Origin: SAR324 cluster bacterium
Lineage (GTDB): Bacteria; SAR324; NAC60-12
Reading direction: 5' to 3'
NCBI GenBank assembly: GCA_015231825.1
Contig: JADGAV010000002.1
Span: 73,914 to 137,913, forward strand
DNA length: 64,000 nucleotides
In this document: piece by piece, positions 1 through 64,000 of the stretch
Position numbering within the stretch: position 1 is the stretch's first letter
Layout of the letters: each line of letters begins with the position of its first letter
Notes under the pieces: model-generated
Told to the model about the DNA's origin: nothing
Seen by the model: only the letters and a program-made list of their open reading frames with translations
Database searches by the model: none
Made by a program: the position numbers and the translations under genes

Positions 1-984
1 CCATGGGAAATGCTGGCAAATCCTAGTGAATGGACGCTGGCAAATTCGATGAGATCGAATACGAATCCGTACCATGCCACTTTTGCCAGGGGAGGTGAAC
101 TGTTTGCCCAGTCAATTGGTGCAAAATATCAGGTTCTGGTTACTGAGGGAAACAGTGAAAAGGGGATTTCTGATGTTCGCGCGCTCCTGGCACGCACTGA
201 AGGAAAATTGTGTCTCAATATCGATCCCAATGATTCACCAGATGCGCGCGTCATAGTAGAAGACTGTGCAAAGGCCGGAGCCTACGTTGTCACTCAATGG
301 AACAAACCCAATGATTTGCATCCCTGGGACTACAACCCCAACTATGTGGCGCACATGTCATTTTCCGGAGTACCGACCGGCAAGCACATTGCTGAAGTTT
401 TGATCAAGGCAATGGGTGGAAAAGGCGGCATTGTCGGACTCGGCGGGATTCTCTCCAATGTACCTGCAATAGAACGCCGCAAGGGGCTGGAACAGGCGGT
501 TGCAGCCAATCCTAATGTCGAAATTCTGGACTATCAGGCTGCTGACTGGAATGAGACTAAAGCGTTTGAGATTACTCAGGCCTGGCTAACTCGATTTGGC
601 AGAGATATTGGCGGTATTTTCGGCGCCAATGATGGTATGGCGATCGGTGCTCTGGAAGCGCTCCGAGAAGCCGGCCTGGCCGGGGAAGTACCAGTGGTTG
701 GTATTGACGGAATCGGAGCAGCTGTTAAAGCGATTGAAGCAGGTGAGTTAGCAGGGACTGTTGCCTGGGATCCGAACTGGACGGGTGGAATGGGTCTTTC
801 AATCGCCTACCATACGGCCATAGGAAAAATTAAAATTGCAGAGGAACCACATTCTCATCGAGAATTTTACGGACCTCCAATCTATGTCACTCCGGAAACC
901 GTCAAGGACTATAAAAACAGATCCACCGCACTGGACTACAATGATTTCTGGGGAAAATCGACAGGTCAGATTCAATATGGCTGA
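1..984 (+). CDS. Sugar-type ABC transporter substrate-binding protein (5' partial)
   Basis: The reading frame is open from the first base of the window, so the N-terminus and any signal peptide lie outside it. The visible 328 residues have the fold signature of periplasmic binding protein type 1 (RbsB/LacI-like): a first lobe with alternating strands and helices, a GGKGGIVGLGG turn near residue 140, and a C-terminal lobe with FGANDGMAIGALEAL and VPVVGIDG, which are typical of ribose/galactose-type binding proteins. The ligand cannot be read from sequence; a sugar or polyol is usual for the family. No permease or ATPase follows, so partner genes would be upstream. A good intrinsic terminator follows about 50 bases downstream, marking the end of this transcript. 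Confidence 0.85.
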   Translation, partial: PWEMLANPSEWTLANSMRSNTNPYHATFARGGELFAQSIGAKYQVLVTEGNSEKGISDVRALLARTEGKLCLNIDPNDSPDARVIVEDCAKAGAYVVTQWNKPNDLHPWDYNPNYVAHMSFSGVPTGKHIAEVLIKAMGGKGGIVGLGGILSNVPAIERRKGLEQAVAANPNVEILDYQAADWNETKAFEITQAWLTRFGRDIGGIFGANDGMAIGALEALREAGLAGEVPVVGIDGIGAAVKAIEAGELAGTVAWDPNWTGGMGLSIAYHTAIGKIKIAEEPHSHREFYGPPIYVTPETVKDYKNRSTALDYNDFWGKSTGQIQYG

Positions 985-1599
985 TTTTTAAACATTTTCA
1001 GCTGTTGATGCTTTTTCATTTCCTCCTCCCGAGGGGGACCGATTCTCTGGTTCCCCTTTTGCTTTAAGGAACTGTTAGCAACTCAAATTGCTTTCTTTCC
1101 GAAATTTCTTCTTCATAAATCCTGTTCCGGGGTAAGTCCTTCAGGAGAGGCCAATCATTTTCTATTAGGATCAACCCGGTTGATCCTCACGATATTTTTT
1201 TTCCCGTTTAGTTTCCGGACATCACCTATTTGCTTTTGCTCGTTGACCTGTCGGTGCTCATCACCGTGGCAGTCACACCCTGCGGTACAATCCGTTGCAA
1301 AGTTATTTCAGAGGGAGTTTTACTCAGCTGATTGGCGATGGTAAAGAACGGAGGATTTGAGGCTGCTTTTTCTTGCGATACTGAGTAACATGCCACCATT
1401 TGCCATGAGCACTCCATCGGCACTGCTATTTCCGGCAGGGGGAAAGGTTCCAAAGGCCACAGCCGGAATTACCTTGTCACGTGGATTCATTCATTTTTCC
1501 TTTGAAAAAGTTAGTAAATAACTGTATAGTTACCATTCTTTTTAAAGAACGAAACATTCTAAAAATTAGTGCAGGACACGCGATAAAAAAGGAAACAAA
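985..1599. other. Gene-poor interval with palindromes before the MaoC gene
   Basis: Apart from the terminator at 1033-1065, I see no convincing gene. There is a perfect palindrome at 1167-1187 (10-base arms AGGATCAACC and GGTTGATCCT around one C). Nearer the next gene there are short inverted repeats at 1519-1532 (TAACT-4-AGTTA) and 1536-1549 (TTCTTT-2-AAAGAA) that could be operators for the catabolic run. The function of each is inference only. Confidence 0.4.
1033..1065 (+). terminator. Intrinsic terminator after the ABC binding-protein gene
   Basis: An 8-bp stem (GGGGGACC paired with GGTTCCCC, one G-U pair) with an 8-base loop is followed by TTTTGCTTT. It lies about 50 bases after the stop codon of the upstream gene. 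Confidence 0.75.
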
Positions 1600-2046
1600 A
1601 TGTCATCATGTTTACCACTTACGCCGGGTCAGAAAGTTACGTTTTCCAAGACGCTCTCTGAGAGCGACATTTATCTTTTTGCTGGCATTACGGGCGATCT
1701 GGCGAGAAATCACGTGGATGAGGAATATATGAAACGTTCGGTTTACGGCCGGAGGATAGCGCACGGAGTTCTGCTAATGGGGTTTATGTCAACGGCATCA
1801 ACTCTGATTCTTGAAAATTATACAAAAGAAAATTCAGCAGAAACACCTGTGTCATTGGGTTATGACAGGGTCCGCTTCGTGAAGCCCGTCTTTATCAATG
1901 ATACCATTACGGTCCACTATGAAATCAAAGAGATAGATTTGGAAAAAAGTCGATCACGTTCGCAAATTGATGTCAAAAATCAGCATGGGGATACCGTAGC
2001 GGTAGCGGAACATATTCTCGCTTGGGTGAAAAACGAAGTCAGTTGA
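1600..2046 (+). CDS. MaoC-like (R)-specific hydratase
   Basis: A 148-residue single hot-dog-fold protein of the MaoC/enoyl-CoA hydratase-2 family. The family motif is visible: GD at 32-33 and H38 (GDLARNHVD, close to the usual GDxNPxHxD), followed by RRIAHGVLLMGFMS near 51-64. The Asp/His pair normally activates water for addition across a 2-enoyl-CoA double bond. The start is supported by AAAAGGAAAC just upstream. It is the first gene of a run of four in the same direction (aldo/keto reductase, aldehyde dehydrogenase, GMC oxidoreductase). A role in degrading a sugar- or alcohol-derived acid is possible, but the true substrate is unknown. Confidence 0.8.
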   Translation: MSSCLPLTPGQKVTFSKTLSESDIYLFAGITGDLARNHVDEEYMKRSVYGRRIAHGVLLMGFMSTASTLILENYTKENSAETPVSLGYDRVRFVKPVFINDTITVHYEIKEIDLEKSRSRSQIDVKNQHGDTVAVAEHILAWVKNEVS

Positions 2047-2083
2047 TGGAACATTACTCTATATCTCGAAAGGAGAAATGAAA

Positions 2084-3103
2084 ATGAAACCAAACCAGAA
2101 AAATAAATTTGGACGAACGGATTTGGAAGTGACTGCGATGGGATATGGAGCTGCGCCCATTGGAAATTTTCTGAGACCTATCGATGAAGAGACATCCTGG
2201 GCGATGGTGAACCGGGCGTATCAGGCTGGATTGAACTATTTTGATACCGCGCCGATGTATGGTCACGGTTTGAGCGAAGCCCGGGTTGGTAACGCATTGC
2301 GTTGGCTGGAACGGGACAGTTTTATCGTTTCTTCCAAAGTAGGACGAATTCTTAAACCCAAAGCCCGGAGCGAAATTGATTTCACTCCTTGGGTCAATGC
2401 GCTTCCTTTCGAGGTTATTTTTGATTATAGCTATGATGGAGTCATGCGCTCCTATGAAGACAGTATCCAACGGATGGGGATTGAACGTTATGACATCGCG
2501 TTTATCCACGACATGGATGTTTTCACTCACGGTCCGGAAATGCAGAAAGTTCATTTTGAAAATGCCATGAAAGGGGCATATAAAGCGCTGCTCCGCCTCC
2601 GCGAGGAGGGAGTGCTGAAAGCGATCGGGGTGGGAGTGAATGAATGGGAAGTTTGTCATGATGCTTTAAAACAGGGGGATTTCGATTGCTTCTTACTTGC
2701 AGGCCGCTATACATTGCTGGAACAGGATTCTCTGAACGAATTTCTGCCTCTTTGTGAGCAGCGTGGGGCAGCCGTCGTGATCGGAGGTGGTTATAACAGC
2801 GGAATCCTTGCCACAGGAGCCGTCGAAGGAGCTAAATACAACTATGCTCCGGCAGGTGCGGATGTGATGGCAAAAGTTAAAAAAATGCAGGAGATCTGTA
2901 GAGAATATAATGTGACTTTAGCTGCGGCTGCTTTGCAGTTTGTCCTGGCCCATCCTGCTGTTCCCTCGATTATTCCGGGGACTCGTTCCATGGATCAATT
3001 AGAAAATAACCTTTCCTTGATCAACGAAGATATTCCCGTTGACTTCTGGACTACGCTCAAGAAACAGTCTTTGCTGCGTGAAGATGCCCCCACTCCCGGA
3101 TAG
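2084..3103 (+). CDS. Aldo/keto reductase, aldose-dehydrogenase-like
   Basis: About 339 residues, aldo/keto reductase superfamily, NAD(P)-linked TIM barrel. Catalytic tetrad residues are visible: Asp and Tyr in YFDTAPMYG, Lys in VSSKVGR and His in FIHDMDV. The overall pattern (FGRTDLEVTAMGYGAAPIGN at the start, AALQFVLAHPAVPSIIPGT near the end) matches the group of D-threo-aldose 1-dehydrogenase, L-fucose dehydrogenase and pyridoxal dehydrogenase. The ATG at 2084 is preferred over the one at 2078 because GAAAGGAG is then 8 bases away; at 2078 the spacing would be only about 2. It sits in the catabolic run between MaoC and aldehyde dehydrogenase, consistent with oxidation of a sugar or aldehyde intermediate. 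Confidence 0.85.
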   Translation: MKPNQKNKFGRTDLEVTAMGYGAAPIGNFLRPIDEETSWAMVNRAYQAGLNYFDTAPMYGHGLSEARVGNALRWLERDSFIVSSKVGRILKPKARSEIDFTPWVNALPFEVIFDYSYDGVMRSYEDSIQRMGIERYDIAFIHDMDVFTHGPEMQKVHFENAMKGAYKALLRLREEGVLKAIGVGVNEWEVCHDALKQGDFDCFLLAGRYTLLEQDSLNEFLPLCEQRGAAVVIGGGYNSGILATGAVEGAKYNYAPAGADVMAKVKKMQEICREYNVTLAAAALQFVLAHPAVPSIIPGTRSMDQLENNLSLINEDIPVDFWTTLKKQSLLREDAPTPG

Positions 3104-3169
3104 CCGTCAGGGTGGAAGGGTTAGGAAAAATAGGGACTGTCTTTCTGACATTTAAAAAAGGAGAGAAAA

Positions 3170-4660
3170 ATGAGTTTGCCTCTAAAACTTCCTGAAACTC
3201 CCCAGGTTTTTAAAATATTTATTAATGGCCAGTGGTCATCAAGCAATTCAGGAGAATTGATAGAACGCAGAAGTCCCGGGCATGGCACCCCTGTGTCTCA
3301 TTGGCCGTCCGGCAATGAACGAGATATAGACGAGGCAGTCTCTGCAGCGAGAATTGCATTCGAGAAAGGACCCTGGCCCCGCATGTCCTGTGGCGAAAGG
3401 GCCGAAATCCTGTATCGTACAGCGGATCTTGTACTTGAAAATTTCGAAGATTTGGCATTGACCGAAACTTTGGAAACAGGCAAGCCGATTAACCAATCGC
3501 GGGGGGAGATTCAGGGTGCCGCCGAAATATGGCGATTTGCCGCCGGCGCGGCCAGAACACTGCATGGCGAGACTTTCAACAATCTGGGCGAACACATGAT
3601 TGGATTGGTTTTGCGTGAGCCGATTGGCGTTGTCGGCTTGATTACTCCCTGGAATTTTCCATTCTTCATTTTAGCAGAGCGCCTTCCTTTTATTCTTGCC
3701 TCCGGTTGTACTACGGTGGTCAAACCGGCCGAAACGACCAGCGGCAGCACCCTCAAACTGTGCAACTTGCTCCAGGAAGCCGGCCTGCCAAATGGTGTCG
3801 TCAATGTTGTCACCGGCTATGGTCCTGTTGCCGGTCAACGTTTGCTTGACAGCTCCGATGTTGATATGGTCTCATTCACCGGTTCAACTGAAGTTGGACG
3901 CAAAGCCTTGCATGCTTCCGCATCCAATATTAAAAAAGTTGGATTGGAGCTTGGCGGCAAGAACCCGCATGTTGTTTTCCAGGATGCTGATATTGATTCG
4001 GCAGCAGATGGAGTTGCCTTTGGCATGTGTTTTAATGCGGGACAGTGTTGTGTCGGTGCCAGCCGCCTGGTCGTGCATCGTAACGTTGCTGAGCAATTTT
4101 CAGAAAAACTTTCGCTGCTGCTCGGCAAGGTGAATGTTGGAGATCCTCTTGATGAGAACACACAGGTCGGGGCCATGTTCAACGAAGCGCACCTCGCAAA
4201 AGTCCTTCGGCACATTGAAGAAGCGAAAGAGAGCGGGGCCACCGTTGTCTGTGGAGGGCATCGAACGGGTCCTCGTGAAGGCTTGTTTATTGCCCCAACC
4301 CTGATGACAGGCGCCTCGCGGGAAATGAAAATCTCTCGGAGTGAGGTGTTTGGACCTGTCCTGACGGTCTATCCGTTTGATAGCTATGAGGAAGCGATTG
4401 CAATCGCCAATGATACAGAATATGGTTTGGCCGCTTCGATTTGGTCAAATGACTTGAATCATGCCATGCGGGCATTTCGGGATATCAGGGCCGGTCGGAT
4501 CTGGGTGAATACAACGCTCGACAATGGGCCTGAAACACCGCTAGGAGGATTTAAGCAGTCCGGTCTTGGCCGTGAAACGGGATTGACCGGAATTGAAGAA
4601 TACACGGAAGTGAAAACAGTTCATGTGAAGCTTGGCAACCGTGAACCCTGGCTGAGTTAG
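3170..4660 (+). CDS. NAD(P)-dependent aldehyde dehydrogenase
   Basis: 496 residues, the normal length of the ALDH superfamily. The NAD-binding and catalytic landmarks are present: TPWNFP near 160, FTGSTEVGR near 235, the general-base Glu in LELGGKNP near 260, and the catalytic cysteine C294 in FNAGQCC. The C-terminal motifs EVFGPVLTV and PLGGFKQSGLGRETG are also seen. It oxidises an aldehyde to the acid. The start is preceded by AAAAGGAGAG. It follows the aldo/keto reductase by 66 bases and is nearly contiguous with the GMC gene, so alcohol to aldehyde (GMC) to acid (ALDH) is the likely relation. The substrate is not identifiable; betaine-aldehyde-type activity is one family possibility. Confidence 0.9.
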   Translation: MSLPLKLPETPQVFKIFINGQWSSSNSGELIERRSPGHGTPVSHWPSGNERDIDEAVSAARIAFEKGPWPRMSCGERAEILYRTADLVLENFEDLALTETLETGKPINQSRGEIQGAAEIWRFAAGAARTLHGETFNNLGEHMIGLVLREPIGVVGLITPWNFPFFILAERLPFILASGCTTVVKPAETTSGSTLKLCNLLQEAGLPNGVVNVVTGYGPVAGQRLLDSSDVDMVSFTGSTEVGRKALHASASNIKKVGLELGGKNPHVVFQDADIDSAADGVAFGMCFNAGQCCVGASRLVVHRNVAEQFSEKLSLLLGKVNVGDPLDENTQVGAMFNEAHLAKVLRHIEEAKESGATVVCGGHRTGPREGLFIAPTLMTGASREMKISRSEVFGPVLTVYPFDSYEEAIAIANDTEYGLAASIWSNDLNHAMRAFRDIRAGRIWVNTTLDNGPETPLGGFKQSGLGRETGLTGIEEYTEVKTVHVKLGNREPWLS

Positions 4661-4693
4661 TCAATGATTCATCATCAAAATATAGGAGGTCAC

Positions 4694-6274
4694 ATGTGGG
4701 ATTACATTATTGTTGGAGGCGGTGCCGCTGGATGTGTGCTTGCCAATCGTTTGAGTGCAGATGATCGTGTCAAAGTATTGTTGCTGGAAGCAGGGCCGAT
4801 GGACAAAAATCCATATATCCACATGCCGATCGGATTTTCTAAATTAACTGATGGGCCATACACATGGGGATATTCCAGTGTTCCGCAAAAAAATTGCATG
4901 AACCGCACTATTTTGCTGGCTCAGGGGCGAGTCTTAGGGGGGGGCAGTTCGATCAATGCGATGGTGTTCACCCGTGGAACCCCTGCCGATTATGATCGTT
5001 GGGCCAATGAGGAGGGTTGTCCGGGATGGTCATTCAAAGAAATCCAACCTTATTTTTTGCGTTCAGAAGACAATGACCGTCTTTCGGGTTCATGGCATGG
5101 AGTAGGAGGCCCCCAGGGAGTTTCTGATCTGGTCAATCCGCAAAACCTGAGCAATGTATTCGTCCGTGCCGCACAAGAATTCGGCTTGAAATACAACGGA
5201 GATTTCAATGGGGAGACCCAGGAAGGAACCAGTATTTACCAAACCTCCACTCGCAATGCCAGACGATGCAGTTCAGCGACCGGATATCTCAAACCCGTCA
5301 TGAAAAGGAAAAACCTGACGGTCCGGACTGGATGGATGACATCACGTCTGATCATCGAAAACGGTCGTGCGACTGGAGTTGAAGTGGTTCGGGAAGGAAA
5401 ATCAGAAACGTTGAAGGCAAGTGCTGAGGTTCTTGTCTCTGCAGGGGCAATCGGGTCCCCCAAACTGCTCATGCTGTCTGGATTAGGCCCGCAGGAACAT
5501 TTGCGAAATAAGGGGATTGAAGTGGTCGCCGATTTGCCAGGTGTCGGTCAAAACCTGCAAGATCATTTTGATATAGACATTTCCTATGAATTGAAAGGAC
5601 CATACAGCCTGGACAAATACAATAGCTGGCATCTGATGATCTGGGCCGGCTTGCAGTACTTACTCTTCGGTACAGGGCCTGTGACATCCAATGCGGTAGA
5701 GGGCGGTGCCTTTTCCTTTTCTGACAAGAAGCAGGCAAATCCGGATTTGCAATTTCATTTCCTGCCGGCAGCTGGAGTTGAAGCGGGTGTTCCTCCCATT
5801 CCTTCAGGAAATGGGTGTACACTCAATTCTTACTTCCTCCGGCCGAGGAGTCGCGGGTCCGTTACCCTGCAGAGCAACGACCCTACGCATATCCCAGCTA
5901 TTGATCCTAATTACATCGACGATCCATACGATCTTGAACGATCTGTTGATGGGGTGATCCAGAGTCGTGAAATGATGTCTCAAGCTTCGTTTGAACCTTA
6001 TGTGAAATTGGAGCATTTTCCTGGGCCGGGTGTCAAAACGAAAAAGGACGTTGAAGAATACGCGCGTCAATACGGAAGAACCTCCTATCATCATGTTGGC
6101 ACCTGCAAAATGGGTACGGATGAGATGGCAGTGGTCGATCCCGAATTAAAGGTAAAGGGGGTTGAGGGACTTCGTGTGATCGATTCTTCAGTGATGCCCA
6201 GTCTTGTCAGTTCCAATACCTATGCGCCCACCCTGATGATTGCAGAAAAAGCAGCTGATCTGATTATGGGATAG
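4694..6274 (+). CDS. GMC-family FAD oxidoreductase (choline/alcohol dehydrogenase-like)
   Basis: About 526 residues. The N-terminus DYIIVGGGAAGCVLANRLS is the FAD dinucleotide-binding motif, followed by LLLEAGP. The GMC signature GRVLGGGSSINAMVFTRG lies near residue 90, and the active-site His region TSYHHVGTCKMG near 465. The C-terminal signature VIDSSVMPSLVSSNTYAPTL is present. These flavoenzymes oxidise alcohols to aldehydes. The start at 4694 is chosen because ATAGGAGGTCAC gives a strong ribosome site; an earlier in-frame ATG at 4664 would add ten non-conserved residues. It lies directly after the aldehyde dehydrogenase and probably shares its transcript. Choline is only one possible substrate. 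Confidence 0.9.
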   Translation: MWDYIIVGGGAAGCVLANRLSADDRVKVLLLEAGPMDKNPYIHMPIGFSKLTDGPYTWGYSSVPQKNCMNRTILLAQGRVLGGGSSINAMVFTRGTPADYDRWANEEGCPGWSFKEIQPYFLRSEDNDRLSGSWHGVGGPQGVSDLVNPQNLSNVFVRAAQEFGLKYNGDFNGETQEGTSIYQTSTRNARRCSSATGYLKPVMKRKNLTVRTGWMTSRLIIENGRATGVEVVREGKSETLKASAEVLVSAGAIGSPKLLMLSGLGPQEHLRNKGIEVVADLPGVGQNLQDHFDIDISYELKGPYSLDKYNSWHLMIWAGLQYLLFGTGPVTSNAVEGGAFSFSDKKQANPDLQFHFLPAAGVEAGVPPIPSGNGCTLNSYFLRPRSRGSVTLQSNDPTHIPAIDPNYIDDPYDLERSVDGVIQSREMMSQASFEPYVKLEHFPGPGVKTKKDVEEYARQYGRTSYHHVGTCKMGTDEMAVVDPELKVKGVEGLRVIDSSVMPSLVSSNTYAPTLMIAEKAADLIMG

Positions 6275-6278
6275 TTGG

Positions 6279-6307
6279 AAAAAAATTTCTTTCAAGGAGG
6301 AAAGAAA
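6279..6307 (-). terminator. Probable intrinsic terminator after the REC-kinase-REC gene
   Basis: Read on the minus strand, TTTCTTTC and GAAAGAAA form a perfect 8-bp stem around a 6-base loop, followed by seven T. It lies about 50 bases after the stop of the minus-strand kinase gene. The stem is AT-rich, so strength is uncertain. Confidence 0.5.
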
Positions 6308-6358
6308 CGGCAGAAACGAATAATGAAAGCAAGCCTTTTTCTCTTCAAGACTGTTGTA

Positions 6359-8017
6359 TTATTCTTCCTGAGCCAAGTGTTTTTTTAAGATTGTCAGGAG
6401 GTCTTTCATTTCAAAGGGCTTGACCAGAAAATCTACCATTCCTGCAGAAAAAGCTCGTCCTTGCTGTTCAGAAAAGGAGTCCCCGGACATGGCGATTATC
6501 GGAATATTTTGACATTCCGGTAAGGCAAGGATCTGCCTGCTCGCTTCGATACCATCCATTTTCGGCATTCGAATATCCATGAGGATGAGGTCGGGAGGAG
6601 AACCGGACAATGTGGAATCGATGGCTTTTTCAATACCGGATTTTCCGTTATCAGCCTCTAAAACCTGCAATCCAAATCCTTGCAGCAGAGTCTTTAGGAG
6701 TTTCAAAATCATTGGTTCATCATCAATGATAAGGACTGTTGAAGCCTTTGAAAAGGAAGGCAGGTTGGGAGAGGAGTCCGCGCGTGCATTGGAGATCGAA
6801 GAGCTTTTGTTGTGAGGAATCGTCAAAGTAAAGTTTGATCCTTTCCCCGGAGCACTATCCAAAGTGATTGTTCCGCCCAACTTCTTCGCGAGTTCTTTTG
6901 ATATTGAGAGCCCAACACCCGCTCCTTCAAATTGACGGGTAGGAGAATTGTCCGCCTGTTCAAACATTTCAAAAATTTTTTCGTGTTGATCTTCTGAAAT
7001 GCCGATTCCTGTATCGATGACAGCGAATACGATATTCCTTTTCCATTCTTTGATGTTGATCTGAACTTCCCGCCCTTCCGGAGTGAATTTAAAAGCATTG
7101 TTCAGCAAATGCTTCAGAATTTGAAGCAATTTTTTACGGTCGGTCCGTATGGTGGAGGCGGCTGACGGATCTAAAAGGCAAGAAAAATTAACCGCTTTTA
7201 GTTCTGCCTGAGACATATAGATCTCTTCGAGTTCACCGACGAGTGCTTCAAGAGTGAAATCTTCTTCACGAATCGTCATTTGATCCGCCTCGATTTTTGA
7301 GAAATCCATGATGTTGTTGACGAGTTCAGCTAACTTTTGTCCGCTGCTGAAGATGTAATTCAACTGCTGCTGGATGTTTTCCGATAAGCCGATAGATTTG
7401 GCTTCATTGATCAAAAGTTGGCTGAATCCGATAACTCCGTTGAGTGGGGTACGAAATTCATGACTGACTTTGTTGATAAAATGTGATTTTGCCTGATTAG
7501 CGATCTGTGTTTTTTCCATCGCTATCTTCAGGTCTGCGGTTTTTTCCTGGACACGCAGTTCCAATTGTTCATTGGTCTTGATAAGTCTTTGCCGCAGTCG
7601 TCGTTTTTCCAGCGAGTTTTCTATGGAAAAGATCAGTTGTTGAGGGTTTTTAAACGGTTTTTGGATGAAATCAGTGATGCCGTAATTTTTTAGGAGAGCG
7701 TGAGCTTCTTCTAAATTTCCGTGTCCGGTTAAAACAATGATCGCCATGTTTTTTTCAAACTGGTACAGTTCTTTAATCAACGTTGTCCCATCCATCCTGG
7801 GCATGCGCAGATCAACAATGACCAATTCATAGTCATGGCCTTGCAGTTTGGAAGATTGGAACTTCTGGAGGGCATCCATACCGTCTTCGGCGAAGTCAAC
7901 CCGGTATTCTGTATATCTTTCTATAATTGCGGCGACGGTATCGCGAACGATCTCTTCATCGTCGACAACCAGGACGCTTGTCCCTGCGTTTGACATTGAA
8001 TCGACTAAAGTGCTCAT
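6359..8017 (-). CDS. Hybrid histidine kinase, REC-HisKA-HATPase-REC
   Basis: 552 residues, no membrane segment or signal peptide, so cytoplasmic. Order of domains: receiver about 14-130 with acceptor D69 in VIVDLRMPRMDG and Lys in FIQKPF; a helical linker/coiled coil about 135-175; HisKA with H186 in VSHEFRTPLNG; HATPase with FAVIDTGIGIS and GAGVGLSIS; and a second receiver about 428-545 with LILMDIRMPKMDG. An N-terminal receiver instead of a sensor suggests that it takes its input from another kinase. The cNMP-domain kinase gene lies 28 bases upstream on the same strand and is the obvious candidate partner. There is no DNA-binding output domain. Confidence 0.9.
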   Translation of the reverse strand: MSTLVDSMSNAGTSVLVVDDEEIVRDTVAAIIERYTEYRVDFAEDGMDALQKFQSSKLQGHDYELVIVDLRMPRMDGTTLIKELYQFEKNMAIIVLTGHGNLEEAHALLKNYGITDFIQKPFKNPQQLIFSIENSLEKRRLRQRLIKTNEQLELRVQEKTADLKIAMEKTQIANQAKSHFINKVSHEFRTPLNGVIGFSQLLINEAKSIGLSENIQQQLNYIFSSGQKLAELVNNIMDFSKIEADQMTIREEDFTLEALVGELEEIYMSQAELKAVNFSCLLDPSAASTIRTDRKKLLQILKHLLNNAFKFTPEGREVQINIKEWKRNIVFAVIDTGIGISEDQHEKIFEMFEQADNSPTRQFEGAGVGLSISKELAKKLGGTITLDSAPGKGSNFTLTIPHNKSSSISNARADSSPNLPSFSKASTVLIIDDEPMILKLLKTLLQGFGLQVLEADNGKSGIEKAIDSTLSGSPPDLILMDIRMPKMDGIEASRQILALPECQNIPIIAMSGDSFSEQQGRAFSAGMVDFLVKPFEMKDLLTILKKHLAQEE

Positions 8018-8045
8018 AAATTATTTTTGATCTTTGCAAGAATGC

Positions 8046-9350
8046 TCATTGTTTCAAAATCGGCAGGTTGACTTCTATGGTGGTTCCACTGCTGTCCTTT
8101 TTACTCGTGACATCAATGCTGCCATGGTGACTTCGCACCAGTGCATAACAGATGGAAAGTCCCATCCCCAGATTATGAACGGTATCTTTCGTTGTAAAAA
8201 AGGGAGCAAATATCTTTTCTTTGGTGGCTTCATCCATACCGATTCCGTTGTCTTGAAAAGCGACGACTGCTATCGGCTTTTGATCGATATGCTTGCATTG
8301 TGTTGTAATTTTTAAAATTCGTGATTCTTTCCCTTTGAGAGCGTCTTTGGCGTTGTTGATGATATTAATGAATACCTGTTCCAATTGGAGGGGATTGCCC
8401 AGGACAGAAAGTTCTTGTGGTGTATTTTCGGTGAGTACCTCTATGTTCCCGATAATCATTTGTTCCCGGCAGAGCAGCATAGCATCAGAGAGAACTTTCT
8501 TGAGGTCAACTTCGACAAATTCGGAATTCGATAGATTTGAAAAATTCTTCAGGTGCTCAATCAGTTCCACCATTCGGTCCGTTCCTTTTTCAATGATGGA
8601 TAGGAGTTCCGCCGATTTTTTTTGATCAAGCCCGTTTAGATTATTCAATTCCATTTGGGCATGGGCACGAATATACAGCAGGGGTTGTGTCAAATCGTGA
8701 GCAATCCCTGACATCAACTCTCCAATTGTTACAAATTTATTAGTCTTCACGAGTTTATTGTGCGCCTCTGCTAACTCGAGTGATTGCGTCTCCAAAGTAG
8801 ACTGGGCCTGGTTGAGCACTTCTTGATTCTTTTTAAAAAGATCGCTTTCATGAATACGCTCAGCCATTTCCTGAAACGCTTTGTTGGTGGTCAATTCCAG
8901 TTTTTCCGTGAGCGATAAAGCGAAAATTTGATGAATAATTTGATGAATATCAGGATTTTCCAACTCGGTTTGTTGAATGAGATGCTGAGTTCCAATGCTG
9001 AAAAGCTCGACTTCGGTTTCCGCACAAATTGAAACCGGATTTGCTTTGGATTTGATTAGACCCATTTCCCCAAACAGATCTCCCTTCCGATACAGTTTGA
9101 CGATCAGTTCATTTTTCAAATAGACTCCCACGTTTCCTTTACTCAAAAAAAAGATCCGGTCGGTGGCCTCATTTTCTTTCAGAATTACTTCCTTTGGAGC
9201 ATATTTTTCTAGTCGGGAAACACTGGCGATTTGCTTCAATAAAGTTTTCGGCAGAGGGTTAAAAAGTCGGGAATCGGTCAGAAATTCTAATATCTGCTCG
9301 CTTTGTGGTTCATTTAAATTATTTTTAATAGAGGTTTTGCTGTTTGGCAC
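8046..9350 (-). CDS. Histidine kinase with N-terminal cyclic-nucleotide-binding-like domain
   Basis: 434 residues, soluble. Residues about 20-145 form a CRP/cNMP-binding-like beta-roll (VILKENEATDRIFFLSKGNVGVY, then GDLFGEMGLI). This is followed by a helical linker, a HisKA motif with H218 in MSGIAHDLTQPL, and an HATPase domain with FQDNGIGMD and LGMGLSICYALV. The phosphate-binding-cassette region (DLFGEMGLIKSKANPVSICA) lacks the usual Arg followed by two small residues, so binding of cAMP or cGMP is uncertain; such domains sometimes bind other ligands. It is the first gene of a two-gene minus-strand unit with the REC-kinase-REC gene, and the two probably form a relay. Confidence 0.88.
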   Translation of the reverse strand: MPNSKTSIKNNLNEPQSEQILEFLTDSRLFNPLPKTLLKQIASVSRLEKYAPKEVILKENEATDRIFFLSKGNVGVYLKNELIVKLYRKGDLFGEMGLIKSKANPVSICAETEVELFSIGTQHLIQQTELENPDIHQIIHQIFALSLTEKLELTTNKAFQEMAERIHESDLFKKNQEVLNQAQSTLETQSLELAEAHNKLVKTNKFVTIGELMSGIAHDLTQPLLYIRAHAQMELNNLNGLDQKKSAELLSIIEKGTDRMVELIEHLKNFSNLSNSEFVEVDLKKVLSDAMLLCREQMIIGNIEVLTENTPQELSVLGNPLQLEQVFINIINNAKDALKGKESRILKITTQCKHIDQKPIAVVAFQDNGIGMDEATKEKIFAPFFTTKDTVHNLGMGLSICYALVRSHHGSIDVTSKKDSSGTTIEVNLPILKQ

Positions 9351-10138
9351 AATTAATTTTTTAGTATCTGGTTTCAGGGGGGAGATCTATCTTGGCAATT
9401 CCCTTTTTGTTCACAAAAATTAAAATCTCGCTTAGATTGTTCTTAACAATCATGAGATTAATGGGCAAGCTTAACTCTATATTTCTGCTTGGACTTCAAG
9501 CGGAGACGCTTTCTAAACAAATCATATTCTTGCCAAACGGTTCAAAGATCGCATTTTTTGCCGCTCTAGCGCTGATCAATCGAATAAAGGGGAGTCTTCA
9601 ATTTTCAGTAGAAAATTTACTGGTATTGAGTGAACTTGCACAATAAAATCACGCTTTCATATTATTTTTTAAAATTCAATATATTTAGCCATTGATTTTA
9701 CAGAAATAGTTCATCATTGAAAAAATTTGAAACGGGATTTTGAAATGACTCTCTTTTTTTGTGATTCCAAATGAAATACAATTTCTTGACAAATTGCGGT
9801 GGCTCAATTTGCCGAAATCGTTTCACAATGGCAGGGAAGGCATTTTCCTGAATGATTTCTGCCAAATGCACCCTCTGACGAAATAATAAGCTCAGTCGTC
9901 ATGCACTTCGAAGAACGCAACACGTTTTGATCAAAGTCTTGAGTTGACATTTGCTGAGCGGTCGCATTTATTGAAGAAACTCATCAAAAAAAGATTTAAT
10001 AAGGAATACACCAATCGGGGACGGTATAATTTTGCAGGAATTCGACATTGAGTCGGTTGCTTTGTCCTTCGGCCAAATTCATTGAAACCGTTATAGCAGA
10101 AGATGCTGACGGCGAATTTTCACTTTTTTCGATCAGAA
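9351..10138. other. Divergent intergenic region, AT-rich
   Basis: About 790 bases between the minus-strand kinase and the plus-strand EamA transporter. I see no convincing gene, RNA or clear inverted repeat. Short open frames exist (for example 9392-9646) but lack a ribosome site and protein-like composition. Promoters for the two divergent units should lie here. Confidence 0.4.
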
Positions 10139-11053
10139 ATGACACCCACTACCAAACAGACTGTTTTCGGCTTTTTGTTCGCTGTCACGGCCACATCCAT
10201 TGGCGGGATGACGGTTGCATTGACTCGTTTGATTATTAGTCAGAGCGATCCTTTGTCTCTCGCGTTTTTGCGGTATGGCATTGGCGGGCTGGTTTTGACA
10301 GCGATTCTTTTTGCCAAAGGCAGACCACCGAAAATCCTTTCTGGAGACTGGCCTGTAATCATGGCACTGGGCGTAGTCATGTTTGCTGCCTTTCCTTATT
10401 GCATGGCAAAATCACTGGAAGATACTACGGCAGCCCGAGGCGCACTGATTTTTGCTGCGATGCCGATTATCACTTCATTGCTGGCAGCATGTTTTAGAAT
10501 TGAAAAGTTGACGTTGAGGAAAACAATTGCAGTCCTGATCGCCATGGCAGGCACCGCCATTGCACTCAGTGAGCAAATTGATGAGATCGCCCCCAATGCA
10601 TTCAGGGGAGATATCTTTATGTTTATGGGGACTTCATGTGTTTCAATTTTCAACGTGTTTTCCCGTAAATATTTGATGCGCTATGGGAATTTAGCCCTCA
10701 ATTGTTACATTTTATTTTTTGGGGTATCGACTCTATTCATCCTGGCGCTCATTTTCGGCCGACCCTTTGATGGTTCGCTTTCCTTTGATGCCGAAGCCTG
10801 GTTCGTAATTTTTTTGTTATCCGTCCCGGGAGGGGCAGTCATGTTCATGTCCTGGGGGCGTGCTTTGCAGTTGATATCACCAACCCAGGCAACAATTGTG
10901 ACCGGGTTCAATCCTTTAACAGCCATTTTACTGGGAACCTGGCTGCTAATGGAACCCGTCTCGATACGCCTGCTTGCTGGTTTTTTACTCATTCTTATCG
11001 CGATTATTCTGGCGTCAAAAAATAGCAAAATCACAACTCAGACTTCGGATTAG
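10139..11053 (+). CDS. EamA-family (DMT superfamily) transporter
   Basis: About 304 residues with roughly ten hydrophobic segments arranged as two EamA repeats: GFLFAVTATSIGGMTVALTRL near the start, and AVMFMSWGRALQLISPTQATIVTGFNPLTAILLGTWLL in the second half, the usual RhaT/EamA closing motif. The family exports or imports small metabolites across the inner membrane; the substrate cannot be deduced. The start is ambiguous: ATG 10103 would add twelve residues, and neither start has a strong ribosome site. I chose 10139 because it places the first membrane helix close to the N-terminus, as in relatives. It stands alone, convergent with the rhodanese gene. Confidence 0.8.
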   Translation: MTPTTKQTVFGFLFAVTATSIGGMTVALTRLIISQSDPLSLAFLRYGIGGLVLTAILFAKGRPPKILSGDWPVIMALGVVMFAAFPYCMAKSLEDTTAARGALIFAAMPIITSLLAACFRIEKLTLRKTIAVLIAMAGTAIALSEQIDEIAPNAFRGDIFMFMGTSCVSIFNVFSRKYLMRYGNLALNCYILFFGVSTLFILALIFGRPFDGSLSFDAEAWFVIFLLSVPGGAVMFMSWGRALQLISPTQATIVTGFNPLTAILLGTWLLMEPVSIRLLAGFLLILIAIILASKNSKITTQTSD

Positions 11054-11160
11054 CATGCCACCCGCGGAATGATCTTTCCTGCAAATTCTTTGTCATATTT
11101 CAATTGTTGATGGCTGGCAATTTTTGAAATAGTTGGTTTTTTGCTCCCTTTGAGTACGTT

Positions 11161-11703
11161 TTATTTCAAATTTGGATGGCGCAGTTCAATTAAGCTTCCC
11201 CACTCTTCATTGTACGGATGAATTGCATCGGTTATTCCGTTTTTGTCAACAACAGCATATCCAGCATTGTACCAGCGGAAAATTCCTCCTTTCAGATTAG
11301 AAACAGATTTTGCACCTCGTTTTTCGGCAGCTGGAGATACAGTTTCAGCAAATTTTGAACTGCGGTATCCAACTGAACAATAAAAGATTACTTCTTTGTC
11401 TGACAGCAAATGCCCATATATTTTAAAGAACACTTCGGGTTCCATTTCAGGATCAATCTGTATCGCTTCAGGGAGATGGCTCGTTTGAAATTCTTCCTGC
11501 AGCCGGGTATCAAAAAAAATGTATTGAGAACGACGGTCGGACTGCAGCGCTTTTTTCAGCTCTCCTGCATCTATTTGTGGAATAGAGAATTGTAATGAAA
11601 TGCCCTGCTCCACCAACCAGAGGGGAATTTGTGCGTGAGCCGAGGTGCTGAACGTCAATAAAAGAAGGCTAAAAGCCAAATATTGTTTGGTGCAAAACGC
11701 CAT
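11161..11703 (-). CDS. Secreted rhodanese-like domain protein
   Basis: About 180 residues with a clear Sec signal peptide (KQYLAFSLLLLTFSTSAHA, cleavage after AHA), so periplasmic. The rest is one rhodanese domain: FFDTRLQEEFQTSHLPEAIQI, then the active-site loop with Cys in FYCSVGYRSSKFAE (residue about 109). A six-residue loop starting with Cys is typical of sulfurtransferases. The start ATG overlaps the stop of the upstream kinase gene (TGATG), which indicates translational coupling; a GTG one codon earlier is an alternative. The coupling to a cytoplasmic hybrid kinase is unexpected and may reflect a redox or sulfur input or output. Confidence 0.85.
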   Translation of the reverse strand: MAFCTKQYLAFSLLLLTFSTSAHAQIPLWLVEQGISLQFSIPQIDAGELKKALQSDRRSQYIFFDTRLQEEFQTSHLPEAIQIDPEMEPEVFFKIYGHLLSDKEVIFYCSVGYRSSKFAETVSPAAEKRGAKSVSNLKGGIFRWYNAGYAVVDKNGITDAIHPYNEEWGSLIELRHPNLK

Positions 11704-13406
11704 CACTGGTCTCGATGATGATTTTTCTTTGGGAACACCGCCCGGCTTTTTTGCTGTGTTCCTTCCGACAGATGTTTTTCCAGCAGGGGAAGGAGTTGGT
11801 CTATCTGAACCGGTTTTGTCAAATAGGCGTCAATCCCTGAGGCCAGGGCTTCTTCTTGTTGTTCAGAATATGCATCTGCCGATAATGCAACAATAGGGAT
11901 GTCTCTCAAATCAGGATGTTCACGAATTTTTCGACTGGCTTCTTTGCCATCCATCACGGGCATTTGAATATCCATCAAAATTAAATCCGGGGGATGACCA
12001 GCTGCATGGAGCTTTAGTGCTTTTTCAATTCCTATTGCTCCGTTGTCGGCGAATTTAATTTGAAAACCTAAATTTTTTAACATCACATCAATCAAGGTTT
12101 GATTCATCTTGTTGTCCTCCACGATCAAAACCAGGCGATCTGGAGAAAAGCGGAAAGGGGCCTGGGGCGTTGTTTCCTGATGTTCGATTGTATGGGCCGC
12201 CGTTTTGTAAGGGAGGACAACGTTGAAATAGGCTCCTAGGCCTAATCCCTGACTGCCTGCCGATAGCTTTCCTCCCAGCAGTTCGGCCAGGCTCTTGGAG
12301 ATAGCGAGTCCCAAGCCGGTGCCTCCATATTTACTGGCTGTTGATCGGTCTGCCTGGGTAAAAGCATCAAAGATTATCGGCAGCTGTTCTTTGGAAAGTC
12401 CGATACCCTGATCGATAACCATCAAAGCGAGATTCTTTTCATCCCCCATTAGTTTTAATTTGACCTCTTTCCCTGCGGGTGTGAATTTTATCGCGTTGCC
12501 AATAAGATTCGTAAGAATTTGTAAGATTTTTTTTCGGTCTGCACAAATGGCAGGAGGAAGTTTGGGACTGGTCTCATGGGTAAGAAAGACTCCCTTTTGC
12601 TTTGCTTGAAATTCGAAAGTATCAAAAAGAGTGGAGACCACGTCGCTGAGATAAAAGTCTTCTTCCGAGATTTCCATCTTGCCGGTTTCAATTTTTGAAA
12701 GATCTAAAATATTATTGATCAACTCCAAAAGGATCTGTGCACTGGTTTGGATATGATCCAGAAAATTTTGAAACTCTTCCGGCAATTTCAGGTTCTTGCT
12801 TTGCTTGACAAGAATCTGATTGAAACCAATGATGGCACTGAGAGGAGTGCGTATTTCATGACTCATATTGGCTAAAAACTGCGTTTTAGCGCGGTTGGCC
12901 TGGTCCGCATTCTTTTGAGCCGTTTCTAATTCTTCAGAAATCGTTGTTTGAGCCTCAAGGGATTTTTCAAGGTTTATCCTTTGCAGGTCAATCACTGCTT
13001 TTTGCTGGAACAATTCGATGAAAATTACGACTTTGCTTTGAAGGATATGTGCAGATACTGGTTTGAACAGATAGTCGACTGCACCTGCTTTGTAACCTTG
13101 AAAGATATTTTCATCCCTAATTGCCGCAGCTGTCAGAAAAATGATCGGGGACCGCCTGGAATTTCCAAAATAACGAACCAGTTCCGCTGTTTTAAATCCG
13201 TTGATTCCAGGCATCTCAACATCTAGTATTATCAGGGCAAATTCGTTTGATCTTGCCAGCATCACGGCTTCCTGACCGGACCTCGCTTTGAAGAGTTTCA
13301 ATTCAATATCTGCCAGCATTTTTTCCAGAACTGCAAGATTTTCGGGATCGTCATCGACGACCAATACTTTGGGAAGTCCTTGTTGCTCAATCAGTTGCTT
13401 ATTCAT
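11703..13406 (-). CDS. Hybrid histidine kinase, REC-HisKA-HATPase-REC
   Basis: 567 residues, no membrane segments. Receiver about 13-130 with acceptor D62 (LIILDVEMPGING) and Lys in YLFKPV; coiled-coil linker about 140-175; HisKA H183 in NMSHEIRTPLSAI; HATPase with MVIDQGIGLSKEQ and GGTGLGLAIS; C-terminal receiver with LILMDIQMPVMDGKEA and Lys in YLTKPV. The architecture is the same as that of the kinase at 6359-8017, suggesting paralogues. Its input is probably the PAS-like kinase-REC-HPt protein encoded 108 bases upstream on the same strand. It is coupled at its 3' end to the rhodanese gene. No DNA-binding domain is present. Confidence 0.9.
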   Translation of the reverse strand: MNKQLIEQQGLPKVLVVDDDPENLAVLEKMLADIELKLFKARSGQEAVMLARSNEFALIILDVEMPGINGFKTAELVRYFGNSRRSPIIFLTAAAIRDENIFQGYKAGAVDYLFKPVSAHILQSKVVIFIELFQQKAVIDLQRINLEKSLEAQTTISEELETAQKNADQANRAKTQFLANMSHEIRTPLSAIIGFNQILVKQSKNLKLPEEFQNFLDHIQTSAQILLELINNILDLSKIETGKMEISEEDFYLSDVVSTLFDTFEFQAKQKGVFLTHETSPKLPPAICADRKKILQILTNLIGNAIKFTPAGKEVKLKLMGDEKNLALMVIDQGIGLSKEQLPIIFDAFTQADRSTASKYGGTGLGLAISKSLAELLGGKLSAGSQGLGLGAYFNVVLPYKTAAHTIEHQETTPQAPFRFSPDRLVLIVEDNKMNQTLIDVMLKNLGFQIKFADNGAIGIEKALKLHAAGHPPDLILMDIQMPVMDGKEASRKIREHPDLRDIPIVALSADAYSEQQEEALASGIDAYLTKPVQIDQLLPLLEKHLSEGTQQKSRAVFPKKNHHRDQ

Positions 13407-13514
13407 AAGAATTTAAAGCTTGAAAAAGTTCAATGATTGGAATGGTTTGATAAGCAGATTTTATTGATTCTATTGCGCTTTCTGACAACGGAGAATATAG
13501 AAGGGGCCTTGTTG

Positions 13515-15461
13515 TCAGAATTTCATTTGCTGCAGAGCTTGTTTGGTTTCTAGAAAGGCTGTTTCAAGGTTTTCCAGATACCTTTCAAATTCTGATCCTC
13601 CTGCAGGCGGAGCGCTTTCCCTGATGTTTTGGCAGATTTTAACCAGCTTTGTTGCTCCCAAATTTTCGCAGGCTCCCTGGATCTGATCAACCAGGCCAGG
13701 GATATTCCTTGGATTTTCATCAAAAGTTTTTTTCAATTCTTCAATTGCCCCTGGTGTTTGTTCAAGAAACATGGAGACCAGTGCAGTCAAAAACTCAGGA
13801 TCGATCTTGCGGTATTCTTCAAGCACTTCCAGATTGAGAAAAGGACCGGGCTTTGGAGAAGACATTTTGTCTTTGCTTACTTCTTCTCCTGTGAATGCAC
13901 TGCTGCCGATATTGACGTGCCCGATTGCGGCCTGCAGGTCTTCAATCCCAATCGGTTTTAATAAAAATTCATCAAATCCTGCTGCCAGGCATTCTTCTTT
14001 GCTGATCTCCGCTCCGGTGACTGCAACAAGGAAAGGGATTTTATTCCGCGGATGGTGCCGGTAGAGGTGTTCTGTCATTGTTATGCCGTCTATCTCCGGC
14101 ATTTTGATGTCCAAAAAGACGATATCAAATGTATTCTTTCCCATTTCTTCCAGTGCCTGGCGTGCGCTCCGGGAAAATTGCGCTTGATAACCCAATTGAT
14201 TGAGGAGAATGGAGATCATATGCATATGTTCTACTTGATCATCAACGAGCAAAATTTCCAGTGGTTTCTTTTTTGCCAAATTATACCTGATTTTCGGAGC
14301 TGGGGACTTTTGGCGCAGAGCTTGACTGTCCTTTTCCGTTCGTTCCAGAACCATTGGAAGTGAAAAGAAAAAAATCGATCCCTCTCCCTGTTTGCTTTCA
14401 ACCCAGATCCGTCCCTGGTGCCCCAGGATGATTTTATTAACAATCATCAACCCCAAACCCGTGCTTTTTTCCCCCGCGGTCGACTGGACGCTGGTGGTCT
14501 GGAACGCTTTAAAAAGATTAGGAATTTCAGCTTCAGGAATGCCTGGACCTTGATCTTTGACAGAAACCATCACGTAATCTCCACTTTGAAAAACACTGAT
14601 CAGAACTGAGGTGTTGGCAGGAGAATATTTGATGGCATTAGAAATCAAGTTGTTGAAAACTTGCTCCATTTTGAGTGGGTCAAGCATCAGTTGGGGGAGA
14701 TATTCGTAGCTCTGAAAGTTCAGTTTAATTTTTTTTTGTGAAGCAATTATCTGATTGAGAGAAATGTTCCGTTTGACGAATTCAACGAAATTGGTGAGTT
14801 CAAGTTTCAGTTCCAATTTTCCGGATTCAATCTTTGCAATATCAAGCAAATCGTTGAGCAGAAGCAGCATGAAATTGCTGGAGATCTTGATGCTGTTCAG
14901 CAAATCAAGTTGATCCCTTGTCAGTGTTTTTTTGGCTTCATCAATTAGAAATTCGCTATAGCGCAAAATTATTCCAATTGGGTTTCTCAAATCATGAGCA
15001 GCCATTCCCAAAAACTGATTTTTGACTGCATTCAACTGCTCCAGTTGGGCATTCTTTTTTTGCAGCTCCCGAGTGAGGTTATTGGCTTCATTGTTGGCCT
15101 GAAGCAGATTGTTTCGGAGCTCATCTGTTTCCTGCTGGTCCATTTGCCCTAAAACAATCGTGAAATCATCCTTCTGGAAAAAATTGAAATAGAAAGTCTG
15201 AGGAAGATTGTCGGAGGTTTGGATATTGAACATTTGGACCGAAGAATTGTTTTTAATTTCTTCGAGAGAAGGCAGGTTCCCAAAATCAACCAATACGTCA
15301 TAGAGGTTCTGCTGTTGGTTGGAAAAATCCAGCCCTGTCATGGTTTTGGTGTATTGATTTGTTTCAAGGACTACGCCTTTGGAGTCGATCAGAAGAAAAA
15401 TGATAGAAGCTTCAAGATCCAGGTATTGAGTTAATATATCCGCTGCAAATGCCTTATCCAT
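13515..15461 (-). CDS. PAS-like histidine kinase-REC-degenerate HPt protein
   Basis: About 648 residues from the ATG at 15461. That start is supported by TTGGAGTATCAG immediately upstream and an 8-base overlap (ATGGATAA) with the preceding cobalamin-protein gene. Domains: PAS-like sensor about 10-110 (IIFLLIDSKGVVLETNQ), coiled coil to 150, HisKA with H156 in MAAHDLRNPIG, HATPase with VKDQGPGIP and STGLGLMIV, receiver with D451 (IVFLDIKMPEIDG), then a C-terminal HPt-like four-helix region. At the place where HPt domains carry the phosphorylated His (HxLKG), this protein reads D592-QIQG, so that histidine is missing while the following ENLGA is kept. Phosphotransfer through this domain is therefore doubtful. 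The protein is soluble. Confidence 0.88.
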   Translation of the reverse strand: MDKAFAADILTQYLDLEASIIFLLIDSKGVVLETNQYTKTMTGLDFSNQQQNLYDVLVDFGNLPSLEEIKNNSSVQMFNIQTSDNLPQTFYFNFFQKDDFTIVLGQMDQQETDELRNNLLQANNEANNLTRELQKKNAQLEQLNAVKNQFLGMAAHDLRNPIGIILRYSEFLIDEAKKTLTRDQLDLLNSIKISSNFMLLLLNDLLDIAKIESGKLELKLELTNFVEFVKRNISLNQIIASQKKIKLNFQSYEYLPQLMLDPLKMEQVFNNLISNAIKYSPANTSVLISVFQSGDYVMVSVKDQGPGIPEAEIPNLFKAFQTTSVQSTAGEKSTGLGLMIVNKIILGHQGRIWVESKQGEGSIFFFSLPMVLERTEKDSQALRQKSPAPKIRYNLAKKKPLEILLVDDQVEHMHMISILLNQLGYQAQFSRSARQALEEMGKNTFDIVFLDIKMPEIDGITMTEHLYRHHPRNKIPFLVAVTGAEISKEECLAAGFDEFLLKPIGIEDLQAAIGHVNIGSSAFTGEEVSKDKMSSPKPGPFLNLEVLEEYRKIDPEFLTALVSMFLEQTPGAIEELKKTFDENPRNIPGLVDQIQGACENLGATKLVKICQNIRESAPPAGGSEFERYLENLETAFLETKQALQQMKF

Positions 15462-16107
15462 CTGATACTCCAATAGTTTTTTCCAGTTCCCCAATTGAAT
15501 CGATATAAGTGACATTCGAATACTTGCTCAACAGGGATCTACCTTCCCCCTGCAGCCCCTGACCACCGACGATGATAGCCAACTGGGGAAAGGCAAACTG
15601 CACTTCGTTTATCATTTTTTCCAAACGCGGCATACTGAAAGAGAGACTCATCGAGAGTCCAAGCAGGTCGGGCTGCTTTTCTTCAATCATTTTTTGGAGT
15701 TCTTGAGAAGGGGTATTTGCACCCAGGAAGAAACTGTCCCATCCGTTCAACTCAAAAATGTCGGCAATCATCTTTGCACCAATCTGATGAAATTCTTTGG
15801 CGACACAGGCGATAACGACACTTTTACCGACGCGGTCCCCGGAAAAAATAACAGGATAAACCAGGTTCAGCAGTCCTTCAGTAATCGCTGTGGCCATGTG
15901 TTCGACAGCAACAGAGATTTCGTTTTTCTCCCAAAGTTTTCCTACTTCATACAGGGTCGATTGGAACAATTCGAGGTAGAGTTCCTGTACCGGAATTTTT
16001 TGATCGAGTAGTTCTTCAACAACCTTACTGCAGTTTGCGCGGTTTCCGGAAAGAAGGTTAGAGAGATAGTTGTTATAAATTTCCGTTGAAATCATTGTTC
16101 TTCCCAA
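15454..16107 (-). CDS. Free-standing CarH-like cobalamin-binding protein
   Basis: 217 residues (an ATG at 16095 is an alternative start). Residues about 5-85 form the helical B12-binding-2 cap and residues about 95-215 the Rossmann-like B12-binding domain. The cap has W59-x9-E69-H70 (WEKNEISVAVEH), the motif that in CarH photoreceptors caps the adenosyl group of adenosylcobalamin. The second domain has E105-x-H107-x-x-G110 (EFHQIG), the base-off/His-on lower-ligand motif, and IIVGGQG for the nucleotide tail. There is no MerR or other DNA-binding domain, so it is not a CarH repressor. Its stop overlaps the start of the downstream kinase by 8 bases, so it most likely senses light or cobalamin and acts on that kinase. 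Methyltransferase-type corrinoid carriers are the main alternative. Confidence 0.85.
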   Translation of the reverse strand: MGRTMISTEIYNNYLSNLLSGNRANCSKVVEELLDQKIPVQELYLELFQSTLYEVGKLWEKNEISVAVEHMATAITEGLLNLVYPVIFSGDRVGKSVVIACVAKEFHQIGAKMIADIFELNGWDSFFLGANTPSQELQKMIEEKQPDLLGLSMSLSFSMPRLEKMINEVQFAFPQLAIIVGGQGLQGEGRSLLSKYSNVTYIDSIGELEKTIGVSDG

Positions 16108-16822
16108 AAGAATTTTTTCAGGATCCTGAATTTCAAATCAAAAAACTGGTATTACGGGCATTTGTTCATTGAAAAATCACCATTCAAAAACTGGATTCGT
16201 TTTCCGCTTTTTAAGCAGATGTCGATCGACGATTTTCTGCTTAGGACAGTTTACTGATTCAAACGTTTTGCAAGTTCTGCAGATTCTGGGGATTGGGATG
16301 GAATTTACAAGGATCCGGGGAGGGCTGCCGGGGTGACTTCTTCAATTGTCTTATTTTCTAAAATCTTCTTTTGCGTTTCATTTTTGACTGGGCTCTTCAA
16401 AAAATAAGCTTTTTAAAAAAAATCTGATGTTTTGGAAAATGGCATCAGAAAGCCCTGTGTAAATGTCGTTGTTGTGTTGTCTTTCCCTATGAATTTCCTG
16501 CTCTTTTCTATAGAAATTTCAAACCCCCCGTCGGCTGAAACAAACGAGCGGCTTATTAACTATGGCTGAACCGGCAAATTGACTGTTGCAAAAAAAGATT
16601 TTAAAAAATTAAACGAAAGTTTAGCATTTTCATTAAAAAAATGCAAAAAAAGAGATAGGATTCCGGAACCAAAATGGTGCTGGGAAATGAGTTTTAATCA
16701 GAATCCTTTCAGAAGCCGTTGGTGTTTAGCTAAATGTAGTCAAAAGGCAGGGAACATGCTAAAGATTAAGATGTTCTGAACGAATTAAGAATTATAAATT
16801 GCTCACTTAAAAAAGGATTAAA
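16108..16822. other. Divergent intergenic region, no gene seen
   Basis: About 715 AT-rich bases between the cobalamin-protein operon (minus) and the ectoine hydrolase gene (plus). A short direct repeat with the core CAAAAACTGG occurs twice near 16138-16196. A small open frame at 16579-16779 has no ribosome site and is not credible. Promoters for both units are expected here, but I cannot assign them. Confidence 0.35.
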
Positions 16823-18004
16823 ATGAAACCGGTAAATCTCCCCTTCAGCCTGGAAGAATATGCTGCGCGTTTGGAGAAAGTGCGCGCTTCCATGATTCGT
16901 GACAAGATTGATCTTTTGGTAGTGACAGATCCCTCCAATATGGCCTGGTTGACAGGTTATGACGGGTGGTCTTTTTATGTTCATCAGTGCGTGCTGGTTC
17001 CTCCGCAGGGAGAACCGATCTGGTACGGGCGCTTCATGGACATGTTTGGGGCGAAGCGCACGGTTTATATGAAGTCAGATAACATCATCGGTTATGCAGA
17101 TCATTATGTCATGACCACGGAACGTCATCCTATGGATTATCTTGCTGAAATTATTGTGGAAAAAGCCTGGGATAAAATGACTATCGGGGTTGAAATGGAT
17201 AATTATTATTATTCCGCAGCCGGTCACGCTTCTTTGACCTCCCATCTTTCCAATGCCCATTTCTGCGATGCAACAGGCCTGGTGAATTGGTGTCGTGCCG
17301 TAAAATCAGAACAGGAAATCAAATATATTCGGGTAGCCGCAAAAATTGTTGAGGCAATGCATCAAAGAATCTTTGAAAAGATCGAACCCGGCATGCCGAA
17401 AAATAAACTGGTAGCGGAAATTTATCATGCGGGAATCTCGGGGGTGGAAGGCTACGGTGGTGATTATCCGGCAATCGTCCCCATGTTGCCGACTGGAGTT
17501 GATGCAGCTGCAGCTCACATGACCTGGGATGACCAACCTTTTGAAAAAGGAGCTGGAACGTTTTTTGAAATTGCCGGATGTTACAGGCGTTACCATTCTC
17601 CTCTTTGCCGAACCATTTTTTTGGGAAAAGCTCCCAGGGAATTTCTTGAAGGAGAAAAAGCATTGGTCGAAGGAATTGAGGCGGGTTTGGCAATGGCAAA
17701 ACCCGGAAATTGCTGCGAGGATGTTGCTTCTGCATTTTACAAGGTTCTTGCCAAGTATGGCATTGAGAAAGAGAGCCGCTGCGGCTATCCTATTGGTTTG
17801 AGCTATCCTCCAGATTGGGGGGAGCGCACGATGAGTTTCAGGATGGGGGATCGATCGGTACTGAAACCAGGCATGACCTTTCATTTTATGCCGGGCTTAT
17901 GGATGGGAGACTGGGGGATGGAAATCACTGAGAGCATCCTCATCACCGACACGGGAGTGGAAACGTTTTGCAGTTATCCTCGTAAATTGTTTGTCAAAGA
18001 GTAG
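16823..18004 (+). CDS. doeA: M24-family peptidase, probable ectoine hydrolase
   Basis: 393 residues, the length of DoeA. The N-terminal creatinase-like domain (about 1-155) contains LLVVTDPSNMAWLTGYDGWSFYVHQ. The C-terminal pita-bread domain contains AVKSEQEIKYIRVAA, HMTWDDQPFEKGAGTFFEIAG, IGLSYPPDWGERTMSFR and PGMTFHFMPGLWMGDWGMEITESI. These passages match what I know of DoeA/EutD, which opens the ectoine ring to acetyl-diaminobutyrate. A ribosome site (AAAAAAGGATTAAA) precedes the start. The other ectoine-degradation genes (doeB, doeC, doeD) are not adjacent, so it may act with distant genes or on a related substrate. The gene stands alone, convergent with FetB. Confidence 0.82.
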   Translation: MKPVNLPFSLEEYAARLEKVRASMIRDKIDLLVVTDPSNMAWLTGYDGWSFYVHQCVLVPPQGEPIWYGRFMDMFGAKRTVYMKSDNIIGYADHYVMTTERHPMDYLAEIIVEKAWDKMTIGVEMDNYYYSAAGHASLTSHLSNAHFCDATGLVNWCRAVKSEQEIKYIRVAAKIVEAMHQRIFEKIEPGMPKNKLVAEIYHAGISGVEGYGGDYPAIVPMLPTGVDAAAAHMTWDDQPFEKGAGTFFEIAGCYRRYHSPLCRTIFLGKAPREFLEGEKALVEGIEAGLAMAKPGNCCEDVASAFYKVLAKYGIEKESRCGYPIGLSYPPDWGERTMSFRMGDRSVLKPGMTFHFMPGLWMGDWGMEITESILITDTGVETFCSYPRKLFVKE

Positions 18005-18029
18005 CAAAATAGATTTGCTCAGACAATCG

Positions 18030-18827
18030 CTATTTAAGATGGAGGCGATGGATGGCCAGTTGGTGTCTGCTGTTGAAGAGCGAGCGGAAAGTGAGAAGGA
18101 TGACAACAATGATGCCCAGGGCCGAAGCCGCGGCAATTACAAATAGAATCATGATCTGATAGTAGATCGCATTCATTGGATTGGCACCAGCCAAAATTTG
18201 GCCTGTCATCATCCCGGGGAGACTGACAATGCCCATCACCATCATCGAATTGATGGTGGGGATCATTCCTGCTCTTGCGGATTCTTTCATGCTTTCGTGT
18301 GCGGCTTCCCAGCGGGTGGCACCGAGGGCAAGCAATGACTCGATCTGATTTCGTCGAGACGATAAATCTTCCATAAATCGATCCAGTGTCAGGGAGATGC
18401 CATTGAGCGTATTTCCGAGGACCATCCCCAACACTGGAATCAAGTATTGTGGATGGTACCAGGGGTCAACCTGAATGATCCCGCTCAGTGCTATACCAGT
18501 AATTAGAAAGGATGCAGAAATGATGGAAAAAAAGCTGTTCCAGTAAATAGCAGAGAATTTCCTGCGCGTGCGGTTCACTGCACTGATGCTGGCAACGCTT
18601 GCCATCAGAAGCGCCATGCCTAAAATCCAAATGAAATTCTCTAGAGTGAAGATCCATTCGAGAATGAATCCCACCAGCAGCAGCTGCAGCACCATTCTGA
18701 TGGAGGCAATGCCCAGTTGCTTTTCCAATTTTAATTTGAGAGCGATGGATAGAAGAATATTGATCAGGATCAAAGCGGCGGCGGCGGCGACTTGCCAAGG
18801 GCCGAGAATGATATAATTATTTTCCAT
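18030..18827 (-). CDS. fetB: ABC transporter permease, FetB/UPF0014 family
   Basis: 265 residues with about seven hydrophobic segments. Family features include MVLGNTLNGISLTLDRF, LALGATRWEAAHESMKESARAGMIPTINSMMVMGIVSLPGMMTGQIL and AIYYQIMILFVIAAAS, characteristic of YbbM/FetB. In Escherichia coli FetAB is described as an iron exporter that protects against oxidative stress. The start overlaps the end of the ATPase gene by 11 bases, so the two form one operon. The assignment to iron is by family only. Confidence 0.88.
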   Translation of the reverse strand: MENNYIILGPWQVAAAAALILINILLSIALKLKLEKQLGIASIRMVLQLLLVGFILEWIFTLENFIWILGMALLMASVASISAVNRTRRKFSAIYWNSFFSIISASFLITGIALSGIIQVDPWYHPQYLIPVLGMVLGNTLNGISLTLDRFMEDLSSRRNQIESLLALGATRWEAAHESMKESARAGMIPTINSMMVMGIVSLPGMMTGQILAGANPMNAIYYQIMILFVIAAASALGIIVVILLTFRSLFNSRHQLAIHRLHLK

Positions 18828-19482
18828 CTACTCCCTCTAAAAGAAGTTCTTGATCGGTCATGCGGTCCAGCTGGCTTGGGTCGTGGCTGGTCCAAAAGTA
18901 GCTTCTTTGTTCGTTTTCTGCTTGCCAGGTACTGACAAGTGTTTCCAGGCCACTGGCCGATTCTCGATCTAACGACGCGCTGGGTTCATCGAAGAAGAGT
19001 AGGGATGGAGCAAGCTGGAGAGCACGCAAAAAAACAACAATCTGGGATTCTCCTCCTGAAAGCTCATGAACCGCACGTTTTAAAAAACTTGAAGAACGTC
19101 CGAGCAGCGACAAGAAATCCAGAATCCGTTGGCGATTGTAGTGCTGATCACGGTAGATCGAGAAACGGTAAACATATTGAAGATTTTTCTCAACTGTCCC
19201 TTCCAGAAGCGCGGGATTTTGTGACAAATAAATCACCTGGGAACGAAATTGAGGCATTTTCCATTGGGACAGGGAAAGACCTTGAAAAAAAATTTCCCCT
19301 TCCTGGGCATTATCGAGTCCTGCTAAAACCCGCAAAAACAATGTCTTCCCCGAACCGGAAGGACCAAGCACTGCTACCTTTGCGCCTGCTTGGATCGAAA
19401 AATTGATGTTTCTCCAAATCCAGTGATTGGGTAACTGTCTGCCGAGGTTTTCGATCTTCAATAGAGGTTCAGAAAAATTCAT
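18817..19482 (-). CDS. fetA: ABC transporter ATP-binding protein, FetA-like
   Basis: 221 residues, a single ABC ATPase domain. Walker A is VLGPSGSGKTLFLRVLAGL near 35-53, the Q-loop is IYLSQNPAL, the signature is HELSGGESQIVVFLRAL, Walker B is LLFFDEPSASLD, and the switch His is in FWTSHDPSQ. It is short and lacks C-terminal extensions, like YbbL/FetA. It is the first gene of the two-gene operon with the FetB permease, with which it overlaps. The presumed role is energising iron or other metal export at the inner membrane. Confidence 0.86.
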   Translation of the reverse strand: MNFSEPLLKIENLGRQLPNHWIWRNINFSIQAGAKVAVLGPSGSGKTLFLRVLAGLDNAQEGEIFFQGLSLSQWKMPQFRSQVIYLSQNPALLEGTVEKNLQYVYRFSIYRDQHYNRQRILDFLSLLGRSSSFLKRAVHELSGGESQIVVFLRALQLAPSLLFFDEPSASLDRESASGLETLVSTWQAENEQRSYFWTSHDPSQLDRMTDQELLLEGVDGK

Positions 19483-19846
19483 TCTGTGCTTTCAAACCGG
19501 AAGAGGCCTGTCAGATCCCAATAAAACAGCTGCCCGCGTGACAGGACCGCAATTCGCAATCTGGACTTTTAACTGGACTTTGACTATACCCGATTTCTTT
19601 ATTTATCAAGAAGAAAAAGAATTATCTGGAGATGAGAACGAGGTCTTGATTGACGAAGCAGGTAAGCACAAATCCTGGATCTAAGAATCAGTCCAGGTCA
19701 CCAAAGCTTGCTGAAGTTGAGAATTGCTCTCCCTGTTTCGGGCCGTCGCTTACTAAAATTAACTTTACCTCCTTGGGCGCTGCTGTTAAAAGTTGCTTTT
19801 GCGAGAAAGATATTTTTTTGAAAGTTGTTCCAGGATCTGGGAAACG
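19483..19846. other. Divergent intergenic region, no gene seen
   Basis: About 360 bases between FetA (minus) and the methyltransferase (plus). Open frames here are short, lack ribosome sites and overlap the start of the methyltransferase frame. Nothing else was recognised. Confidence 0.35.
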
Positions 19847-20464
19847 ATGGGAATTTACACGAAACACGTATTGCCAAGACTAATAAATTTGGCATGCAGC
19901 AGCGGACCGGTCATGCGCCAGCGTCAAAAGGTCGTACCGCTTGCAAAAGGTCGTGTTTTGGAGATAGGCATCGGATCTGGATTGAATCTTCAGTTTTACG
20001 ATCCCGCTCAAATTGAACTGCTTTGGGGACTGGAACCTGCCCGGGAAATGAGGGCGATGCTGGAAAGGAAGATCAGCAGTGTTCCTTTCAAAATGGAACT
20101 GATTGGTTTGCCGGGAGAAGAGATCCCTCTCGAATCTGAAAGCGTCGACACGGTATTGATCACTTATACATTGTGCACAATCGCCGATCCTATGCGCGCT
20201 TTCGAGGGAATGCGGAGGGTATTGAAAAAGGGGGGACGCCTGATTTTTTGCGAACATGGTTCTGCACCGGATGAAAAGGTTCGACGTTGGCAGGATCGAG
20301 TGAATCCATTTTGGAATCTAATCGGCGGGGGATGCCATCTGAACCGTCCTATCCCTCTCCTGATCAAGCAAGGGGGTTTTGCAATTGAAAGAATAGAGAC
20401 CATGTATTTGCCGGGATGGAAACCAGCTAGCTTCAATTATTGGGGCACTGCTGTGCCGAGCTAA
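19847..20464 (+). CDS. Class I SAM-dependent methyltransferase
   Basis: About 205 residues. Motif I is VLEIGIGSGLNLQFYD; the acidic residue after strand 2 lies in LWGLEPAREM; motif post-I is VDTVLITYTLCTIADP and the following strand RRVLKKGGRLIFCEHG. This is the Methyltransf_11/phosphatidylethanolamine-type pattern found in many small thiol or quinone-like methyltransferases. The start at 19847 is preferred to an upstream in-frame start at 19793 because the family begins shortly before the first helix (MGIYTKHVLPRLINLACS). The substrate is unknown. It lies 21 bases before MoeA and may be co-transcribed with it. Confidence 0.82.
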   Translation: MGIYTKHVLPRLINLACSSGPVMRQRQKVVPLAKGRVLEIGIGSGLNLQFYDPAQIELLWGLEPAREMRAMLERKISSVPFKMELIGLPGEEIPLESESVDTVLITYTLCTIADPMRAFEGMRRVLKKGGRLIFCEHGSAPDEKVRRWQDRVNPFWNLIGGGCHLNRPIPLLIKQGGFAIERIETMYLPGWKPASFNYWGTAVPS

Positions 20465-20485
20465 GATTTTAACTGCAGGCAGGAA

Positions 20486-22396
20486 ATGAAACAAAAGCAA
20501 TTTTTGAAACTGGCGACTGCTGAAGAGGCGTATCGACGTTTTGTGGAGGAGATCAAGCCGGCACCCTTGGGGGAGGAAGAGGTGGCTCTGGAAGAAGCGC
20601 TGCACCGGATTTTGTCACGGGATGTCATTTCAAAATTGAATGTCCCTTTCTTCGACCGCAGCAGCTTTGACGGTTTTGCAGTGAGGGCAGAGGATACTTT
20701 TGGTGCAGAAGAAACATCTCCAATTCTACTGAAACTGAACAATGAATCGCTTGCATGTGGGGTTCTGCCGACCATTGCCCTGAAAAAGGGGACACTCACC
20801 TCCATTGCTACCGGAGGCGTTTTACCCCGGGGAGCAAATGGAGTCGTGATGCTTGAAAAAACTCTGGCGGACGGGCAAGGAATCCAGATTTTAAAACCCA
20901 TCACTCCCGGCGAAGGTGTTTTATTTGCCGGATCAGATATAGGGGCAGAAGAAACAGTCCTGCGGAAAGGAGAAAGACTTTCGTCGAGAGAAACAGGCGT
21001 GCTGGCCGCCATTGGGGAAACTGAAATTTGGGTATGGAAAAAACCGCGTGTAGGGATTATTTCAACCGGTAACGAAATCATTGCACCGGGATCACCCATG
21101 AGCGTTGGAAAGGTCTATGATTCCAACGCGGTTATTCTGGCTGATTCGCTTAGAGAAATAGGTTGCGAACCCTTTCATTTCGGGATTGTAGCCGATGACG
21201 TAAATTTATTGGAAGCTACCCTTCTTGAGGCCCTGGGAATGGATTTTGTTCTCATTTCAGGAGGGACATCAAAAGGGGAGGGGGACCTAAACTATTCCGT
21301 CATCGAAAAAATGGGAAATCCCGGAATTCTTGTTCACGGTGTTGCACTCAAGCCTGGAAAACCGCTGTGCCTGGCATCAGTGAATGGGGTTCCAACTGCG
21401 GTTCTCCCCGGCTTCCCGACCTCAGCTATCTTCACTTTCACTAAATTCATTGCTCCTGTGTTACGTTCCATGGCAGGGGCGGCGGAGGATCAACATGACA
21501 AGGTCATGGCGGTGCTGCCTATGAAATTCAATTCTCAAAAAGGAAGAACTGAATTCGATATGGTCAATTTGGTAAAGTCAAAAGGAGGGTACACGGCCTA
21601 TTCGATGGGAAAGGGTTCCGGATCCATTACGACCTTTGCCAAAGCTGACGGCTTTATTGAAATTCCGAGGCAAACCGAAATGCTGGAGGCTGGCGATCAG
21701 GTGGAAGTTCTTATGCTTGGAAAAAGCATGCGCCTTGCAGATTTGATGATTATCGGCAGTCATTGTATTGGCTTGGATTATCTAATCGGGTTACTGCAGC
21801 AGGAAAAAGTTTACTGCAAATTTATTTCCGTCGGCAGCATGGGCGGGGTGATGGCGGCCAAACGCGGGGAATGCGATATTGCCGGTTCCCATCTGATGGA
21901 CGAAAAAAGTGAGCAATACAATGATCATTTACTCAATGAGGACCAGGTCTTGATCAAAGGATACAAAAGAAGCCAGGGGATTTTGTTTCGAAAGGATGAT
22001 TCCAGATTTTCCGAACTGTCTGATGAATTCAACGGATCGATCAGCGACATTCTGAACAATTGTGAAATCCGGATGATCAATCGAAATCGGGGAAGCGGAA
22101 CCCGCGTTCTTTTAGATCAAATTCTTAATGAAACTCGCCCGCCTGGATATTTCTCTGAGGCAAAATCTCACAATGCAGTCGCAGCTGCGATTGCGCAGGG
22201 ACGAGCGGATTGGGGAATGGCGATTCATTCCGTCGCCAGGGAGCTTGATTTGGGATTCATTCACCGGCAGGATGAAGAATACGATTTCATCATTCCGAAA
22301 GAACGGCTGCAGAAACCCGCTGTCAAAATTTTCCTGGAGATTTTGGATCGACCCGCCACCAGGGAAGGTTTAAAGAAAATGGGCTTGGTCCGGTGA
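20486..22396 (+). CDS. moeA: MoeA-type molybdopterin molybdotransferase fused to a PBP-like domain
   Basis: 636 residues, about 230 longer than ordinary MoeA. Residues about 1-400 are MoeA: PFFDRSSFDGFAVRAEDT, GGVLPRGANGVVMLE, GIISTGNEI, ISGGTSKGEGD and AVLPGFPTSAIFTF. Residues about 410-636 form a periplasmic-binding-protein-like (PBP_like_2) domain: IIGSHCIGLDYLIGLL, VGSMGGVMAAKRGECDIAGSHL, NRNRGSGTRVLLDQI and AAIAQGRADWGMAI. MoeA inserts molybdate into adenylylated molybdopterin. The extra domain resembles those that bind molybdate or tungstate, so it may deliver or sense the oxyanion. MoeA-PBP fusions are known in archaea and some bacteria. No molybdate transporter or other moa/mob gene is adjacent. 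Confidence 0.88.
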   Translation: MKQKQFLKLATAEEAYRRFVEEIKPAPLGEEEVALEEALHRILSRDVISKLNVPFFDRSSFDGFAVRAEDTFGAEETSPILLKLNNESLACGVLPTIALKKGTLTSIATGGVLPRGANGVVMLEKTLADGQGIQILKPITPGEGVLFAGSDIGAEETVLRKGERLSSRETGVLAAIGETEIWVWKKPRVGIISTGNEIIAPGSPMSVGKVYDSNAVILADSLREIGCEPFHFGIVADDVNLLEATLLEALGMDFVLISGGTSKGEGDLNYSVIEKMGNPGILVHGVALKPGKPLCLASVNGVPTAVLPGFPTSAIFTFTKFIAPVLRSMAGAAEDQHDKVMAVLPMKFNSQKGRTEFDMVNLVKSKGGYTAYSMGKGSGSITTFAKADGFIEIPRQTEMLEAGDQVEVLMLGKSMRLADLMIIGSHCIGLDYLIGLLQQEKVYCKFISVGSMGGVMAAKRGECDIAGSHLMDEKSEQYNDHLLNEDQVLIKGYKRSQGILFRKDDSRFSELSDEFNGSISDILNNCEIRMINRNRGSGTRVLLDQILNETRPPGYFSEAKSHNAVAAAIAQGRADWGMAIHSVARELDLGFIHRQDEEYDFIIPKERLQKPAVKIFLEILDRPATREGLKKMGLVR

Positions 22397-22517
22397 AATT
22401 CGACGAACTCCCTGTTCCAACCCTTTGTGTACAATCAGTGGTGAATAAATTTTGTACCATCCCGGTCTTGCCGGTAAATTTGTGCATACTGAATAAAACA
22501 TTGTTCCTGAAAAACAG

Positions 22518-22763
22518 ATGATAGAAGAGTTAATCCCCGTTCCGATGAAAAAATCCGGGAAAGCCCGGAAAATTGTCAGTGCGGAAGAACTTTTGGCAGA
22601 GCTTCAAAAGAATGTGAAAATCGTCAGGGGAAGGCCGCGAATTGCGTGTTCTATTGCCCTCCGAATTTCTGCAGATTCCAGCGTCAGCCCAAAAAGAATC
22701 AGTCGAATTTGCAAGGAAGCAGGCATCAAGATTCGCAGCTGCATGCTGGATTGTTTTGAATAA
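22518..22763 (+). CDS. Small hypothetical protein
   Basis: 81 residues, basic, not recognised. It starts MIEELIPVPMKKSGKAR, followed by a helix-like AEELLAEL segment and a C-terminal part with PKRISRICKEAGIKIRSC that could be a small helix-turn-helix. There is no good Shine-Dalgarno sequence. It fills the gap between MoeA and a TauE permease in the same direction. It may be a real gene or a chance frame. Confidence 0.35.
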   Translation: MIEELIPVPMKKSGKARKIVSAEELLAELQKNVKIVRGRPRIACSIALRISADSSVSPKRISRICKEAGIKIRSCMLDCFE

Positions 22764-22829
22764 GATCAAGAACCAAAAAAAGGGAATGCTGCATAAACTG
22801 CTACAAATTGAACTCACACAAGGCACCAC

Positions 22830-23573
22830 TTGACGACGGTTACGGTCATTTCACTCGGCATCCTGATTTTATTGACTGCAATCCTCTATTCTTCGGTGGG
22901 ACATGGCGGAGGGTCCGGATATTTGGCGGCCATGGCGCTGTTCAGTGTAACGCCGATGGTGATGAAACCGACCGCATTGGTACTGGGAATGCTGGTCGCC
23001 GGGATAGGAACCTTCAAATATTTTCGCGCCGGTTTTTTTCGTTGGCCGGTTTTCTGGCCTTTTGCCCTCGGCTCCATTCCTTCGGCTTTTGTCGGAGGCA
23101 GCCTCGCCCTTCCTGCTTCTGTCTACAATCCCATTGTCGGTTCAATTTTGCTGCTTGCAGCCTTTCGCCTTTTTCGGACGGCTGCAGTCATCACAAAGGA
23201 AATGGTAAAAACAGCCCCTTTGTGGTTGGCGATTCTCTCAGGAATTGTCATCGGATTGCTTTCGGGTATGACCGGAGTAGGTGGAGGCCTTTTTCTGGGG
23301 CCTCTTTTACTTTTTACTGGATGGGCCGAGACGCGTCAAAGTTCTGGTATCACGGCGGCCTTTATATTCGTGAACTCCATTGCTGGCTTGTCCGGGCATT
23401 TGTCCCGAGTCGATTCTTTACCCGGAATTATTCCCTTCTGGGCGGGAGCAGCAATCCTTGGCGGGTGGATTGGTGCTGAATTCGGAAGCCGCCGTTTGAA
23501 CAAGGCGACATTGCGGAAAGTGCTCGCATTGGTGCTGCTTGTTGCGGGCTCCAAGATGATTCTGGATTGGTGA
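22830..23573 (+). CDS. TauE/SafE-family (TSUP) membrane permease
   Basis: 247 residues, mostly hydrophobic, about eight membrane segments. The two family repeats are visible: YSSVGHGGGSGYLAAMAL at the N-terminus and LLSGMTGVGGGLFLGPLLLF in the second half, followed by SGITAAFIFVNSIAGLSGHL. The start is a TTG at 22830, chosen because it precedes the first membrane helix directly. TSUP permeases move sulfite, organosulfonates or other small anions. Position after MoeA could suggest an oxyanion, but this is inference. A second, different TSUP gene is at 36713. Confidence 0.85.
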   Translation: MTTVTVISLGILILLTAILYSSVGHGGGSGYLAAMALFSVTPMVMKPTALVLGMLVAGIGTFKYFRAGFFRWPVFWPFALGSIPSAFVGGSLALPASVYNPIVGSILLLAAFRLFRTAAVITKEMVKTAPLWLAILSGIVIGLLSGMTGVGGGLFLGPLLLFTGWAETRQSSGITAAFIFVNSIAGLSGHLSRVDSLPGIIPFWAGAAILGGWIGAEFGSRRLNKATLRKVLALVLLVAGSKMILDW

Positions 23574-23682
23574 AAAAGGAAAACTCCGGGGAAAATTTTA
23601 TTGAAAGGAAGGTATCGCTCGGAGGGACGGACGAGAAAAGTTTCGAAAAATCAGGGCAGGGAACTGAAAAATTAACAACATT

Positions 23683-23988
23683 TCAGGAAGGCTGAGATGC
23701 TTGAGTTTTTGCAAACTTTTTTTTAGAATTTCGATGAATCCAATTGTAACAATCAGGAGTACAGGGATTCATCACGTTGCCGCAAATGGAGCAGGCTGCG
23801 AGTTTTTTCTGTGTTTTCAAGTGAATTCTCTCATGACACGTCTGCAATTTTTTTAAAAAAATATGACTATACGCCAATCCCTCCAAATTGACAAATCCCG
23901 GCTTGCGGTTTTTTGTTTCACAGCCCCTCTTTTTGATAAAATTGATCCCTCGTTTTGAGTTGATAGTCCCAGTTATTTGATGTAGCAA
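23683..23988 (-). CDS. Possible small zinc-ribbon protein
   Basis: 101 residues, not recognised. The C-terminal part has ACSICGNVMNPCTPDCYNW, a C-x2-C...C-x3-C arrangement suggestive of a zinc knuckle, and the rest is lysine-rich. The only available start is a TTG at 23988 without a clear ribosome site, and an in-frame stop lies just upstream. It would be divergent from the diiron-protein gene. The cysteine pattern is the only reason to list it; it could be a decayed gene or chance. Confidence 0.3.
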   Translation of the reverse strand: MLHQITGTINSKRGINFIKKRGCETKNRKPGFVNLEGLAYSHIFLKKLQTCHERIHLKTQKKLAACSICGNVMNPCTPDCYNWIHRNSKKKFAKTQASQPS

Positions 23989-24066
23989 TACGCTTCATTA
24001 CAGACGCTCCCCATTTTGTTCAAATAATTGGACAATTGCTTTCTATGTTTTAAAAAATGGGCATTG

Positions 24067-25257
24067 ATGAAACTGAAATATGTCAAAAAACAAAATCAGG
24101 AAGTTCAGGAGATTCCTGAACAATGCAAGACGGCCTCGCGCTTGAGTACAGACGAGATTGAGCATATCGCCGAGATATTTAAGACCCCCATTGTCGGAAG
24201 CTACAATTGGGACTATACTCAGGAAGACAATCGCATCCATCGTCTCTATCAGTTGGGAAAAAAACTAAACTGGAATGTCAATCATGATATCAATTGGGAA
24301 GGGATTATTTCCCAATCCCGGTCACCTTTCACCAGAGAAGGAAACGCTTTTGGCTGCTACGAGCAATATTTGGACATGAGCGAGGAAAAACGAATCGAGT
24401 TTGACTGGGTTCGCTTTTCAGATCAGTGCAGCCAGTTTCTTCACGGGGAACAAGGCGCCCTGATTGTCGCCTCTCAACTGGTTTCCTGTGCTCCCACCTA
24501 TAACGGAAAACTTTATGCAGCTTCTCAGGCCTTTGATGAAGCAAGGCATGTTGAATTTTTCAATCAGTTCATAGACAGGCAGATTCATAAACGTTTTCCA
24601 TGTCGCCCGGGTCTGAAAGCCATCCTTGACATGATTTTGACGGACGAACGTTGGGATCTAAAACTTTTTGGCATGCAGGTCATCATCGAAGGTTTGGCAC
24701 TGGCCGCATTCAACACCGCCAAAGCGGCCAGTTCCATCCCTGTTTTTAAAGAAGGGATTCATTTCGTTACCAGAGATGAAGGACGGCATGTGGCATTTGG
24801 GGTAAACTATCTGGAAGAATTTACAAAGACTTTGAGTCCGGAGGAGAAAGATATCAGAGCCTTCGTCGCCTTGGAAGCAATGAGACTGCTCCGCGATCCA
24901 GTAGCCGATCAGGAGGTTTTCAATAATTTTGGCTGGGATGTTGAACATGCCATGGAATTTTTCCGCGATAATTTTTCGCGCTTTGATTTTAAAATACAAT
25001 TGTTTGGGCGCATCATTCCTAATTTGAAAAGAATCGGACTGCTGGAGACAGAGAAGGTGCGTCAAGTATACGGTGATATAGGTCTGCTGGATTTTGAAAA
25101 TATTACTCCAGATACAGATATTGACTGGCAGTCTCTGGAAAAACCGCTCAGCTATATGGAAAAGGATGATTCCTTTGTGGAGGTTCCTGATGAGCTGCGA
25201 GAGCAGATGATTGCCCATAGTCTCCGCCGACGGTCCGAGGCGCATCGAGCAGTATAG
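24067..25257 (+). CDS. Ferritin-like diiron protein, ribonucleotide reductase R2-like
   Basis: About 396 residues from the ATG at 24067 (a start at 24028 would add thirteen unconserved residues). Six probable diiron ligands are visible in ferritin-like order: E128 (HGEQGAL), E158 and H161 (DEARH), E209 (IIEGLAL), and E238 and H241 (DEGRH). This is the R2/R2-like oxidase/AurF layout, but no radical Tyr can be assigned and no R1 gene is near. Related proteins are often misannotated as R2 subunits. An oxygen-dependent oxidase or N-oxygenase role is more likely than nucleotide reduction. It stands alone and is convergent with the dehydrogenase at 25304. Confidence 0.75.
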   Translation: MKLKYVKKQNQEVQEIPEQCKTASRLSTDEIEHIAEIFKTPIVGSYNWDYTQEDNRIHRLYQLGKKLNWNVNHDINWEGIISQSRSPFTREGNAFGCYEQYLDMSEEKRIEFDWVRFSDQCSQFLHGEQGALIVASQLVSCAPTYNGKLYAASQAFDEARHVEFFNQFIDRQIHKRFPCRPGLKAILDMILTDERWDLKLFGMQVIIEGLALAAFNTAKAASSIPVFKEGIHFVTRDEGRHVAFGVNYLEEFTKTLSPEEKDIRAFVALEAMRLLRDPVADQEVFNNFGWDVEHAMEFFRDNFSRFDFKIQLFGRIIPNLKRIGLLETEKVRQVYGDIGLLDFENITPDTDIDWQSLEKPLSYMEKDDSFVEVPDELREQMIAHSLRRRSEAHRAV

Positions 25258-25303
25258 TTTTTCTGGGAAACGAGTTCTCCTTTCCCGATGTCAGGCTTGC
25301 CTT

Positions 25304-26284
25304 TCAATAAATTTCCGGATTGACAAGATGAAGGGGGCGCTCCCCTTTGAGAACCCGCGCGGTTTCTTCTCCGCATCGTTTTGGTACTTGGGCCGCTGAA
25401 GGGTTGGAAAAATATCCTGCGTGTGATGTCAAAATCACATTCTCCATTTTTAATAGCGGATTATTTTCAGCCGGAGGTTCGCTTTCCAAAACATCCAGTG
25501 CCGCCCCGGCAATTTTTTGGCTTTCCAATGCTCTTATGAGGGCTTGTTCATCGACAACAGGACCTCGAGCGGTGTTGATGAGGAAAGCGCTTGTTTTCAT
25601 CTGAGAAAGAAATTCGGTATTGATAATGTGATGTGTTTCTTCATTGAAGAGGCAATGAACCGACACATAATCGGAACGCTCAGCCAGTTCCTTCATCGAA
25701 ACTCTTTCTGCTTTAAGTGATTCGAAATGACTGTCCGCGACATAGGGATCATGGGCGATGATCTTCATATCAAGTGCGGCGATCCGTTCTGCAAACGCGC
25801 TCCCGATGTTGCCCAGTCCCACAATGCCAATCGTTTCTCCATGAAGACAACCCGTCCAACCGGGAACACGGGTTTCCCACTTCCCTGATTTGACTTCCTG
25901 GTTGAGGACGATAATTTTTCGATTCCACGCTAACAGCAACCCCAGAGTGTGATTGGCCACCTCTCGAATCCATAAATCAGGAATGTTGACTACGGCGATT
26001 CCCAACTCGGTGGCCGCGACGGTATCGATCACGTCAAAACCAACTCCTGTTCTGACTATTACCCGCAAATTCTTCAGCGTTTCTATGATCCGACGGGTAA
26101 TTTTTGATTTTGTCACGATCAAACCATGGGCACCTCTGGTGGCTTCGATGATTTCCGATTCCTCATCCATGAATGGGAGAATTGAAACTTCCGTTCCTAT
26201 TTGGCTCAGTTCGGTGATACAATCGGTAAAATCCCGTTCGACATGTCCATTGATCACACATACTTTAAAGGGGGTTTCGGGCAT
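25304..26284 (-). CDS. D-isomer-specific 2-hydroxyacid dehydrogenase
   Basis: About 326 residues, start ATG 26284 with TTGGAAACATT upstream. Family features are the catalytic Arg in NTARGPVVDEQALIRAL, Glu in ALDVLESEPP and His in ILTSHAGYFS, and the NAD-binding GETIGIVGLGNIGSAFAERI near 145. The pattern resembles the CtBP/phosphoglycerate dehydrogenase branch. It reduces a 2-keto acid or oxidises a D-2-hydroxyacid with NAD(H). A related enzyme of similar layout is at 58184. It is convergent with the diiron protein and has no operon partner. Confidence 0.87.
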   Translation of the reverse strand: MPETPFKVCVINGHVERDFTDCITELSQIGTEVSILPFMDEESEIIEATRGAHGLIVTKSKITRRIIETLKNLRVIVRTGVGFDVIDTVAATELGIAVVNIPDLWIREVANHTLGLLLAWNRKIIVLNQEVKSGKWETRVPGWTGCLHGETIGIVGLGNIGSAFAERIAALDMKIIAHDPYVADSHFESLKAERVSMKELAERSDYVSVHCLFNEETHHIINTEFLSQMKTSAFLINTARGPVVDEQALIRALESQKIAGAALDVLESEPPAENNPLLKMENVILTSHAGYFSNPSAAQVPKRCGEETARVLKGERPLHLVNPEIY

Positions 26285-26308
26285 AATGTTTCCAATAATA
26301 CAATGCAA

Positions 26309-26630
26309 AAAAAGCAGAAAAGATTTCGTTTTGCTGTTTCCAGAAATGATAAGTCAGCTTGACAACCCGTTGTTTGGCTAATTTTCAACTTCAATAACGG
26401 GGAGTCATTCTGATACTTTCGATTGATAAAAATCTGTCTTCTCTATCGCGCTCTGCAGCTACTGTCAAATTTTCTTTGAGGCAAAAACAAGAAGATCGTT
26501 GTTCGGAGAAAAAGGGCGCTGAAGATGACGGATCCGGATCAAAGTAATCTGTAATCTCTTTACAATTACTCTGCAAAATGGCAATTTGGCAAGACAGATT
26601 CTGTTAAATATTATCCAAAAAAGGTGTGTC
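26309..26630. other. Intergenic region with possible VapBC operator
   Basis: About 320 bases with no credible gene. Close to the toxin-antitoxin start there is a small inverted repeat ACAGA-T-TCTGT at 26594-26604, a plausible autoregulatory site for the AbrB-type antitoxin, though it is short enough to arise by chance. Confidence 0.3.
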
Positions 26631-26900
26631 ATGGAAGCGAAAATAGACCAGTTTGGCCGGATTGTTATTCCCAAAAAAATTCGAGAAACCTTTAAATTGA
26701 ATTTGGGTTCTTTTCTTGAAATTGAAGAGCACCAGGAAGGGATTTTACTGAAACCGATACAAGCTGAACCGAGTCTGATTTGGAAAAAAGGTGTTTTGGT
26801 TTTTACAGGTAAAAAGGCTGAGAAAAAGAACTTTGGCTTCGGTGAATTCCAGACGGTAAATGATGATCTATCAGGAAGTCAAGGTGCGGACACTGTTTGA
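26631..26900 (+). CDS. AbrB/MazE-type antitoxin, VapB-like
   Basis: 89 residues. The N-terminus is a SpoVT-AbrB swapped-hairpin DNA-binding domain: AKIDQFGRIVIPKKIRETFKL followed by GSFLEIEEHQEGILLKP. The C-terminal tail (about 50-89) would bind the toxin. The start at 26631 has AAAAAGGTG upstream. It overlaps the PIN-domain gene that follows. As a VapB-like antitoxin it would neutralise the toxin and repress its own promoter. The longer open frame beginning at 26586 has no support. Confidence 0.82.
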   Translation: MEAKIDQFGRIVIPKKIRETFKLNLGSFLEIEEHQEGILLKPIQAEPSLIWKKGVLVFTGKKAEKKNFGFGEFQTVNDDLSGSQGADTV

Positions 26901-27318
26901 CACGTCTTTTATTACAGCCTGCATGATTGAAGCGCATCCCATGCATGAACGGGCTCTGCCCTGGTTCCAGCAGGCCAAAGAAAATCAATTTGAGCTGATT
27001 GTTGCAAGTCACACCATCGCAGAATTATACGCTGTTCTTACCGCTGCGGCAACCGTTCCCCGCATCAGCCCTCAGGTTGCCCAGAAACTGATTCACGAAA
27101 ATATAGAAACAGTTGCCGGCATCATGTCTTTGACCCCAAAAGAATATTTGCTGACCATTAAACAAATCTCAGAGACTGAAATCAGGGGGGATAGAATTTT
27201 TTATGCGATCACGGCAAAAATTGCAGAAAAAGCTCAAGTGGAACGATTGATGACTTTGAATTCTACAGACTACAAACGAATCGGATTCCTTGAACCAAAA
27301 AATCTATTTGTGCCATAG
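26884..27318 (+). CDS. PIN-domain ribonuclease toxin, VapC-like
   Basis: About 144 residues. Acidic residues of a PIN nuclease are visible: Asp in RTLFDTSFI, Glu in HTIAELYAVL, Asp in RGDRIFYAITAKIA, and a fourth near LNSTDYKRI. VapC toxins cleave RNA, often tRNA or rRNA. I prefer the GTG at 26884, which has AGGAAGTCAAG directly upstream, over the ATG at 26860. The gene overlaps the antitoxin by 17 bases with the GTG start, which implies coupled translation. The pair is a standard type II toxin-antitoxin arrangement. Confidence 0.82.
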   Translation: MRTLFDTSFITACMIEAHPMHERALPWFQQAKENQFELIVASHTIAELYAVLTAAATVPRISPQVAQKLIHENIETVAGIMSLTPKEYLLTIKQISETEIRGDRIFYAITAKIAEKAQVERLMTLNSTDYKRIGFLEPKNLFVP

Positions 27319-27359
27319 TGCAGGGTTGGAAGAAAGAAGGGTCAAAAGCATATTTTAGA

Positions 27360-27388
27360 TTGACCTTTAAGGAGGCATTTTCTAAAAG
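27360..27388 (+). promoter_or_regulatory. Candidate sigma-70 promoter of the succinate dehydrogenase operon
   Basis: TTGACC, a 17-base spacer and TAAAAG lie about 65 bases before the first start codon of the operon. The -35 box matches well and the -10 box moderately. Confidence 0.4.
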
Positions 27389-27452
27389 AGAAGTATTGTT
27401 TTTTTTTACTGCTACCTTAGTAATTAACTGCACTTAAAAAGGGAGGCGTTTC

Positions 27453-28289
27453 ATGGCACAGGCGACCAATGTGGGTGGGCATCAATCCGGTCTTGCTGCA
27501 ACATTACGAAAAGATAACTGGTGGTTTGAAGCCGCATGGACTGGGATTGGTTTTCTGATTTTTGCAATCTATACGACCTGGGCGGCACTACAGGGCGATC
27601 ATTACTGGCATGGTTCTTATCTTTCTCCATTCTATTCCCCTGTTTTTTTTACAGACCCCTCAGCCGCTGGAGCGGCTCCGGAGGCACACGCGTGGTTCGG
27701 CCTCTTTCCCGACTCGCTTAAAGCCATTTGGCCTTCATTCATACCCCTGTCACCTGCCATCCTGATTTTGATTGGCCCGCTATCCTTTCGGATGACCTGC
27801 TATTATTACCGAAAATTTTACTACCGTTCCTACTTCATGACTCCCCCCGCTTGTGCAGTTGGAGGACGCCCTCAAAAATATAAGGGTGAAACAGCGATTT
27901 TGGTGTTTCAAAACATCCACCGCTACACACTTTATATCGCCTTGACCTATATTGTTATTCTCTACTATGACGCGATTATTTCCTTTTCTCGCGACGGTGA
28001 ACTGGGAATCGGTGTGGGGTCAGTTATTCTCTTGATTAACCCGACCCTGCTGGCTTTTTACACTTGCGGCTGCCACGCGTTTCGGCATTTAGTTGGAGGA
28101 CAGCTCGATTGTTTTTCATGCAGTGATTCTGCAAAGTCCCGATATGGTATTTGGCAAAAAGTTTCGAATCTGAACAGCCGTCACATGCTCTGGGCCTGGG
28201 TCAGTATGATTTGGGTTGGATTGACGGATCTTTATGTTCGACTGGTGTCGATGGGCGTTATCACAGATTTAAACACTTGGGGGTCTTGA
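27453..28289 (+). CDS. Succinate dehydrogenase/fumarate reductase membrane anchor subunit
   Basis: 278 residues with about five hydrophobic segments (for example GIGFLIFAIYTTWAAL, LYIALTYIVILYYDAIISF, LWAWVSMIWVGLTDLYVRL). The stretch CGCHAFRHLVGGQLDCFSC is a Cys/His-rich loop typical of the single-subunit anchors of Sdh1-type complexes (as in mycobacteria) and not of the usual SdhC/SdhD pair. It would anchor the dehydrogenase to the inner membrane and bind quinone and possibly haem. Strong ribosome site AAAAAGGGAGGCG. First of three genes, 3 bases before the flavoprotein gene. Confidence 0.82.
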   Translation: MAQATNVGGHQSGLAATLRKDNWWFEAAWTGIGFLIFAIYTTWAALQGDHYWHGSYLSPFYSPVFFTDPSAAGAAPEAHAWFGLFPDSLKAIWPSFIPLSPAILILIGPLSFRMTCYYYRKFYYRSYFMTPPACAVGGRPQKYKGETAILVFQNIHRYTLYIALTYIVILYYDAIISFSRDGELGIGVGSVILLINPTLLAFYTCGCHAFRHLVGGQLDCFSCSDSAKSRYGIWQKVSNLNSRHMLWAWVSMIWVGLTDLYVRLVSMGVITDLNTWGS

Positions 28290-28292
28290 GCT

Positions 28293-30122
28293 ATGTCTAA
28301 TATTTCCGAAATTCAAACAATTGAACATGATGTGATCGTTATTGGGGCCGGAGGAGCAGGCTTGAGGGCCGCCATAGAATGCTCCAAGCAGGGTCTGAAT
28401 ACCGGATTGGTGTGTAAATCACTGTTGGGAAAGGCACACACCGTGATGGCTGAAGGAGGAATGGCTGCAGCACTGGGAAATGTTGATCCGCGTGATAACT
28501 GGAAAGTTCACTTTCGTGACACGATGCGGGGTGGAAAGTTTCTCAATTCCTGGCGTATGGCGGAACTTCATGCAAGACATGCCCCGGACCGGGTACGTGA
28601 ATTGGAACAATGGGGGGCTGTCTTTGACCGCACCGAAGAAGGGAAAATCCGGCAAAGAAACTTTGGTGGTCACCGCTATCCCCGATTGGCGCATGTGGGA
28701 GACCGAACAGGGTTGGAATTGATTCGTTCTCTGCAAGATTACGGCATACATCAGGGAATCCATGTTCACATGGAATGCACCGTCTTGAATCTGCTCTTGG
28801 ATGGTGATCGGATCGCAGGTGCTTTTGCTTACTGGCGTGAAAAAGGCCGATTTGTGATCTTCAAAGCGAAAGCGGTGATTATGGCCACCGGCGGTGCAGG
28901 AAAAGCCTGGCGGATCACATCCAATTCCTGGGAATACACAGGGGATGGATATGCGATGGCCTACGATGCTGGGGCCGAGCTGGTGCATATGGAATTCACA
29001 CAATTTCATCCAACCGGTATGATTTGGCCGCCTTCAGTACGTGGTATTCTGGTAACAGAAGGGGTTCGCGGTGATGGTGGAGTCCTCCTGAACAAGGATG
29101 GAAAACGTTTTATGTTTGACTATATTCCGGAACGTTTTGCTCCTGAAACAGCTGATACTGAAGAAGAAGGAAATCGCTGGTTGGCCGGAGACAAAGATGC
29201 TCGACGCCCGCCAGAACTGCTCACTCGGGATGTGGTCGCGCGGGCGATTACCCGGGAGGTCAAAGAAGACCGTGGCTCTCCCCACGGCGGAGCTTTTTTG
29301 GATATCGCTTCGCGAGTTCCCGAGGAGGCAATTAAAAAGCAACTGCCTTCGATGTACCATCAGTTTAAAGAACTGGCTGAAGTGGATATCACCAAGCAGC
29401 CGATGGAAGTCGGACCAACCCTGCATTATTGTATGGGTGGAATTGCTGTGGACGCAGATTCGCAGCAGACGCGCGTCCCCGGATTGTTCGCTTGCGGAGA
29501 GGCAGCGGGTCGTATGCATGGCGCCAATCGCCTGGGCGGGAATTCCCTTTCCGATCTGATCGTTTTCGGATGGCTGTCTGGTCTGGGGGCTGCCGAATAT
29601 ATAAAATCATTATCCAGCAAACCGGAGATCAATCCAAGCCAAGTCGAGGAAGCCCGAAGCGAGGCTGTTGCACCGCTCAATCGTGAATCAGGAGAAAATC
29701 CATATTTGCTTCATGAAGAGCTCCAGACCATCATGAACGATAACGTCAATATTGTGCGGACCAAAGAAGAACTGGAAACGGCAATCGAGCAATTGGAGGA
29801 GCTGAAAAAGAAAATGCAAACGGTGAAAGCCGATGGTGCCTCTCAGTACAATCCAGGATGGCACGAAGCCTTATCCCTGCATTCATTGATCACCAGCGCG
29901 GAAATGGTCACTCGTGCTGCATTGATGAGGGAAGAAAGTCGAGGGGCACATACTCGAATCGACTTTGAAGGAGAGCGGGAAGAATGGGAAAAAGTTGAAG
30001 TAATTGTCAGAAAGGGCGAAAGCGGGATGGAGGTTATCAAACAGGACCGTCCGGCACCACCGAAAGAACTAGCAGATATTGCTTACGCGACACTGGAAGA
30101 GTTGGAGGGAACGAATGGCTGA
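28293..30122 (+). CDS. sdhA: Succinate dehydrogenase/fumarate reductase flavoprotein subunit
   Basis: 609 residues. The FAD-binding N-terminus is HDVIVIGAGGAGLRAAIECS; the flavin-attachment/active-site region is KAHTVMAEGGMAAALGN; FTQFHPTGMIW and VTEGVRGDGGVLLNKDGKRFM are the substrate-capping motifs; and GGIAVDADSQQTRVPGLFACGEAAGRMHGANRLGGNSL is the C-terminal FAD signature. It interconverts succinate and fumarate at the cytoplasmic face of the membrane complex. It is the second gene of the operon and overlaps the iron-sulfur gene by 8 bases. Direction (oxidation or reduction) cannot be told from sequence. Confidence 0.93.
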   Translation: MSNISEIQTIEHDVIVIGAGGAGLRAAIECSKQGLNTGLVCKSLLGKAHTVMAEGGMAAALGNVDPRDNWKVHFRDTMRGGKFLNSWRMAELHARHAPDRVRELEQWGAVFDRTEEGKIRQRNFGGHRYPRLAHVGDRTGLELIRSLQDYGIHQGIHVHMECTVLNLLLDGDRIAGAFAYWREKGRFVIFKAKAVIMATGGAGKAWRITSNSWEYTGDGYAMAYDAGAELVHMEFTQFHPTGMIWPPSVRGILVTEGVRGDGGVLLNKDGKRFMFDYIPERFAPETADTEEEGNRWLAGDKDARRPPELLTRDVVARAITREVKEDRGSPHGGAFLDIASRVPEEAIKKQLPSMYHQFKELAEVDITKQPMEVGPTLHYCMGGIAVDADSQQTRVPGLFACGEAAGRMHGANRLGGNSLSDLIVFGWLSGLGAAEYIKSLSSKPEINPSQVEEARSEAVAPLNRESGENPYLLHEELQTIMNDNVNIVRTKEELETAIEQLEELKKKMQTVKADGASQYNPGWHEALSLHSLITSAEMVTRAALMREESRGAHTRIDFEGEREEWEKVEVIVRKGESGMEVIKQDRPAPPKELADIAYATLEELEGTNG

Positions 30123-30921
30123 GCGCACAATACGCATATGGAGAGGAGACGAGAACGGCGGTGAGTTTGTCGACTATCAGGTTGAAGTTGATGAAGGCAT
30201 GGTGGTTCTTGATGTGATTCACAAAATTCAGGCAAAAGATGCGAATGACCTTGCCGTGCGTTGGAATTGTAAGGCGGGAAAATGCGGATCGTGCAGCATG
30301 GAAATAAACGGTCGGCCCAAGCTTTCCTGTATGACGCGGATGAACGAGTATGAACCTGACGAATTAATCACGGTGCAACCCGTCAAGACTTTTCCCATCA
30401 TTAAAGACCTGGTAACCGACGTTTCCTGGAACTATGAGCAGAATAAAAGAATCAAGCCCCTGCTTCCCAAAGCAGATGCCGCCGGGAAAGATTTTATTAT
30501 GATGCAGGAAGACGTTGACCGGGTTCAGGAATTCAGAAAATGCATCGAGTGTTATCTCTGTCAGAACGTTTGCCATGTGTTGAGGGATCAAGATAAAAAA
30601 GGCGAATTTGTTGGACCTCGTTTTATGATACGACTGGCTGGTCTGGAAATGCACCCGGTTGACGCTGCAGACCGGATTCCGCAAATTCGTGATGAATTCG
30701 GATCGGGAATGTGCAATATCACTCGTTGCTGTACGGACGTTTGTCCGGAAAGCATCGGATTGACGGACAACGCAATTATCCCGATAAAAGAACGTGTTGT
30801 TGACCGTTATTATGATCCGGTCGCATGGATCATCCGAAAAATGAGCGGCGCTGATGAAAAGCGGGAAGCGGAAGAAAAAGCGGCCGATGCAAAGCAAGCC
30901 GAGCTGCAGAAAACGGTTTAA
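30115..30921 (+). CDS. sdhB: Succinate dehydrogenase/fumarate reductase iron-sulfur subunit
   Basis: About 268 residues. The start at 30115 overlaps the flavoprotein gene by 8 bases; an earlier in-frame start would extend the overlap without conservation. The [2Fe-2S] ligands lie in NCKAGKCGSCSMEINGRPKLSC; the other clusters are bound by CIECYLCQNVCHV and CNITRCCTDVCPE. The last 25 residues are an Ala/Glu/Lys-rich tail. The protein carries electrons from FAD to the quinone site. An intrinsic terminator follows. Confidence 0.92.
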   Translation: MAERTIRIWRGDENGGEFVDYQVEVDEGMVVLDVIHKIQAKDANDLAVRWNCKAGKCGSCSMEINGRPKLSCMTRMNEYEPDELITVQPVKTFPIIKDLVTDVSWNYEQNKRIKPLLPKADAAGKDFIMMQEDVDRVQEFRKCIECYLCQNVCHVLRDQDKKGEFVGPRFMIRLAGLEMHPVDAADRIPQIRDEFGSGMCNITRCCTDVCPESIGLTDNAIIPIKERVVDRYYDPVAWIIRKMSGADEKREAEEKAADAKQAELQKTV

Positions 30922-30942
30922 GAATTCAAACGAATCCCCACT

Positions 30943-30970
30943 AGGCTGCTTGTTCTAAAGCAGCCTTTTA
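30943..30970 (+). terminator. Intrinsic terminator of the succinate dehydrogenase operon
   Basis: A perfect 9-bp stem (AGGCTGCTT paired with AAGCAGCCT) with a 6-base loop is followed by TTTA and further T-rich bases. It lies 20 bases after the stop of the iron-sulfur subunit. Confidence 0.75.
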
Positions 30971-31022
30971 CTCCTTGATTTATCGAAAAACGACATCCAA
31001 TTTTGCCGAATCTCTTTCAACC

Positions 31023-34000
31023 ATGAATGAATCACTGAAATCGGTCTCAAACAGACTGCTCCGTCCGCTTAATGATCTTTCTTTAAACGGGTTGCGGGGA
31101 TCCAGCAAATCATTGCTGATCGCTCATTTAAAGCAGTTGAATGAACCACCGGTGATGGTGCTTACTGAATCGTTTGAGAAAGCAGAACAGCTTCGGGACG
31201 ATCTTGCTTTTTTCATGGAGGAAGGTGGAATTTACTTCTTTCCTCACTGGGACACGCTCCCTTACGATAGTTTTTCGCCACATCGTGATATTGTAGCGCA
31301 ACGGTTTGAAACCCTTCGTGCACTTTGTGATCGGCAGGTGAAAGTTTTGATCACGACGCCAATGGCGCTTATGCAGCGCATGATGCCGCGGGCCTTGTTT
31401 GAACAGAACTGCTTCACTCTGCAAACCCTGAAAAACTATCCTCGCCAGGACTTGCTACTGCAATTGGAAAACGCTGGATACACCCTTGTCGAGTTGGTAG
31501 AAGAGCGGGGAGAATTCAAACTGGGGGATGAAATTATTGATCTTTTCCCATTGAATCACAAGGTTCCTCTACGCTTGGAATGGGACAGCGAACGGCTTCT
31601 CAGCATCAAAAAATTTGATGTGGAATCTCAACTCTCAGAAGGAAATTCTCTCGAATTCATCGATGTTTTACCAGCGCAGGAAGTACTTTTGACCACAGAG
31701 ACAAAAGATCATGCGCTGAAAATGCTGGAAAAAGAGGTAAGCTCGGTTGACGATCATTTGCTGTCACAAACCCGAGGCCTAATCAAACAAAAACGTCACT
31801 TTCCCGGTATCGAATCCCTTTTAAGCCTGTTTTATCAATCCCCTGCAGTTCTTTTTGACTATTGGGCCCCGGAGAGTTTGCTGGTGCTCGACGAACCCTT
31901 GAAAGTCAAAGAGAAGGCCCAGGCGGTATATAATGAAATATTTGCAGAATTTGAGTTGAGCCGCCAACAGGAAAATTTTGCACTCAATCCTGAATTGTCT
32001 TATCTCAGTCACCGGGAGATCGAAATTTCCTTTAAAAAATATTTGACTGTCAATTGTACTGAATTGCCAGCAGGCCAAACGCATTTTTCTACCTCCTATG
32101 ACTGCCCCTTTCTAGACAACCGTTCTCTGCGATCCGAAGGAAAAAAGCCTCACCAGGATCCCCATTCTTCAGTCGCACGGGTTATCAAGAAGATTATTGC
32201 ATGGCAGCAGGACGGTGCGGCGGTTGTTTTCTGTGCAAAAAATCAAACCCATGCAGATCATTTTAAGGAACTGCTCTCTGATTTTGCAATTGAGGCAGAT
32301 TGTTCCACCCTAAAAAAACGCGGTATACAGAATTGGTCGCAATGGTTTTCGGACGGTTTGATATTTCCTGCCAGTTCAGGGAATTTCGCTTCTATTCCAA
32401 TTATTACAGGTGCGCTGTCTTCAGGATTTCATATTGTAAACGAGCTTGGCGGAGTCGAGTTTGCCTTGCTGACTGAAGAAGAAATTTTTGGTGTGAAAGC
32501 CCGCAATCGACGATTGAATCAAAATAAAACCCAGCAATTTATGGGAAATTTGGATGATCTGAAAGAGGGCGACTATATCGTGCATCTGGACTATGGAATC
32601 GGACAATATCAGGGCCTGAAAAAAATCGATGTGTCCGGTCAAAACAGTGATTTCATGGTGCTCAGCTATGCAAGAAATGAGAAAGTCTATGTTCCTGTTG
32701 ACAAATTTCACCTGATTCAAAAATACATCAATGCGGAAGGAACACCGCCCCGCTTGAACAAACTGGGGGAAAAGTCGTGGAAAAAAGCGAAAAGCAAGGT
32801 AGCCAAAGCCGTGGAAGATATGTCGGCGGAACTTGTGGAAATCTATGCGCAAAGAAAATCGAAAAAAGGGTTCAGGTTTTCTCCTGACGATCATATGATG
32901 CGGGAGTTTGAACTTGCCTTCCCCTATGAGGAAACCGAAGATCAATTGTCGGTCATCAAGGAAGTCAAAGAAGACATGGAATCACTGATGCCCATGGATC
33001 GTCTGGTTTGTGGAGATGTCGGTTTTGGCAAGACTGAGATCGCCATTCGCGCGGCCTTCAAGGCGGTGGGAGACAGCAAGCAGGTTTGTGTGTTAGTGCC
33101 CACCACGATTTTAGCCCAACAGCATTTTCTTTCCTTCAGCAGTCGAATGGACGGGATGCCGGTCGTTGTTGACGTGATCAGCCGTTTTCGCAGTGCCGGT
33201 GAGCAGAAGCAGATATTGAAACGTCTGGCAGCAGGAGAGATAGATATTTTAATTGGAACGCACCGGGTTTTATCGGCTGATGTTAAATTTAAGGACCTTG
33301 GATTGCTGGTGGTGGATGAAGAGCAGCGATTTGGGGTTCGGCACAAAGAAAAAATAAAAAAATTCAGAGCCAATATTGATGTACTGACCCTATCAGCCAC
33401 GCCGATTCCCAGGACTCTCCACATGTCGATGATGGGAATTCGGGATTTGAGCCTGATTGTCTCTCCTCCCCCGGATCGATTGGCAGTGAGAACCCGTTTT
33501 CTTAAATCCAGTGATCATATCATCCAGGAAGCCGTCAGCCGTGAAATCCGGAGAAATGGTCAGGTTTTTGTTGTGCACAACCGTGTCGAGTCCATTTATC
33601 CGTATGCGACTTATTTGAAAACAATCATGCCAGAAATGAGAATCGCTATTGGCCACGGTCAGCTCGGGGAGCATGAACTGGAAAAGATCATGATGGATTT
33701 TATTTCCGGAGAATATGATATTCTTGTTTCGACGACCATCATTGAATCGGGGTTGGACATTCCAAGAGCCAACACAATTATTCTCAACAACGCGCATCAG
33801 TTCGGTCTTTCCCAACTATATCAGCTTCGAGGAAGAGTTGGACGCAGCAATTTGCAGGCTTATGCTTATTTACTGGTGCCACCTGAAAAGATTCTCACCA
33901 ATGTTGCCGAAGAAAGGCTGAATCTTCTTCAGGAACTGAATGATCTTGGAGCGGGATTTAAAATTGCGTCACGGGATCTGGAATTACGGGGAGCCGGAAA

Positions 34001-34556
34001 TTTGCTGGGCTCAGAACAATCCGGACACATAGCCAGTGTAGGGATGGAGCTTTACACTGAAATGATTGAAGAGGCGGTTAAAAAACTGCAGCAAAAGCAA
34101 CATGATGCTTTGCGGCCGGAAGAGATTAAAATCAATTTTGAAGTGGTGATGAATATCCCGGAAGAATTTATCCGTAGCTCCAGCCAGCGACTTTCACTCT
34201 ACAAAAAACTGGCGGCAGTGAAGGATGAAGAAAGCCTTTGGAAACTGCGTGATGATACCGAAAATCGTTTCGGCCATTTACCGGATCCTTTGCTCAATTT
34301 GTTTAAAAGCATGCAGATCCGCCTGCTTGGGCAGCGCTTTGCCTTCAAAAGTATTCAGCACCGCAACAGCCAGTTGCAGGTGCAAATTGCCCAGACTGAA
34401 AAATTGATTCCTGAAAAACTGGTAGAATGGCTTCAGGTTCCTCAAACTCCACTACGTTTTGTGCCGGAAAACACATTGATGTTGAACGATGTTCCCAACT
34501 CTATGAATGATATTCTCGATGGTCTGCGCAGTTTTGAACAATTGTTTGTGAATTAA
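31023..34556 (+). CDS. mfd: Transcription-repair coupling factor
   Basis: About 1177 residues, the normal length. N-terminal UvrB-homologous modules (about 1-350, including FPHWDTLPYDSFSPH) are followed by the RNA-polymerase-interacting CarD-like domain with GDYIVHLDYGIGQYQGL near 520, then the RecG-like translocase with Walker A VCGDVGFGKTEIA and the DEEQRFGVRHKEKIK box. The TRG-type RQLRGRVGRS-like motif and the C-terminal TRCF domain complete it. It removes stalled RNA polymerase at DNA lesions and recruits UvrA. The ATG at 31023 is preferred to the upstream TTG at 30975. Its end overlaps the convergent outer-membrane gene by 4 bases. Confidence 0.95.
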   Translation: MNESLKSVSNRLLRPLNDLSLNGLRGSSKSLLIAHLKQLNEPPVMVLTESFEKAEQLRDDLAFFMEEGGIYFFPHWDTLPYDSFSPHRDIVAQRFETLRALCDRQVKVLITTPMALMQRMMPRALFEQNCFTLQTLKNYPRQDLLLQLENAGYTLVELVEERGEFKLGDEIIDLFPLNHKVPLRLEWDSERLLSIKKFDVESQLSEGNSLEFIDVLPAQEVLLTTETKDHALKMLEKEVSSVDDHLLSQTRGLIKQKRHFPGIESLLSLFYQSPAVLFDYWAPESLLVLDEPLKVKEKAQAVYNEIFAEFELSRQQENFALNPELSYLSHREIEISFKKYLTVNCTELPAGQTHFSTSYDCPFLDNRSLRSEGKKPHQDPHSSVARVIKKIIAWQQDGAAVVFCAKNQTHADHFKELLSDFAIEADCSTLKKRGIQNWSQWFSDGLIFPASSGNFASIPIITGALSSGFHIVNELGGVEFALLTEEEIFGVKARNRRLNQNKTQQFMGNLDDLKEGDYIVHLDYGIGQYQGLKKIDVSGQNSDFMVLSYARNEKVYVPVDKFHLIQKYINAEGTPPRLNKLGEKSWKKAKSKVAKAVEDMSAELVEIYAQRKSKKGFRFSPDDHMMREFELAFPYEETEDQLSVIKEVKEDMESLMPMDRLVCGDVGFGKTEIAIRAAFKAVGDSKQVCVLVPTTILAQQHFLSFSSRMDGMPVVVDVISRFRSAGEQKQILKRLAAGEIDILIGTHRVLSADVKFKDLGLLVVDEEQRFGVRHKEKIKKFRANIDVLTLSATPIPRTLHMSMMGIRDLSLIVSPPPDRLAVRTRFLKSSDHIIQEAVSREIRRNGQVFVVHNRVESIYPYATYLKTIMPEMRIAIGHGQLGEHELEKIMMDFISGEYDILVSTTIIESGLDIPRANTIILNNAHQFGLSQLYQLRGRVGRSNLQAYAYLLVPPEKILTNVAEERLNLLQELNDLGAGFKIASRDLELRGAGNLLGSEQSGHIASVGMELYTEMIEEAVKKLQQKQHDALRPEEIKINFEVVMNIPEEFIRSSSQRLSLYKKLAAVKDEESLWKLRDDTENRFGHLPDPLLNLFKSMQIRLLGQRFAFKSIQHRNSQLQVQIAQTEKLIPEKLVEWLQVPQTPLRFVPENTLMLNDVPNSMNDILDGLRSFEQLFVN

Positions 34557-35185
34557 AATGTCCCCAGTTTTAGACCCAGAACAAGTGCGATTCCGCTCAA
34601 ATGAGGCAGCGTTGGAGATTCGTCAAAACGGCTCAATTCTGCATATTTGACTCCGTCGACATACAGATAGTTCAATCCTGCAAATAGTCTGAAATACTGA
34701 TGAAGATTAAGTTCGGCCCCTCCTCCGAACTCAAATATCGTAAAATCAGATTCTTCAAATTTGTTTGTGCTGTTGACAAAATTGTAGAATCCAATATTCT
34801 GTGCTCTCCGGTCCAGTTTCCCGATTCCTATTAATGATTGAACATGATAGTGAATCAGACTTGCATGATCATAAACATATTCCAACTCCACTCCACCATA
34901 TTGAAATTGGTAGTTGAAATCTGCATTATTGGGATTCTTGCGAAATTCGGCATTGTCGACTTTGAAGTCGCTGGAGGTATAAGTTCCATATCCAACAGCA
35001 AATTTGTGATTGAATACCCATAAAGCCCGGGTTCCAAGAAGGTCATAGGAGTGAACTTTCTTGAGTACTGGAGCGATATAAAGTCCGTGATCTTTGATTT
35101 CTTCAAGTTCAAATAAAGTTTCAACTGCAAAACTGGGAGCTGTTAATCCTGTCAAAACAAGTATGCTGAGCAAAATCTTTTTCAT
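34553..35185 (-). CDS. Outer-membrane beta-barrel protein
   Basis: About 210 residues from ATG 35185, supported by AATGGAGAAAAG upstream. It has a Sec signal peptide (KKILLSILVLTGLTAPSFA) and then alternating aromatic/polar strands such as RALWVFNHKFAVGYGTYTS, FNYQFQYGGVELEYVYD and FRLFAGLNYLYVDGVKYA, ending in LVLGLKLGTF with a terminal Phe, as in outer-membrane barrels. It resembles small OmpA/OmpW-type barrels of eight strands. Function unknown. It is convergent with mfd and alone. Confidence 0.78.
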   Translation of the reverse strand: MKKILLSILVLTGLTAPSFAVETLFELEEIKDHGLYIAPVLKKVHSYDLLGTRALWVFNHKFAVGYGTYTSSDFKVDNAEFRKNPNNADFNYQFQYGGVELEYVYDHASLIHYHVQSLIGIGKLDRRAQNIGFYNFVNSTNKFEESDFTIFEFGGGAELNLHQYFRLFAGLNYLYVDGVKYAELSRFDESPTLPHLSGIALVLGLKLGTF

Positions 35186-35521
35186 CTTTTCTCCATTTGC
35201 CTTTTCATAAAATTGTATGATCAAAACTCCATCAAGATAGGGAAAGATGCCCAAAGAGGCAATGCAAAAGAATGCTTGTTGAGAATACGATTTAGAGATT
35301 TTCCAGTTGTTTTACTCATAACAAACCTTTCCCTGATGAAAAAAAGTAGCTGCTCAATGCACGCTTGATTTTGCGAATAGGGTCAACAGTTAATATCAAT
35401 TTTATGTGAAATTACTAATTTGCATTGCCTCTCAATCAGAGCTGTTTCCGGCGAAAAAGGATGCTCTCTTTAAATGGAGTATTTAGATCAACGGTCACAA
35501 TTTATTTAGGAAAGAATTGCT
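35186..35521. other. Divergent intergenic region, no gene seen
   Basis: About 335 AT-rich bases between the outer-membrane protein (minus) and the enolase-superfamily enzyme (plus). No clear promoter pair or inverted repeat was identified. Confidence 0.35.
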
Positions 35522-36703
35522 ATGTCGAATACCCCAATCATTGAACGCATTGAACTGAGTGCATTTGAGATTGAAATAGAAGATATTGTCACAGACCGTG
35601 CTGGCTTCGGCTTGTCTTATCAACCTGATTCAAAAGGAACCCACCTCCGGTTTGCAGTGCGCGTGATCACTGATACGGGAGTAATTGGAGAGTATGTCCC
35701 TCCGAGAGGACGCAGTAAAGTGATCATGACTGCATCTGAAGCACTTTCTTTTAGTCTGCTAGGTAAACCTGCTCTGCAGCGGGAAAAACACTACCGGTCC
35801 ATGCGTAAGCTGACGAAGCACATTGGCGAAGTCGGAATTGGGGCCCTTGATATTGCTCTTTGGGATTTGGCAGGCAAACATCAGAATCTTTCAATTGCGG
35901 AAATGTTGGGAGGCTATCGACAACGTTTGCCCGCCTACGCCAGCACATTGGGAGGAGATCGTCAGAAAGGGGGACTTTCCAGTCCGGAAGCATATGCTGA
36001 TTTTGCAGAGCACTGTCAGGAACTTGGATATAAAGCTTACAAAATGCATGGTTGGAATGAGGGAAATGTGGAAGAAGAAGCCGCAATGATCAAGGCCGTC
36101 TGCGAACGTGTCGGCGACAAAATGATCATCATGTATGACTCAGCATGCCATCTGAAAACGTTGGCGGATGCTATTCAGATTGGACAGGTCTGTGATGACC
36201 ACGGAGTCTATTGGTTTGAAGATCCTTACGGGGATGGCGGTGTTTCTATCCATGGACATCAAATGCTCAAGAAAAATATTAAAACTCCGTTGTTGATAAG
36301 CGAGCACGTCCGCAATCCTGAAACCACCACTGACATGCTGGTGGCCGGTGCCACTGACTTTGCCAGGGCAGATCCTGATTACGATGGAGGCATCACCGGG
36401 TGCTACAAGACCGCTGTTGCTGCAGAAGGATTGGGTATGGACTGCGAAATTCATTCCTGTGGCCCTGCAATGCGCCAGTTGATGGCAGCCTGCCGCAATT
36501 CCAATTTCTATGAAGTCAATCTGGTTCATCCGAAGACTAGAAATGCCTGGTCGTTACCAGTATACGAAGAGGGCTATTCTGATGAATTGGACTGCATTGA
36601 TGCCGACGGATTTGTGACGGTCTCTTCTGCTCCGGGTTTGGGAGTAAGTTACGATTGGGAGACAATTCGTAAAAAAGCTGTTGTAACCCAGATTATTGAA
36701 TAG
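35522..36703 (+). CDS. Enolase-superfamily enzyme, mandelate racemase/muconate lactonizing type
   Basis: 393 residues. The capping domain (about 1-130) and the barrel are recognisable. Metal ligands are Asp in IIMYDSACH, Glu in VYWFEDPYGD and Glu in PLLISEHVR; YKAYKMHGWN carries candidate acid/base residues on one face, and EIHSCGP on the other. The superfamily abstracts a proton alpha to a carboxylate, giving dehydratases, racemases or lactonizing enzymes; a sugar-acid dehydratase is a fair guess but not proven. Ribosome site TAGGAAAG. It begins a catabolic set and is followed 9 bases later by a TauE permease that may import its substrate. Confidence 0.82.
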   Translation: MSNTPIIERIELSAFEIEIEDIVTDRAGFGLSYQPDSKGTHLRFAVRVITDTGVIGEYVPPRGRSKVIMTASEALSFSLLGKPALQREKHYRSMRKLTKHIGEVGIGALDIALWDLAGKHQNLSIAEMLGGYRQRLPAYASTLGGDRQKGGLSSPEAYADFAEHCQELGYKAYKMHGWNEGNVEEEAAMIKAVCERVGDKMIIMYDSACHLKTLADAIQIGQVCDDHGVYWFEDPYGDGGVSIHGHQMLKKNIKTPLLISEHVRNPETTTDMLVAGATDFARADPDYDGGITGCYKTAVAAEGLGMDCEIHSCGPAMRQLMAACRNSNFYEVNLVHPKTRNAWSLPVYEEGYSDELDCIDADGFVTVSSAPGLGVSYDWETIRKKAVVTQIIE

Positions 36704-36712
36704 GAACTTGCT

Positions 36713-37477
36713 TTGGATTCTTTTGTTCCCCTGATGATCGATGGAACCGGCCTGACGCTTGCCGAATTTTGGATTCTGTGCGGCATTTCGCTGGTCGGCA
36801 GTTTTTTGACTGCCGCACTGGGCATCGGCGGGGGAACACTGGCATTGGCAGTAATGGCTTTGATCCTGCCGCCGACAATCCTGATTCCAATTCACGCGGT
36901 TGTCCAAATTGGTTCGAATGGCAGTCGTGTCATTTTGTTGTTTCGTGATATCGTAAGGCCGGTGATTTTGCCTTTTTTGATCGGAACCCTGATTGGAGGA
37001 GCCGTTGGTGCAAAATTGGTCATAATACTGCCGACGAGCATTCTGCAGGGAATTTTGGCGGTATTCATCGTATATGCCACCTGGGCTCCCAAGTTCCAGG
37101 CACGTAAACCCTCTTTAAAAGCTTTTTTTGGTCTCGGAGTATTTGCAACATTTGCCACCATGTTTGTTGGTGCCACAGGACCTTTGGTTGCCCCTTTTGT
37201 TTCTGCCTACTGTGAAAAACGTCAAAGTATTGTAGCAACCCATGCGATTTTGATGACCATTCAACACAGTATCAAAATTGTTGCTTTTGGAATTTTGGGC
37301 TTTGCTTTCGGTTCCTACATCCCCCTGCTGGTCGGACTTCTGGTATTTGGCTTTGTGGGTACCTATTTGGGGAAAATGCTGCTCAATCGCCTGCCTGAGT
37401 ATCTTTTTAAAATGGGTCTGAGAGCCATTTTGACCTTGCTGGCCATTCGTCTGATGTACGCTGCAATCAGCGCCTGA
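36713..37477 (+). CDS. TauE/SafE-family (TSUP) membrane permease
   Basis: 254 residues, about eight hydrophobic segments, with the paired repeats LVGSFLTAALGIGGGTLALAVM and ATFATMFVGATGPLVAPFVSA. The start is the TTG at 36713 with AATAGGAACTTGC upstream; an ATG at 36734 is an alternative. It is 9 bases after the enolase-superfamily gene, so it is probably co-transcribed and may transport the organic acid or sulfonate that enzyme handles. It is a different subgroup from the TSUP protein at 22830. Confidence 0.85.
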   Translation: MDSFVPLMIDGTGLTLAEFWILCGISLVGSFLTAALGIGGGTLALAVMALILPPTILIPIHAVVQIGSNGSRVILLFRDIVRPVILPFLIGTLIGGAVGAKLVIILPTSILQGILAVFIVYATWAPKFQARKPSLKAFFGLGVFATFATMFVGATGPLVAPFVSAYCEKRQSIVATHAILMTIQHSIKIVAFGILGFAFGSYIPLLVGLLVFGFVGTYLGKMLLNRLPEYLFKMGLRAILTLLAIRLMYAAISA

Positions 37478-37525
37478 AAAGCATTGATTTTGACACAGAA
37501 AAATTTGAAATTTGATTGAACCATT

Positions 37526-37543
37526 GCTCTTCGGCTGAAGAGC
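37526..37543 (+). terminator. Hairpin after the TauE gene, possible terminator
   Basis: GCTCTTC and GAAGAGC form a perfect 7-bp stem with the loop GGCT, about 50 bases after the permease stop. No U-run follows, so it may be a processing or attenuation hairpin instead. Confidence 0.3.
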
Positions 37544-37670
37544 ATAAGCCTGACGGCCTCCCTGTCGATATAAATCAGAACTGAAGGAAAAATTTCTTGA
37601 GTTGCAAAGCAGCATGCAGTAGTTTGAGCGCGAGTTGGGCTTGGACCGAATTTTATCAGGAGAATTTAAT

Positions 37671-37684
37671 AATGGTATACCATT
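37671..37684. promoter_or_regulatory. GntR-like palindromic operator
   Basis: A perfect 14-bp palindrome, AATGGTATACCATT, lies 71 bases before the flavin reductase start. The core TGGTATACCA is typical of operators of GntR-family (FadR/FCD) regulators of organic-acid catabolism. No such regulator is encoded in the window. Confidence 0.5.
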
Positions 37685-37754
37685 TGGTCTCGGATCAGGC
37701 CTTATGGGCAAACTTATTTCAATTTGAACACGAACTGAATAACAGGAGATCAGA

Positions 37755-38258
37755 ATGGATGCAGAAATGAAAAAAACCGCGTTGAGAATGATTCCATACG
37801 GGCTTTACATTCTCTCTGCGGAAGATAAAGAAGGCAATGTGGTTGCGGCGACGGTCAACTGGGTGACGCAAGCATCATTTCAACCCCCTCTGGTGGCTGT
37901 TGGAGTGAAAGCAGATTCGAACACGCACAGCGTCATCAAAGCAACGGGTGTCTTTGCCTTGAATGTGTTGGGAAAAGATCAAAAAGGAGCCGCTTTTACT
38001 TTCTTCAAAGCACTGGAGAGGGAAGGAAATACTATTGGAGGGGAAGCGTTTCACGCGGGAGAAACGGGATCTCCTGTTTTTGAAAGCACGCCTGCTTTTG
38101 TCGAATGCAAATTGGTGGAAACTTTGGAAAAAGGGGATCATTCCATCTTTGTCGGTGAAGTTGTCAATGCGGGAGTGAATACCCCTCCTGAAGGAAGAGC
38201 AGATGATGCTACGCTTATCCTGAAAGATTTGGGAGAAAAGACATTTTATGGAGGCTGA
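37755..38258 (+). CDS. Flavin-reductase-like FMN-binding protein
   Basis: 167 residues, flavin-reductase-like split-barrel domain: IPYGLYILSAEDKEGNVVAATVNWVTQASFQPPLVAVGVKADS at the N-terminus is the FMN-binding core, followed by FALNVLGKDQ and FVECKLVETLEKGDHSIFVGEVVNAGV. Such proteins supply reduced flavin to monooxygenases or act on their own as oxidoreductases. Ribosome site AACAGGAGATCAGA. It is the first gene after the palindromic operator and precedes the ligase by 142 bases. No partner monooxygenase is adjacent. Confidence 0.85.
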   Translation: MDAEMKKTALRMIPYGLYILSAEDKEGNVVAATVNWVTQASFQPPLVAVGVKADSNTHSVIKATGVFALNVLGKDQKGAAFTFFKALEREGNTIGGEAFHAGETGSPVFESTPAFVECKLVETLEKGDHSIFVGEVVNAGVNTPPEGRADDATLILKDLGEKTFYGG

Positions 38259-38400
38259 TCAACCCGAAACTTGAAAAGTTTTCATGCTCCCTGTTGGTAT
38301 AGATTATATGCAATATGTTCGTAAATTTTCCAATATTTCAATCCCAAAGAGTGCAGGAAATTCCGCCAAAGTTCTTTTCTATTTACAGGAAATCTAAACA

Positions 38401-39858
38401 ATGGCCATGACGTCCATCAGCCGTATTATCACGAAACTGGCGGAAGAAGACCCCGAACGCCCGATTGTGACGAACGACGGTCAAACTGTTAAACGCCGGG
38501 AGTTCGATCTCCGCACCAACCGGCTGGCAAGGGCCTACCAAAAACTTGGAGTTGAACAAAATGATTTTGTGACAATTGCGCTGCCCAACTCCATCGAGTT
38601 TTTTGAAGCCTGTGCTGCCATTTGGAAATTGGGAGCCACTCCTCAGCCGGTCTCATCAAGATTGCCCAGAATGGAACTGGAAACAATTGTTGAACTGGCC
38701 AACCCAAGTCTCATCATCGGCATCGAACCCGGCTTGTTGGGCGCTCGCCCAACCCTGGCGGCAGGGTTTCAAGCGGATCAGCACTTGCCTGATTCCGTGC
38801 TTCCTGATCTTGTTTCCAAAAATTGGAAAGCCCCCACCTCCGGAGGAAGTACAGGACGCCCCAAACTGATTGTCTCCAATATTGCAGGTGAATTTGATCT
38901 TGAAGAGGAATCCACTGTTCGAATGCTGGCAAATCGGACGCATTTGGTCACGGGACCTTTGTACCATAACGGCCCCTTGCTTTTTTCCATGCGGGGACTT
39001 TTTCGTGGATGTCATATAGTGGTGATGACTCGCTTTGATGCGGAACAGACACTGGCGTTGATTGAAAAATACCGGGTGGACTGGATGATGATGGTCCCCA
39101 CGATGATGCATCGTATCTGGCGTCTGGGGGAAGAAATCCGGGAAAAATATGATCTTTCTTCGCTACGGATCATGCTCCATTTGGCAGCCCCCTGTCCGAT
39201 TTGGCTCAAGGAAAAATGGATTGATTGGCTGGGAGACCGGGTCCATGAACTGTATGGAGGAACTGAAGAAACTGGCGCGACGTGGATTACCGGCGAAGAA
39301 TGGTTAACTCATAGAGGCTCTGTCGGGAAATTGTATACAGAAGGGCAGATCAAAGTGGTCGATGAGAATGGAAATGAACTTCCTCCGGGAGAAACAGGCG
39401 AGATTTTTTTTCTGCCAAAAGAAGGGCAGGGGAGCACTTATTACTACATCGGTGCAGAAGCCGAGTCCATTGAGGATGGTTGGGAATCCATCGGCGACAT
39501 CGGTTATCTGGATGAAGATGGTTATCTCTATCTGGGGGATCGGAAAAAGGATATGATTCTTTGTGGAGGAGCAAATATATACCCTGCTGAAGTAGAAGCG
39601 GCTATTGACTCCCACCCGCACGTTCGATCCAGTGTGGTTGTTGGTTTACCACATGAAGATTTAGGACAGGCGGTTCATGCAATCGTGGATGCTCCAGGAG
39701 GCATTCAATCAGAGGAATTGCTTGAATTTTTAGCAGATCGACTGATCCGGTACAAGATTCCGCGCAGTTTTGAATTTGTCGATTTCCCCCTCCGGGATGA
39801 GGCGGGAAAGACCAGGCGGTCCGCACTGGCTCAGGAAAGAATTGAAACCCAACAGTAA
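38401..39858 (+). CDS. Acyl-CoA synthetase/AMP-dependent ligase
   Basis: 485 residues, ANL superfamily. The ATP-binding loop is APTSGGSTGRPKLIVS near 140, the adenylate motif is ELYGGTEETGATWI near 285, then YLYLGDRKKDMILCGGANIYPAEVEAAI, and the C-terminal catalytic Lys lies in RDEAGKTRR. It activates a carboxylic acid to the acyl-AMP and then the CoA thioester. The pattern resembles the bile-acid-CoA ligase/medium-chain branch. ATGs at 38401 and 38407 are both possible; AGGAAATCTAAAC favours the first. It is followed 11 bases later by the SDR. Confidence 0.85.
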   Translation: MAMTSISRIITKLAEEDPERPIVTNDGQTVKRREFDLRTNRLARAYQKLGVEQNDFVTIALPNSIEFFEACAAIWKLGATPQPVSSRLPRMELETIVELANPSLIIGIEPGLLGARPTLAAGFQADQHLPDSVLPDLVSKNWKAPTSGGSTGRPKLIVSNIAGEFDLEEESTVRMLANRTHLVTGPLYHNGPLLFSMRGLFRGCHIVVMTRFDAEQTLALIEKYRVDWMMMVPTMMHRIWRLGEEIREKYDLSSLRIMLHLAAPCPIWLKEKWIDWLGDRVHELYGGTEETGATWITGEEWLTHRGSVGKLYTEGQIKVVDENGNELPPGETGEIFFLPKEGQGSTYYYIGAEAESIEDGWESIGDIGYLDEDGYLYLGDRKKDMILCGGANIYPAEVEAAIDSHPHVRSSVVVGLPHEDLGQAVHAIVDAPGGIQSEELLEFLADRLIRYKIPRSFEFVDFPLRDEAGKTRRSALAQERIETQQ

Positions 39859-39869
39859 GGAGGATTCGA

Positions 39870-40655
39870 ATGGCCTATCATGCTTTTGACTTAAACGGAA
39901 AAGTCGCGTTGATTACGGGTGGAAACGGTGGGATTGGATTAGGATTTGCCGAAGCTCTGGCGCAGGCGGGTTCAGAGGTTTGTATCTGGGGAACCAATGA
40001 CGAAAAAAATGCTGCTGCGCTGGAAAAGCTTAATGCTTATGGACGCAAAGTGGTGGTGATGAAGTGCAATGTGAGCAATGAAGAAGAAGTCCGCACCCGT
40101 TTCAATGAAACACTTCAAATTTTTGGCAGGGTGGATGCCTGTTTTGCCAATGCCGGGGTTGGGGGAGGTCGTGATCGGTCTTTTGCAGAAATGGAGACCG
40201 AAGAATGGAAGCGGGTCCTTGACATCAATCTTAATGGTGTTTTTTTCCCGTTTCGTGAGGCATCTCGACACATGGTGGAACGCGCGAAAAACGGAGATCC
40301 AGGGGGGCGACTGATTGGGACTGCCAGCCTGGCTGCTCTTTCCGGTGCTCCACGCGGCGAGCATTATGCTGCAAGCAAAGGAGGAATGGTTTCTATGATC
40401 CGGGGGCTTGCGGTTGAATTTGCCCGTTATGGCGTTACGGCCCACACCATTCTGCCGGGCTGGATTGAAACGGCAATGACAGAGAGGCATATGAACAACG
40501 AAAAATTTGTTTCAAATGTCCTCCCTCGAATCCCGCAAAGACGCTGGGGGAAACCTGAAGATTTTGGTGCGATTGCTGTCTACATCATGAGTGACGCCAG
40601 TTCCTACCACACGGGTGATGAGTTCTTGATTGACGGCGGATATTTTTTGTTCTAG
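39870..40655 (+). CDS. Short-chain dehydrogenase/reductase
   Basis: 261 residues, classical SDR. Cofactor motif ALITGGNGGIGLGFAEAL at about 12-29; NAG motif CFANAGVGG; the Ser, Tyr and Lys of the active site are in GTASLAAL and HYAASKGG; the C-terminus HTGDEFLIDGGYFLF is typical. It oxidises or reduces an alcohol/ketone with NAD(P)(H). Very strong ribosome site TAAGGAGGATTCGA, overlapping the end of the ligase gene, so it is co-transcribed. It is the last gene of the second catabolic set, 7 bases from the convergent TerB-like gene. Confidence 0.9.
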   Translation: MAYHAFDLNGKVALITGGNGGIGLGFAEALAQAGSEVCIWGTNDEKNAAALEKLNAYGRKVVVMKCNVSNEEEVRTRFNETLQIFGRVDACFANAGVGGGRDRSFAEMETEEWKRVLDINLNGVFFPFREASRHMVERAKNGDPGGRLIGTASLAALSGAPRGEHYAASKGGMVSMIRGLAVEFARYGVTAHTILPGWIETAMTERHMNNEKFVSNVLPRIPQRRWGKPEDFGAIAVYIMSDASSYHTGDEFLIDGGYFLF

Positions 40656-40662
40656 AAAATAT

Positions 40663-41535
40663 TTAAAAAAGAGAACGCCGCAACATCAGCGCTGAGGCAA
40701 CAGGTTGAATGATGTTGTCCTGTTCATGTTCGTCAAATTCGAACATGTTTCCCAAGGTTTTAATCAAGGAAGCTTCTTCAGTAGAATATTCTCCATCAAT
40801 CATTACGATTTCGACAATATACTGAAAAATCTGTGCTTTGAATTGTGGGTCAAAGCCGGGAAAAGGAAGCGGTGCCGATTCGTCCATTTCTTTTTCAAGC
40901 CGAGCGATTTTTCCTTGATCATAATCCAGTAATTGCAGGATATTTTCAAAATATTTGTACTCCCTCGTGTGAACAAGGCGATCAGCGTGAATTGCTCTCC
41001 ATAGCATCCTTGCAACCCAAAATCGCTGTTTTTCAGTGAGGTTTTTTCGCAAGAGCAATGTGAAATTTTTTCTTTTTTCATATTGGTGTTGTTCAATACA
41101 GGTATCGGTGACGAACGGCGCAATTTCCAGCGCGTTTGCTACATCACTGAGAAACATGTATCCATTGTCAGACAATTCATTCCCGCATGTCAATATTTTG
41201 AGAACTCCCTGAATCACTTTACGAGCTGTTTTTTCAGGCAGTTTGAGTACTTCTGGTGGAATTTCTTCAAATTCTTCAACACGACTTGCGCTAATTGCTG
41301 CTTCAAAAACATCTCCAATCCAAAGCTTGCATTTCCGTATACGCATTGATGTCTGGGTTGATAAAGACGAATATGATTTAGGATCGTTTTGACTGCTTTC
41401 CGCATTTTTCAGTTCAGGAAAAATGCATTCAATCAATGAGGCAGCATAGTCTAGATCTTCAAATATTTCTGCTGTACATGTGAGTTTTGTTTGCTTTTGG
41501 TTTTCCAATATATCTGTTTCTTTAGGGAACAACAT
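40663..41535 (-). CDS. TerB-like domain protein
   Basis: 290 residues, acidic, mostly helical, no signal peptide. Two segments match the TerB/DjlA-like pattern of an Asp-centred helix pair: WRAIHADRLVHTREYKYFENIL in the middle and EIVMIDGEYSTEEASLIKTLGNMF near the end. TerB-like domains bind metal or act in membrane-stress complexes; the exact function here is unknown. The start has ACAGGATGAAACC upstream. It stands between the convergent SDR and aminopeptidase N, in the same direction as the latter. Confidence 0.7.
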   Translation of the reverse strand: MLFPKETDILENQKQTKLTCTAEIFEDLDYAASLIECIFPELKNAESSQNDPKSYSSLSTQTSMRIRKCKLWIGDVFEAAISASRVEEFEEIPPEVLKLPEKTARKVIQGVLKILTCGNELSDNGYMFLSDVANALEIAPFVTDTCIEQHQYEKRKNFTLLLRKNLTEKQRFWVARMLWRAIHADRLVHTREYKYFENILQLLDYDQGKIARLEKEMDESAPLPFPGFDPQFKAQIFQYIVEIVMIDGEYSTEEASLIKTLGNMFEFDEHEQDNIIQPVASALMLRRSLF

Positions 41536-41640
41536 GGTTTCATCCTGTTTGAATTGTCATAGTACCACTTTTGCTCAGTTCAGTGGCCTATTCTAGTTTT
41601 TAATTGCTTAACAACAGAAAATTCATCTCAAATTCAGGCA

Positions 41641-44280
41641 TTATACCAGACTTTTGGTTGAAATTTCATAAACATCTTTTGAGAGTCCATCTTTGTTAAC
41701 GATGCGTTCCAGCTCTTGTTTCATTAGTTCCTGTCGTTTCATGTCAAACCGGCGCCAATGACTCAAACTTCCAACCAAACGGGCAGCGATTTGAGGGTTC
41801 ACGGAATCCAGTTCCAGGACGCGATCTCCTAAAAACCGGTATCCCTCACCATTTCTGTTGTGAAATCCAAAGGGATTTGCACTGCAGAAAACACCAATCA
41901 GAGAACGAATTTTGTTGGGGTTTTTAATATCAAATGCTGGATGTTTCATCAAGAGTTTCACTTCATCCAAAATATTGTCGAGCGGCGCAACAGCTTGAAT
42001 GGAAAACCATTTGTCGATGACCAGCGGATCATTTCTCCAGGTTTCATAAAACTCTGCCAGGACTTTTTCCCGATGGGAAGTATTGTTCAGCGACAAGGCT
42101 CCCAGTGCGGCGAGACTGTCCGTCATATTGTTTGCGGATTGAAATTGGGTGAGCCCGAGTTTGAGATAGGCATCCTCTTTCAGGCGCACCAGATAAGCGA
42201 GGCTGACATTTTTCAACTGGCGCCTGGCCATGGAATGAATATCAAGTTCATAGGGACCATTTTCCAGATTGGTTTGATAACGTTTGAGGAAAAGATCCTG
42301 TAAGGTTCTGGCTAAGGTATTGAGGACAAAATTCCGGACATGATGAATTGCTTCGACATCAACCACTGCCATCATTTCTCCAAGATATGTTTCAGAAGGC
42401 AGGCTGAATGTTTCTGCCACAAGGGCCTGATCCAGCAGGGGGTCTTTCAGCATTTTTTTAAAGGCTTGAACAAAATGTTCACTCAATTTTAACTCTTTTC
42501 CCTGCTGAGCGTCTGCGATCAGCTTCATTATGACTTTGATAGCGAGCTGATGCCCGGCTTCCCAGCGGTTGAAAGAATCACTGTCATGAGCCAGTAGAAA
42601 GGCCAGGTCTTCCTCTGTATATTCCATTCGGACTTTGACCGGTGCAGAAAAACCTCGCAAAAGCGAAGGGGTTGGTTGATGAGGAATGCTGGTGAATCGG
42701 AAGGTTTCTTCTTTTCCCACCAAACTCAAAACACGGGTTTTTCCATCAAAGGGGATGTTTTCTCCTTCCAGCTGCAGGGGTAAATCATTTCCATTTCGGT
42801 CCAGCAAACCCATTGCAATGGGGATATGCAGCGGTTCCTTGTGCTCCTGTCCCGGAGTGGGTTTACAGGATTGCCGGATCTTGAGCGAATAAGTCCCGGA
42901 GTCTTCATCATAATCAGTTTCAACATGCAACTCCGGGGTTCCTGCCTGACGGTACCATTGGAGAAACTGGGTGAGATCCTTTTTGCTTGCGTCTGCCATG
43001 GCGGCGACAAAGTCGTCAGTGGTAACAGCTTGTCCGTCATGGCGTTCAAAATACAGATCCATGCCTTTCCGAAATCCTTCTTCTCCCAAGATCCTATGAA
43101 TCATGCGGATCACTTCCGCCCCTTTGTTGTAGATGGTGCTGGTGTAGAAATTATTGATGGTCAAATAGGAATCCGGACGGACTGGATGCGCCATTGGACC
43201 GGCGTCTTCAGGAAATTGAGATGCCCGCAGTGCCCGGACATCACTGATCCGCTGGACTCCTGCAGAACCCATATCGGCAGAAAAACATTGGTCTCGAAAC
43301 ACAGTCAATCCTTCTTTCAAACTCAGTTGAAACCAATCCCGGCAGGTGATTCGATTCCCGGTCCAATTGTGAAAATATTCATGGGCGATCACTCCTTCTA
43401 TGGCATTGTAATCCCAATCGGTTGCAGTTTCGGGTTTAGCGAGCACATATTTGGAATTAAAAACGTTGAGCCCCTTGTTTTCCATCGCTCCCATATTGAA
43501 ATCATTGACGGCGACGATCATGTAAATATCAAGATCGTATTCTCTGCCATACTTTTCCTCTTCCCATTGCATTGCTTTTTTGAGCGACCGCAAAGCATGC
43601 TCACATTTGTCATAATTGATTTTTTCCACAAAAATTTCCAGTGACACTGTGCGTCCGCTTTTTGTCACAAAGGTATCTTTTTGACAGACTAAATCGCCGG
43701 CGACCAATGCAAACAGGTAGGAGGGTTTCTTAAAAGGATCTTCCCACCTGACCCAGTGCCGATTGTCCGGACAATTCCCCTGATCCACCAGATTGCCATT
43801 AGACAGCAATACCGGGTATTTTTCCTTGTCTGCACTTATGGTAGTGCTGTACCGTGCCATCACATCAGGACGGTCCAGGAAATAAGTCATTCTGCGGAAA
43901 CCTTCGGCTTCACATTGTGTGCAAAAATTTCCGCTGGATTTGTAGAGTCCTTCGAGCGCTGTGTTTTCATGCGGTTTGATTTCAGTTTCGATCTCGAGGG
44001 TAAAGGCTTCTGGCAGATTCGTGATGGTCAATGATTGCTCATCGACGGAACAACGTTCTGCACTCAACAACTCCCCATTCAAACCGATCGATTTTAAACG
44101 CAGATTTTTCCCGTCCAGAATAAGAGGAGTCTGCACCTTGTTGTTGCTGTGCATCTCTAAGCGGGATTTGACTATCGTGACCTCCTCCTGCAGATCAAAA
44201 TTCAAATCAACGTTTTCAATACAATAATCAGGAGGAGTGTAGTCTTTCAAATAGATCGTTTTTGGAGATTTCTGCTGCAT
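41641..44280 (-). CDS. pepN: Aminopeptidase N (M1 metallopeptidase)
   Basis: 879 residues, the normal length of the bacterial PepN branch. The exopeptidase motif GAMEN is at 264-268, the zinc motif HEYFH at 300-304 with third ligand E323 (LKEGLTVFRD), and the N-terminal saddle domain precedes them. DUF3458-type Ig-like and C-terminal helical domains follow (about 440-879). It is a cytoplasmic zinc aminopeptidase that completes protein degradation. The gene is alone; the TerB-like gene downstream on the same strand is about 105 bases away. Confidence 0.95.
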   Translation of the reverse strand: MQQKSPKTIYLKDYTPPDYCIENVDLNFDLQEEVTIVKSRLEMHSNNKVQTPLILDGKNLRLKSIGLNGELLSAERCSVDEQSLTITNLPEAFTLEIETEIKPHENTALEGLYKSSGNFCTQCEAEGFRRMTYFLDRPDVMARYSTTISADKEKYPVLLSNGNLVDQGNCPDNRHWVRWEDPFKKPSYLFALVAGDLVCQKDTFVTKSGRTVSLEIFVEKINYDKCEHALRSLKKAMQWEEEKYGREYDLDIYMIVAVNDFNMGAMENKGLNVFNSKYVLAKPETATDWDYNAIEGVIAHEYFHNWTGNRITCRDWFQLSLKEGLTVFRDQCFSADMGSAGVQRISDVRALRASQFPEDAGPMAHPVRPDSYLTINNFYTSTIYNKGAEVIRMIHRILGEEGFRKGMDLYFERHDGQAVTTDDFVAAMADASKKDLTQFLQWYRQAGTPELHVETDYDEDSGTYSLKIRQSCKPTPGQEHKEPLHIPIAMGLLDRNGNDLPLQLEGENIPFDGKTRVLSLVGKEETFRFTSIPHQPTPSLLRGFSAPVKVRMEYTEEDLAFLLAHDSDSFNRWEAGHQLAIKVIMKLIADAQQGKELKLSEHFVQAFKKMLKDPLLDQALVAETFSLPSETYLGEMMAVVDVEAIHHVRNFVLNTLARTLQDLFLKRYQTNLENGPYELDIHSMARRQLKNVSLAYLVRLKEDAYLKLGLTQFQSANNMTDSLAALGALSLNNTSHREKVLAEFYETWRNDPLVIDKWFSIQAVAPLDNILDEVKLLMKHPAFDIKNPNKIRSLIGVFCSANPFGFHNRNGEGYRFLGDRVLELDSVNPQIAARLVGSLSHWRRFDMKRQELMKQELERIVNKDGLSKDVYEISTKSLV

Positions 44281-44874
44281 GGTGATTCTTCAGATAAAAA
44301 TTAAAATTACATTCGTTCCCTGACCTCGTGGGATGATTTGCTGTATTTTTTAAAAAAGGAGATTTTGAGTGAGTGCCTAAGGTAAATTAAGCAAAAAAAA
44401 GTGGCAATCTGTAATATTGCGGACAATCCGGCACTAGGACGCAGCCTTCCTTAAGATTCGATAGATTCTCAATTGGGAAATCCCTGAAAAGAATGGAAAT
44501 CATAAACACGAAATGATCGGCATCAATTGGACAGCGAGAGGAAGGTATGCGCCAATTGCCCGAGCATTCGGGGAAAAGCAAAAATATGGGTGAGAAAGCA
44601 GACGACTCAATTTATGAAGATGAATCAGTTTTGTTCCCGTATTCTTTTAAATCGATTCAGTTTTTCTTCTGTCAAACCGGGGTATCTCCAGATTGGCCCG
44701 GAAATGATCGGACATATACCTTTGATTTGCTCTGAAAAATTCATCAGGACGTTTAAAAAAATAGAAAATCGGGAAAATGTTGCAGTTTTTCCAAATTATT
44801 TTTTTTGCCTCCGTCTATGGAAAGTAACGTAAGTTCTGAAAGTTTTTGGAATCATCCCAAATCAGAGGAAATGA
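44281..44874. other. Divergent intergenic region, no gene seen
   Basis: About 590 bases between pepN (minus) and the receiver-domain protein (plus). Short frames at 44387-44581, 44527-44832 and 44547-44735 are not convincing: no ribosome sites and no protein-like pattern. Confidence 0.35.
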
Positions 44875-45399
44875 ATGTCGGAAAAATTGAATATCCCCAA
44901 ATTGAGATTGATCAAATCCCAAGCTATGCAACCCAAAAAAAACACCATTTTGATGGTCGATTGCGACATAGAAAATTTGAATGCAGTCGTGGAAATATTG
45001 AGTCAGGACTACCATGTTTTGAAGGCAGGTGACGGGCAGGAAGCTCTGGAACTGATTGAACATAAAGCTAAAAAAGAACCCATTCATTTGATCATTTCTG
45101 AGCATCGTCTGCCGCGGATGTCTGGAATGGAACTGATGGCGCGTTCTCACCTGCTTCTGCCGGATTCTATCAAAGTCATCCTCAGCGGATACACCGATTA
45201 CGATGGAATCATTGATTCGCCAAATTCGGGTGTAATCTATGAATTTTTGAGCAAGCCATTGGAGACATCTGAACTGATGAATACAGTCAGACGGGCTTTA
45301 CGGGTTTATGAAACTAAAGAAAAGGCCAGTTCAAAAAACAACGGCGCTCACTCTTCATACAATTCCTTGACTTCGGCCGCACTCAAGGCACGGTTGTAA
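44875..45399 (+). CDS. Receiver-domain protein lacking the phospho-acceptor Asp
   Basis: 174 residues. It has a receiver fold with the acidic pocket VDCD (29-31), the Thr/Ser position ILSGYTD and the Lys in FLSKPLE. The place of the phosphorylated Asp is Glu: E76 in LIISEHRLPRMSG, encoded by GAG. The last 25 residues are a Ser/Asn/Lys-rich tail. There is no output domain. Asp-to-Glu at this place often mimics the phosphorylated state, so a constitutively active or phosphate-independent adaptor is possible. Ribosome site AGAGGAA. The 3' end overlaps the convergent LamG lipoprotein gene by 52 bases. Confidence 0.8.
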   Translation: MSEKLNIPKLRLIKSQAMQPKKNTILMVDCDIENLNAVVEILSQDYHVLKAGDGQEALELIEHKAKKEPIHLIISEHRLPRMSGMELMARSHLLLPDSIKVILSGYTDYDGIIDSPNSGVIYEFLSKPLETSELMNTVRRALRVYETKEKASSKNNGAHSSYNSLTSAALKARL

Positions 45400-47150
45400 A
45401 TGCGGAAATCATCGATTTTTCCGACAAAACCGGTATAGCCGGCCGGACTGTTGAAGTTGGTTTGGTTCCGGCTTTCCCGTCCGATGTAAACCCCTTTATA
45501 ATGTTCATGAGAATTGACGGTTCCGGAAATTGAGATGGAATCTTCCTGGAGCTGATTGTCGAGAAACATTTTCAGTTCGCTTCCATCATAGGTGACAACG
45601 ACGTGATACCATTGATTTAGGGAAATAGGGTTATTGCTCAGGATTTCGTGATTGGTGAAGGATCCGCCGTCAATATTCACGCGAAAAGAAATCTTATTGT
45701 CAACCCGGGAGTTGGGACCCAATAGAAACTGACCAAAGGTATCTGACATGAAGGTTGTAACGCAGGATTCCGAACTGAATTCGAAGGCATTAAACCAGAC
45801 GCTCATGGTAAAGTGGTCCAGTCCCCCCAATGTCTCGATTCCACTGAGCAAAATCGATTGGGAGAAAGGGTGTTCTCCTCCTTCAAATATATAAGCACTT
45901 TCCGCAATGCCGTGACGGTCTTCGGATAACGTTGCTCCATCCACCTGTCCGTCGCTTCCGTTTCCGCTGTGATCATTGGCATTTCCGCTGAATGGATAAT
46001 GAAGGGTCAGTCCCCCTAAAGGTAAGGAAGAGTCTTTGACGGTAAAAACAGAATCGATAAAGTAGTGTGTGGCATTGCTGAAAGATGCTGGAAACACAGA
46101 AGATGAATTGCAGATGAGCCGGAGGGAATAAACCCCAATGGTATCAGGAGTGTTGAATGAAAACGAAGTGTTTTGGCTTTCTCCGATGGGAGGGGTGGTA
46201 ATGGGGGAGGCAAGATTGCCATAAACGGGAAAAATTTCCTGTTCCTGATTCCAGCTGCCAAATATGCTGCAAAAGTACCAGGCATTGAGATTTTCCAGAT
46301 AAGAGAATTGCCATTTGAGGTTTGCCTGCACAGTTTCGGATTTTCCGAAAGTCTCATTGTGGACATTGTCGTTTTCAATCGCAATCACATGGGCATTCAT
46401 CGCTTCACGATATTCCCGAGCACCATCGATCCGACCAAAGTAACGCCAGTCGGAATTGAGAGAAGAGGATTCGTGACCCTCGACTTCGAAGATGAAATCG
46501 AATTTATAATGCTGAAGATCTCTGAAACTTGCTGGGTGACTTGTGGATGAGTTGAGAATCAAGCGAAGCAGATAGACTCCGGGAACAACGGGGGTGACAA
46601 AGCTGAAGGATTCCGTTCGGGTTTCACCGATCACGGGAAACCCTTCCTGAATGAGAGAAAAGGGAGTTTCTGGAACCCAGTCTCCAAAAATCCCGCCGAG
46701 GTAGATCGTTCCGGTATCCTCATTGTCAGGGAACTGCCAATTAATAATCGCGCTGATCGTCGTTGCAGGTTCATAGACGCTCAAAAGGTTGCTACTTTCC
46801 AATAGCAGGGTTTGACCTTCCTGATCTGCATCGAAGCGCATCACCTTTTGATTGATCGGCAAAAGGGGGTCATTATTTGAACCTCCGGGTTCCTTCTTCT
46901 CTTCTTTCTTGTCGGCACCATTGTCATTGTTGACCCCATTTGCCAAAAGAAAGATTCCTCCGGTAATCCCGGCTATTCCGCCAACCCCCAGGTTTTCCTT
47001 TTTAAACTTGATGGAATCTGCGGAACAGTTCGAATTGTTTTCGTCTTCACAATCGACGGGGATTTCTTCAACCGATGAGCAATGCGAGAGAAGGACCAGA
47101 CTGATTGCCAGAACGAATAAACTTTTTAGATTCTTAAATTTACCGTTCAA
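45348..47150 (-). CDS. LamG-domain lipoprotein with internal duplication
   Basis: About 600 residues. A lipoprotein signal peptide (LFVLAISLVLLSHC, lipobox cysteine near 24) places it on a membrane facing the periplasm or surface. After a Gly-rich and charged linker come two similar modules of about 95 residues (about 130-224 and 274-372): each has WQF, IFG(D/S)W, GE(T/S), SFSF(V/N)TP, GVY(L/S)LRLI and NSS...PASF. A LamG/concanavalin-like domain follows (about 382-600: HYPFSGNANDHSGNGSDGQVDGA, YVGRESR-like turn, IDDFRIYNRALSAAEV). The start is the TTG at 47150 with ACGGAGAAAAGC upstream; another TTG lies six codons earlier. It overlaps the caspase gene by 11 bases and is probably translated with it. 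Confidence 0.8.
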   Translation of the reverse strand: MNGKFKNLKSLFVLAISLVLLSHCSSVEEIPVDCEDENNSNCSADSIKFKKENLGVGGIAGITGGIFLLANGVNNDNGADKKEEKKEPGGSNNDPLLPINQKVMRFDADQEGQTLLLESSNLLSVYEPATTISAIINWQFPDNEDTGTIYLGGIFGDWVPETPFSLIQEGFPVIGETRTESFSFVTPVVPGVYLLRLILNSSTSHPASFRDLQHYKFDFIFEVEGHESSSLNSDWRYFGRIDGAREYREAMNAHVIAIENDNVHNETFGKSETVQANLKWQFSYLENLNAWYFCSIFGSWNQEQEIFPVYGNLASPITTPPIGESQNTSFSFNTPDTIGVYSLRLICNSSSVFPASFSNATHYFIDSVFTVKDSSLPLGGLTLHYPFSGNANDHSGNGSDGQVDGATLSEDRHGIAESAYIFEGGEHPFSQSILLSGIETLGGLDHFTMSVWFNAFEFSSESCVTTFMSDTFGQFLLGPNSRVDNKISFRVNIDGGSFTNHEILSNNPISLNQWYHVVVTYDGSELKMFLDNQLQEDSISISGTVNSHEHYKGVYIGRESRNQTNFNSPAGYTGFVGKIDDFRIYNRALSAAEVKELYEE

Positions 47151-48591
47151 AGCTTTTCTCCGTCTCAAGCAGGCTCAACATGCGCTGAGCCATTGGATGT
47201 CCTTGATGGGCGGCTTTCTGATAGTGACGAATTGCCTGAGCCTGGTCTTCAGGGACACCATAACCTTTTAAATACATCCCTCCCAAATTGAATTGCCCCT
47301 GAGACATTCCCTGGCTGGCTGCCCGGCGGTACCAATATAAAGCTCGTGACAAGTTGGGCGGTGTCCCGATCCCGTTTCTCAGCATGAAGCCAAGTCTTGT
47401 CTGTGCCCGGGCATGTCCTTGATAGGCAGCTTTTTCATACCAGTAAACAGCTTCTTGAGCATTTTTTTCAGTTCCGAGGCCTTCCCGGTAGATCACGCCG
47501 AGTTTGAATTCATCATGAGGCTGGAGTTGTAAATTGATCTGAAGATCCTTGATTCCATAAGCATCCGTGTATTTTTTGACCAGTCTACCTGCGTTGAAAT
47601 CCTGACCTGAATGAGATCGAATGGCATGTCTGACTTCGGTCAAAAGACCTTCTTGTTCCTGACTTGGCCGCGTCAGTTCTTTCCATTTAATCCGCGCATG
47701 AAACGTATACCGTCCCGATGGGTAACGCTGCAGAAATTCACCAATCACTTCAAGATCCTTTGTTGTCTTCACCAACTGCCAGGCCTCCTCTTCCTCCTTA
47801 AGGCTTAGAGCCGGTGAGGATTCGGGATTGAAATAAAAGCGTCCGGTGATCAGCCCTTCTATCCATGGTGTTTGCTGGTTATCGGTTTCTTCAGAAACTC
47901 CGGCGGCTACTTCCCGCATCATCAATCCGACTTCAAGGCCAGGCCTGCGCATTTGCTGGAGAAAATGCTTCATAAAAGGGCTGTTTCTTCCTTTTCCATC
48001 CAGTGCCAACATCCCGGGGCGAGTGGAATACATGATAAATGTCCCTTTGGGAGCGTACATTCGGGCCAAACCTTTGCTGATACTGCGTGTGGTTCGGTAG
48101 AAAGGATTGTTGCGGCAGGCATCAAAAATCACCAAATTCAAATCATTGCCGGCGCTTTCCATTTTGCGGAGCACCAAATCGGCTTCAATGGCCCGATCAA
48201 TCACTTCATCTTCACCCTGAATATCAACCCCCATTGGAATCAGATAATTGCTGCCTTTTACCTGAATTCCGTGGCCTGCAAAGTAGAACAGGCCCATACC
48301 GCCATGTTTTAATTCATTTCCGAAATCCCGGATCGCTTCATGCATTTGAGGACGGTTCAAATTGGTTTTTAGGATGACTTCAAAGCCCAAGTTCCTCAGT
48401 GTCTCTGCCATATCCTCAGCATCGTTGATAGGATTGCTGAGAAAACCCATGCTCTGGTAGTTTGAATTGCCTATCAGCAGGGCAAGACGACGTTGGTCCT
48501 CAATTCGTTCGACACCTCTTGTCTGCGACTGGCCCCAAACGGGTAGAAAAATCATTAAATTAAAAATGAGAGTAAAAAGTATGGTTTTCAT
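47140..48591 (-). CDS. Secreted caspase-like (C14) protease with Sel1 repeats
   Basis: 483 residues. A signal peptide (KTILFTLIFNLMIFLPVWG) points to export. Residues about 35-255 are a caspase-fold domain: ALLIGNSNY, then the catalytic dyad H107 in YFAGHGIQ and C159 in IFDACRNNPF, followed by STRPGMLALDG. From about 360 there are three Sel1-like repeats (LGVIYREGLGTEKNAQEAVYWYEKAA and two similar units), which mediate protein contacts. Caspase-plus-Sel1/TPR proteins are known in bacteria, but most functions are undetermined. Ribosome site AAGGAATATCT. It is the first gene of a unit with the LamG lipoprotein, next to the M48 gene. Confidence 0.86.
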   Translation of the reverse strand: MKTILFTLIFNLMIFLPVWGQSQTRGVERIEDQRRLALLIGNSNYQSMGFLSNPINDAEDMAETLRNLGFEVILKTNLNRPQMHEAIRDFGNELKHGGMGLFYFAGHGIQVKGSNYLIPMGVDIQGEDEVIDRAIEADLVLRKMESAGNDLNLVIFDACRNNPFYRTTRSISKGLARMYAPKGTFIMYSTRPGMLALDGKGRNSPFMKHFLQQMRRPGLEVGLMMREVAAGVSEETDNQQTPWIEGLITGRFYFNPESSPALSLKEEEEAWQLVKTTKDLEVIGEFLQRYPSGRYTFHARIKWKELTRPSQEQEGLLTEVRHAIRSHSGQDFNAGRLVKKYTDAYGIKDLQINLQLQPHDEFKLGVIYREGLGTEKNAQEAVYWYEKAAYQGHARAQTRLGFMLRNGIGTPPNLSRALYWYRRAASQGMSQGQFNLGGMYLKGYGVPEDQAQAIRHYQKAAHQGHPMAQRMLSLLETEKSFER

Positions 48592-48893
48592 AGATATTCC
48601 TTAATTTATTTTCATGCTCAACCGTACCCTTGCAAAGTAGGTGCAGAAATGTCCAATTTGACATGTATATACCACATTGAGAGACTCATAGAGTAAGTGT
48701 AGTTGAGCAATCATAGAAATCAATTGAGTTCCTCTGAATTACTCATTTTCGGCAAAACAATCAAACACAATTAACCCAAAATTTATTTCAATTGCATCAA
48801 ATCTTTCCAGCGCTCTGAGATCATCTACACTTTTTCAGTATGCCCCCTTCTTTTATGTCAAAAGAGTCGGGATTGTTTCGAATATTAGCAGAA
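48592..48893. other. Intergenic region between the M48 and caspase genes
   Basis: About 300 AT-rich bases with no gene. I could not identify a terminator for the M48 gene or a promoter for the caspase gene, though the length suggests the caspase unit has its own promoter. Confidence 0.35.
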
Positions 48894-51236
48894 TCAATTA
48901 ATTTGGGAAATCGTGGTCAAATAAACACGCGTTTCGGACTTTTCGACTTCGTTTTCTTTGGACCGGAGCTTCTGGAGGAGTTGGAAAGGCGACCGTTCGA
49001 GTAAAACCAAATGCTCCTCATTTTCATCGAAAGAAAAAGGGTGGGTGGAAGCAAATGCCATGATCATTTCTCGTCCGCAGCTATTTTCGCAGGAGAGCCG
49101 CCATCGGCTCTGGGCGGACAGTTCATGGAGGCGGCCTTTCTGCAGTTTGACTGGTTTTTTGACTGTTGGATACAGAAGGATGCGATTGCCATCAGCATCA
49201 AAATAAATCACTTGAAGGTAGCTTTCTTTCTCTGTTTTAAAGAAGAGTTTGAGTTCTTCACCTTCCTGGTAACTTGCTCCGTCACTTTTGTTGAGAAAAA
49301 GATCGATTTTAAAATCTTGAGGAGCTGCAATAGGAACTGCAGCGATTTCGTTTTCAATTTGCTGGATCCTGCCTGGCTGGTCTTGACGCAGACTATAGAG
49401 TGCCGGGTTTGGATCGAAAGCGAACCAGGCAGTGACTTCGTTTTTCCTGACATCGAGGGCGAAATGAGGAAAGATCCAGGTTTCGCTGCCGAAATTTTGT
49501 ACCTTCCGCAAAGGAATTCCCCATTGATCGATGACTTGCCGGATAGACCAGGGATCTGAAAGTTTTGTTTCCACAAATTCGATGTTTTCCTGATAGCGGC
49601 GATTGGTCAGCGCCAATACTTTAAGGTTTTTCGCTTCGTACAAATTCCCTTTGAACAGCGAAGTTTGAAACGAATAGTTGGAGTTCATCCGACGCAGTTC
49701 CTGTGCGGTTTTGGAGTTCACTCGTCCGAGCGGGAGAGGAGTTTGCGGTGGTGAAACCCGCATACGGTTTCTGAACTCATGAGTCGGATCAAGAGTCGGT
49801 TTTAACGTCGTATATTCATTTTTAAGATTGGCTTTTTGCTCTGGTCTATCCTCTAGATATGACTCAATCACCGAAATGTTGTAGGAAGCAAATGAAAAAA
49901 GACTTTGCTGGGAGAGTTGTTGGAGTATGTTCAGTGATTTTCCAATGGTTTCAAGCTTTTCTGACCGGCCATACAAAAAAAGCGCGATGGCTTTGTTGTT
50001 CAGTGCTTCGGAACTTTCCGGACTCTGCTTAAGAATTTCTTCTACTGTGGCAAGCGCTTTCAGATAAAGGCCTGCCGTAATTTGAACCGTCGACAAGTTA
50101 ACACGGGTTTGGGTTCGGTATCGATCCATTTCCACTGCCCTTTGCAGATGATCAGTGGCCAGTTCGAGGTATTCTTTTCCTTTTTCCTTGTGTCGGCAAA
50201 ATGAATTGACGGGTCCTCTCGTCATGTGGCGGCCTTCAGTTTCGCCTGCCAGCGAAGTCGGAAATTTAAAAACCAAAGCAGGCATTTTTCTTTGCATTTC
50301 AGAACAGTCCGACAGGTATCTCAATGCCTCCTGATAGTAACTCAATCCAATATTATTGAAGACCTCCTGGCTTGGAAAGCGTTGGAGAAAGGTGTCGAAC
50401 AGCGCAATGGCCTCCTGATACCTTCCCAGTTGATACAATCTGACACCAAAATGAAAGACACCCAGTTCGGCCGAAATTGATTTGAACTGGGTTTCCAAAA
50501 ATTTTGCACGGGTTTGGAGTTCCGGATGGGACTCGCCATAGGCGAGGTTAACCGCAGTTTGCAATCCATAGTGTTCAAAAAAACTGATGCCGTCAAATTG
50601 CAGAATCACTTGGGGATCATAGCCCGCCATTGTCATGTAGAGGATCCCATAAGCATCTGCCCGAAGTTCCTTGGATTTGGCCACATTTCGGGCAAATTTT
50701 TCCATTTCCTCGGAAGGAGGCAAGAGGTTCGAACAGCACTGGAGTAAATATTTTAGAACTTCATGCTCGCTTTCTTTTGAATTTCCATAAGTTTTCACGG
50801 CGTGAAAAGCAGCGGTATGCCAATAATCGTCTCGTGCCAGATGTGCAAGTTCATGCCCGAGTACAAAGGCCATTCTTGCATCACCAATGGAACGGGGCAC
50901 ATTTTGATATGCCAGATCCAGCAATGGTTCAATAATCAGGACACTTCCGTCTGGAAGAGCCCGGGCCAGACTGCCCTCGCACAAAAACTTCTTTTCTTTG
51001 ACGATGACCAAACGAGGTAAATGTTTTCCCCCTTTGTCCGATACGTCCCGAATTTTTTGAAACACCTCTTTGGTGTGTGAAACCCAGGGGTGCTCACTCT
51101 GCTCCAGGGCACCGCATTCAGTGAGGAAAAAATTGGCAGACTCTTTCAAACCGAGCGCATGGGTTGAAGAGAAAAAAAGACAGATGAAGAGAAGGAGAGA
51201 GTAAATTTTCAATGAAAGCCTGAGCAGCATTAACAT
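48894..51236 (-). CDS. Secreted M48-type metalloprotease with TPR and DUF4384 domains
   Basis: 780 residues. N-terminal signal peptide (LKIYSLLLFICLFFSSTHA). The zinc motif HELAH is at 128-132 and the third ligand Glu probably lies in KELRADAYGILYM. A helical region with TPR-like units follows (about 250-430: LYQLGRYQEAIALFDTFL, then VFNNIGLSYYQEAL). The C-terminus about 660-745 matches DUF4384: YQEGEELKLFFKTEKESYLQVIYFDADG, a domain often found beside caspase domains. It would degrade or process proteins in the periplasm. The start has no strong ribosome site. It is adjacent to, and in the same direction as, the caspase gene, and divergent from the sigma factor. Confidence 0.82.
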   Translation of the reverse strand: MLMLLRLSLKIYSLLLFICLFFSSTHALGLKESANFFLTECGALEQSEHPWVSHTKEVFQKIRDVSDKGGKHLPRLVIVKEKKFLCEGSLARALPDGSVLIIEPLLDLAYQNVPRSIGDARMAFVLGHELAHLARDDYWHTAAFHAVKTYGNSKESEHEVLKYLLQCCSNLLPPSEEMEKFARNVAKSKELRADAYGILYMTMAGYDPQVILQFDGISFFEHYGLQTAVNLAYGESHPELQTRAKFLETQFKSISAELGVFHFGVRLYQLGRYQEAIALFDTFLQRFPSQEVFNNIGLSYYQEALRYLSDCSEMQRKMPALVFKFPTSLAGETEGRHMTRGPVNSFCRHKEKGKEYLELATDHLQRAVEMDRYRTQTRVNLSTVQITAGLYLKALATVEEILKQSPESSEALNNKAIALFLYGRSEKLETIGKSLNILQQLSQQSLFSFASYNISVIESYLEDRPEQKANLKNEYTTLKPTLDPTHEFRNRMRVSPPQTPLPLGRVNSKTAQELRRMNSNYSFQTSLFKGNLYEAKNLKVLALTNRRYQENIEFVETKLSDPWSIRQVIDQWGIPLRKVQNFGSETWIFPHFALDVRKNEVTAWFAFDPNPALYSLRQDQPGRIQQIENEIAAVPIAAPQDFKIDLFLNKSDGASYQEGEELKLFFKTEKESYLQVIYFDADGNRILLYPTVKKPVKLQKGRLHELSAQSRWRLSCENSCGREMIMAFASTHPFSFDENEEHLVLLERSPFQLLQKLRSKENEVEKSETRVYLTTISQIN

Positions 51237-51512
51237 TTCAGTTTAAAAAAAGGTCATAAGTCTTTGTTTGACGTGATGTTGGAATTCTTTACCAAGTTCT
51301 TATCAAATATGATTCATTTTTGCACTAGAAACTTGTAGACTTCAGACAGTTAATTCCTGGTCTGACAGGTTTGTGTATTCAAAAGGATTAAAGTTTTTCC
51401 CCTGTACTTATGGTTTCCCAGAATTATTTCCATGGAATCAGCGGTCCAGGAATTTTATTGTATTATTTTTCAAATTTGTTTTTCTCGCTCCGTCTATACA
51501 TTAAAAACAACA

Positions 51513-52799
51513 ATGAGTGCAGTCAAACGATTGCTTCGACACAGCTTGAAGCGGTTTCTTAAAAAATTTGAAGACACGCTGGACATTTTTATTTTGTCGG
51601 ATCAAATTTTGATGCCGTTCAAGAAGCAGCTTGTTATAGAAATCTGGGAAAAACTGCTGCTGATCGCCCAGTTTCGTTATTTGACCAGTGCACGTTTGAA
51701 CGGGCATCTGGATTCAGTTCTAGGGGAGAAAAGCGAATTCAAGGCTTCGATTTTCAGCAAGGCCCTCGACCCTCATCGCTTGTTCGATATCGAATTTGAA
51801 GGACGAAAAAATGGGAAGTTCGGGCCGATTGGCAGCATGGTCCAGCTGATGTGCCGTCACTACCGTGTTTCAGACGCCGATGTTGAGGACTGGACACAGG
51901 AAATTTATTTGAAACTCAATGAAAATGACTTTCATAAATTGCGTGCCTATCGGGGGAACAGCTCCTTTTTGACCTATTTGATCTTGGTGGTGGAACGTCT
52001 CTGCATAGACGAAGCCCGCTCCCGCTGGGGAAGGAAGGAGATACCCGAAGAAATAAAAGAAATGGGAGGTTTAGCCTCCCGACTGTATATACTCCTTTAC
52101 TGGAAAGAAAAACCGCTACATGAAGCTTATGAGCAGCTGAGTATGGAAGAAGGTGACTCGGTTCATGCCAATTTTGAAGAAAAGGTTCAAAATCTTGCTG
52201 AAAAAATCGTGCAGCAATTGGGGAAAATTCACCATACCAGGCACCTTCGTATGGAAGATGTTTTGGTCTTAAAAAATCAAAACCCTGGCAAAAATACAAA
52301 CAATGAGGATTTTCCGGATTTGGAAAATTTGGCTGGAAAGACAAAAACTCCGGAAGAGGAGGCCATTGTAAAAGACACACTAGTGCAACTCAAACAAGAT
52401 CTGTTCGGCTCAAAAACGGTGACTTTTTTCAAACTGACATCTCCTGTCCTGGAGCAGCTCAAACTGGAAATTAATGATGAGAAGGTCTGGGAAAAACTTT
52501 GGCGGCTTCAAGATCGTGAGTATGAAAAGGAAGAAGCTTTCAACAACGTACTGACAGGGATTCTTGGCCGCCGAACTGCCACAAAATGGCAGCATACAAT
52601 TGTGAAGCATGCTGCCTATGTTCCTCTTCATTATGTGAAGTTTATCAATAATGTGGAAGGGGGACAATCAATTCCCAAAATTGCAGAAAATTTGGGAATT
52701 CCTCTTGACCAAATTTATGCTCGCCTCAATCGATTGAAAACAGAAATGATTGAGAAAAACTGGAATAAGGAACTGATTGATCAATTTTTTAAACGGTAA
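51513..52799 (+). CDS. Atypical, oversized sigma-70-family factor
   Basis: About 428 residues from ATG 51513 (an ATG at 51432 is possible; neither has a clear ribosome site). Residues about 105-195 match sigma region 2: DVEDWTQEIYLKLNENDFHKL, then YRGNSSFLTYLILVVERLCIDEARSRWGRK. The last 60 residues have a region-4-like helix-turn-helix: GGQSIPKIAENLGIPLDQIYARLNRLKTEM. Between them lies a helical insert of about 200 residues, so the protein is about twice the length of common ECF factors. The next gene, 4 bases away, encodes a zinc-finger anti-sigma factor, which strongly supports the sigma assignment. It probably controls an extracytoplasmic response. Confidence 0.72.
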   Translation: MSAVKRLLRHSLKRFLKKFEDTLDIFILSDQILMPFKKQLVIEIWEKLLLIAQFRYLTSARLNGHLDSVLGEKSEFKASIFSKALDPHRLFDIEFEGRKNGKFGPIGSMVQLMCRHYRVSDADVEDWTQEIYLKLNENDFHKLRAYRGNSSFLTYLILVVERLCIDEARSRWGRKEIPEEIKEMGGLASRLYILLYWKEKPLHEAYEQLSMEEGDSVHANFEEKVQNLAEKIVQQLGKIHHTRHLRMEDVLVLKNQNPGKNTNNEDFPDLENLAGKTKTPEEEAIVKDTLVQLKQDLFGSKTVTFFKLTSPVLEQLKLEINDEKVWEKLWRLQDREYEKEEAFNNVLTGILGRRTATKWQHTIVKHAAYVPLHYVKFINNVEGGQSIPKIAENLGIPLDQIYARLNRLKTEMIEKNWNKELIDQFFKR

Positions 52800-52803
52800 T
52801 AAA

Positions 52804-53721
52804 ATGACTTCAAATTGCCCTTCCCTGGATGAACTTTCAGCATTTATCGACCAAAAGATAGGCCATGAACAACAGGCAGGAATCAAAAAACACTTTGACT
52901 CCTGCTCGGCCTGCTATGAATTGTATCTGGATAGTTTGGAAACTCAAAACAGCTTTTCCAGACTACAGTTTTCAAAAGAATGGCGGAAGTGCTTTGCTAT
53001 GTTTTCCCGTCCTGAAAAACGTACCTGGCCTTTTGCAATTCCAGCTGCAGCAGCAGTCATTCTGCTCTATATTTTTTGGTTTCAAAGCTGGCAGAGTTCT
53101 CCCTTTCCTTCCTCCTCCGAACTGACAAGTCAGCTTATCCAAAAAAACCGGGCAGCCAGTTTGATTGAATCCGGAATGGAGCAGGGAACGAGAGAGCAGG
53201 CATTTGTCAGCAACACTTCAGCCATGCAGCAGGCATTTGGAACGGGTGTCGCGCTCATTGATCTCGAATTGGCGAAACAGGCAGAGAATTGGGAATTGGC
53301 CGCAAAACAGCTGATGATATTAAACCATCATCTGGATAGCTTGCTCAAATCGGCAGTTTTGGTGAAGAAAAACCGGGAATTCATTCTTCAAATTGAGGAA
53401 AAAGGATTTTTGCAGCCAGGACAGAACGTCGGAGCCCCAATTGAGGCTTTTTTTAAAAATGAACCTGCGGTACTTTTTTTTCAATTTGGAAAATGGGTTG
53501 AAAGTGCCCGTCTGGCAGCAGTCTCTCAAAATTCTGGATTTTTTAAACGAGGAGATTTTGCTTTTTTCGAGAAAAAGCTGAACCCGGGCAACACTCCGGA
53601 AGCGGTGCTGGAACGATTGCTTTTGGCAAAATCCGTCATTTCACTGGAGACTTTAAGGGAAGAGGATATGAAACGACTGGAGAACCTGCTCATGGATATT
53701 GAGCAATACCTGCTTCAGTAA
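52804..53721 (+). CDS. Anti-sigma factor with zinc-finger domain and periplasmic domain
   Basis: About 305 residues from ATG 52804, 4 bases after the sigma gene. Residues 1-50 have the zf-HC2/ZAS arrangement: CPSLDELSAFIDQKIG, then H30-x3-C34-x2-C37 (KKHFDSCSACYEL). One membrane segment is at about 76-93 (FAIPAAAAVILLYIFWF). The remaining 210 residues, presumably periplasmic, are helical and not recognised. The protein would hold the sigma factor at the membrane and release it on an envelope signal. The adjacent secreted caspase and M48 protease are possible actors on its periplasmic part, which is inference. Confidence 0.8.
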   Translation: MTSNCPSLDELSAFIDQKIGHEQQAGIKKHFDSCSACYELYLDSLETQNSFSRLQFSKEWRKCFAMFSRPEKRTWPFAIPAAAAVILLYIFWFQSWQSSPFPSSSELTSQLIQKNRAASLIESGMEQGTREQAFVSNTSAMQQAFGTGVALIDLELAKQAENWELAAKQLMILNHHLDSLLKSAVLVKKNREFILQIEEKGFLQPGQNVGAPIEAFFKNEPAVLFFQFGKWVESARLAAVSQNSGFFKRGDFAFFEKKLNPGNTPEAVLERLLLAKSVISLETLREEDMKRLENLLMDIEQYLLQ

Positions 53722-53737
53722 AAAACGAGTTTACTCG
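53720..53737 (-). terminator. Weak terminator-like hairpin after DUF3501
   Basis: Read on the minus strand, CGAG-TAAA-CTCG is followed by six T, just after the DUF3501 stop. The stem is only 4 bp, so it is tentative. Confidence 0.3.
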
Positions 53738-53738
53738 A

Positions 53739-54311
53739 TTATTTTGAAGGAACAGGATCGCCCTGCAAATCTTCGGTCAAGGCAGACTTTTGGCTGGTGT
53801 TGAGTGGGCTTTCAACAGAAAGTTCCGGGTGTTTGCAGCCTAGAGACACCGGTGTCCGTCCTCCAGTTTTAATTTTAAGATATTGGACCGAAGACACTTT
53901 TTCATCACCAACCTGGCGCGGATCATAGGTGACAGGAACTTGGGTACCGTCTTCAAGAACAGCATAAAGATGCTCGGGGAGATTGTGCCATTGCCTGAGT
54001 TTGGTGTCTCTCTCCTGCGGGTCATCAATTTCTATCAGGAGAGTGCATCCGAGTTCTCCTGAATCCCCCAAAAGCTCGTTGTACGTGTCTATTTCATGCT
54101 GAATATCGGTTTCCTTGACTATTCGCTCTGCCCTCATCATTTCCTGAATCTGATAGCGCATCGTGTCGGTGTTTTCAAACAAAAAAGTCAGCGATTCGCC
54201 GAGGTGAATCCGACGTGCTTCTTTTATGGTGAGGACTGTGCTGCGAAAGGCATCACGTTGTTCCTCATAAGTGACATAGTCGACAATATCCTCTCGACGA
54301 ACCTTTTTCAT
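53739..54311 (-). CDS. DUF3501 family protein
   Basis: 190 residues, soluble. It matches the DUF3501 pattern: YEEQRDAFRSTVLTIKEARRIHLGESLTFLFENTDTMRYQIQEMMRAERI, then ELLGDSGELGCTLLIEIDD and SVQYLKIK. The function of DUF3501 is unknown; it is generally found beside a Fe-S oxidoreductase and a rubrerythrin, as here. The start overlaps the stop of the Fe-S oxidoreductase gene by 4 bases (ATGA), so translation is coupled. The last 35 residues are a less conserved tail. Confidence 0.85.
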   Translation of the reverse strand: MKKVRREDIVDYVTYEEQRDAFRSTVLTIKEARRIHLGESLTFLFENTDTMRYQIQEMMRAERIVKETDIQHEIDTYNELLGDSGELGCTLLIEIDDPQERDTKLRQWHNLPEHLYAVLEDGTQVPVTYDPRQVGDEKVSSVQYLKIKTGGRTPVSLGCKHPELSVESPLNTSQKSALTEDLQGDPVPSK

Positions 54312-55678
54312 TCCTTTTTCTCGTTGGGGGGTTCTGCTTCAATTACTTTATTGGGAAAACCATCTGATCGATAGGCTTTGGCCAGAATACTCATGGGATG
54401 CATGGGTTTGATGCCGGCGTGCTGTTCAAACTGAAGCGCGGCCAATGGACAATCTGTTGACCAGATCGGGGCATTTTTCTGCATGGCGGAAAATGCTTTT
54501 TGGCCGATCCGTTTCGATGCTTCAAAGCTTTCAACTTTCATCGCGTAAGTACCGTCGTGACCGCAGCATTCCATCACAGTTTTGATTGGGGCCCCCAGGA
54601 TTTTTTTAATCAAATCCCGGCCCTTGAACCCGACACGCTGAGCACGTAAGTGACAGGGAGCATGATAACTGATTGATTCATCAGGTTTGCTCTTGATATT
54701 CGGGTTAAAGCGTGATTCATTGCGAATATTCCATAAATACTCAGAAGGGTCATTGACGGCTTCTGCCAGTTTAACTGCTCTTTGGCGGTCCTCTCCTTCG
54801 AGAAGCTCGGGATATTCCTGACGCATCATCATGGCGCAGGTGGGGTTGATTGCCAGAACCTTGCTTCCGTTTTCCACAAAAGGCATCAGGCAATCCAGAT
54901 TATGTTTGGCATGCCGGCGCAAAGATTCCAGGTCTCCTTGTTCCCATGCAGGCATTCCGCAGCACTTCAATCCTTTAACGCAAGCACATTCCACTTTATT
55001 CTGTTCCAGCACTTCCAGGGTATCCCGTCCAATTTGAGGTTCATTATGCTGGACATAACACGTTTGAAACAAAACGGTTTCTGAATTTTCGGATTCTTTG
55101 ATTTTTCCTTGTGTTGATGCCCATTTTTCGAAGGTGCTGGCGCTGAAGTCCGGAAGGAGCTTGTCTCGGTGAATGCCGAGAAATTTCTCCATGAAGAGGC
55201 GATGCGCTTTGACCCGGTTCATCACGTTGGCCATTCCGAAACTGGCGCGTGCCAGTTGCGCAGAAGAATCCGGATCTCCCAAAACACGATCCCGAAGAGG
55301 TTTTACCTTTCCTTTTGCCTGAATTGCTTTGAATCGATGGACAAGTTTGGGGAAATCCAATTGAAATTCATGCTCATCCCTGGGGGTGTAGGGACATTGT
55401 ACTTCGCAGAGTTTGCATTGAAAACAGGCGTCCATCACGTTTTGTGTGTCTGCCGGTGTAATACGACGTACGTCTCCATCATACTGATTGTCCAATAAAC
55501 TGAAGAGATTGGGAAAAGAATCACAGAATTTAAAGCACATTCGACATCCGTGGCAAACTTCAAATACCCGCTCAATTTCTTTGCTCAGCATTTGCGGGTC
55601 CCAATAGCGCGAATCGGTTGGATCGTAGCTCAGTCCATCAGTGGGGTAGTAAGATACATTGGCATTCTCTTCGCTCAT
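54308..55678 (-). CDS. Fe-S oxidoreductase with two CCG domains, GlpC/HdrD-like
   Basis: About 456 residues from ATG 55678, which has AAAAGGAGAGACCC upstream. The N-terminal ferredoxin-like part has two [4Fe-4S] motifs, CHGCRMCFKFC and CFQCKLCEVQCPY. The C-terminal half has the two CCG motifs, CCGMPAWEQGD and CCGHDGTYAMK, of heterodisulfide reductase subunit D/GlpC. It transfers electrons, probably between a quinone or ferredoxin and a partner protein. It forms a two-gene unit with DUF3501. The rubrerythrin gene is upstream, but a terminator separates them. Confidence 0.88.
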   Translation of the reverse strand: MSEENANVSYYPTDGLSYDPTDSRYWDPQMLSKEIERVFEVCHGCRMCFKFCDSFPNLFSLLDNQYDGDVRRITPADTQNVMDACFQCKLCEVQCPYTPRDEHEFQLDFPKLVHRFKAIQAKGKVKPLRDRVLGDPDSSAQLARASFGMANVMNRVKAHRLFMEKFLGIHRDKLLPDFSASTFEKWASTQGKIKESENSETVLFQTCYVQHNEPQIGRDTLEVLEQNKVECACVKGLKCCGMPAWEQGDLESLRRHAKHNLDCLMPFVENGSKVLAINPTCAMMMRQEYPELLEGEDRQRAVKLAEAVNDPSEYLWNIRNESRFNPNIKSKPDESISYHAPCHLRAQRVGFKGRDLIKKILGAPIKTVMECCGHDGTYAMKVESFEASKRIGQKAFSAMQKNAPIWSTDCPLAALQFEQHAGIKPMHPMSILAKAYRSDGFPNKVIEAEPPNEKKE

Positions 55679-55700
55679 GGGTCTCTCCTTTTGAAACATG

Positions 55701-55728
55701 AAAAAGCCGACTGTTTAAAACAGTCGGC
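55701..55728 (-). terminator. Intrinsic terminator after rubrerythrin
   Basis: On the minus strand an 11-base-arm hairpin (GCCGACTGTTT with its complement) is followed by five T. It lies 15 bases after the rubrerythrin stop, and before the ribosome site of the Fe-S oxidoreductase. Confidence 0.75.
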
Positions 55729-55742
55729 GGATTGACTGGAAT

Positions 55743-56162
55743 TTAGCTTATTCCGTCAAGCAGGCTTTGAAAACGGCCTGCATGGGATTTTTCTGCTTTT
55801 GCCAGAGTTTCAAACCAATCTGCAATTTCGTTGTGGCCTTCTTCTCGAGCGGTTTTTGCCATGCCGGGGTACATGTCCGTGTACTCATGGGTTTCCCCTG
55901 CAACTGCGGCTGCTAAATTGTTTGATGTGTCGCCAATGGGGAGTCCTGTTGCCGGGTCTCCGACCTGCTTGATGTAGTCCAGGTGCCCGTGAGCGTGACC
56001 TGTTTCACCTTCGGCAGTGGAACGGAAATTACTGGCAATTTCGGGATATCCCTCAACATCTGCTTCTTTTGCAAAATAAAGATATCTACGATTTGCTTGA
56101 GATTCGCCGGCAAATGCCGCTTTTAAATTTTCCAGGGTTTTTGATCCGTTTAGATCAGCCAT
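55743..56162 (-). CDS. Rubrerythrin without rubredoxin domain
   Basis: 139 residues, ferritin-like diiron protein. Ligand motifs are in [46 protein letters not shown] and [11 protein letters not shown]. The usual C-terminal rubredoxin (CxxC) domain is absent. The start at 56162 has ACGAGGAAAA upstream; the open frame goes on 58 codons further with no conserved sequence. The protein reduces hydrogen peroxide with electrons from a partner, and the Fe-S oxidoreductase downstream is a plausible source. It is divergent from the NorR-like regulator. Confidence 0.87.
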
Positions 56163-56635
56163 TTTTCCTCGTATTGCTTGAAGATTAAAAATTTCGGAAA
56201 TCCTGATACTTTTGATATCCGATTTATTTTGACGAAACAATTTTTTTTCCTGTTCGGCCATTTCTTTAGAAACAGGAATTCTGGTTTCCTTCATAAATTC
56301 AGGAAGACTTCCTTCTATCAGCACAAGGGATGCCAAACTTCACTGGAACGATAAATCATTTTTTTCACACGGCACGTCAAATGAGAATGGGTGTTTTTTG
56401 GATTATAAAATTTGCAATAATTTCAATTTATTAGTAATGAACCAATCAACAAGCAAGGGAAGAGTTTCTGGTTTTCAAAGTGTCGGATATTTGCCAATAA
56501 AGGGAGATGCGAAATTTAATTTAAAGATAAATTTCATTTTAAAACGAAATATCGTTGATATTTCCTCGATATTTCAGTATAAACGATATTTCGTTGAAAT
56601 GATTGAGGTCTTGAAACAGCCTGAAAAAATGCGAA
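56163..56635. other. Divergent regulatory region of rubrerythrin and NorR-like gene
   Basis: About 470 AT-rich bases without a gene. It holds the repeat cluster listed separately at 56543-56595. I looked for a -24/-12 sigma-54 promoter on both strands and found no convincing match. Confidence 0.45.
56543..56595. promoter_or_regulatory. Cluster of GATATTTC operator-like repeats
   Basis: Two perfect 14-base inverted arms, AACGAAATATCGTT (56543-56556) and AACGATATTTCGTT (56582-56595), flank two further direct copies of GATATTTC at 56557 and 56568. In all there are four copies of the 8-mer, one inverted. The arrangement just before the sigma-54 activator gene looks like binding sites for that activator or another dimeric regulator. 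Confidence 0.6.
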
Positions 56636-58180
56636 ATGATGATGAATATTACAGAGAATTTAAAAGAACTGGTTCATTTAGCAGCCAATGAAAAGGACTT
56701 GGATGAAGTATTCAATTCAGGGCTCAGTTGGTTGGATAAATTGGCTCCATACGATTTGACGACGATCTTTATTCTGCAAGATGCCCGACTGGTGGTGCGG
56801 GCCACTCGCGGACCGCTAGCCTCGAAGCAGATCTACGGCCATACCTTGTCCCTGAACGAATTTCCCAGCCTGCGTGAAATTCTGGACACCCGGCGTGCAA
56901 GGGCCTTTACCGAGAATGATCACACTCATGGAGATGGCGATCCTTTTGACGGAATCCTGGATCTTCCTCCCGGCCATTCCTGCATGGTGGTCCCTCTTTG
57001 TGCAGGAAATCAATGTCTGGGACTCCTGACTCTGGACAGGACTCATTGCGAAACTTACCCGCAAAGGATTGTCGACCTGGTTGAAATTTATGGACACATT
57101 CTGGCTCTGGCAATTCAAAATGCAGAAAAAACGTCTCATCTCAAGTATTTGTACCAGCAGGGAAATGAACAGATCAAGCTTCTGGAAGCCGAAACCCGCG
57201 GAGAAACCGACGATATCCTGAATACTACCCAAAGCCCGATTATGAAAGAACTGGCAAATCGGACCCGTCTGGTTTCCCAGACGGAAACTCCGATCTTGAT
57301 TCTGGGAGAAAGCGGTACTGGAAAGGAAAGACTGGCGAATGCAATTCACCGCTGGAGCGCAAGAATCCATCGACCTTTTATCAAAATCAATTGCTCTGCA
57401 ATTCCCCATGAATTGCTGGAAAGTGAACTTTTCGGCTATGTCAAAGGCGCATTCACAGGAGCAGAAAAAAATCGATTGGGACGATTTCAAATTGCTGATG
57501 GCGGCACTCTTTTTCTTGATGAAATCGGTGACATGCCGATGTCTCTGCAACCCAAATTGTTGAGAGTGCTCCAGGAAGGAACATTGGAACCGCTGGGGAG
57601 TGATCAGACGATCAAAGTGGATGTGAGGATTATTGCCTCGACCAACGTCTCCCTGGATAAGGCCGTCAATAAAAATAAATTTCGGGAAGATTTGTATTAT
57701 CGTTTAAATGTTTTTCCTCTGCAACTTCCTCCTCTTCGGGACCGTCTTGAAGATTTGCCGGAGCTTTGCCGTATTCTATTGTCAGAACAGGCACTTCGTA
57801 CACGCAAAAAAGATCATCGGGTCACACCGGATGGCATGTCCAGGCTGGCTTCCTATCACTGGCCAGGGAACATCCGTGAACTGGCCAATATTCTGGAACG
57901 TGCCACGATTCTTTCGAAATCAAAAGTCTTGGGGGAAGATGTGTTTGAATTGCCCTCGACCGGTCCCGGTGAGAAAAAGGAAGCTTCCTTATTTGATGAA
58001 TCCAGGGATTCGGGCTTTGATGAAATCGTACCAATTGATGAAATGCAGCGTCGCTATATCCGCTTCGTACTGACGCGCACCAAAGGCAGAATTTATGGAA
58101 ATGATGGAGCGGCCCGACTTCTCGCTATGAAGCCCACCACCCTGCAAAGCCGGATCAAAAAACTGGGCATTCAAGTTTGA
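56636..58180 (+). CDS. NorR-like sigma-54-dependent activator, GAF-AAA+-HTH
   Basis: About 514 residues (three consecutive ATG codons at the start). The N-terminal GAF domain (about 20-170) resembles the NO-sensing domain of NorR: DPFDG, HSCMVVPL and LLTLD align with the NorR segments that contain the iron-ligand Asp residues and a conserved Cys. The AAA+ part has GESGTGKERLANAIH and the sigma-54 contact loop GAFTGA, then LFLDEIGDMP and RLNVFPLQLPPLRDR. A Fis-type helix-turn-helix closes it (GNDGAARLLAMKPTTLQSRIKKLGI). It activates sigma-54 promoters. It is preceded by the repeat cluster and divergent from rubrerythrin; the sensed ligand is inference. Confidence 0.87.
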   Translation: MMMNITENLKELVHLAANEKDLDEVFNSGLSWLDKLAPYDLTTIFILQDARLVVRATRGPLASKQIYGHTLSLNEFPSLREILDTRRARAFTENDHTHGDGDPFDGILDLPPGHSCMVVPLCAGNQCLGLLTLDRTHCETYPQRIVDLVEIYGHILALAIQNAEKTSHLKYLYQQGNEQIKLLEAETRGETDDILNTTQSPIMKELANRTRLVSQTETPILILGESGTGKERLANAIHRWSARIHRPFIKINCSAIPHELLESELFGYVKGAFTGAEKNRLGRFQIADGGTLFLDEIGDMPMSLQPKLLRVLQEGTLEPLGSDQTIKVDVRIIASTNVSLDKAVNKNKFREDLYYRLNVFPLQLPPLRDRLEDLPELCRILLSEQALRTRKKDHRVTPDGMSRLASYHWPGNIRELANILERATILSKSKVLGEDVFELPSTGPGEKKEASLFDESRDSGFDEIVPIDEMQRRYIRFVLTRTKGRIYGNDGAARLLAMKPTTLQSRIKKLGIQV

Positions 58181-58183
58181 AGC

Positions 58184-59239
58184 CTATCGATTGGGACCCC
58201 GATCCATTGAGTAAGGCTGCCATCGTTCCAGATCAATTTTGGGTAAAACCGTCGGATTGACACAACTCATCGGCCAGCGTCCTTTCAATACCAAAGCAAC
58301 TTCTCTTCCCACCCGTCTCCGCGTTTCTCGGCGCATTCTCGTGGATTGGGCAGAGACATGAGGAGTCAGAATCACGTTTTTCATCTGCAGTAAAGGATTG
58401 TCTGGAAGAGGAGGCTCTGTTTCCAAAACATCAAGACCCGCGGCAGCAATTATTCCATTTTGCAGTGCCTGAATCAAAGCCTTTTCGTCTATGACCTGGC
58501 CGCGGCTTGTATTGACCAGCACTGCCGTGTCCTTCATCTGCTCCAATTGAGCGGTACTGAAAATACCGCGGGTTTCCTGATTCAAAGGAGCATGAACGGA
58601 AAGATAGTCGGATCGCGCCAGCAATTCCTCGAATGAAACCGGCTCGACTCCTTCGCTGATGATTTTCAATTCGGAGACATAAGGATCATGAGCAACAATC
58701 TGGAACCCAAAAACCTTCGCCCGTCGTGCGACGGCCCTGGCTGCATTTCCAAAAGAGAAAAGCCCGAGGGTTTGCCCCCAGAGGCGCGGGATTTTATTTT
58801 TGTGGGGGCGACCATCGAACCAATTCCCTTTTCTCACCATCAGATCCAGTTCCTTTAAACGATTCGCAGATGCCAATAGAAGCATGATCGTGTGATCGGC
58901 GACTTCTTCCATGTAGATGTCCGGGGTATTGGTAACGACAACTCCATGATCGGTCGCAGCTTCGACGTCGACCATATCCACACCCACGCTCCCTACGCCA
59001 ATTACTACCAGCTTTTTTAAACTGCGGATGATATTTCGAGTGATTGGAAATCCCCATGAAGTGATCAGTGCATCTGCTTCTTTTGCGGCTTCTATGAATT
59101 CATCTTCTTGCTCAGCCTGGATTTCAATCATTTCGGCCAGGGGCTCTAAAGTCTCTAATTCATAAGAATAGCGTTCGCTAAGTAGCTCTGCGTTGGCGTG
59201 GGAAGAGAGTCTTACTATAACTTTTTTCTTGGCGCTCAT
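58184..59239 (-). CDS. D-isomer-specific 2-hydroxyacid dehydrogenase
   Basis: 351 residues. NAD-binding segment GQTLGLFSFGNAARAVARRA, in which the usual GxGxxG glycine pattern is altered (SFGNAA). The catalytic Arg is in NTSRGQVIDEKALIQAL, Glu in GLDVLETEPP and His in ILTPHVSAQS. It shares layout with the enzyme at 25304 but has a longer C-terminus. It interconverts a 2-keto acid and a D-2-hydroxyacid; the substrate is unknown. The altered nucleotide loop could change cofactor preference. Convergent with the NorR-like gene, with 3 bases between stop codons. Confidence 0.82.
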   Translation of the reverse strand: MSAKKKVIVRLSSHANAELLSERYSYELETLEPLAEMIEIQAEQEDEFIEAAKEADALITSWGFPITRNIIRSLKKLVVIGVGSVGVDMVDVEAATDHGVVVTNTPDIYMEEVADHTIMLLLASANRLKELDLMVRKGNWFDGRPHKNKIPRLWGQTLGLFSFGNAARAVARRAKVFGFQIVAHDPYVSELKIISEGVEPVSFEELLARSDYLSVHAPLNQETRGIFSTAQLEQMKDTAVLVNTSRGQVIDEKALIQALQNGIIAAAGLDVLETEPPLPDNPLLQMKNVILTPHVSAQSTRMRRETRRRVGREVALVLKGRWPMSCVNPTVLPKIDLERWQPYSMDRGPNR

Positions 59240-59750
59240 AAGATTTCTTTTCTGCTTCTTTTGAGGAATAGGAAATTATTTTTAAAGTGAGAATGATTTC
59301 AGGGTCCGATGATGGTTTATCCAGGACTGTTGAAATGAAAGTGAAATTAAATCAACACGTTTGCTATATCATGTTTTCTGTATCGGTGGCCATCTTTATG
59401 AGAAAAGTGACTGCGAAAATGGAAGGCAATTGTGGAATGGGGGAAACCACGCTATCGAATAAGCTTCGTTTAAATGGGAAAAGGTATGTCAAGAGTATTT
59501 TTCCTGAAAGCGGTGTCAGGCCTCGTGAACCGCAGCATGCATATGCGCTTTCAGCATTTAAGGATCGCACCCGTCAAGTATTGCAGAATTCCTAATTGAT
59601 CTGCTGGAAAAATAGTGAGATGTGTGACATCAGACACTATTTGGTTTCAATGGAGACGAAGCCTGGCAGGACGACATTTTGAGAATCTTGTTATTCGGGG
59701 GTTTATGATCTGAACAACAGTGAGCTTTTAGCTTAATCAAGTTGGGGAGA
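59240..59750. other. Gap with no gene seen
   Basis: About 510 bases between the dehydrogenase start and the PspA stop, both minus-strand genes. A frame at 59287-59595 on the plus strand has no ribosome site and no recognisable pattern. The promoter of the dehydrogenase gene should be at the left end. Confidence 0.35.
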
Positions 59751-60449
59751 CTAGCTGTTGGATTCACCTTTGTGTTCGATTTGTGCGCGTTTTTTAAGTT
59801 CCAGCAATTCCATGTCAATGTCAGAGGAACCTCCTTCCAATTCAGAAAACTGCTTTTCAAGACTGTCTTTCCCTTCTTCCATGCTGATTTCCTGGTAGGC
59901 TTCGGATTGATCCTGCATTTCATTGACTTTTTCTTCCATGCGATCGATGGTTTCCATGGCGCTTCGATCCCCTAAACCCTGGATTGTTTCGTACATGGCT
60001 TTCTGTGCTTCCGACGTTTTTTGTTTGGCAATCAAGATGCTTTTTTTACGTTTAATTTCTTCAATCTTGTCTTCCAACTGCTGGTAGCTTTGCTTCAAGG
60101 CTTCCGAGTTTTTCAGGTGAACCGCAAGCTGCTGTTCAAATTCTATGGCGCGACGTTCATGTTCCTTTTTACGTCTCAAGGCTTCTTTTGCGAGATCATC
60201 TTTTTCATTTTGCACTGCAAGGATTGCTTTTTGTTCCCACTTTTGAGATTCTTCCTGCTCTTTGGCAAGTTCACGTTCCAGACGCTTTTGGTCAGCCAAT
60301 ACGTGAGCCACCTGCTGTTTGGTCTGTCGTTTTTGTGCTTCCATGTCCGTGATCATCTGATTGATCAATTTTTCAGGATCTTCAGCTTTGTCTAAGATGC
60401 TGCTGAAATTTGAACGAATTACATTAAAAAGTCGTGATAAAATTCCCAT
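59751..60449 (-). CDS. pspA: PspA/IM30 family phage-shock protein
   Basis: 232 residues, almost entirely coiled coil. The N-terminal amphipathic helix is MGILSRLFNVIRSNFSSILDK, followed by EDPEKLINQMITDME and long charged heptads, as in PspA/Vipp1. It polymerises on damaged inner membrane and stabilises it. It follows rpoN on the same strand by 19 bases, so they are probably co-transcribed. In enterobacteria pspA is sigma-54 dependent, so the linkage to rpoN is suggestive, but no separate -24/-12 promoter can fit in the small gap. It ends in an acidic tail and Lys/Arg-rich segment. Confidence 0.87.
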   Translation of the reverse strand: MGILSRLFNVIRSNFSSILDKAEDPEKLINQMITDMEAQKRQTKQQVAHVLADQKRLERELAKEQEESQKWEQKAILAVQNEKDDLAKEALRRKKEHERRAIEFEQQLAVHLKNSEALKQSYQQLEDKIEEIKRKKSILIAKQKTSEAQKAMYETIQGLGDRSAMETIDRMEEKVNEMQDQSEAYQEISMEEGKDSLEKQFSELEGGSSDIDMELLELKKRAQIEHKGESNS

Positions 60450-60468
60450 ACGGCTCCTGAATCAATTT

Positions 60469-62130
60469 TTAGAACAATTGCTTGCGTTTGTTGGAAGGAA
60501 GAATTTTGAGTGCTTCTCGATATTTGGCCACTGTTCGTCGGGCCACCCGAATTTGGTTTTTTTCAAATAAAATTTTTGCAATTTGTAAATCGGTGTAAGG
60601 TGATCGGGCTTCTTCGTTTTGAATCAGCTGTTCGATCATATCCTTGATTCGTTTTGAAGAGATCGTTTCCCCACTCCCCTGGTCAATACCGCTGGTGAAA
60701 AAATATTTTAACTCAAAAATTCCCTGTGGAGTATGAACGTATTTGTTGGTGGTGATGCGGCTGACGGTGGATTCATGGACACTTATGTCTTCTGCAACAT
60801 CTTTGAGGACCAGGGGTTTTAGAAAATTAATTCCTTTTTCAAAAAATTCTTTTTGGAACTGCAATATACTTTGAGTGACCCGAAAAATTGTTTTTTGCCG
60901 TTGTTCAATGCTTTTCATCAACCACTGGCCTGCCTTGATTTTTTCCTGGATGTACTCCTTTGTCAAATTGCCATCCTCTTCCATATGCTCGGCCAGATTT
61001 TTATAGTATCCGCTGATTCGCAGACGCGGAACACCGCTGCCATTGAGAGTGACTTTAAAATCCCCTGTGTTGGAACGATAAATATAGGCATCCGGAATAA
61101 TATAATTGTGAGAGGCAGGTGCTCCGAAGGCCCGGCCCGGCTTGGGCTCAAGAGACATGATCAGTTTGTAGGCGTCAATCACATCCTCCAGGCTTTCTTT
61201 GTGACGACGGGCAATTTTTTTCAAATCTTTACACTCAAGCAGTGACATGTCCTGTTGTACAATGTGAGAACACAGGGCGTCTTTCATATTCAGCAGTTCC
61301 AGTTGAACGAGCAGGCATTCCTGCAAACTCCGCGCACCCACTCCCGGAGGATCGAATTGTTGGATTGTATGAAGGAGTACCTCAATAAAACATGCTGCTT
61401 CTGCAGAAATCTCCAGTGGAGGAACAGATGATTCCTCTGTCTGAGAATCTTCTTCAAAATCTGGAGGGCTTGCCTGTTTTGCAGACTTTTTTTCAAAAGC
61501 CGAGGTGATTTGATATTTGTGATCCAGAGCCGAAGGATTGAAATCGGAGACATTGACGGGATTCTTTTGCACCCATGCTTCAATTTCCTGGTGCAGTTCC
61601 TTATTGGTTTCTAAAAGCTCCCGGATGCTGACAGTCAGATAACCATCGTCTCCTATATTCCCGATAATATTTACTCCGAGCTCATGTTCGATGAGTCCAA
61701 GATTGAGCATATCCAACTGCCACAGCAAATGATCAGAAAGCGATTGACTTTGAGCAAGTGTGGCTTCCAGGGAGGGAAATTCATCGTCTCCAAAGCTTTT
61801 ACGAGAATCATGGGCGGTTCCACTGAATTCAGCATATTGCTGCCAGTCCATATCTTCGGCGGGTTCTTCTTTTTCAACCTCTTTTGCACTCGCAAAAGGT
61901 TCTGGTTCTTCTGTATTTGGAACGTCCCCCTGATATTTTTCCTCTTCGGGAGAAGGATCCGTGTCAATATCGATCCCTTCTTCCAGAACCGGGTTTTCTA
62001 TCAACGACTGGTCGATCAATTCCTCCAGTTCGGTTCTTGACAATTGCAGCAATTTGATTGCCTGCTGCAGTTGAGGAGTCATGATCAATTGCTGTGAAAG
62101 CCGCATTTGCAGCTTCATTTCCATCGCCAT
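60469..62130 (-). CDS. rpoN: RNA polymerase sigma-54 factor
   Basis: 553 residues. Region I (activator contact) is MRLSQQLIMTPQLQQAIKLLQLSRTELEELI at the start; region II is acidic (about 60-130); the core-binding domain follows; and region III has the HTH VHESTVSRITTNKYVHTPQGIFELKYFF and the RpoN box ARRTVAKYRE near the end. It directs RNA polymerase to -24/-12 promoters and needs AAA+ activators such as the one at 56636. Its gene is between lptB and pspA on the same strand; lptB-rpoN linkage is common in proteobacteria. It is slightly longer than most (about 480-500) because of the acidic region. Confidence 0.95.
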   Translation of the reverse strand: MAMEMKLQMRLSQQLIMTPQLQQAIKLLQLSRTELEELIDQSLIENPVLEEGIDIDTDPSPEEEKYQGDVPNTEEPEPFASAKEVEKEEPAEDMDWQQYAEFSGTAHDSRKSFGDDEFPSLEATLAQSQSLSDHLLWQLDMLNLGLIEHELGVNIIGNIGDDGYLTVSIRELLETNKELHQEIEAWVQKNPVNVSDFNPSALDHKYQITSAFEKKSAKQASPPDFEEDSQTEESSVPPLEISAEAACFIEVLLHTIQQFDPPGVGARSLQECLLVQLELLNMKDALCSHIVQQDMSLLECKDLKKIARRHKESLEDVIDAYKLIMSLEPKPGRAFGAPASHNYIIPDAYIYRSNTGDFKVTLNGSGVPRLRISGYYKNLAEHMEEDGNLTKEYIQEKIKAGQWLMKSIEQRQKTIFRVTQSILQFQKEFFEKGINFLKPLVLKDVAEDISVHESTVSRITTNKYVHTPQGIFELKYFFTSGIDQGSGETISSKRIKDMIEQLIQNEEARSPYTDLQIAKILFEKNQIRVARRTVAKYREALKILPSNKRKQLF

Positions 62131-62219
62131 ACCTGCTCTCTTTTATTTCACTTTGAGTTGATTGATTATCCTAAGGTATGCCATAGAATGCCGGATAATG
62201 AAAGTCAATAATAAACGAC

Positions 62220-62942
62220 TCACATTGAGAAGGACTCTCCTAAATACACTTTCCTGGCCTGCTCATTCTGCACCAGCTCCTGAGGAGTTCCGTGGGCGAG
62301 CAACTCTCCTTCATTCATGATGTAGCCGTGATCAATGATGCCGAAAGTTTCCCGAACATTGTGATCGGTGATCAATACACCGATATTTTTATCTTTCAGG
62401 TGGCGGATGCTCTCCTGGATATCTAAAACTGCAATAGGATCGACCCCCGCAAAAGGTTCATCAAGCAAAATAAAGGAAGGTTTCATTACCAGAGAACGGG
62501 CAATCTCTGCTCTGCGGCTTTCTCCACCTGAAAGAGCATAGCCTTTGAGCTGCCGGATATGAGCAATCCCCAGCTCTTTCAATAAAGCTTCCATCCGTTC
62601 CTGTTTTTCAGCCTTGCCTAATTTTAGGATCTCCATCACGGCCAGGAGATTCTGTTCAACCGTCAATTTGCGAAATATCGACCGTTCCTGCGGCAGATAG
62701 CCGATTCCGACCCGGGCACGGCGGTCCATGGAAAATCCAGTGATGTCTGTTTTGTCCAGAACAATTTGCCCGGCATCTGGACGAATGACTCCGGTGATCA
62801 TGTAGAACGAAGTCGTTTTGCCGGCACCATTCGGACCCAGTAATCCAACCACCTCGCCCTGCTTGACTTGTATTGAAAGGCCTTTCACCACATGTCGGCT
62901 TTTGAAGGCCTTTTTAAGGTCTTTTGCAATCAGTGTTTTCAT
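62220..62942 (-). CDS. lptB: LPS export ABC transporter ATP-binding protein
   Basis: About 240 residues from ATG 62942 (an in-frame start 13 codons earlier is unconserved). Walker A is GLLGPNGAGKTTSFYMITGVI, the Q-loop IGYLPQERSIFRKLTVEQNL, the signature YALSGGESRRAEIARSL, Walker B FILLDEPFAGVDPIAV and the switch His in VLITDHNVRE. The sequence RARVGIGYLPQE and the DEPFAGVDPIAV stretch are characteristic of LptB. It powers extraction of lipopolysaccharide from the inner membrane with LptFG and LptC, which are not in the window. It shows the organism has an LPS-type outer membrane. Confidence 0.95.
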   Translation of the reverse strand: MKTLIAKDLKKAFKSRHVVKGLSIQVKQGEVVGLLGPNGAGKTTSFYMITGVIRPDAGQIVLDKTDITGFSMDRRARVGIGYLPQERSIFRKLTVEQNLLAVMEILKLGKAEKQERMEALLKELGIAHIRQLKGYALSGGESRRAEIARSLVMKPSFILLDEPFAGVDPIAVLDIQESIRHLKDKNIGVLITDHNVRETFGIIDHGYIMNEGELLAHGTPQELVQNEQARKVYLGESFSM

Positions 62943-63058
62943 CAAAATGTCTGACGTTACGAAATTATTGACAATTAGCACTTCTTCCGATAGAGTGCCA
63001 GATTATGAATTTGAATTGTTCTTTTATTGAAATCTTTCAGCGCAGGAGTAAATCAAAG

Positions 63059-63364
63059 ATGCCAATTTATGAGTATATCTGCAGTAAATGTGATCATGAG
63101 ATTGAAGAGGTTCAAAAATTTACGGATCCTCCTTTAGCATTATGCCCCGAATGCAACACAAATGAACTCATCAGAAAGCCTTCGGTCAGTTCATTTCATT
63201 TAAAAGGGGGAGGGTGGTATAAAGATGGTTACCATGGCACCAGCGGCAAGACGCCGGAAGCAAAAAAGACAGAACCCGCCAAAGAAAAATCCACGCCTTC
63301 TTCTGAGACCAGTAAGACAAGCACCACAAGCGACTCCACGACTGCAACCAGCAATGCTGCTTAG
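63059..63364 (+). CDS. FmdB-family zinc-ribbon protein
   Basis: 101 residues from ATG 63059. The N-terminal zinc ribbon reads MPIYEYICSKCDHEIEEVQKF with CPECNTNELIRKPS, two CxxC knuckles as in the FmdB/RPS29-like family. The last 40 residues are a low-complexity Lys/Thr/Ser tail. FmdB-like proteins are often called regulators, but their role is not established. It is divergent from lptB with 116 bases between. Confidence 0.82.
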   Translation: MPIYEYICSKCDHEIEEVQKFTDPPLALCPECNTNELIRKPSVSSFHLKGGGWYKDGYHGTSGKTPEAKKTEPAKEKSTPSSETSKTSTTSDSTTATSNAA

Positions 63365-63722
63365 CAGGGGTACGATCTCTCTTCTGCCATCTGCTTTTCG
63401 AGTAGGTGGCGTCCTTTAAGTACCTGATTTCGGCAAAGATTTCTTTATAAAATTGATAAAAGTGCGAATTTTTGTATTTTTCTGTGTTTTTTTGGACAGA
63501 AGCGGTTGATTTTTCTAGTTTTTCGGATATGATGACGCTGCATTGTCCAAGCCTTTTCGAAATCCCTATACAGGAAAAAAGAAAGATCCGTCAAATATCG
63601 TCTGATCAAGGAAGATTTCAGGCTTTTTGACAAGGTACGCAAATGGACGGATTGGCACTAAAATCAGCTTCGTATTGACGAAACTGAACATTTTTTAAAT
63701 TATCTGTTTTTGAGTTGGAGTC
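63365..63722. other. Gap with no gene seen
   Basis: About 360 bases between the FmdB-like gene and the small membrane protein. No convincing gene, terminator or repeat was found. Confidence 0.35.
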
Positions 63723-63914
63723 ATGACAAGCAGAGAGATGTCTCGATTTCAAGATGCCTTCAAGGACGAGGGTATGAGTAGAAGAACGATGCCTTCATAT
63801 ACAAAATCCGTGAAGCATGAAAAATCCTTATTCCCCTTAAAAGGCTGGTACATCGTTGTAGCAGGAATAGTGATTTTTTTGATTTCTACTTCGATCCAAA
63901 TAGTAATTTTATAG
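63723..63914 (+). CDS. Small single-pass membrane protein
   Basis: 63 residues, not recognised. A basic, hydrophilic N-terminal half (REMSRFQDAFKDEGMSRRTM) is followed by one hydrophobic segment at about 42-63 (GWYIVVAGIVIFLISTSIQIV) that runs to the C-terminus. The upstream bases TTGGAGTC contain a GGAG close to the ATG, which is compatible with a ribosome site. It may be a tail-anchored protein, or a subunit of a complex encoded beyond the window. Confidence 0.45.
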   Translation: MTSREMSRFQDAFKDEGMSRRTMPSYTKSVKHEKSLFPLKGWYIVVAGIVIFLISTSIQIVIL

Positions 63915-63989
63915 TTTTTTCGGCAATTTTTCAGCTTTGCTGAATTCCAAATATATCAGCAAAACCCTCACGGAAAGAAGGAAACTGCA

Positions 63990-64000
63990 ATGAGAACTGC
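63990..64000 (+). CDS. Probable start of a gene cut by the window edge
   Basis: An ATG at 63990 follows AAAGAAGGAAACTGCA, a good ribosome site. Only four codons (M-R-T-...) are inside the window, so nothing can be said of the product. Confidence 0.4.

Follow-up and report, generated by a model that had tools for sequence, protein, structure and literature searches.

As a rule, membrane anti-sigma factors are switched by one of a few proteases that make the first cut. RseA and RsiW, for example, are removed by regulated proteolysis in which DegS or PrsW acts and RseP follows. The ECF sigma factors are defined by the presence of regions 2 and 4 and the absence of region 3. Among periplasmic proteases, those of the BepA/YfgC type consist of an M48 catalytic domain followed by TPRs, and bacterial caspases are known in defence. 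According to the accessible part of PMC10028731, Craspase illustrates that a caspase-type protease can relieve the inhibition of an ECF-like sigma factor. For the ECF54 sigma genes, the available sections of PMC8999054 report conserved protease neighbours (carboxypeptidase, subtilase and CHAT) and propose regulation without an anti-sigma factor. The excerpts of PMC7475262, PMC6426788 and PMC8283722 deal with C14 orthocaspases carrying a His/Cys pair and mention DUF4384 together with caspases; these excerpts make no mention of a sigma/anti-sigma/M48 circuit, and PMC13373217, as far as its excerpt goes, deals with a different system. In the open-access literature searched, no description of a sigma/anti-sigma/M48 unit was found.

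The SAR324 locus and its relatives

The window analysed here is a 64,000-nucleotide stretch from a SAR324 cluster bacterium, in which a sigma/anti-sigma pair is divergent from the genes for an M48-TPR-DUF4384 protein, a caspase with Sel1 repeats and a LamG protein. An earlier note on this DNA had described these five neighbouring genes and their domains, and all of them were confirmed, with the H107/C159 pair of the caspase intact. The features are as follows:

44793..44818, + strand: second predicted sigma promoter, of equal spacing, 63 bases (from CGTCTAT) 5' of the receiver gene
44875..45399, + strand: protein with a receiver domain, a candidate for the sigma regulon
45348..47168, - strand: LamG protein, probable lipoprotein, accessory
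47140..48591, - strand: C14 caspase with Sel1 repeats; signal-like N-terminus; H107, C159
48894..51236, - strand: M48-TPR-DUF4384 metalloprotease; signal-like N-terminus; HExxH at 128-132, E190
51472..51497, + strand: predicted sigma promoter, AAA-N16-CGTCTAT, 5' of the sigma gene
51513..52799, + strand: ECF-type sigma factor; N-terminal extension; long insert between regions 2 and 4
52777..53721, + strand: anti-sigma factor; zinc finger; TM helix at about 84-102; helical periplasmic domain at about 107-314

The sigma reading frame is open from 51432, with 51513 as the likelier start. Its product matched Sigma70_r2 above the cut-off (E 1e-6), and its C-terminal end resembles region 4, for which there was no separate Pfam match; TIGR02937 aligned over 141-439 with 42.8 bits against a cut-off of 42.9, the long insert being present. 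The sigma homologues encoded near M48 genes range from 183 to 434 aa. The anti-sigma factor belongs to the zinc-finger membrane type, with an HxxxCxxC zinc finger, a single TM helix and a periplasmic part. The metalloprotease matched PF01435 above the cut-off and carries HExxH with a downstream Glu ligand; H128, E129, H132 and E190 are invariant in 9/9 aligned proteins. The caspase matched PF00656 with E 2.1e-41 and is the sole C14 match (E <= 0.001) in the genome (5.8 Mb, 93.5% complete), which also encodes an M50 protease.

In a member of the same family but another genus (G003), homologues of all five genes lie within about 8.4 kb on contig 163. The M48 and sigma genes are divergent there, as in the window; the caspase and LamG genes are inverted and are separated by a lipoprotein-like gene. 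For the gene order in relatives, which the earlier note had asked about, the outcome is mixed: in this genome the five homologues cluster, and their arrangement is preserved in part. Contig 17 of the same genome carries a second locus with M48, sigma, anti-sigma and a DUF4384 lipoprotein-like protein, together with a caspase truncated by the contig end, a further lipoprotein-like gene and a trypsin. Leaving the window aside, anti-sigma and M48 genes were both present in 8/9 kin stretches with a sigma-like match; in L021, the ninth, a sigma/anti-sigma-like pair stands without an M48 gene. A sigma match was obtained in 7/58 genomes, counting the one that the window comes from.

The sigma, anti-sigma and M48 genes across bacteria

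The genome_contigs collection (84,980 species) was searched with an alignment of M48 proteins alone. The best 80 of the 102 confirmed places were used, 7 of these 80 being duplicates of stretches already in the set. With the new stretches added, the set came to 83 distinct ones, the window among them, and all but one of the 83 have an M48 gene of this family. The bait alignment was built from sigma-linked M48 genes, so other M48 branches may be under-sampled. Among these 82 loci, a member of the anti-sigma family lies at most three genes from M48 in 72 and immediately upstream on the same strand in 63, a sigma gene lies at most three genes away in 54, and in 51 the three genes are co-directional, with sigma first, anti-sigma second and M48 third. 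L013, L014 and the window show the divergent M48/sigma form, which in the window leaves M48 outside the sigma operon. The anti-sigma match reaches the periplasmic part in 68 of the 72 loci and is confined to the zinc-finger and TM part in L091, L101, L105 and L114. Eight of the 82 M48 loci, some of them on short contigs, have no anti-sigma match in the entire stretch (L047, L052, L053, L070, L079, L097, L109, L112).

The loci with all three genes carry at least seven phylum-level labels, as judged by record titles, mostly of metagenome bins; the titles include SAR324, Nitrospirae, Planctomycetota, Acidobacteria, Desulfobacterales, Aminicenantes and Gammaproteobacteria. Seven SAR324 genomes hold 22 other M48 genes, and within 1.5 kb of these there was no match to anti-sigma, sigma or caspase; under the same treatment, 7/8 M48 genes of the family studied here had an anti-sigma or sigma neighbour, the exception being an M48 gene at a contig end (G010, contig 246). 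Because a search with M48 alone recovers the three genes together and the other M48 genes of the SAR324 genomes do not show this neighbourhood, we consider sigma, anti-sigma and M48 to be the conserved core. The suggestion of a conserved sigma/anti-sigma/protease unit therefore holds far beyond this genome.

Variants of this arrangement occur in named strains. Desulfonema magnum 4be13 has anti-sigma and M48 genes and no sigma match, Oligosphaera ethanolica DSM 24202 has a trypsin-M48 fusion and a stand-alone periplasmic domain, and Geomonas paludis Red736 has M48 with a trypsin and a caspase-DUF4384 protein and no anti-sigma match. An apparent anti-sigma-M48 fusion in L106 did not hold up: residues 1-300 of the 909-aa frame contain no anti-sigma match, and the match in that locus (E 1.9e-20) sits in a different frame.

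The remaining two of the five genes are less constant, and the idea of the five genes as an invariant unit was not borne out. LamG was found in 1 other of the 83 stretches, and over the 82 loci a loose caspase match was obtained in 28 and both catalytic motifs in 21; trypsin-like proteases occur in 11/82 loci. Caspases with both motifs (GHG and D[AS]C) were present in 10/50 loci against 0.51 expected (P 2e-10), the expected number being derived from whole-genome caspase counts and genome sizes. A loose iterated profile gave a match in the fetched stretch in 16/50 loci against the same 0.51, and this count was set aside as too loose, since it includes a 567-aa protein of L042 that has no Pfam match and several proteins without the Cys motif. 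On the M48 tree the loose caspase label changes 15 times, so the association is repeated yet loose. The link between caspase and M48 drawn in the earlier note gained ground, as the two are fused in L016, L018, L020 and in further protein clusters: a protein search with the fusion of L073, the same gene as that of L018, gave seven full-length clusters that include some of these same genes, and both Pfam domains are listed for 6/7. Caspases are recurrent partners of the M48 loci.

The periplasmic domain and a possible proteolytic switch

In the AlphaFold2 model, the window anti-sigma factor has a zinc finger followed by a membrane helix and a domain consisting of helices only (mean pLDDT 88.9, and >90 for most of the last 160 residues). 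A stand-alone form of this domain, without the zinc finger and predicted to be secreted, adjoins M48 in L068, L082, L111 and L113, none of which has a sigma match anywhere in the stretch. In L068, L082 and L113 a trypsin-like protease occupies the sigma position, and in L111 trypsin and M48 are fused in one chain with the domain alongside. Additional copies without the zinc finger were found in L040 and L063, and one in L066 is joined to TM segments and other parts. When independently built profiles of the stand-alone and anti-sigma domains were compared, hhalign gave a probability of 99.6% with E 1.8e-23 over 191 columns, and the L082 domain modelled alone reached pLDDT 91.5 and pTM 0.89. On the M48 tree, the sigma-less state of these four loci corresponds to 3 label changes, at least 2 of them forced.

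The domain has few recognizable relatives. In Pfam there was only a weak match, to DUF6251 (E 0.0086) in 1/34 members, and fold searches gave no confident match among solved structures, which does not make the fold new. Sequence searches of solved structures matched the zinc-finger part to RsiW, DdvA and a CHAT-domain protein (8rot; a literature search for a paper on this structure found none), and the periplasmic part matched weakly to repeat, designed or helical proteins. A profile labelled A3 gave nothing at E <= 0.01 against solved structures, and a protein search with the window anti-sigma factor yielded 14 matches among 7999 scored candidates, those with names being called 'hypothetical'. 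The distance correlations with M48 (partial r of 0.30 for the periplasmic domain, 0.31 for the zinc-finger part and 0.60 for sigma) do not mark the domain as the partner of M48. Its occurrence beside M48 with and without sigma leads us to infer that the two work together either way, which points to a partnership. The earlier proposal that the proteases act on the anti-sigma factor is favoured to this extent, as action on it or binding to it by M48.

An ECF-like site of the form AAA-N16-CGTCTAT in the window is common to the sigma upstream regions of the window, L013 and L014. The pattern AAA-N14-18-CGTCT was found in 15/53 sigma upstream regions versus 11/463 of other genes (p 7e-10), and with the three discovery loci removed and the spacing set to N15-17, in 7/50 versus 8/463 (p 2e-4). 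Genome-wide pattern counts showed no excess over a backwards control (6 vs 6, 6 vs 5, 9 vs 9), so the site is supported by its location and not by its number. Of the 12 pattern matches in G000 and G003, 3 are the sigma sites where the motif was first seen; 3 of the remaining 9 fall in sigma loci (p 1.9e-6; the 31 kb counted as sigma-locus length were our own choice). At least 2 of the G010 matches fall inside reading frames. In the kin, the site stands ahead of two STAS-domain genes and of genes from a single lipoprotein-like family, and it also lies 5' of a caspase-fold gene in L042 and of the M48 gene of L105. It is absent 5' of the M48, caspase and LamG genes of the window, which argues against these proteases being simple members of the sigma regulon here, as had been suggested earlier.

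From this arrangement we propose, at about even odds, that the predicted exported M48 protease binds and probably cuts the periplasmic domain of the anti-sigma factor and so relieves the ECF-type sigma factor, the three genes forming a switch. The anti-sigma factor would likely keep sigma inactive until a periplasmic signal activates M48 or exposes the anti-sigma factor to it. M48 would then make the first cut, and the M50 site-2 protease of the genome the following one. The freed sigma factor would turn on its own promoter, and with it the whole operon in the common co-directional loci, as well as a small regulon, to which the receiver gene here and the STAS and lipoprotein genes in the kin may belong. 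The caspase likely serves as an optional second protease, at the M48 step itself or immediately afterwards.

The main rival of this scheme is binding without cutting, with the anti-sigma factor reporting the workload of M48. The domain could inhibit or stabilise M48 instead of being its substrate; as an inhibitor or regulatory subunit, it would be engaged with M48 in a mutual hold, and damaged envelope proteins that occupy M48 would release or unmask the anti-sigma factor. A separate, predicted secreted domain beside M48 where sigma is missing reads more easily as a partner or inhibitor than as a mere substrate, and the TPRs of M48 can bind partners. Binding and cleavage are not separable by sequence, but the known membrane anti-sigma factors RseA and RsiW are inactivated by proteolysis (as stated in the accessible part of PMC10028731), and we regard this alternative as rather unlikely. 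We give still less credence to M48, caspase, trypsin and lipoproteins being no more than the regulon of a conventional ECF system in which another protease senses the signal. In the co-directional loci M48 follows sigma and anti-sigma, so that an autoregulated promoter would drive it, and the sites preceding the kin lipoprotein genes, the L042 caspase-fold gene and the L105 M48 gene agree with such a regulon; the bare upstream regions of the window proteases and LamG gene, and the persistence of the domain-M48 pair where no sigma gene was found, speak against it.

It is highly improbable that the caspase cluster serves for suicide or anti-phage defence, with sigma as its alarm. The PADLOC caspase model does match the window caspase (E 1.1e-11), but with its signal-like N-terminus this protein would work outside the cytoplasm. 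Among the six proteins scanned, PADLOC otherwise gave weak matches (E 0.002 to 0.006), apart from the caspase of the L018 fusion, and even a loose caspase match is lacking in most of the 82 loci. A broader form of the proposed switch can be put forward only tentatively, and we doubt it more than we believe it: the helical domain and M48-TPR may constitute a portable receptor-protease pair, which gates sigma when the domain is fused to a zinc finger and otherwise serves, as a secreted partner, in trypsin-linked cascades, with caspases recruited repeatedly. If so, an extracytoplasmic metalloprotease/caspase cascade would be coupled to transcription.

Comparison with described systems

If M48 switches sigma on, dozens of distantly related bacteria would share a widespread stress-sensing circuit, and exported bacterial caspases would gain a testable regulatory setting. 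Like Craspase/DiCASP (Csx29, Csx30, CASP-sigma), as presented in the available portion of PMC10028731, the window ties a caspase-type protease to an ECF-like sigma factor and an inhibitor. However, that protease is an RNA-guided TPR-CHAT effector of type III-E, whereas the proteases here are a predicted exported C14 and an M48, the latter being the constant one. The window caspase is a C14 protein with Sel1 repeats, and no CRISPR gene occurs among the nine genes scanned, which places the locus outside the Craspase group. It does share the His/Cys pair of the C14 orthocaspases described in the excerpts of PMC7475262, PMC6426788 and PMC8283722. The loci also resemble ECF54 in having sigma genes with protease neighbours; in contrast to ECF54, they normally include an anti-sigma factor, and their constant protease, M48, is not named in the available sections of PMC8999054. 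The accessible part of PMC10028731 likewise makes no mention of the M48 pair.

The protease itself is like BepA/YfgC in its M48 domain and TPRs and unlike it in its neighbourhood, its C-terminal additions and its partner domain. If an M48-TPR protease is paired with its own periplasmic domain across many phylum labels, it would represent a further class of first-cut protease acting on membrane anti-sigma factors. With RseA/RsiW the locus shares an ECF-type sigma factor, a membrane anti-sigma factor whose zinc-finger part superposes on RsiW, a protease nearby and an M50 protease in the genome, but here the adjacent protease is an M48-TPR protein and the periplasmic domain belongs to a distinct, all-helical family.

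Variants of the anti-sigma factor and genes beyond it

Among the stretches compared with the window (L numbers), we observed two proteins that resemble the anti-sigma factor and carry a doubled motif:

L091:700-1590, anti-sigma-like protein with two consecutive zinc-finger motifs
L092:4432-5382, anti-sigma-like protein with two consecutive zinc-finger motifs

In the Thiomargarita versions (L081:354-1985 and L102:1830-3386), the membrane helix is retained together with the initial portion of the periplasmic domain, but the cytoplasmic part is different and lacks the zinc-finger motif. L021 (contig 33 of G003, a genome from another genus of the same family) holds a pair resembling the sigma and anti-sigma factors, without M48; its anti-sigma match stops past the zinc finger.

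In the window, the anti-sigma gene is followed by:

53739-56336, strand opposite to the anti-sigma gene, DUF3501 and Cys-rich/4Fe-4S genes

A further gene of this region, on the same opposite strand, was judged by eye to be rubrerythrin-like.

Protease and caspase-like partners

The caspase-profile matches L017:8890-11862 and L052:4957-7923, the latter fused to WD40 repeats, retain GHG, and the D[AS]C motif was not seen in either; they are possible pseudo-caspases near M48. In Oligosphaera ethanolica, a single chain of 1673 aa (L111:4662-9683), whose start appears zinc-ribbon-like by eye, joins trypsin-like and M48-TPR parts, and the stand-alone partner domain comes after it.

Predicted sigma sites and the receiver gene

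In the window's own genome, a PAS/HisKA kinase gene has a predicted sigma site (L158, contig 47, 10521-10546) ~160 bases upstream. L153 (G003 contig 155) has one ~21 bases before a double-STAS gene, and also encodes a LamG protein.

The predicted sigma promoter also stands upstream of the receiver gene (window 44875-45399). The phospho-acceptor of receiver domains is, as a rule, Asp; this one has Glu at that position (ISEHRLP), and the protein is perhaps an always-on pseudo-receiver.
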